A stretch of DNA of 33,428 nt from Methylococcaceae bacterium (GTDB lineage: Bacteria; Pseudomonadota; Gammaproteobacteria; Methylococcales; Methylomonadaceae), in contig DAOUTG010000021.1 of the NCBI GenBank assembly GCA_030626845.1, positions 1-33,428 of the forward strand, written 5' to 3'. Each line of letters begins with the position of its first letter. The first letter of the stretch is position 1. The notes under the pieces are model-generated. The model was given only the letters and a program-made list of their open reading frames with translations. It was not told where the DNA came from and made no database searches. Below, piece by piece: positions 1 to 33,428 of this stretch. Both the position numbers and the translations under genes were made by a program.

Positions 1-1
1 C

Positions 2-133
2 CATGACCTAAAAGGTCAATGGAGTGGCTATAGAGAATTGCACATTAGTGGAGATTTAATTTTAATTTATAAAATTCAAAATGATACTCTATACCTATTG
101 CGAATTGGAACTCATGCTCAGCTATTTGAGTAG
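2..133 (+). CDS. YafQ/RelE-family mRNA interferase toxin, C-terminal fragment
   Basis: Only the last 43 codons lie inside the window; the gene begins upstream of base 1. The visible part matches the C-terminal half of YafQ toxins: an LKGQWSGYRELHISGD stretch and the ending RIGTHAQLFE, which parallels RTGTHAALFG of E. coli YafQ as I remember it. Residues equivalent to the YafQ catalytic set are visible: the first His of the fragment, the His in RELHI, the Asp of SGD, and the His and Phe of THAQLF. Family knowledge: YafQ cleaves mRNA in the ribosomal A site and is neutralised by DinJ. The antitoxin would normally lie upstream, outside the window. The family assignment is firm; whether the gene is intact cannot be seen. 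Confidence 0.8.
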   Translation, partial: HDLKGQWSGYRELHISGDLILIYKIQNDTLYLLRIGTHAQLFE

Positions 134-199
134 AACATAATATCAATAAAGGGGTGTGCAATAAAGGGATAACCAATAAGTATAATTAACACTGCCCCC

Positions 200-376
200 A
201 ATGCCAGTAACTTAGTATAGTCAATTGATTTATAAGAGATATTTAACCATAAAAATTAGAAAAATTAAATTTTAACGGTTTTAAGCCCCTTGAAACTACT
301 ACAAATAGCTATCAAATCTTTCATTTTAACTAAAAAATGTATAGATATTAATAGGTTATGTTAAGTTACTGGCATT
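200..376. repeat. MITE-like element bounded by 15-bp perfect inverted repeats
   Basis: Bases 200-214 (AATGCCAGTAACTTA) are the exact reverse complement of 362-376, enclosing 147 bp of AT-rich non-coding DNA. The sequence just outside the right arm reads as GGGGTCAGAGTC on the reverse strand, a motif I associate with ends of small IS200-like or REP-type elements; that association is from memory. Downstream (415-454) the octamer CAGTTATT occurs three times at 15-17 bp spacing. No gene is seen in 134-491. This is most likely a non-autonomous mobile element between the toxin gene and the GFA gene. Confidence 0.5.
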
Positions 377-491
377 GACTCTGACCCCATTTACTCCATT
401 TATTTACTCGATTGCAGTTATTGTGACCCCAGTTATTACTGCACTGCAGTTATTACGTTATGTGCTTTTCCAACTATGAGGATGACCCAAA

Positions 492-911
492 ATGTCAGAA
501 ATAATCTCAGGGGCTTCAAATTGCCTTTGTGGTAGCGTTAAAATTACTGCTAAAAATATTAACCCTAACTTTACCGTGTGTCATTGTGAGACATGTAGGA
601 CCTGGGGTGGAGTACCTTTTTTCGCTCTACAGTGTGGAACAGATGTAGAAATTACAGGTAATGAGAAAGTTAAAATTTATAAATCATCACCTTGGGCATC
701 TAGAGGTTTCTGCTCCGACTGTGGAACGCACCTGTTTTATAAGTTAGATAAAACAGGTGAGTACAATATGCCAGTAGGTATGTTTCCAAATTTAAAAGGT
801 TTGGCAATGGATATGCAATATTTTAGTGATCAGCGACCTAGCTATTATTGCTTTTCAAATAAAACAAAAGAAATGACTAAAGCAGAGGTTGAAAGCTATT
901 TTCATCATTAG
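492..911 (+). CDS. GFA/CENP-V family zinc-binding protein
   Basis: This 139-residue protein has the cysteine pattern of the GFA fold: C11-x-C13-G (CLCGSV), C30-x-C32-x2-C35 (CHCETC) and C74-x2-C77-G (CSDCGTH), which together bind two zinc ions in family members. The founding member binds glutathione and was reported to help form S-hydroxymethylglutathione, but most bacterial paralogues have no known substrate and may be C-S lyase-like. Length is normal for a single-domain member. The ATG follows GAGGATG, a plausible ribosome site. It stands alone between the MITE-like element and a broken MAPEG gene, so context does not suggest a pathway. A formaldehyde link would be attractive in a methylotroph but is speculative. 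Confidence 0.85.
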   Translation: MSEIISGASNCLCGSVKITAKNINPNFTVCHCETCRTWGGVPFFALQCGTDVEITGNEKVKIYKSSPWASRGFCSDCGTHLFYKLDKTGEYNMPVGMFPNLKGLAMDMQYFSDQRPSYYCFSNKTKEMTKAEVESYFHH

Positions 912-988
912 CATAGGTGTTATCTTTTCAAAAAGAATATCGGGCTTAACCTATACAACAAGGGTTTAAGCTGAATATAAGGAATAAT

Positions 989-1113
989 ATGAATCCAATA
1001 CAAATTTTGGTTGCTGCGTGTTTGGCTCTTGTTCTACTAACATTTATTGTTGGAATGAGAATGTTCTATGTGCGTATAAACGAAATGAAAAGAAGAAAAA
1101 TTGCTCCACAGGC
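989..1113 (+). pseudogene. MAPEG-family membrane protein, truncated N-terminus
   Basis: The first roughly 42 codons (MNPIQILVAACLALVLLTF, then IVGMRMFYVRINEMKRRKIAPQA) form one hydrophobic helix and a basic segment typical of the start of MAPEG proteins (membrane-associated eicosanoid/glutathione metabolism family, about 130 residues with four helices). A good site AAGGA precedes the ATG. After PQA the family resemblance stops and the frame runs to a TAA at 1217-1219 through DNA that reads as a transposase fragment on the other strand. The remaining three helices are absent downstream. The gene appears to have been cut by an insertion that later decayed. Junction placement is approximate. Confidence 0.55.
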
Positions 1114-1116
1114 GGC

Positions 1117-1233
1117 GGTTTTCCCTGTCAATTCTTGCAATTTTATTTGTGCTTGCTTGATTTGTCTAGGCTCTTTATCGCGTAGTTTTTTAAAAATTTC
1201 AACTTCATATTGTTCGTAAATAGCAGGACGGCC
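1117..1233 (-). pseudogene. IS630-type transposase remnant (N-terminal helix-turn-helix part)
   Basis: On the minus strand an open stretch of about 39 codons reads GRPAIYEQYEVEIFKKL and then RDKEPRQIKQAQIKLQELTG, preceded by an in-frame stop. The EPRQIKQ...LxELTGK pattern resembles the second helix-turn-helix of IS630-family transposases. Nothing of the DDE catalytic core is adjacent. It occupies the place where the MAPEG gene should continue. A possible C-terminal piece of the same family lies at 15601-15702. Assigned by pattern memory only. Confidence 0.45.
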
Positions 1234-1293
1234 TTAAATACTTCCAATAATAACTAACAACCTCCCTTTTATTTAAAATGTAAAGCCGATTGA

Positions 1294-2190
1294 CTATCTT
1301 TGAATATGGGGTAAGCGTTTATCTTTGAGAGCTTCTACCTCTTTGATGTTTAAACCTGTTTTTGATGCAATAACATCAACTTCTAAAATATCTAATAAAT
1401 TTTTTGCAATGTCTATTTTTTCTTCTATTCTTCCTTTTCGAATGCCTTTTCTCTCCCCTACACCATAACTTGATTCCATCATACTGGCTTGATAATGCAA
1501 ATTTTCCTGATGCGCCTCGTAAGCACGTCTTTCTTCTAAATCTAATTGTAATACATCTAATGATTTTTGCACTTTTTTTATACCTTTAGCAGTAAAATCA
1601 TCCTTAATGGTTGCAGTTTTAAGAAAATAAACCGATTCATCTAAACTATCTTTGGTTATTTCATTAAATTTACCCAGTTTAATTAAGTAATGTTCAGGGA
1701 AAACATTAAATACACGATTTAACTCGTAATATTCTTTTTCTTTCTCTACTAATTCCATAATTTTTTTATTATGAATACCTTTAAAGCAGGTTGTCCCATG
1801 ATAAATATAATCATCACCCTTACCTATATCTGAATATAAGATACTAATGGAAATCACTTTAGGCACATTTCCATAAGCTTTACCCTCATCTAAATGTTCG
1901 GCAATAACCTTACTTGATGCCCATAAAATTCGGGAAAAAAAATCAATCTCATATTCATACTGTACTTCTATAATAATGAATCCATGTTTTTCACTTTTGA
2001 CTTTTAGGTCAACACGATTAAATTTATTCTCTTTACCGTTTTTATTACTTTCACTTTCCAGTATCTCTAATATTTTAATTTCATCTTTTAATAATTCCGT
2101 TAAAAAACCTTCCAAGATGTCAAAATTAGCTTTATCTCTTAATAATTTTTTAATCGCCCAGTCGAAACTAATTAATTTTCTAATTGCCAT
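1294..2190 (-). CDS. Rpn-family PD-(D/E)XK nuclease / putative transposase
   Basis: This 298-residue protein belongs to the family annotated as Rpn recombination-promoting nuclease or 'PD-(D/E)XK nuclease family transposase'. The nuclease motif is visible as D61 (RVDLKVK) followed by E75-x-Q77 (IIEVQYEYE), with the family-typical FxxRxLxY-like stretch FFSRILWA after it. The N-terminus (SFDWAIKKLLRDKAN, residues 8-22) and the C-terminal IEEKIDIAKNLL helix, followed by a predicted HTH-like tail (IASKTGLNIKEVEALK), are also typical. Family members promote RecA-independent recombination in E. coli. It starts 15 bp beyond the moaE stop, on the same strand, with AAGGAAA before the ATG, so it may be co-transcribed with moaDE. 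It appears full length. Confidence 0.8.
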   Translation of the reverse strand: MAIRKLISFDWAIKKLLRDKANFDILEGFLTELLKDEIKILEILESESNKNGKENKFNRVDLKVKSEKHGFIIIEVQYEYEIDFFSRILWASSKVIAEHLDEGKAYGNVPKVISISILYSDIGKGDDYIYHGTTCFKGIHNKKIMELVEKEKEYYELNRVFNVFPEHYLIKLGKFNEITKDSLDESVYFLKTATIKDDFTAKGIKKVQKSLDVLQLDLEERRAYEAHQENLHYQASMMESSYGVGERKGIRKGRIEEKIDIAKNLLDILEVDVIASKTGLNIKEVEALKDKRLPHIQR

Positions 2191-2205
2191 GCTAATTTTC
2201 CTTTA

Positions 2206-2664
2206 TTAGATTATCTTTGTTTTCTTATACCCATCCGTATTACCACTAACCCAGCGGTTTCCTTCTAATAATTGCTCTTTTTTCCAAAAAGGCGCATTAG
2301 ATTTCAACTGCTCCATCATATAACGACAGCTATCAAAAGCATCTCCGCGATGCGTTGACCAAACAGCAATCAAGACAATGGCTTGATTCGGTAATAAATC
2401 ACCGACACGGTGGATTAATAAAACATCTAAAATAGCCCACTGCTTCATCGCTTCATTAACAATATCGGCTAAATGTTTTTCAGTCATTCCAGGATAATGC
2501 TCTAAAGTCATGCCTTTAACTTCATCACCTTCATTAAAATCACGCATTGTGCCAATAAAAATATTCGTTGCCCCAAATTTTCCTGCAAAATCCGTTGCAG
2601 CCTGTTGGTAACTATCAATTTCTTGCCACGGGTTAAAACCTTCTTCAACAATTTTTATTTTCAT
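2206..2664 (-). CDS. moaE: Molybdopterin synthase catalytic subunit MoaE
   Basis: MoaE transfers sulfur from the MoaD thiocarboxylate to precursor Z (cPMP), giving the dithiolene of molybdopterin, in the cytosol as a MoaD2MoaE2 complex. The 152-residue length is normal. Signatures include FIGTMRDFN near the N-terminus, LEHYPGM, IHRVGDL and the lysine-rich active-site segment LKSNAPFWKKE, equivalent to the region of E. coli Lys119/Lys126. The start codon lies one base after the moaD stop (TGA-A-ATG), so the two are translationally linked. No moaA or moaB is in the window; moaC lies divergently on the other side of moaD. Confidence 0.95.
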   Translation of the reverse strand: MKIKIVEEGFNPWQEIDSYQQAATDFAGKFGATNIFIGTMRDFNEGDEVKGMTLEHYPGMTEKHLADIVNEAMKQWAILDVLLIHRVGDLLPNQAIVLIAVWSTHRGDAFDSCRYMMEQLKSNAPFWKKEQLLEGNRWVSGNTDGYKKTKII

Positions 2665-2665
2665 T

Positions 2666-2899
2666 TCAACCGCCTGTTACAGGAGGGAAAAAAGCCACTT
2701 CATTCCCTTCATTAACATTTTTAGTTAAGCTAACATATTCCATGTTAACGGCTATCAAGGTGTTATCTGGCATTACTTTATTAGGATTAACTTTTTCCCA
2801 AACCTCAGCAACTGTTATCTCCTGTGTTATTTCCAAAAAATCTTCTGATTTAGCCAACATTTCTCTTAAACTCGCAAAATAACGTACCTTAATAGACAT
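2666..2899 (-). CDS. moaD: Molybdopterin synthase sulfur carrier subunit MoaD
   Basis: This is a 77-residue ubiquitin-fold protein ending in the diagnostic PPVTGG. The terminal glycine is adenylated by MoeB and then converted to the thiocarboxylate that feeds MoaE. Length and the N-terminal IKVRYFASLRE are typical. It is the first gene of the moaD-moaE(-rpn) unit on the minus strand; its start faces moaC across a 65-bp divergent promoter region (2900-2964). Confidence 0.95.
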   Translation of the reverse strand: MSIKVRYFASLREMLAKSEDFLEITQEITVAEVWEKVNPNKVMPDNTLIAVNMEYVSLTKNVNEGNEVAFFPPVTGG

Positions 2900-2964
2900 T
2901 AATTAACACCTAAACAATAAAAACTTAGATAATAGCTGATTATTACTGATAATAACAAAAAATA

Positions 2965-3438
2965 ATGACGCAATTAACACATTTTAATTTAGAGGGTGAT
3001 GCTCATATGGTTGATGTGGGTGGTAAGACAATCACTCAACGACTGGCTATAACCGAAGGGGCTATTACTATGCAGTCAGAAACCTTAGCACTTATTATTG
3101 CAGGGGGACATAAAAAAGGGGATGTACTGGCTATTGCGCGTATTGCAGCAATTATGGCAAGTAAAAAAACTGCAGATTTAATCCCTTTATGCCATCCCTT
3201 ACCTTTAACCCATGTTGAGGTTAAACTAACGCCAGAGCCTGAAAACAACCGTGTTTATTGTCAAACAAGGGTGAAAACCAATGGGCAAACAGGGGTGGAA
3301 ATGGAAGCGTTATTAGCCACTCAAATTGCCTTATTAACTATTTATGATATGTGTAAGGCGGTTGATAGAGGCATGGAAATAACGGCAGTACGTTTGTTAG
3401 AAAAACAAGGCGGTAAATCTGGAGTATGGCAAAGATGA
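2965..3438 (+). CDS. moaC: Cyclic pyranopterin monophosphate synthase MoaC
   Basis: MoaC converts 3',8-cyclo-7,8-dihydro-GTP (from MoaA) into cPMP. The 157-residue protein has the family start ([15 protein letters not shown]), the PLCHPLPL motif with its active-site histidine, and the [13 protein letters not shown] segment holding the catalytic Asp and Lys equivalent to E. coli Asp128 and Lys131. It is transcribed away from moaD. Its TGA overlaps the ATG of the next gene (ATGA at 3435-3438), so translation is coupled to the aldolase-fold gene. Confidence 0.95.
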
Positions 3439-4076
3439 GCCATGAACAAGAAGGCGTTATTAAATACCAGCTTAAGCATCACTTAGAATCATTATCAGAT
3501 GATTATTCAATCACGGCAATCAATGCTTGGCGAACATTAATGTATCGTTTGCAATTGATTGGTCAAGATGATGCGCGTTATGAGGGCTATGGCTTTGGGA
3601 ATATTAGTCAGCGGATTGAGTTTAATTCAGAACAATTTATGATTAGTGGGACACAAACAGGGCATATTCCTGTATTAGCTATTGATAATTATTGTTTAGT
3701 GACCTCAGCAACCCCAGAACTTAATCAGATTCATGCAACAGGTCTTTGTAAACCTTCCTCAGAAGCATTAACTCATGCGAGTGTCTATTTACAAGACAAA
3801 AAAATACAAGCGGTTATTCATGCCCATTGTCCTGAAATTTGGCGAAATACAAGAAAATTAAAACTGTCTCATACAACAAAAAGTGTCGCCTACGGAACGC
3901 CAGAAATGGCAATCGCTGTTAATCAATTATTGCAAGGAGAAAGTTGGCAGCAGGCTTCTATTTTTACCCTGTTAGGTCATGAAGATGGCGTGATTGCTTT
4001 TGGAGAAAACTTAAGCCAAGCCGCTAATGTCTTGATTGAAAAATTATCTTTAGCCGTTGCAATTGAACAAGGTTGA
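3435..4076 (+). CDS. Class II aldolase/adducin-fold protein, possibly methylthioribulose-1-phosphate dehydratase-like
   Basis: This 213-residue protein carries the class II aldolase signatures in order: [27 protein letters not shown] and the zinc-binding [11 protein letters not shown], then [13 protein letters not shown] with a third histidine. Family members are zinc aldolases, epimerases or dehydratases (FucA, AraD, MtnB). I cannot assign the substrate. I chose ATG 3435 rather than 3426 because it gives an ATGA overlap with moaC and sits at the right distance from GGAG (3421-3424); the earlier ATG is only one base from that site. Linkage to moaC does not imply a role in molybdopterin synthesis. 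The C-terminus slightly overlaps an alternative upstream start of the glutaredoxin gene. Confidence 0.8.
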
Positions 4077-4119
4077 TTTTATCGTTAAAATGAATGCTTT
4101 TCTTTTTAAAAAAATAAAC

Positions 4120-4368
4120 ATGTCAAAAATACTTATTTATAGTACAAACCTTTGTCCTTATTGTACGATGGCTAAAAAACTGCTTGAGCGAAGAGGATTG
4201 AGTTATGATGAAATTAATATTGATTCAAAGTCAGGGCTTAGAGAAGAAATGATGCTGAAAACCAAACGTCGTACCGTACCGCAAATATATATCGGTGATT
4301 ATCATGTCGGTGGTTTTAATGAACTTTATGCTTTAGATCAAAATGAAAAATTAGATGAATTATTATGA
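4120..4368 (+). CDS. grxC: Glutaredoxin 3 (GrxC-like)
   Basis: This 82-residue glutaredoxin has a CPYC dithiol active site (STNLCPYCTMAKKLL), the cis-proline segment RRTVPQIYIG and the glutathione-binding GGFNELYALD. It reduces disulfides and glutathionylated proteins in the cytosol using glutathione. The family start MSKILIYSTN corresponds to ATG 4120. An in-frame extension to 4057 exists but reads as non-family sequence and would overlap the previous gene. No clear Shine-Dalgarno sequence precedes 4120. Confidence 0.9.
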   Translation: MSKILIYSTNLCPYCTMAKKLLERRGLSYDEINIDSKSGLREEMMLKTKRRTVPQIYIGDYHVGGFNELYALDQNEKLDELL

Positions 4369-4697
4369 TTTATGGAATTAAATAGATTCTTAACTTTGGT
4401 TAAGAACAATACCTACGTCAAACGTTAAAGGTCAGGTTAAAACTTGAAATTTTCAACTATAAGCTCTTGATTTTATTAATCCCATATTTCTTACCAGTGT
4501 TTAAAACAAGGCTAAAATACAAATTGGCGTAGGTAGCGTTAATGAATAATAGAAAAGGGTTGCATCCCATTTTTCCTAGTGGAACAGGGTTCAGGTAAAA
4601 TAAAGTGTTTTGTTGTGCCTGTGTTGAATGATTTGGTGTGTCAGTATTAGCAATTTATTGTTAATTTTTCTACTAAAATAATAAAGAGGTTCAAGGA
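4369..4697. other. Intergenic region with a short palindrome
   Basis: These 329 bp hold no gene that I can support. TTCTTAAC-TTTG-GTTAAGAA at 4387-4406 is a perfect 8-bp inverted repeat just after the glutaredoxin stop. It could terminate that transcript or bind a regulator, but no T-run follows it. The rest is AT-rich and should hold the promoter of the NERD-helicase operon; AAAGAGG at 4682-4688 is a fair ribosome site for the ATG at 4698. Confidence 0.4.
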
Positions 4698-7619
4698 ATG
4701 TCTTTTCATGTTTATCGAGCAACTGAATTTAATCATGCTCATGAAAATAAAGTTTTTGATAAGTTGCATGATTTGTTAAAATCACAATGGGCTGAACGTG
4801 ACGAGCCTTTTTATCTACTTGGAAATTTTTTTGTAGATGGCAGTGAGATTGATGCTTTAGTAATCAAGCGCAATGCTATTATCGTGATCGATTTTAAAGA
4901 TTATGGAGGAAATCTCAATTTTTCAGAAAATGGGCGATGGCTTATTAATGGCTGTGAGGTACGCGGGGGTAATAAAAGAAATCCTTTTCAACAAATCCGC
5001 GATAATAAATATCAGTTACTTAATTTTCTGAAAAAACTAGAATTTTTATCTAATCCTAACCTTAGTCATATTGCAGGTTTATGTTTGTTTCATCAATCAA
5101 TTAAATTTGATGAAAACCAATTGCCACACAACCTTTCTCGTTGGTTTCATATTACGGATATGAATACTGCTATTCGTATGGTTAATGCAATTGTCAGTTC
5201 TGAAATTAATCTATCCGACAAAGACTTTGAATTGTTATTAACTAAATTAGATATTCCCCCTTACTTTCCAGATGGGAAGGCTGTTGAGGTAATATTTGAT
5301 GATGTAAAAGATATTGAAATTAATAGTCAGCTTAATACTCAACAAACTAAGGCATTAGTTGCTATTAAAGATTGGCTAAAGAGTACAAAAACTAAAGTAT
5401 TTTCATTATCTGGAGCTTTTTATACAGGTAAAACTAAATTATTGAAATTTGCTGAACAACATATTATTCAACAGGGTAAATCACCCATATATTTAGCTCC
5501 TAATGCCCGAATTGCTAATTTATATAATACAAGGGGACTTAGCGATGTCAAAAGTATTTACTCATGGCTTTATGCAAGCAGATATGAAATTAAAAATGAA
5601 AAAGCAGTCTATTCTATTAATTTAGATTCTTTAATTGATAGTGAAAAGGACATTTTAATTTTTTTAAATTCACATTTGCTTGGAGATGAATATTTTGAAA
5701 CAGATACAACAATTTATGGTAGCGGTTTTGTTCTACAAGACTTATTAAATACTTTACTTGGAAAGCCAATCGAAAATACGAATATTCAATCTTCACTTGA
5801 ACTTAAAAACTTACCTAAAATTTTACTTGTTGGCGATCCTTATCAATTAACACGAGGAGCAAAAGACAAAAGCTTGCTTTGTTGTAAGGTTTTTAAGCAA
5901 AGAAACATTGAATATGAAGAGATTGAACTAAATGCTCAAGACCGAGATGTTGATGCACCCATTGAACGTTTAGATTTCCAAAAAACGATTATTGAGGAAA
6001 TAAAATCAAATAAATTTATTCAGTTGCCAATTTGTAAACAAGATAAAATTAAAACCATTAATAAAGGTCAAAATACAGAACAAATTGCCAAATATTTATT
6101 GCAGTGGCCTAAAAAGACTTTTTATTTATGCGCAAAAAATGAAACGGCTCACCGTGTTAATACGGCTATTCGACATAAATATTTAAAAACAAATAATGAT
6201 TCAACTTTAATTATTGGAGATATTGTTGATCTTCATAACCGTACTTTAAAATTGAATTCTAATCAATTAGAAGATACTAAGATTGAATTGATTAATGCAG
6301 GAAGATTTGATAAAGTTATCTGGGCTGACAATAATATTGATCTTCATAACCGTACTTTAAAATTGAATTCTAATCAATTTGAAGATACTGAAATTGAATG
6401 GATTAATGCAGGAAGGTTTGGTAAAGTTATCTCGGTTGACAATAATATTGATACTAAATCACAATCATTAAAAGGACGAAACACTCCAGTATTAGTAAAT
6501 TTTTCTACAGCAGTAATTGAGTTTGGTAATGATAAAGCGGAGATACTATATCTACCTGATTATCTTTTCGCAGAAAAACCAGAACTAACTCAAGATCAAA
6601 TGATTGCCTTGAAAATATGGGCAAGAGAAGAAGCAGACCAAAAATTAACCGATGAAAAAGTTAAACTTAATGAATTAAAAAACAAAGATAAAGAAAAATA
6701 TGAATTAGCAAAGGAAGTTTATAACAAAAAACATAGTGAACTTATGATGAACAGCGCATTCACAAATGCCGCACGGCTAAGATTTGGCTATGCTTTAACT
6801 GTTCATCGTGCGCAAAATTATAATCCAATGCCGCAAGTTATTCTTGATGGACAAAGTGCGCATGATACAGAAAATCCTGCTACGGATAGTTATTTTAGGT
6901 GGTTATATACCGCTACCGTATGCACCTCAGATTCTTTGCAAATACTTAACTATCCTACATTAACCCCCTTATCCAAAGCGTATTGGGATTCATCTTCAGC
7001 TCGATTATTACCTATTATTTTTAAACCTAAACTTTATTATCAACAAAACCGTTTGCCGACTAATAAAGAAATGAGTATTCCTCTTCCTAATGGTTTTTCT
7101 AATCCTGAGCCACAATTATATGTGTTATTCTTAACTGTATACGATTTAATCAGTGAAACTGATTGGGATATTAAATCAATTACTCAACACAATTATAAAG
7201 AACGATATTTATTTTCCTGTGATGATGGAAAGGTAGAGCTTGATTTAAATTACAATGGGAAATATGAAGTTTCTATAGGTATTGCAAAAGCTATTGAAGG
7301 TGCTTCTGAGCTTGCTACTCATATTAAACAACAACTTTGCAACACGCCACCAATATTTAAAGAAAAAAATATCGAAGATGCCGAATCTATATTTAGCGAC
7401 CATTTAGCTAAACAGAACTGGAGAGTTATATCAGTAGATGAAAAAAATTATAAACTTTTTGTAATAATAGAAAATTATCTTGGTAAAGCAAATATAGAGC
7501 TTAATGTTCCTTCCGATTCATCTATATCACAAAAAGGCATGATTAGTAGCATTAAAGTTCAACAGGCAGATTCAAAAGAAGTATTAGAACAATTTGAAAA
7601 GGATTTTATAAATGGCTGA
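4698..7619 (+). CDS. NERD nuclease domain fused to an SF1 (UvrD/RecD-like) helicase, putative defence protein
   Basis: This is a 973-residue protein. The N-terminus (about 10-120) is a NERD domain, a PD-(D/E)XK nuclease fold: E17, D52, then D65-F-K67 (IDALVIKRNAIIVIDFKDY) and NPFQQIRDNKYQL. A helicase-type NTPase follows: Walker A GAFYTGKT at 239-246, a motif III-like GDPYQL at 379-384, and ALTVHRAQNY at 699-708, resembling the UvrD C-terminal 'LTVHKAQG' motif. Two expected features are not found: the Walker B Asp-Glu position reads ILIFLNSHLL (319-328) and motif VI reads YTATVCTS (737-744) without an arginine. Residues 511-584 are a 37-residue tandem duplication. The stop overlaps the next ATG by 8 nt (ATGGCTGA). 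NERD-helicases are typical of nucleic-acid defence or repair; the function here is inferred. Confidence 0.75.
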   Translation: MSFHVYRATEFNHAHENKVFDKLHDLLKSQWAERDEPFYLLGNFFVDGSEIDALVIKRNAIIVIDFKDYGGNLNFSENGRWLINGCEVRGGNKRNPFQQIRDNKYQLLNFLKKLEFLSNPNLSHIAGLCLFHQSIKFDENQLPHNLSRWFHITDMNTAIRMVNAIVSSEINLSDKDFELLLTKLDIPPYFPDGKAVEVIFDDVKDIEINSQLNTQQTKALVAIKDWLKSTKTKVFSLSGAFYTGKTKLLKFAEQHIIQQGKSPIYLAPNARIANLYNTRGLSDVKSIYSWLYASRYEIKNEKAVYSINLDSLIDSEKDILIFLNSHLLGDEYFETDTTIYGSGFVLQDLLNTLLGKPIENTNIQSSLELKNLPKILLVGDPYQLTRGAKDKSLLCCKVFKQRNIEYEEIELNAQDRDVDAPIERLDFQKTIIEEIKSNKFIQLPICKQDKIKTINKGQNTEQIAKYLLQWPKKTFYLCAKNETAHRVNTAIRHKYLKTNNDSTLIIGDIVDLHNRTLKLNSNQLEDTKIELINAGRFDKVIWADNNIDLHNRTLKLNSNQFEDTEIEWINAGRFGKVISVDNNIDTKSQSLKGRNTPVLVNFSTAVIEFGNDKAEILYLPDYLFAEKPELTQDQMIALKIWAREEADQKLTDEKVKLNELKNKDKEKYELAKEVYNKKHSELMMNSAFTNAARLRFGYALTVHRAQNYNPMPQVILDGQSAHDTENPATDSYFRWLYTATVCTSDSLQILNYPTLTPLSKAYWDSSSARLLPIIFKPKLYYQQNRLPTNKEMSIPLPNGFSNPEPQLYVLFLTVYDLISETDWDIKSITQHNYKERYLFSCDDGKVELDLNYNGKYEVSIGIAKAIEGASELATHIKQQLCNTPPIFKEKNIEDAESIFSDHLAKQNWRVISVDEKNYKLFVIIENYLGKANIELNVPSDSSISQKGMISSIKVQQADSKEVLEQFEKDFING
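6228..6449 (+). repeat. 111-bp tandem duplication inside the NERD-helicase gene
   Basis: Copy 1 is 6228-6338 and copy 2 is 6339-6449, exactly 111 bp apart and in frame, giving two 37-residue units each beginning DLHNRTLKLNSNQ and ending DNNI. The copies differ at scattered positions (for example LEDTKIELINAG against FEDTEIEWINAG), so the duplication is not brand new. It lies between the nucleotide-binding core and the C-terminal helicase motifs. Confidence 0.95.
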
Positions 7620-9084
7620 ACACCCTTCTCAACAAGTAACTCAATTAAGAAAATCAGGTGATTTACAAAAGGCTTGGAATATTGGCTGTGCTGCTTTACA
7701 ACAAAACCCTAATGATACCTATTTGAAAGGAGCTTTTTTTTGGGTTTGTTATGACTACTTAAAAGCCGTGTAAAACCCAATTACTGAGCGAGGTAAAAAA
7801 AATGGAAATTTTCGCCCAAATGATAACGAATTTGGACGGATTGAATCATTATTAGGGAATGTAATGTGGCTTAATATTGAAACAGGAGGCTTTGAATATA
7901 GTCGTTTACTCCAATTATTTCGTAAAAATTTATCATTTTTTCCAAGTCTAGTTCATTGCTTATTAAATCATCAAGATACATTATTTACTGAGGAAGATAA
8001 ACAACCTTATCGGCATGATAAAGGCGAATCGCCTAGTTTAATGCTAAACAGTGCAAGACAAGTAGCAAAAGCTTGGATGGAATCAGGAGAACGTTTGAAT
8101 TTATCTATTGATAGTGTATTAAGTTTATTGGATAAAACAAGAATACAGACTCAAGATAATCAACATAAAATTTGGTTAGATTATGATGAGGCGAAGTGTT
8201 TAATAATGGCAGGGCGTAATAATGATGCTCGCGAATTTATAATTCCAGTTTTAAAAAAGAAACAATCTGAATCATGGGCATGGGGTGCTTTAGCAGCCAC
8301 ATATCGCAAAGAAAATACCAATGTAGCAATTACATTGTTTACACAAGGCTTATGTCATGCTCATGATGAAAAGTTTGCCTTACCCCTTCTCAAAGGGCTT
8401 GCTCCTTTACTAGCATCAAAAAGTTTTATTAAAGAAGCTTCAATGTGTATTCAAAAGGCTACTAATTGCTATCAAGAAAATGGCTGGAAAATAAAACCTG
8501 ACCTAGAGAAACTATTAAATGAATCTTGGTTTGATAGAACTGTAAATCTTAATGAGTTAAATTCATTTTTAGAACAGCAGTCGCAAGGAGCAATAGGTTT
8601 TTTATATGGTTCAACAAGATTAGCATTAGGACTAGTTATAAAATTGCATAAATCAGGTAAAGGGCTGAATCTTTACTTATCTGAAAATGAAACCATTTCT
8701 GTTCCTTTAAGATTATTCAAAAAACAAAAAACACCCGCATTAGGAAATCATGTCAACATTACTGTTTCAGAAGATAGGGAAGAAAAATCGGTCATTGCGG
8801 CTGAACTAACATCGCCTCAATATCTTTCAGGGGTTGAAAGTTTTCAAGGAACGTTAAATGTTAAAGAAAAAGGTTTTGGTTTTGTGGAAGATACGTTTAT
8901 TCCTGCTTTTTTAATTAAAGATGGTATAGATAATCAGTTAATTGAAGGTCTTCGTTTTAGACAGTTTGATAAGAAAAAAGAACGACTCGGTTGGTGTGCC
9001 GCATCAATAATAGCGATTGAAGAAAACGAAACCACAGCTCTTGAATACATCAACAGTCAAATACAAGAGATAAACGATGCCTGA
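7612..9084 (+). pseudogene. TPR plus cold-shock-domain protein, interrupted by one in-frame stop
   Basis: An ATG at 7612 overlaps the helicase stop by 8 nt and opens a frame (MAEHPSQQVTQLRKSGDLQK) that meets a TAA at 7771-7773 after 53 codons. The same frame then continues without another stop to 9084. Counting from ATG 7864, residues 112-210 look like TPR-type helical repeats and residues 328-380 look like a cold-shock/OB domain with RNP1-like KGFGFV at 336-341 and a GWCAA end. An earlier beta-rich stretch (242-315) may be a second OB fold. ATG 7864 has AGGGA upstream, so the 406-residue downstream part could be translated alone. Either the gene is a recent nonsense mutant, or the stop is read through, or the base is wrong. 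Its role, perhaps RNA or ssDNA binding beside the helicase, is inferred from domains and linkage. Confidence 0.65.
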
Positions 9085-9307
9085 AATCTGCCGCTTCTAT
9101 GGAATCATTATCAGAATGTACCTCATTGACCGCGAACACCCGCCGCAACCTATTTATATAAAATACGGAGAAAATGAAGCCGTTATGGAACTAACCCACC
9201 TCAACATCATAGAGGGAAAACTTCCTAAAAAATGCCGTCAACTTGTCAAAGAATGGGCTGAAATACATCAACAAGAACTGATTAAAAAATATGACTGTAA
9301 GGTATAA
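9077..9307 (+). CDS. DUF4160 domain protein
   Basis: This 76-residue protein begins MPEICRFYGIIIRMYL, the usual start of DUF4160, and ends with the typical LPKKCRQLVKEWAEIHQQEL helix. The conserved HNPPHFH-like stretch is degenerate here (REHPPQPIYIKYGE). DUF4160 genes are commonly paired with DUF2442 in arrangements resembling toxin-antitoxin loci; no DUF2442 gene follows. The ATG overlaps the preceding stop by 8 nt (ATGCCTGA), the same arrangement as the helicase/TPR junction, so it looks translationally coupled as the third gene of that operon. Confidence 0.75.
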   Translation: MPEICRFYGIIIRMYLIDREHPPQPIYIKYGENEAVMELTHLNIIEGKLPKKCRQLVKEWAEIHQQELIKKYDCKV

Positions 9308-9315
9308 ATGGGTGC

Positions 9316-9365
9316 TGGAGAGCTGACATCTTGTTGGTTATAGCCGCTTGGAAGACAGCTCTCCA
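9316..9365. terminator. Long hairpin between convergent DUF4160 and thiC genes
   Basis: Arms TGGAGAGCTG (9316-9325) and CAGCTCTCCA (9356-9365) are perfectly complementary. TCTT (9329-9332) and AAGA (9352-9355) extend the stem inward past a 3-nt bulge. It sits between two converging stops and is probably a bidirectional terminator, although no long T-run follows on either strand. Confidence 0.45.
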
Positions 9366-9392
9366 TCTTAAATTATTACCCTTTTATTTCCT

Positions 9393-11282
<1,890 letters not shown>

Positions 11283-11311
11283 TTACAAAAAAATTAAGGC
11301 GCAGAAAAACA

Positions 11312-11396
11312 TAAGGGGCTTTCCTACGCTGGGATTATCCAGGCTCAGGTTCAAAGGGTTTTTCTCAGCTTTATCTTAAAATAAAACACCCCTAGC
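11312..11396 (-). promoter_or_regulatory. TPP riboswitch (THI element)
   Basis: Read on the minus strand, the leader contains AGGGGTG, then CTGAGA, ACCCTTTGAACCTGA, and CTGGATAATCCCAGCGTAGG, then a closing CCCCTT. These are the conserved blocks of the THI box in the right order and spacing, with P1 formed by AGGGG and CCCCT. It ends about 45 nt before the thiC start codon. Whether it works by hiding the ribosome site or by termination is not clear; no strong terminator hairpin is visible. Confidence 0.95.
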
Positions 11397-11414
11397 CTTT
11401 ATAAGCAACCGTCT

Positions 11415-11443
11415 AAATTAAAGGATAACGGCTTGGATTGCAA
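11415..11443 (-). promoter_or_regulatory. Candidate sigma-70 promoter of thiC
   Basis: On the minus strand TTGCAA (11438-11443) and TAATTT (11415-11420) are separated by 17 bp and lie just upstream of the TPP riboswitch. Both boxes are moderate matches. Confidence 0.4.
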
Positions 11444-11610
11444 GTTAAATTCTAAAGTCTATTTTAGCAAGTTATTATAAATCAAAAGGTTTTGTTAGTT
11501 ATTTTATAGATTCCGCATTATTTATTTCTCTAAACGATATAGATAGGATTATTTAAGCTAAAATGTCGTTTTTTATCATTATTATCATTGAGTACTGTAG
11601 GGGAAACTGT

Positions 11611-13177
11611 ATGGATTTAAATAATATTAACTCACTCGAAAAAGCGGCTTCGTCAGCTAAAACTGAGTTAGTTAGAATTTCCATTGCGTTGTTATTTATG
11701 TTTGGGGTAATGATTTATGTCTTGGAAATGTCAGGGGGCATTGATAAGCATTTGTTATTAGTTGCCGCTGCTGTTATTGGAGGCTATATGGCCTTAAATA
11801 TTGGTGCAAATGATGTCGCTAATAATGTAGGCCCTGCGGTTGGCTCTAAAGCATTAACCATGGGAGGGGCAATATTAATTGCGGCTATATTTGAAGCAAT
11901 GGGCGCGATTGTTGCGGGAGGCGATGTAGTTAGTACTATTAAAAAAGGCATCATTGATCCCGCTATGATTGCTGATAGTGATACGTTTATTTGGTTAATG
12001 ATGGCCGCTCTTTTTGCTGCCGCTATCTGGTTAAATGTTGCAACGTTTGTGGGTTCACCCGTTTCAACCACGCATTCTATTGTAGGCGGGGTGTTAGGTG
12101 CTGGAATTGCAGCGGGTGGGTTTGGTATTGCCGATTGGGCTGTTTTTGGTAAAATTGCGGCGAGTTGGGTGATTTCTCCCTTATTTGGGGGCGTGATTGC
12201 AGCAAGTTTTCTTTATTTAATTAAGCGAACGATAACCTATCAAGATGAGATGTTATCATCAGCAAAAAAAGTAGTCCCTATTTTGGTGGCTTTAATGGTT
12301 TGGGCTTTTTCAACCTATCTGATTCTCAAAGGGCTAAAGAAAATTTGGAAAGTAGAGTTTAGTTCAGCCTTAATGATGGGGTTAGCCATTGCCGTCGTTA
12401 TTTTTGTTTTATGTCGCCCATTAGTTAAAGCGGCGGCGGATAAAATGAATAATTCCAAAGAAAGTGTCAATAGCTTATTTACCTTACCGCTTATTATTTC
12501 TGCCGCCTTACTCAGTTTTGCACATGGGGCAAATGATGTCGCTAATGCCGTCGGTCCGCTTGCTGCGATTAATGATGCTGTTTTTAGCGGTGGAGTCGTG
12601 ACTAAGGCCACTATTCCATTATGGGTAATGTTAGTAGGCGCAATCGGAATTGCATTAGGATTAGCACTTTATGGACCTAAGTTAATTCGTACTGTGGGGA
12701 GTGAAATTACTGAATTAGATAAAATGCGTGCTTTCTGTGTTGCTATGGCGGCCTCAATTACTGTGATTATTGCCAGTCAATTGGGTTTACCTGTTAGCTC
12801 GACGCATATAGCCGTAGGGGCTGTCTTCGGTGTGGGTTTTTTGCGTGAATATTTAAAACGTAGCTATGCTGTAATGATTGAGGAAATTAAATTACATCAT
12901 GCTGATAATAACTCAGAAGCTGTTGAAGCTTATTTAATGACATTTAAATCAGCTTCAATTACAACGAAAGGGCAAATGTTAATTGAGTTGAAAGCGAAGA
13001 CAAAAATTATCTTTAAGTAAAAAAGAACGTAAAGGTTTAAAACGTATTTATAACCAAGAAATAGTGAAACGTTCTCATCTTTATAAGATTGCGGCAGCAT
13101 GGGTTATTACCGTGCCTGTTTCCGCCATTTTAGCCGCTTTATTTTACTTTACAATTAGAGGGTTTATGTTGCCATAA
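11611..13177 (+). pseudogene. PiT-family inorganic phosphate transporter with a frameshift near the C-terminus
   Basis: This is a Na+ or H+ coupled phosphate permease. The two inverted PiT repeats are clear: GANDVANNVGPAVGSKALT in the N-terminal half and FAHGANDVANAVGPLAAI in the C-terminal half, joined by a hydrophilic stretch. I start it at ATG 11611 because AGGGGA lies just upstream; the longer frame from 11563 adds a non-family leader. The main frame stops at 13018-13020 after KTKIIFK. In the +1 frame the sequence continues LSLSKKERKGLKRIYNQEIV, and then a final membrane helix (AAAWVITVPVSAILAALF), to a stop at 13175-13177. That is the usual PiT C-terminus. One extra A in the run 13002-13006 explains the shift. 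It is either a real mutation, a base error or slippage. Confidence 0.85.
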
Positions 13178-13212
13178 ATCTAAATGCATCATCTATTTCC
13201 TCGGATTCAATC

Positions 13213-13221
13213 TGTTATAAT
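13213..13221 (+). promoter_or_regulatory. Extended -10 promoter of the dacC operon
   Basis: TGTTATAAT is a perfect TG-n-TATAAT extended -10 element 37 bp before the dacC ATG. No convincing -35 box is present, as is usual for extended -10 promoters. Confidence 0.5.
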
Positions 13222-13258
13222 GTCTATTATTTTTTACTGTTAGAAGTGGATAAAAGTT

Positions 13259-14431
13259 ATGCCTCCAATCCTTTGTCGTTACTTTTTTGTAACCGCTATT
13301 TTACTATTTTTCTCTATGTTACAAACCGTTAGTGCTGTTGATGATCGTATTTTAATGCCATCACCTCCTACCATTGTTGCAACAAGTTATATTTTAGAAG
13401 ATTTTGATAGCCATGAGGTGATCGTTGAGAAAAATGCAGATAAAAAGCTTTCTCCTGCAAGTTTAACTAAAATTATGACCGCTTATGTGGTTTTTAAGGA
13501 AATAAAAAACGGAAAGTTAAACTTAGAGGATAAAGTGACTGTGACCGAAAATGCTTGGAGAATGCCTGGGTCACGAATGTTTATTGAAGTTGGAACACAA
13601 GTTACGGTTGAAAACTTGTTAAAGGGACTTATTATTCAATCAGGTAATGATGCTAGTGTGGCATTAGCTGAACATATTGCTGTCACCGAAGAAAATTTTG
13701 TTATTCTAATGAATGAGGAAGCAATAAGGCTTAAGTTAACTAATACGCATTTTGAAAATAGTATGGGGCTTCCTACTGAAAATCACTACACTACGGCAAA
13801 AGATTTAGTGACTTTAACACGTGCATTAATTACTGATTTTCCTGAGTATTATGCTTGGGAGTCACAAAAAGAATTTACTTATAATAAAATTACGCAACGA
13901 AATCGTAACCGTCTTTTATGGAAAGATAATACAGTTGATGGTGTAAAAACAGGTCATACTGATGAGGCTGGTTATTGCATGGTTGCTTCGGCAAAGCGTG
14001 ATAACATGCGTTTAATTGCGGTGGTTATGGGGACTAAAAGTGAATCTGCACGTGCGACAGAATCCCAATCTTTACTTAATTATGGTTTTCGTTTTTATGA
14101 AACCCACCGACTTTATCAAGCACAGCAATCGTTGAAAGAAATTAGAATTTGGAAAGGTGAACATGAAAAACTTAAACTTGGGGTTGAAAAAGATATTTAT
14201 ATTACGATTGCAAAACGTTATTATGAAAATTTAAAGATTGAAACAAAAATAGATAAAAGGATTATTGCGCCTGTGATTAAAGGGCATCCTCACGGAACGA
14301 TTACTATTAGTCTCAAAGGTGAAGTTATTAAAAAAACACCTTTAGTTGCATTGGTAAGTATTGCTGAGGGGGGAATATTCCGACGTCTTTATGATCAGTT
14401 ATTACAATTAATTAATCAATTATTAGAGTAA
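13259..14431 (+). CDS. dacC: D-alanyl-D-alanine carboxypeptidase (PBP5/6-type, DacA/DacC family)
   Basis: This low-molecular-mass penicillin-binding protein trims the terminal D-Ala from peptidoglycan stem peptides in the periplasm. The 390-residue protein has an N-terminal signal peptide (hydrophobic residues 9-22, cleavage near VSA/VDD), the acyl-serine motif S68-L-T-K71, S128-G-N130, and K230-T-G232. The C-terminal beta domain is followed by an amphipathic helix (GGIFRRLYDQLLQLINQLL) that anchors the protein to the membrane surface. Its TAA overlaps the next ATG by one base (TAATG). The dacC-dat-ybeD order suits a muropeptide/D-amino-acid unit. Whether it is the DacA or DacC orthologue is not resolved. 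Confidence 0.93.
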   Translation: MPPILCRYFFVTAILLFFSMLQTVSAVDDRILMPSPPTIVATSYILEDFDSHEVIVEKNADKKLSPASLTKIMTAYVVFKEIKNGKLNLEDKVTVTENAWRMPGSRMFIEVGTQVTVENLLKGLIIQSGNDASVALAEHIAVTEENFVILMNEEAIRLKLTNTHFENSMGLPTENHYTTAKDLVTLTRALITDFPEYYAWESQKEFTYNKITQRNRNRLLWKDNTVDGVKTGHTDEAGYCMVASAKRDNMRLIAVVMGTKSESARATESQSLLNYGFRFYETHRLYQAQQSLKEIRIWKGEHEKLKLGVEKDIYITIAKRYYENLKIETKIDKRIIAPVIKGHPHGTITISLKGEVIKKTPLVALVSIAEGGIFRRLYDQLLQLINQLLE

Positions 14432-15276
14432 TGGAAAAAAATAAAGTTTATTTAAATGGGGCGTATTTACCCTTATGCGATGCAAAAATATCAGTTTTGG
14501 ATCGAGGGTTTTTATTTGGTGATGGGGTTTATGAGGTCATCCCTTGCTATAAAGGTGATTTTTTTGAGTTTGACGCGCATATTGAACGTTTAAAAAATAG
14601 TCTGGTAGGGATAAAGCTTGATTATGCTCGTACCACTGAGCAGTGGCGACAATTATTAGAGCCTCTCATTGATAATACCCGTAACCAATATATTTATTTA
14701 CATATAACCCGTGGGGTTGCGGCTAAAAGAGATCATGCGTTTCCAAAAGGGATTACGCCGACTGTATTTGCCATGTGTAATGATATTGTTACGGTTAAGA
14801 ATCGTGAACTAGGCATAAAAGGCGTTAGCCTAGATGATAATCGCTGGCATTTATGTAACCTGAAGTCAACGGCTTTATTGGCCAATGTTTTGTTGAAACA
14901 ACAAGCAATGGAAAACAATAATAGCGAGGCAATTTTGATTAAAGACGGTTATGTGACAGAAGGGGCTGCGAGTAATTTATTTGCTTTAATTAACGGCGTG
15001 TTAACAACCCCTCCATTAACAAATGATATATTACCTGGCATTACACGCGAAGTTATTTTAAAAATTGCTAAAGCAAACCATATTAAAGTGGTAGAACAGG
15101 AAATTTCTATGGAGGCTTTAAAAAAGGCAGAAGAAATTTGGTTAGTCAGTTCAACTCGTGAAATATTAGCGGTAGTTGAGTTAGATGGTATAAAGGTCGC
15201 AGAAGGGAAGGTGGGGCAATTATGGCATACTATCAATACACTTTTTCAAAACTATAAACATCAATCCAATGAGTGA
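14431..15276 (+). CDS. dat: D-amino acid aminotransferase (class IV PLP enzyme)
   Basis: This 281-residue fold-type IV aminotransferase has catalytic lysine K145 (NLKSTALL) and PLP-contacting E177 (VTEGAASN), positions that coincide with Bacillus D-amino acid transaminase numbering as I recall it. HITRGVAAKRDHAFP (91-105) matches the arginine/histidine patch that binds the substrate carboxylate in that enzyme, which favours D-amino acid transaminase over branched-chain aminotransferase or aminodeoxychorismate lyase. It would interconvert D-alanine and D-glutamate, fitting its coupling to a D-Ala carboxypeptidase (1-bp overlap) and to ybeD (8-bp overlap downstream). Confidence 0.88.
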   Translation: MEKNKVYLNGAYLPLCDAKISVLDRGFLFGDGVYEVIPCYKGDFFEFDAHIERLKNSLVGIKLDYARTTEQWRQLLEPLIDNTRNQYIYLHITRGVAAKRDHAFPKGITPTVFAMCNDIVTVKNRELGIKGVSLDDNRWHLCNLKSTALLANVLLKQQAMENNNSEAILIKDGYVTEGAASNLFALINGVLTTPPLTNDILPGITREVILKIAKANHIKVVEQEISMEALKKAEEIWLVSSTREILAVVELDGIKVAEGKVGQLWHTINTLFQNYKHQSNE

Positions 15277-15538
15277 AGAGCGTCTAGGTTTATTTGAATT
15301 TCCTTGTCAGTTCCCTATTAAAGCGATGGGAAAGGCAGAGATTGAATTTGATTTATTGGTAATAGATATTATTGCTCAATATGTGGATGCGTTGTCTGCT
15401 GATGCGGTTAAAACACGTCCGAGTAAAAATGGTAAATATCTTTCTGTTACAGTGACGATAGAGGCGAATAGCCAACAACAATTGGATGATATTTATCAAC
15501 AATTAAGTGACCACCCACGTGTTTTAATGGCTCTTTAG
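15269..15538 (+). CDS. ybeD: YbeD/DUF493 family protein
   Basis: This 89-residue protein has an ACT-like fold of unknown biochemical role. The pattern FPCQFPIKAMG, then VTVTIEANSQQQLDDIYQQL and HPRVLMAL, is the DUF493 signature. In E. coli the order is dacA-ybeD-lipB-lipA. Here the dac-ybeD linkage persists with a D-amino acid aminotransferase inserted between them, but lipB does not follow; instead there is a palindromic repeat and IS debris. The start overlaps the dat stop by 8 nt. Confidence 0.9.
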   Translation: MSEERLGLFEFPCQFPIKAMGKAEIEFDLLVIDIIAQYVDALSADAVKTRPSKNGKYLSVTVTIEANSQQQLDDIYQQLSDHPRVLMAL

Positions 15539-15554
15539 GAAGGGTAGCTAAAGC

Positions 15555-15594
15555 TGGGTTACACTTTTTTGCTAACGCAAAAAAAGCTAACCCA
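15555..15594. repeat. GGGTTA-type palindromic repeat
   Basis: TGGGTTA (15555-15561) pairs with TAACCCA (15588-15594), and TTTTTTGC (15565-15572) pairs with GCAAAAAA (15577-15584), around a TAAC loop with a 3-nt internal mismatch on each side. The TGGGTTA...TAACCCA form resembles dispersed palindromes common in gammaproteobacterial intergenic DNA. It directly follows ybeD and may also serve as its terminator. Confidence 0.6.
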
Positions 15595-15600
15595 TCTGCC

Positions 15601-15702
15601 GTGCATCGTCAGCATCAAGATGTTGATTATCAAACGCTAAAAAAAGCTGTTTTGGATATTCTGAAAAATTTTGGCTTAAAAAACAAGATAACTTTGGTAT
15701 GA
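15601..15702 (+). pseudogene. IS630-type transposase remnant (C-terminal end)
   Basis: An open stretch of about 33 codons reads VHRQHQDVDYQTLKKAV and then LDILKNFGLKNKITLV before a TGA. The LxNFGxKxKITxV ending resembles the C-terminus of IS630-family transposases (often NFGxKYxIxF). The upstream DDE core is missing. It has no good start codon or ribosome site, so it is probably debris. Assigned by pattern only. Confidence 0.4.
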
Positions 15703-15720
15703 TTACTTACAAAGCTACTA

Positions 15721-15903
15721 ATGACGAATCTAAACAAAACGCCACTAACAACTTCCCAGAAAATAGAGTGTGCTATAAAAGTATTAGAAAAGACTGCTGA
15801 AAATTCTTACCGCGATATTAAAACATTATTACCGATTATTAACCTAATGGTAAGTCTTGCTTATAAAAGTACCCAAATACGACAAGTGGATAACCCAATA
15901 TAA
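15721..15903 (+). CDS. Hypothetical small protein
   Basis: This is a 60-residue open frame starting MTNLNKTPLTTSQKIECAIK, with predicted helices and no recognised domain. No clear ribosome site precedes the ATG, and it lies directly after transposase debris, so it may be a chance frame or a further fragment. Confidence 0.25.
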   Translation: MTNLNKTPLTTSQKIECAIKVLEKTAENSYRDIKTLLPIINLMVSLAYKSTQIRQVDNPI

Positions 15904-15912
15904 TTTTTATAC

Positions 15913-15933
15913 CGATTAAAATCATTTTAATCG
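15913..15933. terminator. Candidate bidirectional terminator hairpin
   Basis: CGATTAAAA-TCA-TTTTAATCG is a perfect 9-bp stem with a 3-nt loop. It lies between the convergent 60-residue frame and the secreted-protein gene ending at 15939. It is AT-rich and lacks a long T-run, so strength is doubtful. Confidence 0.4.
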
Positions 15934-15938
15934 CGAAT

Positions 15939-16412
15939 TTAGTATTCTTCGCAATCATCCTCTACGGTTGTTTTAGTTTCAACAATTACCTCAAGCTCCG
16001 CCTTAGTTTCTACTTTGGCATCAGCAACTTTAATTAACCAACCTCCTTGCCCTTTACATTCAAGTTTTGCAGTAACATTAGCACTAATACGAACAAATTT
16101 TCCCGTATATTCAGCAGGTATTTTACTGGTTATAAGATAAAAGCTATTTTTGTTTTCAATCGTATACTTAATTGCTTTTTTCTTAATCGTTAATTTAAGG
16201 GTTTCAGCAGCAACTTTAGAGGATAATCTAAAGCTAAATTCAGATTCTGGCGCAACAACAATTCTTTCAGGCACTTTGTATATAGGTAATGAAAAGTGAT
16301 CAAAACGCGGTTTTTTACATTGCTCATCAACGGATTTTCCATTGTAAGCAGCTACATTATAACTGCTTATTAATGCAGAAAAAAGAAACAGTATTTTCAG
16401 TATTTTTTTCAT
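15939..16412 (-). CDS. Secreted protein of unknown function
   Basis: This 157-residue protein has a clear Sec signal peptide (KKILKILFLFSALISSYNVA, cleavage probably after VAA or YNVAA). The mature part has about 130 residues, is beta-rich, and contains two internal cysteines (in DEQCKK and KLECKGQGG) plus one near the acidic C-terminus (EDDCEEY). The mature part has alternating hydrophobic and charged residues of an immunoglobulin-like or beta-sandwich sort, but I recognise no family. It lies downstream of arsM on the same strand, about 100 bp away, with a palindrome between them, so it probably has its own transcript. Likely periplasmic. Confidence 0.6.
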   Translation of the reverse strand: MKKILKILFLFSALISSYNVAAYNGKSVDEQCKKPRFDHFSLPIYKVPERIVVAPESEFSFRLSSKVAAETLKLTIKKKAIKYTIENKNSFYLITSKIPAEYTGKFVRISANVTAKLECKGQGGWLIKVADAKVETKAELEVIVETKTTVEDDCEEY

Positions 16413-16445
16413 GATTTCTTGACCTTATTTTAATTATTAGAATCA

Positions 16446-16467
16446 TAAGTTATTAAAAAATAACTTA
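16446..16467. repeat. AT-rich palindrome between arsM and the secreted-protein gene
   Basis: TAAGTTATT-AAAA-AATAACTTA is a perfect 9-bp inverted repeat. Its position fits an arsM terminator or an operator of the downstream gene; the sequence does not decide between them. Confidence 0.45.
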
Positions 16468-16515
16468 ACTCTTGTAATTCAAACAGAAAACGTTAAGCTA
16501 TTCAAGTTCATTTAT

Positions 16516-17640
16516 TTAACAGCAACTATTCTCACTACAACCGCTATTATTTTGGTGTTGACTCCCTTTAGTTTCGGCAATAGATCTTAATTTACCCGGT
16601 TGACAGCTAGAAACGGTTTCTTTATAGTCTTCACTTGGGAGGATTCCAATAAAATCATCTCCATAAACGCCACCGGTTAATAAATTAAAAACCCGTTCAC
16701 AAACTGCCATCCGTTGCCCTCGTAAATAAACATAACCCTCATCATCATAAACCTCAGCAAAACCCCCTCGATAAATAACCGCATGACCTTTATCAATACA
16801 TGCCTCTGTTTGAGGTTTTACTGCGGTAATGGTAACTGAACGAAACTCTATGCCTTCAACCACTTTCCAAGGTTCAGATTCCCATTTATCATAAGCGACA
16901 GCGACAAAGCCTGCATCAACAAAAACTTGTAAAAAATCATGTTCTTGTAATGCGCCAGAAATACAACCACTCCACAACGCTTGATCTTGTTTTAAATGCT
17001 CAGGCACAGGCTCATCACTAACAATATCAGAAATAGCAATACGTCCTCCTGGTTTTGTTACACGAAAAATTTCTTGAATCATTTGCTGTTTATCACTATC
17101 GTGAACTAAATTTAAAACACAATTAGAGACGACTAAATCAACTGAATTATCGGTAATAAGCGGCGATTGTAAACGTTGTTGTTCTTGCCATGCACGAAGA
17201 TGAATGACATCTTCTGCATTATGAATCGGATTTTTTTGTAGATGATTATCTAATGCGGTTAAATTTAATGCTAAATCTTGAATTTGACCTTTAACAAATT
17301 GAACCCGATCTGTTCCGAGTTTTGTCGCCATTTCTTGTTGATATTTAACTGCCAAAGCTAACATATCATCATTCATATCTACGCCAATGACTTTACCGTT
17401 ATCACCGACTAATTGTGCTGCCATGTAGCATATTTTTCCAGAACCTGAGCCTAGGTCTAAAACCACATCCCCTTCTTTAACATAACGAGAAGGATCACCA
17501 CAGCCATAATCTTTATCTATAATTTCTTGAGGTAATAGTTTTAATAAACTACGGTCATAATCAACTGGACAACATAAATCTTCTTGTCGAACGTCTGCAC
17601 CTTCTGAATAGCGTTCTAATACACCGGCTTCTACAGTCAT
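16516..17640 (-). CDS. arsM: Arsenite methyltransferase (ArsM-like)
   Basis: This 374-residue SAM-dependent methyltransferase has motif I LDLGSGSGK at 61-69, VIGVDMND (84-91) and the post-core TKPGGRIAISDIVSDEPVP. Cysteines that could bind As(III) are C47 (DYGCGD), C174 (SNCVLNL) and C226 (WSGCISGA), besides the vicinal pair C23-C24 in DLCCPVDYD. The C-terminal part (YRGGFAEVYDDEGYVYLRGQ) and the Cys-rich tail SGCSENSCC are typical of the longer bacterial ArsM-like proteins. It would methylate arsenite to volatile or less retained species in the cytosol. No arsR or arsenosugar gene is adjacent, so regulation and the exact substrate remain open. Divergent from ctaA across 160 bp. Confidence 0.82.
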   Translation of the reverse strand: MTVEAGVLERYSEGADVRQEDLCCPVDYDRSLLKLLPQEIIDKDYGCGDPSRYVKEGDVVLDLGSGSGKICYMAAQLVGDNGKVIGVDMNDDMLALAVKYQQEMATKLGTDRVQFVKGQIQDLALNLTALDNHLQKNPIHNAEDVIHLRAWQEQQRLQSPLITDNSVDLVVSNCVLNLVHDSDKQQMIQEIFRVTKPGGRIAISDIVSDEPVPEHLKQDQALWSGCISGALQEHDFLQVFVDAGFVAVAYDKWESEPWKVVEGIEFRSVTITAVKPQTEACIDKGHAVIYRGGFAEVYDDEGYVYLRGQRMAVCERVFNLLTGGVYGDDFIGILPSEDYKETVSSCQPGKLRSIAETKGSQHQNNSGCSENSCC

Positions 17641-17800
17641 TTGTTATTCCTAAATTTTAAAATTAAGTATCAAAGAAAAGCTTATTTTAAAGCAAAGTGA
17701 GTCTGTGTAAACTTATTCCCATCAAAATTATCAACTTGACGAAAAGCATTGCCATCGCGTACCTTTTAATTATTCTCATTACTATAAGCTGAAAACTTTC

Positions 17801-18766
17801 ATGATAGACAAACAAGCCGCTTTACGCTTTCGCCGTTTAGGTATTTTAGCGATTTTTTCCATTTATTTAGTTATCCTTGTTGGCGGACTGGTGCGTGCAT
17901 CAGGTGCAGGCATGGGTTGTCCTGATTGGCCTACTTGTTTTGGTCAATGGGTTCCTCCTACAGCCGAATCGCAATTACCCCCAAATTATCATGAAATTTA
18001 TGCAGAAAGGGGCTACAAAAATACGCAATTTAATCTTATAAAAACCTGGACAGAATATGCAAATCGCCTTGTTGGGGTTTCAATTGGAATTTTTATTATT
18101 TTTACCGTCTGGGCATCAAGAATCTATTTAAAAGCCGATAAAGGGGTTTTTTACTTATCTTTATCGGTATTATTTTTAGTGTGTTTTCAAGGTTGGCTAG
18201 GGTCAGCTGTGGTTGCCAGTAATCTTAAGCCCTTTATGATTACCCTACATATGCTACTGGCATTATTTATTGTGGCTTTATTGATTTATGCGATTGCCCG
18301 TTCACAGCATAATTTTATTGCTCAACTAGAAACAAAGCGTATTCCAACGATGGTTAATGGGGTGTTAGTCGTCGCAATGATAATGACCTTATTGCAAGTT
18401 ATGATGGGAACTCAGGTTAGAGAAGCGGTTGACTTAATCGCCAATGAACATAAATATATTGAACGCCAATATTGGCGTGATAGTTTCCCGCTTATTTTTT
18501 ATGTGCATCGTTCATTTTCAGCCCTAGTTTTGTTTATTAATTTATGGCTAAGTTGGAAAATTTATAAAAATGTTGTTAAAGAACATTTATTAACACGTTC
18601 GGTTTATGGATTGATGGGATTGATTGTTACTGCGATTTTAGCAGGCGTTAGTTTAGACCGTTTAGGAATGCCTGCTGTAGCACAACCGATTCATTTATTA
18701 ATGGCAAATTTAATTTTTGGGATGCAGTTTTTTATTTATATTTGCTTGCGCTATGCTAGAAAATAA
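17801..18766 (+). CDS. ctaA: Heme A synthase (COX15/CtaA family)
   Basis: This is an integral membrane enzyme that oxidises the C8 methyl of heme O to the formyl group of heme A for aa3-type oxidases. The 321-residue protein has about eight membrane helices. The Cys pair in the first external loop is present (GCPDWPTC, C40 and C46), as are histidines H150 (TLHMLLALF), H236 (YVHRSFSAL) and H298 (QPIHLLMANL). At the position where many homologues have EYxHR it reads EYANR (E85, N88), a His-to-Asn change. No cytochrome oxidase gene is nearby in the window. It is followed, 201 bp on, by the EGKCG peptide gene on the same strand. Confidence 0.9.
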   Translation: MIDKQAALRFRRLGILAIFSIYLVILVGGLVRASGAGMGCPDWPTCFGQWVPPTAESQLPPNYHEIYAERGYKNTQFNLIKTWTEYANRLVGVSIGIFIIFTVWASRIYLKADKGVFYLSLSVLFLVCFQGWLGSAVVASNLKPFMITLHMLLALFIVALLIYAIARSQHNFIAQLETKRIPTMVNGVLVVAMIMTLLQVMMGTQVREAVDLIANEHKYIERQYWRDSFPLIFYVHRSFSALVLFINLWLSWKIYKNVVKEHLLTRSVYGLMGLIVTAILAGVSLDRLGMPAVAQPIHLLMANLIFGMQFFIYICLRYARK

Positions 18767-18967
18767 TAACAGCCCTCTATTTTTACTGGAATTATTTTAA
18801 TTGCATCTCATTTTTTAACAGGGTAATATATTTTCAGGTTTTTAAAACCTATGGGGAAACCTAAAAAATATTAGTCTAATTTTTGAAAGGAATCATCTTG
18901 TTAATCGACTAATAAGTAGTTTCATCCTGTTGGTGAAATATTATTTTTAAATTCAAAGGCTATAATC

Positions 18968-19330
18968 ATGAAAAAAACTAAAAAATCTTTAAGTATTACA
19001 TTAGGTACCACTTTATTATCAGGATTAGCAGCAACTGCAGTTCAAGCAGATGTAACGCATTTATCTGAAAGTAATGGCTTTAAAATGACTGAATTATCAA
19101 GCGGCTATATGCAGTTAGCCGAAGCTGATATTACAGAAGATGCGGCAACTAAAAAGAAAGAAGGCGCTTGTGGAGAAGGAAAATGTGGCAGTAATAAGAA
19201 AGATGATGCTAAAACAAAAGAAGGAAAATGTGGTAGTGGTAAGAAAGATGATGCTAAAACAAAAGAAGGAAAATGTGGAAGTGGTAAAAAAGACACTAAA
19301 ACTAAAATAGAAGCGGCTCCTCAAAGTTAA
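18968..19330 (+). CDS. HvfA-like EGKCG-repeat RiPP precursor (putative copper-binding oxazolin)
   Basis: This 120-residue secreted peptide has a signal peptide (basic start, hydrophobic 10-24, cleavage near VQA/DV at 27). The family segment FKMTELSSGYMQLAEAD (38-54) is followed by a Lys/Asp-rich tail with one EGACG (65-69) and three EGKCG motifs (70-74, 85-89, 100-104), each with one cysteine. In Haemophilus HvfA the EGKCG cysteines are converted by the iron enzyme HvfB with HvfC into copper-binding oxazolone/thioamide groups; that is known for the family, not shown here. No HvfB/HvfC (DUF692-type) gene is adjacent, which is unusual. AAAGG precedes the ATG. The tail repeats arise from a 45-bp tandem duplication. 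Likely role: binding or buffering copper in the periplasm. Confidence 0.85.
   Translation: MKKTKKSLSITLGTTLLSGLAATAVQADVTHLSESNGFKMTELSSGYMQLAEADITEDAATKKKEGACGEGKCGSNKKDDAKTKEGKCGSGKKDDAKTKEGKCGSGKKDTKTKIEAAPQS
19196..19285 (+). repeat. 45-bp tandem repeat coding the EGKCG units
   Basis: Copies at 19196-19240 and 19241-19285 are nearly identical and encode KKDDAKTKEGKCGSG; a partial third unit (KKDTKTK) follows. The period of 15 codons keeps the frame. Confidence 0.9.
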
Positions 19331-19344
19331 AAATTAAATGACCG

Positions 19345-19370
19345 TGGAGACACGAAGGATTGTGTCTCTA
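19345..19370 (+). terminator. Candidate terminator after the EGKCG peptide gene
   Basis: GAGACAC (19347-19353) and GTGTCTC (19362-19368) form a 7-bp stem, extended by a G-T wobble and a T-A pair, with an 8-nt loop, 15 bp after the stop. Only a weak T-rich stretch follows. Confidence 0.45.
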
Positions 19371-19422
19371 ATCATTTTCAGGTGCTGTAAACTTGAATAA
19401 AGTTTGTTATTGAGTAAAATGA

Positions 19423-19450
19423 AATCATCCTTTGACAATTAAAGATGATT
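19423..19450 (+). promoter_or_regulatory. Hairpin covering the ribosome-binding region of the DHH gene
   Basis: AATCAT-C-CTTT and AAAG-ATGATT form a 10-bp stem with one bulged C and the loop GACAATT. It ends 4 bp before the ATG at 19455, where the ribosome site should be. Confidence 0.4.
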
Positions 19451-19454
19451 CAAT

Positions 19455-20411
19455 ATGCAAATTGATATATTTAATGGTGATGCGGATGGTATTTGTGCTT
19501 TATTACAATTACGTCTTGCAAAACCTTCAGATTCTAAACTAATTACAAGTTTTAAACGTGATATAAAATTATTAGCGAAAGTTGATGCTACTCAAGGAGA
19601 TCAACTAACCGTTTTAGATATATCGCTGGAAAAAAATCACACTGATCTACTGCGGCTTCTTAATCAAGGCACCGAAGTTTTTTATGTGGATCATCACCGT
19701 GCAGGAACAATTCCTTCACATCCAAAATTAACCACGCTAATTAATACGGATGCTAATGTTTGTACTAGTTTATTAGTCAATCGGTATTTAAAAGGACAGT
19801 ATTATCAGTGGGCTATTGTCGGTGGCTTTGGTGATAATATGAATCAAGATATTATCCAAACAATCAATAGTGGATCTTTAAAACCCATTGAATTGGAACA
19901 GCTAAAAACTTTAGGTATTTGCCTTAATTATAATGGCTATGGCACTTGTCTTGATGATTTACATTTTGCACCTGATGTCTTGTATCGACAACTCGAAAAC
20001 TTCAAATCACCCTTTGATTTTATTAATAATGATGTCGAGACTTACCAGAAATTGGTAATGGGTTATGAAAACGATATGGCAAATGCAGCTAATATTAGCG
20101 CTGATTATTCCACAGACCCTATTGCGGTCTATAAACTCCCTGATACACTTTGGGCAAGGCGTGTTAGCGGTGTTTTTGCCAACGAATTAGCTAATAAATT
20201 TCCAGATCGCGCTCATGCTATTGTGAGCCATAATAACCAACAAGGTTATCAAATTAGTGTCAGAGCCCCTTTAAATAATAAAATAAAAGCCGATGAGCTG
20301 TGTAGTGCTTTCCCGACAGGTGGCGGGCGTAAAGGGGCTGCGGGTATTAATCATATAGATGAAAATAATATGTCAGGTTTTATCCAGCTTTTTGAAAAAA
20401 CTTATTGCTAG
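19455..20411 (+). CDS. DHH-family phosphoesterase
   Basis: This 318-residue protein has the DHH superfamily motifs: NGDADGICAL (metal-binding Asp residues, residues 6-15), a later Asp in TVLDISL, VDHHRAG, and a C-terminal DHHA1-like GGGRKGAAGI. Family members hydrolyse cyclic dinucleotides, nanoRNA or polyphosphate-type substrates with Mn2+; the substrate cannot be chosen from sequence. A bulged hairpin (19423-19450) lies directly before the ATG and no good Shine-Dalgarno sequence is visible, so translation may be weak or controlled. The next gene overlaps its stop by 7 nt. Confidence 0.85.
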   Translation: MQIDIFNGDADGICALLQLRLAKPSDSKLITSFKRDIKLLAKVDATQGDQLTVLDISLEKNHTDLLRLLNQGTEVFYVDHHRAGTIPSHPKLTTLINTDANVCTSLLVNRYLKGQYYQWAIVGGFGDNMNQDIIQTINSGSLKPIELEQLKTLGICLNYNGYGTCLDDLHFAPDVLYRQLENFKSPFDFINNDVETYQKLVMGYENDMANAANISADYSTDPIAVYKLPDTLWARRVSGVFANELANKFPDRAHAIVSHNNQQGYQISVRAPLNNKIKADELCSAFPTGGGRKGAAGINHIDENNMSGFIQLFEKTYC

Positions 20412-21643
20412 TTGTGTATTTTATAAGCTTGCGTAGGGGGGTCTTAGCCCACCCTCTGCAACTGTTTTTTCTCTTTATATTCATTCTATTTAACCTCTTA
20501 TTTTTCAATAAGTGGTATAAAAATACCGCGAATGAAAAAAATATTAAAACAGATTATCAAATTTTACGTACGACAGTTGCCGTAAATTTTTCACCCAATG
20601 GACGCTTATGGCGACTCATTCCAACAGCCTCCACGATTTTTGTTGATTATTCAGATGATAACGGTAAAAACTATAGTTCCCCTGTAAAAATAAACCCAAC
20701 ACCGCAAAAAATTAGTGTTTGGGCTGAAAACCCGCCTGCGATTGTCATAGCTCAATCAGGGCGGATTCATCTGTTGTACTATGCTGATGAACAACAAAAA
20801 GGCACTAATTTTTATAGTTACTCTGATGATAATGGCAAAAGTTTTAGCACGCCTGTCTTAATCAGTGATAAGGCGCATCATGCCATGCACTACCTGGCAA
20901 AAATGCTACTTGATAACCAAGATAATCTTTTTTTATTTTGGCATGATGCGCGACATAATCATTTATTAAACAGGGGTGAATTAGCTCTGTATTATAGTAA
21001 AACTGAAAAAAATAAAAAAAATGTTTTTGAAAATAAATTTATGAGTCATGGAATCTGTTCATGCTGTCGAATGGCAACAGCATTAGATATAAAAGGTTTT
21101 CCTGTTATTTTTACTCGTATGGTTTTCTCGGAAAATATAAGAGACCATGCATTATTTAAAATGGATGAAAATGGGCAGTGGTTAGCACCTCAACGTATTA
21201 CTTATGATAACTGGCAAATTGAAGCTTGCCCTGAACACGGGCCTGCCTTGGCGATTGATAATCAAAACCGTCGCCATTTAGCTTGGTTTTCATTAGGGGA
21301 TAAACGTCAAGGAATTTTTTATGCTCGTAGTGAACCCAATGGGGAAAAAATTTCAGAAATTATGCCATTAGGTGATAATAAACAATTGGCAGGACATCCC
21401 GACATTATTACGATTGAAAAATATATTGCCATTGTGTGGACACAGTTTGATGGTAATAAAACCACGATTCTAGTTAAACTATCGCAAGATTTAGGGGAAA
21501 CATGGTCTAGTGATAAAATTTTAATTAGCTCAGAGGAAAAAATGAGTCATCCAAAATTATTAACGAATGGTCAACAACTGTTTTTATCATTAACAACTGC
21601 CGATCAAGGTCATCAAATGATTGAAATTTCTTATGAAAACTAA
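20405..21643 (+). CDS. Membrane-anchored BNR/sialidase-like beta-propeller protein
   Basis: This 412-residue protein has one N-terminal membrane helix (about 18-35) followed by an exported domain with Asp-box repeats (YSDDNGKNY at 82-90, SYSDDNGKSF at 138-147, LSQDLGETW near the C-terminus), typical of sialidase-like propellers. No catalytic sialidase residues are evident, so enzymatic sialidase activity is not implied. It contains an unusual CSCC cluster (C218, C220, C221) and ACPEHG (C275). The frame opens with TTG at 20405, overlapping the DHH stop; a start further in (GTG 20414) is equally possible, as no good ribosome site marks either. It overlaps the thioredoxin-like gene by 11 nt, so the pair probably act together outside the membrane, perhaps on metal or thiol chemistry. 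Confidence 0.65.
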   Translation: MLVVYFISLRRGVLAHPLQLFFLFIFILFNLLFFNKWYKNTANEKNIKTDYQILRTTVAVNFSPNGRLWRLIPTASTIFVDYSDDNGKNYSSPVKINPTPQKISVWAENPPAIVIAQSGRIHLLYYADEQQKGTNFYSYSDDNGKSFSTPVLISDKAHHAMHYLAKMLLDNQDNLFLFWHDARHNHLLNRGELALYYSKTEKNKKNVFENKFMSHGICSCCRMATALDIKGFPVIFTRMVFSENIRDHALFKMDENGQWLAPQRITYDNWQIEACPEHGPALAIDNQNRRHLAWFSLGDKRQGIFYARSEPNGEKISEIMPLGDNKQLAGHPDIITIEKYIAIVWTQFDGNKTTILVKLSQDLGETWSSDKILISSEEKMSHPKLLTNGQQLFLSLTTADQGHQMIEISYEN

Positions 21644-22121
21644 ATATTTATTAATTTTTTTATTATTTTTTAGCTTTTTTCAAGCTACTGCGTATGCGAC
21701 AGAAACTAATCTAAAAACGTTTAATAACGGTAGCTATCAACAATTATTAGTAGATTATAAAGATAAAGCCTTTGTTTTGATTATCTGGTCGGTTACTTGC
21801 TCATCCTGTTTAAAAGAAATGTCATTTATTTCTAAACTCCATCAACAACAACCTGAATTGAATTTAGTGATGCTTACTGTTGATGATGACTCAGTGAGTC
21901 CGCAAATTAATGAAATTTTAAGAAAATTCAAATTAAAGGATTTAGAACACTGGGTATTTGCAGAGGATAATTCTGCAAAATTGCGTTATGAAATTGATTC
22001 TAGTTGGTATGGTGAATTACCAAGGACGTATTTTTTTAATAATAAACATCAGCGCACAGCGATTAGTGGGGTTATTAATGAAGAAAAATATCACCATTTA
22101 CTAGATATTATTAAAGATTGA
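21633..22121 (+). CDS. TlpA/ResA-like thioredoxin, exported
   Basis: This 162-residue protein has a signal peptide or anchor (KTKYLLIFLLFFSFFQATA) and a thioredoxin fold with the active site CSSC (C56, C59; WSVTCSSCLKEM) and the cis-proline in GELPRTYFF. Family members reduce or isomerise disulfides of periplasmic proteins, often for cytochrome or copper-centre assembly. I prefer ATG 21633 over the in-frame TTG 21621. The gene overlaps the BNR protein by 11 nt. The Cys-rich CSCC of that partner is a natural candidate substrate, but this is inference. Confidence 0.82.
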   Translation: MKTKYLLIFLLFFSFFQATAYATETNLKTFNNGSYQQLLVDYKDKAFVLIIWSVTCSSCLKEMSFISKLHQQQPELNLVMLTVDDDSVSPQINEILRKFKLKDLEHWVFAEDNSAKLRYEIDSSWYGELPRTYFFNNKHQRTAISGVINEEKYHHLLDIIKD

Positions 22122-22301
22122 TATTACAGGTAGCAATTTCCACAATTAACCCGCCATAGGAACTCATTGCCAAAGGCTATGGCTTTGTACGTCACATTAC
22201 AATTTCAGCCCCCCTATCTCTTAATACACATTTTTATACATTAAATGATAACCTAAGAGAAAAGTAAACTTAAATTTTTATAGCAGAAGTTAAAATAACT
22301 G
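22122..22301. other. Intergenic region after the thioredoxin-like gene
   Basis: No gene is seen here. GCCATAG (22153-22159) and CTATGGC (22177-22183) make a 7-bp inverted repeat, and AT-rich DNA leads to the cspA promoter. The remainder up to 22548 is the structured cspA leader. Confidence 0.4.
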
Positions 22302-22310
22302 TGTTATAAT
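22302..22310 (+). promoter_or_regulatory. Extended -10 promoter of cspA
   Basis: TGTTATAAT is a perfect extended -10 element. Transcription from it would give a leader of about 230 nt before the cspA ATG, in line with the long leaders of cold-shock genes. Confidence 0.5.
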
Positions 22311-22413
22311 AACTAATTCATTAAGCATCTTAAATTAAGGTGTGGACAGTCAAAACTGTGGTTCAATATTATAGTTAAGCCAATGAAATAAAGTGGTAAC
22401 ATAAAGCATTTAC

Positions 22414-22516
22414 TTGACTACAAAAAATTTCATTTTTTGTGGTCAATCTGATTTAAGTGTTATGTACTTAAACTAAATTCAAGTTCTGATTTTGTAACGG
22501 TGATAGCAAATCAGAA
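22414..22516 (+). promoter_or_regulatory. Structured 5' leader of cspA: three successive stem-loops
   Basis: Stem 1 pairs 22414-22428 with 22432-22446 (15 bp with one G-T wobble, loop TTC). Stem 2 pairs TTTAAGT (22452-22458) with ACTTAAA (22466-22472). Stem 3 pairs TTCTGATTT (22484-22492) with AAATCAGAA (22508-22516). They are spaced by only a few bases and end about 30 bp before the start codon. Cold-shock mRNAs often use leader refolding as a thermosensor, which is the likely role. Confidence 0.55.
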
Positions 22517-22548
22517 TTATATTTTTCACCAAAGATAAAGAGAGCATT

Positions 22549-22755
22549 ATGAGTAAAGGCACAGTTAAATGGTTTAGTGCAGATAAAGGTTTCGGTTTTA
22601 TTACTCCAGAAGACGGAAGCAAAGATTTATTTGTTCATCATTCTGAAATTCAAGCAGGCGGTGAATACGCAACATTGAATGATGGTCAAACCGTTGAATT
22701 TGAAGTGGGGCAAGGACAAAAAGGTCCATGTGCAAATAAGGTCGTTGTCGTTTAA
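22549..22755 (+). CDS. cspA: Cold shock protein (CspA family)
   Basis: This is a 68-residue single cold-shock domain with RNP1 KGFGFI and RNP2 DLFVHH. It is an RNA chaperone that binds single-stranded nucleic acid and melts mRNA structure. AAAGAGAG precedes the ATG. Its long hairpin-rich leader suggests post-transcriptional control. Which Csp paralogue it is cannot be said. Confidence 0.95.
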
Positions 22756-22770
22756 ACGATAAGACTATAA

Positions 22771-22852
22771 GTCGAGTAGCCGCCCCACCTCACGGTGGGG
22801 AAGCCCTTCAAGAGCCGTGCTTTCGAGTTTCCTCACACACAGCTTAATTCCT
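22771..22852 (-). mobile_element. Group II intron-like scrap
   Basis: Read on the minus strand the region gives AAGCTGTGTGTGAGGAAACT, then CGAAAGCACGGCTCTTGA, then a perfect hairpin CCCCACC-GTGA-GGTGGGG (22783-22800 on the plus strand), then GGCTACTCGAC. The order 'GCCGTG..GAGGAAACTC..CACGGCTC ... hairpin ... CTACTCGAC' is one I associate with bacterial group II introns next to their reverse transcriptase gene. No RT gene or intron end is present, so this is a remnant. The hairpin could alternatively be the cspA terminator. Confidence 0.4.
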
Positions 22853-22976
22853 ACAAAGCCTCGTTATCCATAACCAGCCGTTAAATCTGCTGATATAAAA
22901 ACCACAAAATCTTTCTATAGTTCTTCTACTAGATATTAATTCTTCCGATTTATCCCATTTTCTCAATGTAGATAAT

Positions 22977-22997
22977 CAAGTTATTTCATGCACGTTC
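22977..22997. repeat. 21-bp direct repeat, left copy
   Basis: CAAGTTATTTCATGCACGTT plus a final C occurs here and again, identically and in the same orientation, at 25055-25075. The two copies bracket the TPM-TPM-lemA genes. Confidence 0.85.
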
Positions 22998-23002
22998 CTA
23001 AG

Positions 23003-23506
23003 CTATAAAACAATAGGCGTATTAGACAATTCATTTGGATTATTTATCCTTGCTGGGAAATGTTCAATAAGCAATGCTGTAATTTTTTCAATTCCAATTA
23101 ACGATCCCTGCTGAAAATCTTTCTGTTGAAATGCTTGTTGCATCATAAATGCAATGTCATCCCATTGCGTTTGTGACACCTGTTTATTGATACCACGATC
23201 TGCAATAATATGGACGGTTCGTTCTGCTAATAGCAAATAGATTAATACGCCACTATTTTCCTCAGTGTCCCATACTTGGGTATTAGAAAATACTGCTAAC
23301 GCGCGTTGCCATGACGATAAATTTTGGTTTATTTGTGCAAAGGTAAGTTTAGATTCAATGACAAAGCGTAGTTCGCCGCTATGTTGGCTTTCAGATTGCT
23401 GAATAGTTTTTTCAATCATTTTAAGTGCTGATTTAGAAAAAAACTTGTGCCATTTCCACGGTGATATAAAAAAGTGTGTACACTGTCGTTTAAATTTTTT
23501 TACCAT
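23003..23506 (-). CDS. TPM-domain protein (second, YgcG-like partner)
   Basis: This 167-residue protein has the TPM fold (IEKTIQQSESQHSGELRFVI at the N-terminal side, RTVHIIADRGIN in the middle). It lacks a signal peptide or C-terminal glycine-rich tail, so it differs from the upstream partner. TPM proteins often accompany LemA; proposed roles include envelope or photosystem repair, with none proven for this pair. It overlaps the preceding TPM gene by 7 nt and is the last gene of the lemA unit. Confidence 0.82.
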   Translation of the reverse strand: MVKKFKRQCTHFFISPWKWHKFFSKSALKMIEKTIQQSESQHSGELRFVIESKLTFAQINQNLSSWQRALAVFSNTQVWDTEENSGVLIYLLLAERTVHIIADRGINKQVSQTQWDDIAFMMQQAFQQKDFQQGSLIGIEKITALLIEHFPARINNPNELSNTPIVL

Positions 23507-24390
23507 GATCCTGATGCGCCTCCGCCGCTGAAACTTCCACCACTACCACTAAAACTACTACTTGAGGATGAACTATCACTACTTGAGAAATCACTCATAT
23601 CAAAATTGCTATTTAAAGTTTTGCTCGAATTAAATATCATAATCAATTTTAAAATAACAGACCCTACAATACCTATAAAAAATGCGCTGATAAAAAAGAG
23701 GGGTGAGGAACCCATTTCCGTATAACTTTCTGGATGTACTAGTACACCGATAATAACAACCGCTATACCTGTTATAAACATTCCTCTAATCCAACCAGCC
23801 CAAACTTTAGCAAAAACATCAAGCATCATTAAACCAAATATAATAGCCGTTAAGTGGTTAGAGTCAATAGACTCCATTACTTGGTTTATATTTGGTGCGG
23901 GCAATTTTTCGCCATCGATTAGCTTTATCAATTGATCAACACCTGCATTAATACCCCCTTGTATATGGTAGTCTTTAAAAAAGGGGGTGATAATTTCGCT
24001 AATAATACGTTTAGCAATAGCATCGGGAATAACACCCTCTAATCCACGTCCTACTTCTATGCGTAATTTTCGATCCTCTTTGGCGACAATTAAAATAATG
24101 CCATCATCAATATTTTTACGACCAATTTTCCAACTGTCTGCGACTCGAATACCAAAAGCGGCTATATCTTCTGGTTCAGTTGTCGGTAAAATTAAGACAG
24201 CAATTTGACTCCCTTTTCGAGTTTCAAAATCAGCTAATTTCTTTTCTAATGCGGCAAGCTCTTCTGGAAAAAGTGTATTAGTCAAATCTGTGACTCTTTG
24301 AGATAAAGTAGGTATCTCAATTTGCGCTAATAATGTTGCAGAAAATAAAAATAAGAAAATTCCGATGGTATATCGACATTTAATTAACAT
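23500..24390 (-). CDS. TPM-domain membrane protein (YgcG family)
   Basis: This 296-residue protein has a signal peptide (IGIFLFLFSATLLAQ), a periplasmic TPM domain at about 25-165 (RVTDLTNTLFPEELAALE, GSQIAVLILPT, DDGIILIVAKEDRKLRIEVG, RGLEGVIPDAIAKRI), two or three membrane helices (about 185-250), and a low-complexity tail of Ser and Gly ending GGASGSW. This is the standard architecture of YgcG-type partners of LemA. It follows lemA after 30 bp and overlaps the smaller TPM gene. Confidence 0.9.
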   Translation of the reverse strand: MLIKCRYTIGIFLFLFSATLLAQIEIPTLSQRVTDLTNTLFPEELAALEKKLADFETRKGSQIAVLILPTTEPEDIAAFGIRVADSWKIGRKNIDDGIILIVAKEDRKLRIEVGRGLEGVIPDAIAKRIISEIITPFFKDYHIQGGINAGVDQLIKLIDGEKLPAPNINQVMESIDSNHLTAIIFGLMMLDVFAKVWAGWIRGMFITGIAVVIIGVLVHPESYTEMGSSPLFFISAFFIGIVGSVILKLIMIFNSSKTLNSNFDMSDFSSSDSSSSSSSFSGSGGSFSGGGASGSW

Positions 24391-24420
24391 AATAAATCCC
24401 TCATTGACTTGATGAGATGG

Positions 24421-25011
24421 CTATGGGGTAGTATTAAAATCTACCTTAGGCGCGTTCGAAATTCTGTATTCGTTTTCTACGGTAAAGCTATTTTTAGTAC
24501 GATAACCAAAAAACATCGCAGTGATATTAGAAGGAAAAGAGCGCACGGTAATATTGTATTCTTTAATCGCAGCAATATAACGATTACGAGCAACGGTAAT
24601 GCGGTTTTCTGTTCCTTCTATTTGTGCTTGTAAATCGCGGAATAAGCTACTGGATTTTAATTCGGGATAACTTTCTGCAACGGCTAAAAGACTGGAAATA
24701 GCCTGAGTCATTTGTCCTTGAGCGGCAATAAAGCTTGCAAAAGCTTTCTCATCATTGACAAGTTCTGGTGTTACTTGTATTGAACTCACTTTGCTACGTG
24801 CTTGTGTTACTTGAATAAGAACATCTTTTTCATGACTTGCATAGCCTTTGACAATATTAACTAAATTAGGGACTAAATCAGCTCGCCGTTGATATTGATT
24901 TAATACTTCACCCCATGAGGCTTTGATAGTTTCATCGCTGGATTGAAAGCTGTTATAACCACATCCAGACAGTGTAGTGATAAACCATAAAATAATTAAT
25001 TTTTTAAGCAT
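24421..25011 (-). CDS. lemA: LemA family lipoprotein
   Basis: This 196-residue protein starts with a lipoprotein signal (LSGC at the lipobox) and the LemA core: NQYQRRADLVPNLVNIVKGY, then LAVAESYPELKSSSLFRDLQ, TENRITVARNRY and NSFTVENEYRIS. LemA proteins form four-helix bundles at the membrane. It is the first gene of a LemA-TPM-TPM unit, a widespread linkage. The 21-bp direct repeat lies 44 bp upstream of its start. Confidence 0.95.
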   Translation of the reverse strand: MLKKLIILWFITTLSGCGYNSFQSSDETIKASWGEVLNQYQRRADLVPNLVNIVKGYASHEKDVLIQVTQARSKVSSIQVTPELVNDEKAFASFIAAQGQMTQAISSLLAVAESYPELKSSSLFRDLQAQIEGTENRITVARNRYIAAIKEYNITVRSFPSNITAMFFGYRTKNSFTVENEYRISNAPKVDFNTTP

Positions 25012-25054
25012 TGTGAATCCTCAGAAATGAAAGCTAAAATCAGATTAAGACATC

Positions 25055-25075
25055 CAAGTTATTTCATGCACGTTC
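25055..25075. repeat. 21-bp direct repeat, right copy
   Basis: Identical to 22977-22997; it lies between mazG and lemA. Confidence 0.85.
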
Positions 25076-25090
25076 TTTGGGAAAACATTC

Positions 25091-25891
25091 TTATTTTTTC
25101 AAAGCTATTTTAGCTTGTTCCCAATATTCATCTAATTCATCCAATTGACAATCACGTAATACGCGTCCTGATTGCTTAACTTGCTGTTCTATGTATTGAA
25201 AACGTCGACTAAATTTTTGATTACTTTCTTTTAAGGCTATTTCAGAGTTTACTTTTAAATGACGGGCAAGATTAACTGTGACTAATAATAGATCACCGAC
25301 CTCTTCTTGAATATGTGCTTGATCGCCACTTTGCCAAGCTTCTTTAATTTCATTTAACTCTTCTATGACTTTATCAAAAACAGGTTCGACTTGTTGCCAA
25401 TCAAAACCATGATGCGCGGCTCTATCTTGTATTTTTTCACATTTAATAAGTGCAGGAAGATTATTAGCAATTCCATCTAAAACACTGCTAGTTTCAGTGG
25501 TTAGCTGCTTTAATGATCTTTCACGTTCTTTGGCCTCTTCCCACGCTTGTTTACGCTCATCATCATGCTTAAAAACAGCACCTGCAAAAATATGTGGGTG
25601 TCTGGCAATTAATTTTTCACAAATACTTTCAGCAACTTGCTCAAAATTAAATAGTCCTTTTTCAGTGGCCATTTGTGAATAAAAAACGACTTGGAGCAAT
25701 AAATCACCTAACTCGGAACGCAAGTCATCCATATCTTCGCGCTCTATCGCATCGGTGACTTCATAAGCTTCTTCAAGGGTATAGGGAATTAAGCTCATAA
25801 AGTCTTGCTTTAAATCCCAGGCGCAACCTGTTTCCAAGTCACGCAAACGAGACATAATCCCTAATAATTTTTCAGTATTTTTTAAACTCAA
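25091..25891 (-). CDS. mazG: Nucleoside triphosphate pyrophosphohydrolase MazG
   Basis: This 266-residue all-alpha NTP pyrophosphatase has the two tandem MazG domains seen in E. coli MazG. Metal-binding clusters are EEAYE with ELGDLLLQ in the first half and ELNEIKEAW with EEVGDLLL in the second. It cleaves NTPs and dNTPs to monophosphates and limits alarmone or damaged-nucleotide pools. The family start MSLKNTEKLL uses a TTG codon that overlaps the kinase stop (TTGA, 25888-25891), so it is translationally coupled to the PfkB kinase. A later ATG at 25855 exists but would cut the conserved start. Confidence 0.95.
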   Translation of the reverse strand: MSLKNTEKLLGIMSRLRDLETGCAWDLKQDFMSLIPYTLEEAYEVTDAIEREDMDDLRSELGDLLLQVVFYSQMATEKGLFNFEQVAESICEKLIARHPHIFAGAVFKHDDERKQAWEEAKERERSLKQLTTETSSVLDGIANNLPALIKCEKIQDRAAHHGFDWQQVEPVFDKVIEELNEIKEAWQSGDQAHIQEEVGDLLLVTVNLARHLKVNSEIALKESNQKFSRRFQYIEQQVKQSGRVLRDCQLDELDEYWEQAKIALKK

Positions 25892-26820
25892 AGTGGTGAG
25901 CCAAAACTTTCTTGGTAACGTATTTTAAAGGCTTCCATGCTAAAATTATGATTCTGAGTGCCATGATGTTCTATTTTAATTGCCCCCATTAATGAGGCAA
26001 TACGTCCTGTTTCTTCCCAGCCATAACCATTCATAATTCCAAACATAAGCCCTGCACGATAAGCATCACCACAGCCTGTTGGATCATTTAAAGTTTTTGC
26101 AGAAGCCACAGGAATCTCTATCATTTTACCTTGGGTATAAATTTGTGACCCTTTTCCACCCCGAGTTACTATTAATGTTTCAACTTTTTCGGCTAATTCT
26201 GCTAATGACAATCCCGTTTGTTTTTGCATTAACTCGGATTCATAATCATTAAAAATAGCCCATGTTGCTTGCGCCATAAATTTTAATAGCTCATCACCAC
26301 TAAACATAGGCATTCCTTGACCTGGATCAAAAATAAAATCAATCCCTGCCTCAGAAAACTCAGCGGCATGTTGTATCATTCCATCACGCCCATCAGGGGA
26401 AACAATCCCTAAACTAATCCCTGTATTGGTTGGAACTGAATTTAAATGCGATGAATTCATCGCGCCAGGATGAAAGGCGGTAATCTGATTATCATCTTCA
26501 TCCGTTGTGATATAAGCCTGTCCTGTATAGCTATCATCAACAATTTTCAAATATTTAGGCGATAAATCACATAAAGATAGCCACTGTGAATAGGGTTCAA
26601 AATCATGCCCTACGGTTGCCATGATAAAAGGGTCTTCCCCTAATAATTTTAAATTATAAGCAATATTACCCGCACACCCTCCATACTCTCTACGCATAGC
26701 AGGCACTAAAAAAGAGACATTTAGCATATGTACTTTATCAGGTAAAATATGATTTTTAAATTTATCATGAAACACCATAATAGTGTCATAAGCCATCGAA
26801 CCACAGATTAACGCGCTCAT
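25888..26820 (-). CDS. PfkB-family carbohydrate/nucleoside kinase (adenosine kinase-like)
   Basis: This 310-residue ribokinase-fold enzyme has the N-terminal YGGCAGNIAYNL (substrate-binding GGxxxN) and the C-terminal PTGCGDAYRAGLMFG, the catalytic GxGD motif with Cys replacing Ala. ALICGSMAYDTIM and the general length fit the group annotated as adenosine kinase in methylotrophs and other gammaproteobacteria; the sugar or nucleoside substrate is not certain. AAGGAAAA precedes the ATG. It is coupled to mazG downstream, consistent with nucleotide metabolism. Confidence 0.85.
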   Translation of the reverse strand: MSALICGSMAYDTIMVFHDKFKNHILPDKVHMLNVSFLVPAMRREYGGCAGNIAYNLKLLGEDPFIMATVGHDFEPYSQWLSLCDLSPKYLKIVDDSYTGQAYITTDEDDNQITAFHPGAMNSSHLNSVPTNTGISLGIVSPDGRDGMIQHAAEFSEAGIDFIFDPGQGMPMFSGDELLKFMAQATWAIFNDYESELMQKQTGLSLAELAEKVETLIVTRGGKGSQIYTQGKMIEIPVASAKTLNDPTGCGDAYRAGLMFGIMNGYGWEETGRIASLMGAIKIEHHGTQNHNFSMEAFKIRYQESFGSPL

Positions 26821-26831
26821 TGTTTTCCTTT

Positions 26832-27191
26832 TTAAATTAAGATAAATATCCAGGTTATCACCGCCCAGATTATTGATAACATTACCGCAGCGGACGCTAT
26901 ATCTTTAGCTCGCCCCGATAATTCATGCTGCTCAAGCCCCATTCTATCAACCACCGCTTCAATGGCTGAATTAAGCAACTCAACTAATAAAACTAACACA
27001 ATACAGCCTATGAGTAAAAGTATTTCGACTACACTGTCACCTACCCATAAAGCACAAGGAATAGCTATTATTAACAATACAATTTCTTGTCTAAATGCCG
27101 CTTCATGTTTCCAAGCCGCTTTTAAACCTGCAATGGAAAAATAACAAGCATTAATCATTCTTTTTAAACCCACTACGTTTTGATTTGCCAT
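26832..27191 (-). CDS. dgkA: Diacylglycerol kinase
   Basis: This 119-residue inner-membrane protein has three membrane helices and the signature ELLNSAIEAVVDRMG, continuing LEQHELSGRAKDIASAAV. It phosphorylates diacylglycerol, recycling lipid from periplasmic glucan or LPS modification. It lies 14 bp after gcvH and 11 bp before the kinase gene, all on the minus strand. Confidence 0.97.
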   Translation of the reverse strand: MANQNVVGLKRMINACYFSIAGLKAAWKHEAAFRQEIVLLIIAIPCALWVGDSVVEILLLIGCIVLVLLVELLNSAIEAVVDRMGLEQHELSGRAKDIASAAVMLSIIWAVITWIFILI

Positions 27192-27205
27192 AAAGTTTAA
27201 TCAGG

Positions 27206-27592
27206 CTAATCGTCTTCAATTAGTTTTTGATAATCATCAGCATTCATTAAAGCAGTTAATTCGTTAATATTATCCGCTTTGATACAAAATAACCAACTCT
27301 CATAAGGTTCATCATTGACTCGCTCAGGCTCGTCTGTAATCTCATCATTAATTTCCACAATAATCCCTGAAACAGGGGCAAATAAATCAGAGGCGGCCTT
27401 AACTGATTCTACTACTGCACATTGCTCACCGACTTTAAGCTGTTGCCCCATTTTAGGGAAATCAATAAAAACTAAGTCGCCTAATTCAGATTGAGCAAAA
27501 TCACTAATACCGATAAAAACAAGATTATCATCTTCAAGTTTTATCCATTCATGTGTCTGGGCATATTTTAAATTATTTGGGACATCACTCAT
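27206..27592 (-). CDS. gcvH: Glycine cleavage system H protein
   Basis: This 128-residue lipoyl carrier has the lipoylated lysine K65 in AVVESVKAASDLFAP. H protein shuttles the aminomethyl group between the P, T and L proteins. I start at ATG 27592 (MSDVPNNLKY) with GAGAG just upstream; an in-frame TTG at 27604 would add four residues and consume that site. gcvT and gcvP are not in the window, so this may be an isolated gcvH, whose product can also serve in lipoate transfer. Confidence 0.96.
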   Translation of the reverse strand: MSDVPNNLKYAQTHEWIKLEDDNLVFIGISDFAQSELGDLVFIDFPKMGQQLKVGEQCAVVESVKAASDLFAPVSGIIVEINDEITDEPERVNDEPYESWLFCIKADNINELTALMNADDYQKLIEDD

Positions 27593-27693
27593 TTTAGCTC
27601 TCAAGGTTAAAAATATTATTTAAGGTATTCTATTTATTTTTAGCTTCGTAATCAATATCATTGAAAAAATAGCTAAACAATATACTTCAACAA

Positions 27694-28251
27694 TTAAAAT
27701 AAACCTAATTGAACCTGTGCTGCCTCTGTCATCATTTCTCGTGACCAAGGTGGGTCTAAAACTAATTCAATATTCACGCAATTAACCCCCGCTAATGCTT
27801 TAATGGATTTTTCAATATCCCCCTGTAATACAGGTCCCATACCACAACCGGGTGCGGTTAAAGTCATCATAATATGCACATCATTAAGTTTATCTTCATT
27901 AGCTACAGGCGTGACATTACAGTGATAAATTAACCCCAAATCAACAATATTAACAGGAATCTCAGGGTCATAAACGGTTTTCATCACTTCCCAACAATTC
28001 TGCTCAACGGCTTTAGCGTCAGTTTCTGAAACCAGTGTATGCAATTGATGAACATCCTTTCCTAAAGCATCCGCATCAACCCCTGCAATACGCACCATGT
28101 GTCCATGCTCCGTGATTACGGTATAATTACTGCCTAAAGCTTGATGAATAGTGACTTCTTTACCTTGACTCAAAACACTATGATTACCGTCGGGAATCAT
28201 GACAACATTAACATCACGGGTTAAACTAATCGTTTCTCTTGTATTTGACAT
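27694..28251 (-). CDS. sufT: Fe-S cluster assembly factor SufT (DUF59/MIP18 family)
   Basis: This 185-residue protein has a DUF59 core: YDPEIPVNIVDLGLIY, then MTLTAPGCGMGPVLQGDIEK and DPPWSREMMTEAA. It has the extra N-terminal segment characteristic of SufT. Family members help mature Fe-S proteins, especially under high demand. No suf or isc gene is adjacent. It lies 5 bp after the SDR gene on the same strand. ThiC (Fe-S) elsewhere in the window is a possible client but the link is not shown. Confidence 0.92.
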   Translation of the reverse strand: MSNTRETISLTRDVNVVMIPDGNHSVLSQGKEVTIHQALGSNYTVITEHGHMVRIAGVDADALGKDVHQLHTLVSETDAKAVEQNCWEVMKTVYDPEIPVNIVDLGLIYHCNVTPVANEDKLNDVHIMMTLTAPGCGMGPVLQGDIEKSIKALAGVNCVNIELVLDPPWSREMMTEAAQVQLGLF

Positions 28252-28256
28252 GAAAT

Positions 28257-28988
28257 TTACTCGTAGGAATAAGTTTGTGCATCTAAAGTCTGGGCTGTCA
28301 CCCCAATGCTTTTATCGCAAAATAGGTAAGTATAAATATTATTTAAAGCACTCATTTTTGGTAATTCAGTTTTATCTTCAGCAGGGTAGGCTTTCCTTCT
28401 CAAGGGCGAGTCAATGACACCAGGAATTAAGGTATTGACTCTAATCTTTCCCGAACTTTCTAATTCCTTGGCTAAAATCTGCGCTAAAGCTTCTAAAGCA
28501 ACCTTAGATACTCCATAAGCCCCTGAAAAAGCTTGATTATTTTGTGCCGCTGAATCAGTAGTAAAAACAATAGAACTATAATTACTTTTTTCTAACACAG
28601 GTAATAAAACCCGTGTTAATAAAAAAGCGGCGTTAAGATTAACATTAAGTGCCTCGCCCCAATCTTTAGTTCTATAAGTGGCTATCGGTGAATAGGCACT
28701 AAACTCAACAGCCGAATGTAGTAATCCTTGTAATGCGCCATATTTCTTAAAAATAGTGGTGGCTAATTCTTCATATTGAACCTCACTTGCTCCCGCTAAA
28801 TCAAAGGGATATAACACAGGTTCAACACTCCCTTGCGCGACAATTGCATCGTAAATTTTTTCTAACTTAGGAATGCTTTTATCCAATAAAATAACCTGTG
28901 CTCCTTGTCCTGCTAAAGCGAGTGCTGCTGTTCCCCCTAACCCCCCCCCTGCCCCTGTGATTAAAATGACTTTATCGGTCAACAACAT
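28257..28988 (-). CDS. YciK-like short-chain dehydrogenase
   Basis: This is a 243-residue SDR with cofactor motif TGAGGGLG near the N-terminus and the catalytic YGVSK (Tyr and Lys). NVNLNAAFLLTRVLLP and VNTLIPGVIDSPLR are normal SDR blocks. I use ATG 28988 (MLLTDKVILITG), typical for YciK; an ATG at 29004-29006 would add six residues and overlap gph further. The ubiG-gph-yciK order is the standard gammaproteobacterial arrangement. Substrate is unknown. Confidence 0.88.
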   Translation of the reverse strand: MLLTDKVILITGAGGGLGGTAALALAGQGAQVILLDKSIPKLEKIYDAIVAQGSVEPVLYPFDLAGASEVQYEELATTIFKKYGALQGLLHSAVEFSAYSPIATYRTKDWGEALNVNLNAAFLLTRVLLPVLEKSNYSSIVFTTDSAAQNNQAFSGAYGVSKVALEALAQILAKELESSGKIRVNTLIPGVIDSPLRRKAYPAEDKTELPKMSALNNIYTYLFCDKSIGVTAQTLDAQTYSYE

Positions 28989-29647
28989 AGTGTTTTTTCT
29001 ATCCATTGTTTAATTTGTTCAGGTGATTCAATTAAAGCATCAGCTCCCCAATCATCAGGTTTATCTTCACAAGTTAGATAACCATAAACTGCGGCTAATG
29101 TTTTCATATTAACGGCTTTTCCCGCCATAATATCGTGCTTTGCATCCCCAATATAAACGCAATTTTCAGGCTTAACCTGTGCTTGCTTGCAAGCTGCAAG
29201 CATAGGTTCTGGGTGCGGTTTACTCTTGTTTGTTGTATCACCACTAATAATACAAGCCGCTCTTTCTGTTAGTTCCAAAGCCTTCATTAAAGGCTGGGTA
29301 AAACGTGATCTTTTATTGGTAACCACGCCCCATTTCAGCCCTTTATCCTCAATAAGTTGCAAAGTCTGCTCAATGCCTTCAAAAAGCCCCCCCTGTTGAA
29401 GAATATTATCTTGATAACCATTAAGCAGTGTTTCTAAAATTTGTGCTTGAGTCTCACTATCGGCTTTAGTTTCAGATTTTTCAATCATTGCTACAGCCCC
29501 ATGAGAAATACAAGGTCTAACTTTTTCAGGCGCAATCGTATTGAAACCGTGATAGATTAATGCACTGTTTAAACAAGCAATTAAGTCAGGTGCGGTATCA
29601 ACTAAAGTCCCATCTAAATCAAATAAAACACAATCTAATTCAAACAT
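28979..29647 (-). CDS. gph: HAD phosphatase, Gph/MupP type
   Basis: This 222-residue HAD hydrolase has motif I DLDGTLVDTAPDL (the nucleophile Asp is the first one), motif II VVTNKR, motif III lysine in KPHPEP, and motif IV YIGDAKHDIMAG. It can be annotated as phosphoglycolate phosphatase. In Pseudomonas the protein between ubiG and the YciK-like SDR is MupP, N-acetylmuramic acid 6-phosphate phosphatase of the cell-wall recycling route; the identical neighbourhood makes that a real alternative. It overlaps the SDR start by 10 nt. Confidence 0.9.
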   Translation of the reverse strand: MFELDCVLFDLDGTLVDTAPDLIACLNSALIYHGFNTIAPEKVRPCISHGAVAMIEKSETKADSETQAQILETLLNGYQDNILQQGGLFEGIEQTLQLIEDKGLKWGVVTNKRSRFTQPLMKALELTERAACIISGDTTNKSKPHPEPMLAACKQAQVKPENCVYIGDAKHDIMAGKAVNMKTLAAVYGYLTCEDKPDDWGADALIESPEQIKQWIEKTLCC

Positions 29648-29650
29648 TTT

Positions 29651-30355
29651 TTAATTAGCTCGTTTAAAGGCAGCGATATAATTAACATCCACGTCATTAC
29701 CTAAATAAAACTGTTTTGTTAATGGGTTATATTCAATTCCTACTATTCCCTGTAGCTCTAAACCTGCGGTACGTGCGGATTGACTTAATTCAGAAGGTTT
29801 AATAAAAGTTTTGTATTCATGCGTTCCTTTCGGCAACATTCTGAGTAAATGTTCTGCGGCAACAATGGCCAATAAATACGCTTTAGGTTGACGATTTAAC
29901 GTTGAAAAAAATACCATTCCATCGGGTTTAACTAATTTTGCACAAGCTTCAATAATTGAACCAGGATCAGGAACATGCTCCAACATTTCCATACAAGTCA
30001 CATGATCGAATTTTCCACCCTCTGTTTCAGCTAATGCTTCTACACTAATTTTTTGATATTTCGCACTCACACCTGATTCCAGTCCATGTAAATCAGCAAT
30101 ATCAATTAATTCCTCGCTTAAATCAATTCCTAAAGCCTCTGCGCCATTTTTAGCCAATCCTTCCGTTAAAATTCCACCACCACAACCTACATCTATGACT
30201 TCTTTTCCTTCCAACTCAACATACTCTTTTATGAACTGTAAACGTAAAGGATTAACATCATGCAAAGTCTTAAATTCACCTTGAAGATCCCACCAGCATT
30301 CGGCTTGAGAGCCAAATTTATTAATTTCATGTAAATGTACGTTTTCTGTTGTCAT
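29651..30355 (-). CDS. ubiG: Ubiquinone biosynthesis O-methyltransferase UbiG
   Basis: This 234-residue SAM methyltransferase carries out both O-methylations of ubiquinone synthesis. Motif I is VIDVGCGGGILTEGLAK; MEMLEHVPDPGSII and FFSTLNRQPKAYLLAIVAAE are UbiG hallmarks. GGAGA lies 12 nt before the ATG. It heads the ubiG-gph-yciK unit, followed 3 bp later by gph. Confidence 0.97.
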   Translation of the reverse strand: MTTENVHLHEINKFGSQAECWWDLQGEFKTLHDVNPLRLQFIKEYVELEGKEVIDVGCGGGILTEGLAKNGAEALGIDLSEELIDIADLHGLESGVSAKYQKISVEALAETEGGKFDHVTCMEMLEHVPDPGSIIEACAKLVKPDGMVFFSTLNRQPKAYLLAIVAAEHLLRMLPKGTHEYKTFIKPSELSQSARTAGLELQGIVGIEYNPLTKQFYLGNDVDVNYIAAFKRAN

Positions 30356-30445
30356 GGTTATACTGTCTCCAATTAGGGCTATAGTCTACTATATTACTAG
30401 GTTATTAGTCTTAAAAAAATCTTCAAAACATCAAAGACTTATCGC

Positions 30446-30494
30446 TTGTAGGTGCAGATTCATCTGCACGGTGCGGATGAATCCGCCCCTACAA
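30446..30494. repeat. Cruciform-type palindromic repeat with two internal hairpins
   Basis: Outer arms TTGTAGG (30446-30452) and CCTACAA (30488-30494) enclose two separate hairpins: GCAGAT-TC-ATCTGC (30454-30467) and GCGGAT-GA-ATCCGC (30473-30486). The whole folds as a three-way junction. GTAGGGGCGGATTCATCCGC-like elements recur in many gammaproteobacterial intergenic regions, in my recollection. It lies between ubiG and the fusion-kinase gene. Confidence 0.8.
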
Positions 30495-30534
30495 AAGCAA
30501 CTTGTTTAAGTTATTTTGTACATATTTCTTAATA

Positions 30535-32751
30535 CTATGATCCAAACGATGACCCTTGGAGTCTTATCATCCAAGGTTCTTTATTTTTTGGATTAACATG
30601 AAAAGCTAATGATTCATTTTTATACAGTAGACCCTTTTCACCCGATGCATTAGGATTTAATTGACGTTTTTCAACAAAATCAACCATTCTTTTCGTGTTA
30701 TAAATCAACAAAATTCGTGAGCCATTTTTATTACTATAAACTTGATAAGCCACATTAGCCTCTTCAAAATTTGGATTACGCGCAATTAAAGACTCAATTT
30801 TATCGGTATCATTTTGCGCTAAATTTTTTAAAATAGATTCATCTCGTGTTTCAATTTGTGTTTTTAAATACATCGCTAAAGTTTGCTGTTTTTGATGATC
30901 TTGAAAGATTTCAACTTCCTTAGTACTCACATCAAAACTTTCAGCTACAAGATAGTGTTGATCTTTTTGACCATCATTGGCAAAAAGTGATATTTTATCT
31001 AAAGAGGACTCTTCTATCGCATGTAAAAATGAACGCGGCGCCCGTAAATGTTTATAAACAGTAATGACCCAAGGTAGCGCACGTCCTGTGGCCTCATAAC
31101 GGGATAACACACTACTAATAACGCCTTCTCTTTGTAATTCTTGTTCTCGTCCTTTAGGTTTAACAATAAACGCATCCACAGCAATTACCTGTGATTTAAA
31201 ACCAACTTGTTTAAATTGCTCAACAATATCTAAATAACGCGGAATGAAAGGGATTCCAGTCCCATCATATAAAAGATTAATGCGGTTTTCTTTAGCATGT
31301 TGCGCGACTAAATAACGTAAAAGATTGGCAAAAGGTTCAACATAAACATAATCATCACTATGATGATCTGCGGCAGTTAATACATTATAAAGATCACTTT
31401 GTTTACGAAACTCATCTAATGAGGCAATCACAAAGTTATCGCCACATTGCGCTTGAGCCATTTCTTCAACTGCCGTTTTACCCGCGCCTGCCCCCCCCAT
31501 AGAAATAAATAGTTTAGGCTTATCATCTGGCAATTTACCTTTAAAAATGGTTTGTTTAGTGGCTTCTAATTTAAAAACCATTTTTTCAATTCTAGGAATA
31601 GCAATAGCTACTGTCCGCTGTAAACGTTCATCATCTTTCGCAGCTTCTAATAATTTATTTTTTAACGGTTCATTATTAGCAAGCAATAATAAAGAAGCGT
31701 CTTCACCTGCACATTGTTTTAATAATTCTAGCAACTGCATTTGCCCAACTGAGCTTAAACCAGTCAAAATATTAATCTCTAAACAAAATAAAGGGACTTT
31801 CCCATTTTCGCCAATCAAAACCCCATCAATATCTGTTTTACTAGGATGACGTAATGCCTCTGTATTGGGTAAATAACCAATAATATTATCCGCTTCACAT
31901 AAGGGATAATCTGCTAAATGTTTTCCTGCTGAAAATAATTCTTTTTTGATTGATGCTAAGGGCACTAACGCGCCATTTATAGCCACTAAACACTTAATAC
32001 CCTTTTCTTTAATCGGTGCATTATCTTTGGGAATATAAGAGTCTTCTCCTGTGATATGTGACAGAAAGGGCAGCCCTGCAATATATTTCTTATTTTCAGG
32101 CCATTTCCCATATCCATTGGCTTTATTAGCTAGGTTTCGATTACGACTAGAGTCTAACGCATGATCCAAAGCTACAATGATAGGCAGTAGATTTTTATTT
32201 GAACGATGTAAGGCAATGGCATCACGTTGATTAAGCCGTCTAAAATCAATCCCCTGACCATAAACGGCATTAAAAGAAGGTAATTTTCCAAGAATAGTCA
32301 TAAAAAAGTCTAAGGTAATTCTATTCCCATAATTAAACGGTCGGATAGAGCGCATTCTAAGATAAAATCTCGCTAATCTTCTAGCAATATTTTTGGACTG
32401 AATAACAAAACCATTATTATCAAAAATAGCGGTTTTTTGATGACGATCCCCATCTAAAACTAATTTTTCAATGGCTTGTCTAAATTTTCGGCGTTTTTTT
32501 GCATCAGGCATTGTACCTGGGCGATGAGAAACCGTCGCTTGCTGTTGCCAGTGATGAAAAATCTCACGATGAATTTCTGAAAACAAACCAATTAAATAAC
32601 TAACACGCTTAGTTTGATTATGCGCAACCGTCGCCGATGTTTTTTGCAATAAGGTATATAATAATTTTGTCCCTTGTGAAATGGCGAGTGCCGTGCGTAG
32701 TTTTTTTAGTTGCTCATTATTTGAGTTTGGCAACATGATTTGTTTATCCAT
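30535..32751 (-). CDS. Large protein with Fic-like region and zeta-toxin-like kinase domain
   Basis: This is a 738-residue soluble protein. Residues 115-195 resemble a Fic fold: IARRLARFYLRMRSIRPFNYGN (122-143), followed by RITLDFFMTIL, then GIDF and a helix. The usual HPFxxGNGR active site is altered (R137-P-F-N-Y-G-N143-R), so AMPylation activity is doubtful. A middle part has IDGVLIGENGKVPLFCLEIN (308-327), loosely like a PD-(D/E)XK core without its Lys. Residues 413-560 resemble a zeta-toxin/P-loop kinase: Walker A GGAGAGKT (419-426), LDEFRKQ (445-451), LLYDGTG (493-499) and a basic segment KPKGREQELQREG. Zeta toxins phosphorylate UDP-activated sugars. AGGAGAGG precedes the ATG. No small antitoxin gene flanks it. 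Function is not known; Fic and nuclease readings are inference. Confidence 0.7.
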   Translation of the reverse strand: MDKQIMLPNSNNEQLKKLRTALAISQGTKLLYTLLQKTSATVAHNQTKRVSYLIGLFSEIHREIFHHWQQQATVSHRPGTMPDAKKRRKFRQAIEKLVLDGDRHQKTAIFDNNGFVIQSKNIARRLARFYLRMRSIRPFNYGNRITLDFFMTILGKLPSFNAVYGQGIDFRRLNQRDAIALHRSNKNLLPIIVALDHALDSSRNRNLANKANGYGKWPENKKYIAGLPFLSHITGEDSYIPKDNAPIKEKGIKCLVAINGALVPLASIKKELFSAGKHLADYPLCEADNIIGYLPNTEALRHPSKTDIDGVLIGENGKVPLFCLEINILTGLSSVGQMQLLELLKQCAGEDASLLLLANNEPLKNKLLEAAKDDERLQRTVAIAIPRIEKMVFKLEATKQTIFKGKLPDDKPKLFISMGGAGAGKTAVEEMAQAQCGDNFVIASLDEFRKQSDLYNVLTAADHHSDDYVYVEPFANLLRYLVAQHAKENRINLLYDGTGIPFIPRYLDIVEQFKQVGFKSQVIAVDAFIVKPKGREQELQREGVISSVLSRYEATGRALPWVITVYKHLRAPRSFLHAIEESSLDKISLFANDGQKDQHYLVAESFDVSTKEVEIFQDHQKQQTLAMYLKTQIETRDESILKNLAQNDTDKIESLIARNPNFEEANVAYQVYSNKNGSRILLIYNTKRMVDFVEKRQLNPNASGEKGLLYKNESLAFHVNPKNKEPWMIRLQGSSFGS

Positions 32752-32997
32752 AAATCCTCTCCTTTAAATTTGCTATAAAACAAGTCAACTAAAATTATTT
32801 AGAGATAAAATACCTTGAAGATAAGTCGGCTCTCGCTTAAATTAGTGACCAAAAATAGTTATAATTGAACGCTATTTTAGCGTGTAGTAAGCATGTTGTG
32901 GAAAAAATGACCTCATAGATATAGTTTGTTGTACTACGGAAACCCCCTAGAAATAGATTATAATTCAAACAATCACTAAAACATCAGGAGGAATGCG

Positions 32998-33428
32998 ATG
33001 TATTTTGTCGTAGAAAAAATTTTACAATGGCTATTGCGTATTATTTACCGTGTAGAAATTCATGGGCTAGAAAACTATCACAAAGCAGGGGACAGAGTAT
33101 TAATTGTTGCAAATCATACCTCTTTTTTAGACCCCTTATTACTCGGCGTATTTTTACCTGATAAAATTACTTTTGCAATTAATACTAGAATTTCACAATT
33201 ATGGTGGTTAAAACCTTTCTCATGGTTATCAAATTTTTTCCCGATGGATCCCGTTCATCCCATGTCACTAAAAAATTTAATTCATCATTTAAAATCTGAT
33301 ACTAAGACCGTGATATTTCCAGAAGGGCGTATTACGACAACAGGTTCTATGATGAAGGTTTATGATGGGACGGCCATGGTAGCTGATAAATCGGGCGCAA
33401 CGATTTTACCTATTAGAATTTCAGGGGC
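32998..33428 (+). CDS. aas: Aas-like acyltransferase, N-terminal part (runs off the window)
   Basis: The first 143 codons are present; the gene continues past the window end. It matches the acyltransferase domain of Aas (2-acylglycerophosphoethanolamine acyltransferase / acyl-ACP synthetase): motif NHTSFLDP (the His and Asp are catalytic), then FPEGRITTTGSMMKVYDG and SGATILPIRI. Aas re-acylates lysophospholipids at the inner membrane; full-length proteins carry a C-terminal AMP-binding domain, not visible here. AGGAGG lies 6 bp before the ATG. TATAAT at 32959-32964 is a possible -10 box. A single-domain PlsC-like protein is the alternative. Confidence 0.85.
   Translation, partial: MYFVVEKILQWLLRIIYRVEIHGLENYHKAGDRVLIVANHTSFLDPLLLGVFLPDKITFAINTRISQLWWLKPFSWLSNFFPMDPVHPMSLKNLIHHLKSDTKTVIFPEGRITTTGSMMKVYDGTAMVADKSGATILPIRISG

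What the first reader, a model, noticed from the sequence alone, without database searches (positions are those of the whole stretch)
4698..9307. Three-gene NERD-helicase / TPR-cold-shock / DUF4160 operon, a candidate undescribed conflict system
The genes are joined by two identical 8-nt overlaps (ATGGCTGA at 7612-7619 and ATGCCTGA at 9077-9084), which implies translational coupling and a shared role. The domains combine a nuclease fold, an SF1 helicase-like core, a TPR scaffold with an RNA/ssDNA-binding cold-shock-like domain, and a DUF4160 protein of the toxin-antitoxin sphere. The block sits in an accessory-looking area with a YafQ toxin, an Rpn nuclease and IS debris within 5 kb. I know of no named system with this composition.
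Basis: partly seen in the sequence, partly recalled or inferred. Interest (0 to 1): 0.75.

Follow-up and report, generated by a model that had tools for sequence, protein, structure and literature searches.

The report
Decaying TOTE-type phage-defence gene pair
Two of these three genes are a probably broken copy of an already catalogued bacterial conflict system, the third is an unrelated toxin-gene remnant, and the interesting twist is that this lineage appears to have lost its helicase motor while keeping its nuclease.

Summary
The three genes are there, but they are not a new three-gene system. Genes A (4698-7619) and B (7612-9084) match PADLOC candidate PDC-M16A/B and carry the Pfam domains TBP-TOTE and S1CSD-TOTE-2, so the pair is a TOTE-type (TPR, OB, TBP, Effector) conflict system. 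Of 21 named-genome loci that encode B, 18 have an A-type gene directly upstream; none shows DUF4160 in the DNA held (with controls). Gene C is a shortened DUF4160: its closest plasmid relative, 72% identical, sits beside DUF2442, and the window copy does not. One point looks new. Gene A and three other NERD-type A proteins form a clade that lacks the helicase Walker B Asp-Glu pair and the motif VI Arg but keeps the NERD nuclease motif. Between two of them dN/dS is about 0.1. These three relatives lie in BREX loci, next to PglX and PglZ genes; the window copy does not. Mechanism is inferred.

The parts
4698..7619 (+). Gene A: NERD nuclease domain, RecD2/Dda/Pif1-like SF1B (pseudo)helicase and TBP-TOTE domain, 973 aa
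   Evidence: (PDC-M16A E 1.8e-260)
4737..5039 (+). NERD domain (residues 14-114); PD-(D/E)XK-type motif D52, D65-F-K67 kept
   Evidence: the assignment of these residues as catalytic is recalled knowledge of the PD-(D/E)XK fold
5412..5435 (+). Walker A GAFYTGKT (residues 239-246), kept in the window copy
5667..5672 (+). Walker B position: N324-S325 where relatives with a live motor have D-E
6226..6452 (+). 111-bp in-frame tandem duplication (2 copies; 103 of 111 bases identical) in the helicase region; not seen in the other 22 A proteins of the alignment
6921..6923 (+). Motif VI position: Cys742 where relatives with a live motor have Arg
7110..7310 (+). TBP-TOTE domain (residues 805-871)
   Evidence: PF22721, 44.8 bits, cut-off 27
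7612..9084 (+). Gene B: DUF7017/TPR-like and S1/cold-shock-like protein (PDC-M16B), interrupted by an in-frame stop; overlaps A by 8 nt
7771..7773 (+). In-frame TAA, codon 54 of gene B
7864..9084 (+). Remaining open frame of B (406 aa), with DUF7017 at 8170-8592 and S1CSD-TOTE-2 at 8836-9009
9077..9307 (+). Gene C: lone, shortened DUF4160 gene (DhiT-like, 76 aa), judged not part of the system; overlaps B by 8 nt

Best explanation
Genes A and B are a TOTE-type conflict system (PADLOC PDC-M16). Gene A is one polypeptide: an N-terminal NERD nuclease (the effector), an SF1B helicase fold and a C-terminal TBP-like domain. Gene B is a DUF7017/TPR-like scaffold with an S1/cold-shock-type domain expected to bind nucleic acid. 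Most likely mechanism (inferred): B and the TBP/helicase part of A together recognise phage or foreign nucleic acid, and the A-B complex then lets the NERD domain cut DNA. In the clade to which this copy belongs the helicase lacks the Walker B Asp-Glu pair and the motif VI Arg, so it probably serves as a nucleic-acid-binding clamp or switch rather than as a motor. In this genome the copy is probably not fully functional: B has a nonsense codon near its start, A carries a tandem duplication, and the BREX setting of the other members is absent. Gene C (DUF4160) is probably a shortened remnant of a DhiTA-type toxin-antitoxin pair that happens to lie downstream. Shown: domain and family matches, A-B linkage, motif differences, the stop codon, no DUF4160 in the other loci. 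Inferred: the sensing and cutting steps, the pseudo-motor role, loss of activity.
For: PADLOC and Pfam matches. A lies directly upstream of B in 18 of 21 named-genome loci; by the starts that I assigned, 15 of 18 overlap and 3 of 18 are 3-6 nt apart. From the A side: in the phylum sample 4 of 4 genomes over 250 bits besides the window's own also encode B beside A. DUF4160: none in 21 loci and two E. coli loci, while four control sequences were found. The effector end varies: DUF4145 instead of NERD in the E. coli A, while its B is 44% identical to the window's. Walker B DE and motif VI Arg are present in 20 of the 22 other A rows and absent in L044 and L045 (three of the 20, from E. coli and two Shewanella, are close copies); one search adds L098 (both absent), L079 (both present) and the fragment L021 (DE absent, motif VI not covered). 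With the motif columns left out, window+L044+L045+L098 form a clade (95/96). dN/dS of A between L044 and L045 is 0.111, helicase part 0.104. Defence context: BREX around L044, L045 and L099; type I restriction enzyme beside L036; Druantia-E beside L100; Hhe annotated about 10 kb from an E. coli copy. DUF4160 relatives stand next to DUF2442 in 3 of 3 plasmids opened, of 26 with a match.
Against: No experiment in anything that I saw shows anti-phage activity for this family. The window copy keeps Walker A (GKT), so nucleotide binding is not excluded. TBP-TOTE falls below the Pfam cut-off in L044 (24.2 against 27) and is not reported at E<=0.01 in the L099 protein. The stop in B could be an assembly error, and ATG 7864 could allow a shortened B. 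dS above 1 makes the omega values rough. Neighbours for the PADLOC scans were chosen by eye without a random control; 8 of 10, 7 of 10 and 8 of 9 matched something, often only in part, and both window proteins in the second scan matched nothing. The parsimony count of motor loss is 2, not 1, because L021 is unresolved and L079 (motor kept) lies in the same open fork. Many plasmid matches to A cover only its NERD end: 0 of 97 records cover 80% of A, and the two Acinetobacter ones opened are lone NERD proteins.
Confidence: 0.82

Rival explanations
1. A genuine three-gene system in which DUF4160 is the toxic effector released when the A-B sensor fires.
For: The 8-nt overlap of B and C; DUF4160 is listed for the toxin of dhiTA (passages of PMC8198452).
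Against: No DUF4160 in 21 of 21 B loci; the window copy is 76 aa against 84 in its 72% relative, differs from it at the HIH residues and has no DUF2442 partner.
Confidence: 0.05
2. The helicase changes are simple decay of a pseudogene in this one genome, not a property of a clade.
For: Stop codon in B, tandem duplication in A, no PglZ match in the genome.
Against: The same positions are changed in L044, L045 and L098, whose A frames are open and which lie in BREX loci with an open B; omega about 0.1 between L044 and L045.
Confidence: 0.15
3. A-B is a housekeeping or repair pair (RecD2/Dda-like) rather than a defence system.
For: Structure and sequence matches to Dda, RecD2 and Pif1; housekeeping neighbours in the window.
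Against: Patchy: A in 8 of 200 and B in 5 of 200 genomes, the window's own counted, none in 5 congeners; 53 of 5426 E. coli genomes, with 24 of 53 places on plasmids; defence neighbours elsewhere.
Confidence: 0.07

Closest known systems
TOTE conflict systems (TPR, OB, TBP, Effector; Aravind, Iyer and Burroughs 2022, as cited in PMC12458937)
   Same: TBP-TOTE in A, S1CSD-TOTE-2 in B, a nuclease effector, linked genes.
   Different: Here NERD, helicase and TBP are one polypeptide and the helicase lacks Walker B DE and motif VI Arg. I did not read the review, so whether it notes such members is unknown to me.
PADLOC candidate PDC-M16 (A and B)
   Same: B matches positions 1-467 of 472; A is covered by two overlapping sets of PDC-M16A models, residues 1-546 and 545-973.
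   Different: B is interrupted by a stop here; gene C has no PADLOC match at E<=1.
TALON (YprA-like helicase + NERD + TPR-CSD + TBP; PMC12458937)
   Same: NERD, TPR-CSD and TBP components (passage).
   Different: The passage describes a YprA-like helicase, largely in Chloroflexota; the helicase here is RecD2/Dda/Pif1-like.
DhiTA toxin-antitoxin (DUF4160/DUF2442; PMC8198452)
   Same: Gene C is DUF4160.
   Different: NCBIfam DhiT score 69.9 against a cut-off of 100; no DUF2442 beside it; shorter than its relatives.

Membership tests
TOTE conflict system | TBP-like domain | tested here: met
   PF22721 44.8 bits over cut-off 27 in the window A; below cut-off in L044 and not reported in L099
TOTE conflict system | OB-type S1/CSD domain | tested here: met
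   PF22707 60.9 bits, cut-off 27, in B
TOTE conflict system | TPR scaffold | tested here: inconclusive
   DUF7017 142.2 bits; TPR_19 16.6 bits, below cut-off 25
TOTE conflict system | Effector domain | tested here: met
   NERD PF08378 46.9 bits, cut-off 22.1, with D..D-x-K kept
TOTE conflict system | Anti-phage activity | not testable with these tools
   no bench work
PADLOC PDC-M16 | PDC-M16A and PDC-M16B side by side | tested here: met
   B has one TAA inside
Active SF1B helicase | Walker B Asp-Glu | tested here: not met
   N324-S325
Active SF1B helicase | Motif VI Arg | tested here: not met
   Cys742
Active SF1B helicase | Walker A GK[ST] | tested here: met
   GAFYTGKT
DhiTA toxin-antitoxin | DUF4160 next to DUF2442 | tested here: not met
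   two DUF2442 in the genome, on C3 and C88, none on C18
BREX-embedded defence gene | Lies between pglX and pglZ | tested here: not met
   not in the window and no PglZ match (PDLC02547) in the genome; seen for L044, L045 and L099

The most novel reading that the evidence does not exclude
There is a distinct TOTE lineage in which the NERD nuclease is fused to a catalytically dead helicase that selection keeps as a sensor or clamp, and which outside this genome lives inside BREX operons between pglX and pglZ. Its A protein can be paired with different B lineages: in the window, B groups with B genes of DUF4145-type systems rather than with the B genes of its A relatives.
Probability: 0.4. Interest if true: 0.6.

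Novelty: new variant of a known kind. Interest (0 to 1): 0.4.

Why it matters
It corrects the proposed new three-gene system to a catalogued one and offers a test: if NERD-type TOTE proteins without a motor still protect cells, the helicase domain in these systems can act as a nucleic-acid sensor rather than an engine. The BREX setting of the three relatives found suggests a nuclease module layered onto BREX, and the A/B discordance suggests that the TPR-CSD protein is an exchangeable partner.

Tried and rejected
A single-protein scan of genome contigs with A found no relative; viral-contig scans with B, with alignment A4 (A) and with alignment A3 (B) found none. Phage records: no match for A, one weak match for B (22%, E 3e-6). 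Megablast of the window block in E. coli: none; the E. coli relatives were found with the p1585m1_C DNA instead.

Rejected: DUF4160 as part of the system, and a defence island in the window itself. IS debris was not recognised in the 8 ORFs scanned within 5 kb, apart from the label of the PDDEXK_2 family. Empty-site comparison was uninformative: of five congeners four were looked at; glutaredoxin was found in each (in L108 cut by the contig end), thiC does not follow it in the stretches held, and neither A nor C matches there. Promoter-like and terminator-like sites were fewer than in shuffles. A possible excess of breaks in B (single stops in the window, L037 and L040) rests on too few cases to claim.

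Rows dropped or not used: L037 and L054 were left out of the B trees because their B is split; L050 and L046 were left out of the later B trees as long branches; B genes of L016, L017, L018, L025 and L095 were not used. Holding the window B with the B genes of its A relatives is rejected at p 0.0008 (21 rows, L044 and L045), 0.011 (19 rows, L044 and L045) and 0.007 (21 rows, L044, L045 and L099); long branches are in play. The structure model has mean pLDDT 68.7 and pTM 0.57, so its PDB matches are used only for the helicase fold. The BREX search used PglX and BrxC pieces from L044 and PglZ and BrxL from L045, so those two loci match by construction; only L099 is independent there.

Papers: PMC12458937, PMC12839542 and PMC8198452 were seen as passages only, all others as search listings. 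Aravind et al. 2022 and the source of PADLOC's PDC names were not read. Searches: 'TOTE conflict system', 'PDC-M16' and NERD/inactive-helicase terms gave no paper; TOTE or TBP/TPR with conflict systems gave only PMC12458937; NERD+BREX+helicase+pglX gave four papers, of which passages of PMC12839542 and PMC12458937 were seen. PMC12839542 has no occurrence of TOTE, TBP or TPR in its main text; its supplements were not searched.
Full report
What is there. Gene A (4698-7619, 973 aa) carries NERD, sub-threshold SF1-helicase matches and TBP-TOTE. Gene B starts at 7612 and overlaps A by ATGGCTGA, but read from that ATG it stops at TAA 7771-7773, codon 54; the rest is open from ATG 7864. B has DUF7017 and S1CSD-TOTE-2. 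Gene C (9077-9307) is DUF4160. The second overlap is ATGCCTGA, so the two are alike but not identical. A 111-bp duplication lies in A at 6226-6452; its two copies share 103 of 111 bases.

What A and B are. PADLOC matches are PDC-M16A (E 1.8e-260) and PDC-M16B (E 4.2e-151 for the 406-aa frame, 3.7e-23 for the first 53 residues). TOTE is spelled out in print as TPR, OB, TBP, Effector (passage of PMC12458937). A profile of 18 A-type proteins matches RecD2, Dda and Pif1 entries in the PDB, and Foldseek with a model of the window A gives Dda, RecD2 and Pif1 too.

Distribution. Among 200 genomes of relatives, the window's own counted, A matches in 8 (some only in part or weakly) and B in 5, and neither in the five congeners. 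In E. coli 53 of 5426 genomes match the related A-B pair of plasmid p1585m1_C, 42 over at least 80% of it, with 29 chromosomal and 24 plasmid places. In a class sample PDC-M16B is in 2 of 369 genomes, the window's own counted. In a phylum sample PDC-M16A matches 34 of 398: 5, the window's own counted, exceed 250 bits, and the other 29 are short matches under 60 bits. On plasmids A matches 97 records, none over 80% of its length, and B matches 65, of which 53 over at least 80%.

Linkage test. A scan with three B proteins gave 21 loci from named genomes. An A-type gene lies directly upstream of B in 18 of 21. The exceptions are L034 (contig edge), L050 (no A match) and L046, where pieces of RnlA and an RnlB gene precede B. 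From the A side, the four genomes besides the window's own that exceed 250 bits in the phylum sample all encode B beside A (L076-L079); in the sample of the family of the Halomonas genome L095 does and L096, a NERD-only match, does not. DUF4160 is found in none of the 21 loci nor in two E. coli loci, apart from one 16-residue match at E 0.47 in L031, whereas all four control sequences are found (first run without controls). The DNA held downstream of B is 389 bases in L039 and at least 2,047 in the other 20. In L099 and L100 the only hit was a 28-residue match at E 0.64. In the window genome DUF4160 occurs three times; two copies have DUF2442 beside them, the window copy does not. Its closest plasmid relative (Methylococcus sp. 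EFPC2, 72%) is paired with DUF2442, as are the two others that I opened, of 26 records.

Effector exchange and partner discordance. The E. coli A has DUF4145 instead of NERD. In the A tree the window groups with the Halomonadaceae and G1181 proteins (95/96 with motif columns removed). In the B tree the window groups with the Alcanivorax and Cyclobacteriaceae B genes (95/97), and holding it with the B genes of its A relatives is rejected at p 0.0008, 0.011 and 0.007 in three row sets. Long branches make this suggestive, not proven.

A motor lost. In the 23-row alignment 20 of the 22 other A proteins have DE at Walker B and Arg in motif VI; L044 and L045, like the window, have neither. One search adds L098 (both lost), L079 (both kept) and the Leptolyngbya plasmid fragment L021 (Walker A and B changed; motif VI not covered). 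L044, L045 and L098 also have GKR in Walker A. The NERD motif D..D-x-K is kept in the window, L044, L045, L098, L021, L053 and L005; the N-terminus of L079 lies off its contig. Between L044 and L045 omega is 0.111 for A, 0.104 for the helicase part and 0.118 for B, with dS above 1. The simplest reading is selection on a protein without a motor; the count of losses on the tree is 2 because L021 is unresolved.

BREX. L044 reads BrxC end, PglX, A, B, a 421-aa ORF, PglZ. L045 reads a PglX 3' end at the locus edge, two Leo-like genes, a PglZ/PglX remnant, A, B, two ORFs, PglZ, BrxL. L099 (G1181) reads PglX N-part, an RT-nitrilase gene, PglX C-part, A, B, PglZ, BrxL. A search of 36 loci, several of them short, with PglX, PglZ, BrxL and BrxC pieces taken from L044 and L045 matched those two and L099 and no other. 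The three may go back to one insertion, so they are not three independent events. A piece of the pglX 3' end recurs after B in L044 and twice in L045. The window genome has no PglZ match.

Verdict. A+B: a known kind, probably broken here. C: an unrelated remnant. The motor-less NERD lineage in BREX is the part worth following; it rests on four complete A proteins and one fragment.

Noticed in passing
L046:3148-4562: In Methylococcaceae UBA4132 the TPR-CSD gene B follows pieces of RnlA (RNase LS toxin) and an RnlB antitoxin gene instead of an A gene; Foldseek also gave weak matches of the window A model to RnlA (E about 1e-3).
   Followed up: partly
L044:9295-9476; L045:3-344 and 4608-4925: Extra copies of the pglX 3' end lie near the A-B genes, which may be a trace of insertion at pglX.
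   Followed up: no
L099:12376-15429: An RT_UG5-nitrilase (DRT-type) gene sits between two parts of a PglX gene inside a BREX locus.
   Followed up: no
window 30535-32751: 738-aa protein with a Zeta-toxin domain (PF06414, E 3.2e-16); no PADLOC match at E<=1e-5.
   Followed up: no
window 2-133: 3' end of a YafQ toxin gene cut by the window edge.
   Followed up: no
window 9301-9380: Imperfect inverted repeat (30-nt arms, 70% complementary) between gene C and thiC; not called as a terminator.
   Followed up: no
L022:7001-7837 and L023:7001-7837: Acinetobacter plasmids carry a stand-alone NERD protein related to the N-terminus of gene A (31-36% identity) without helicase or B.
   Followed up: no
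L037:7749-9158; L040:7743-9164: Two other B genes also carry a single in-frame stop (TAG, codons 283 and 30).
   Followed up: partly
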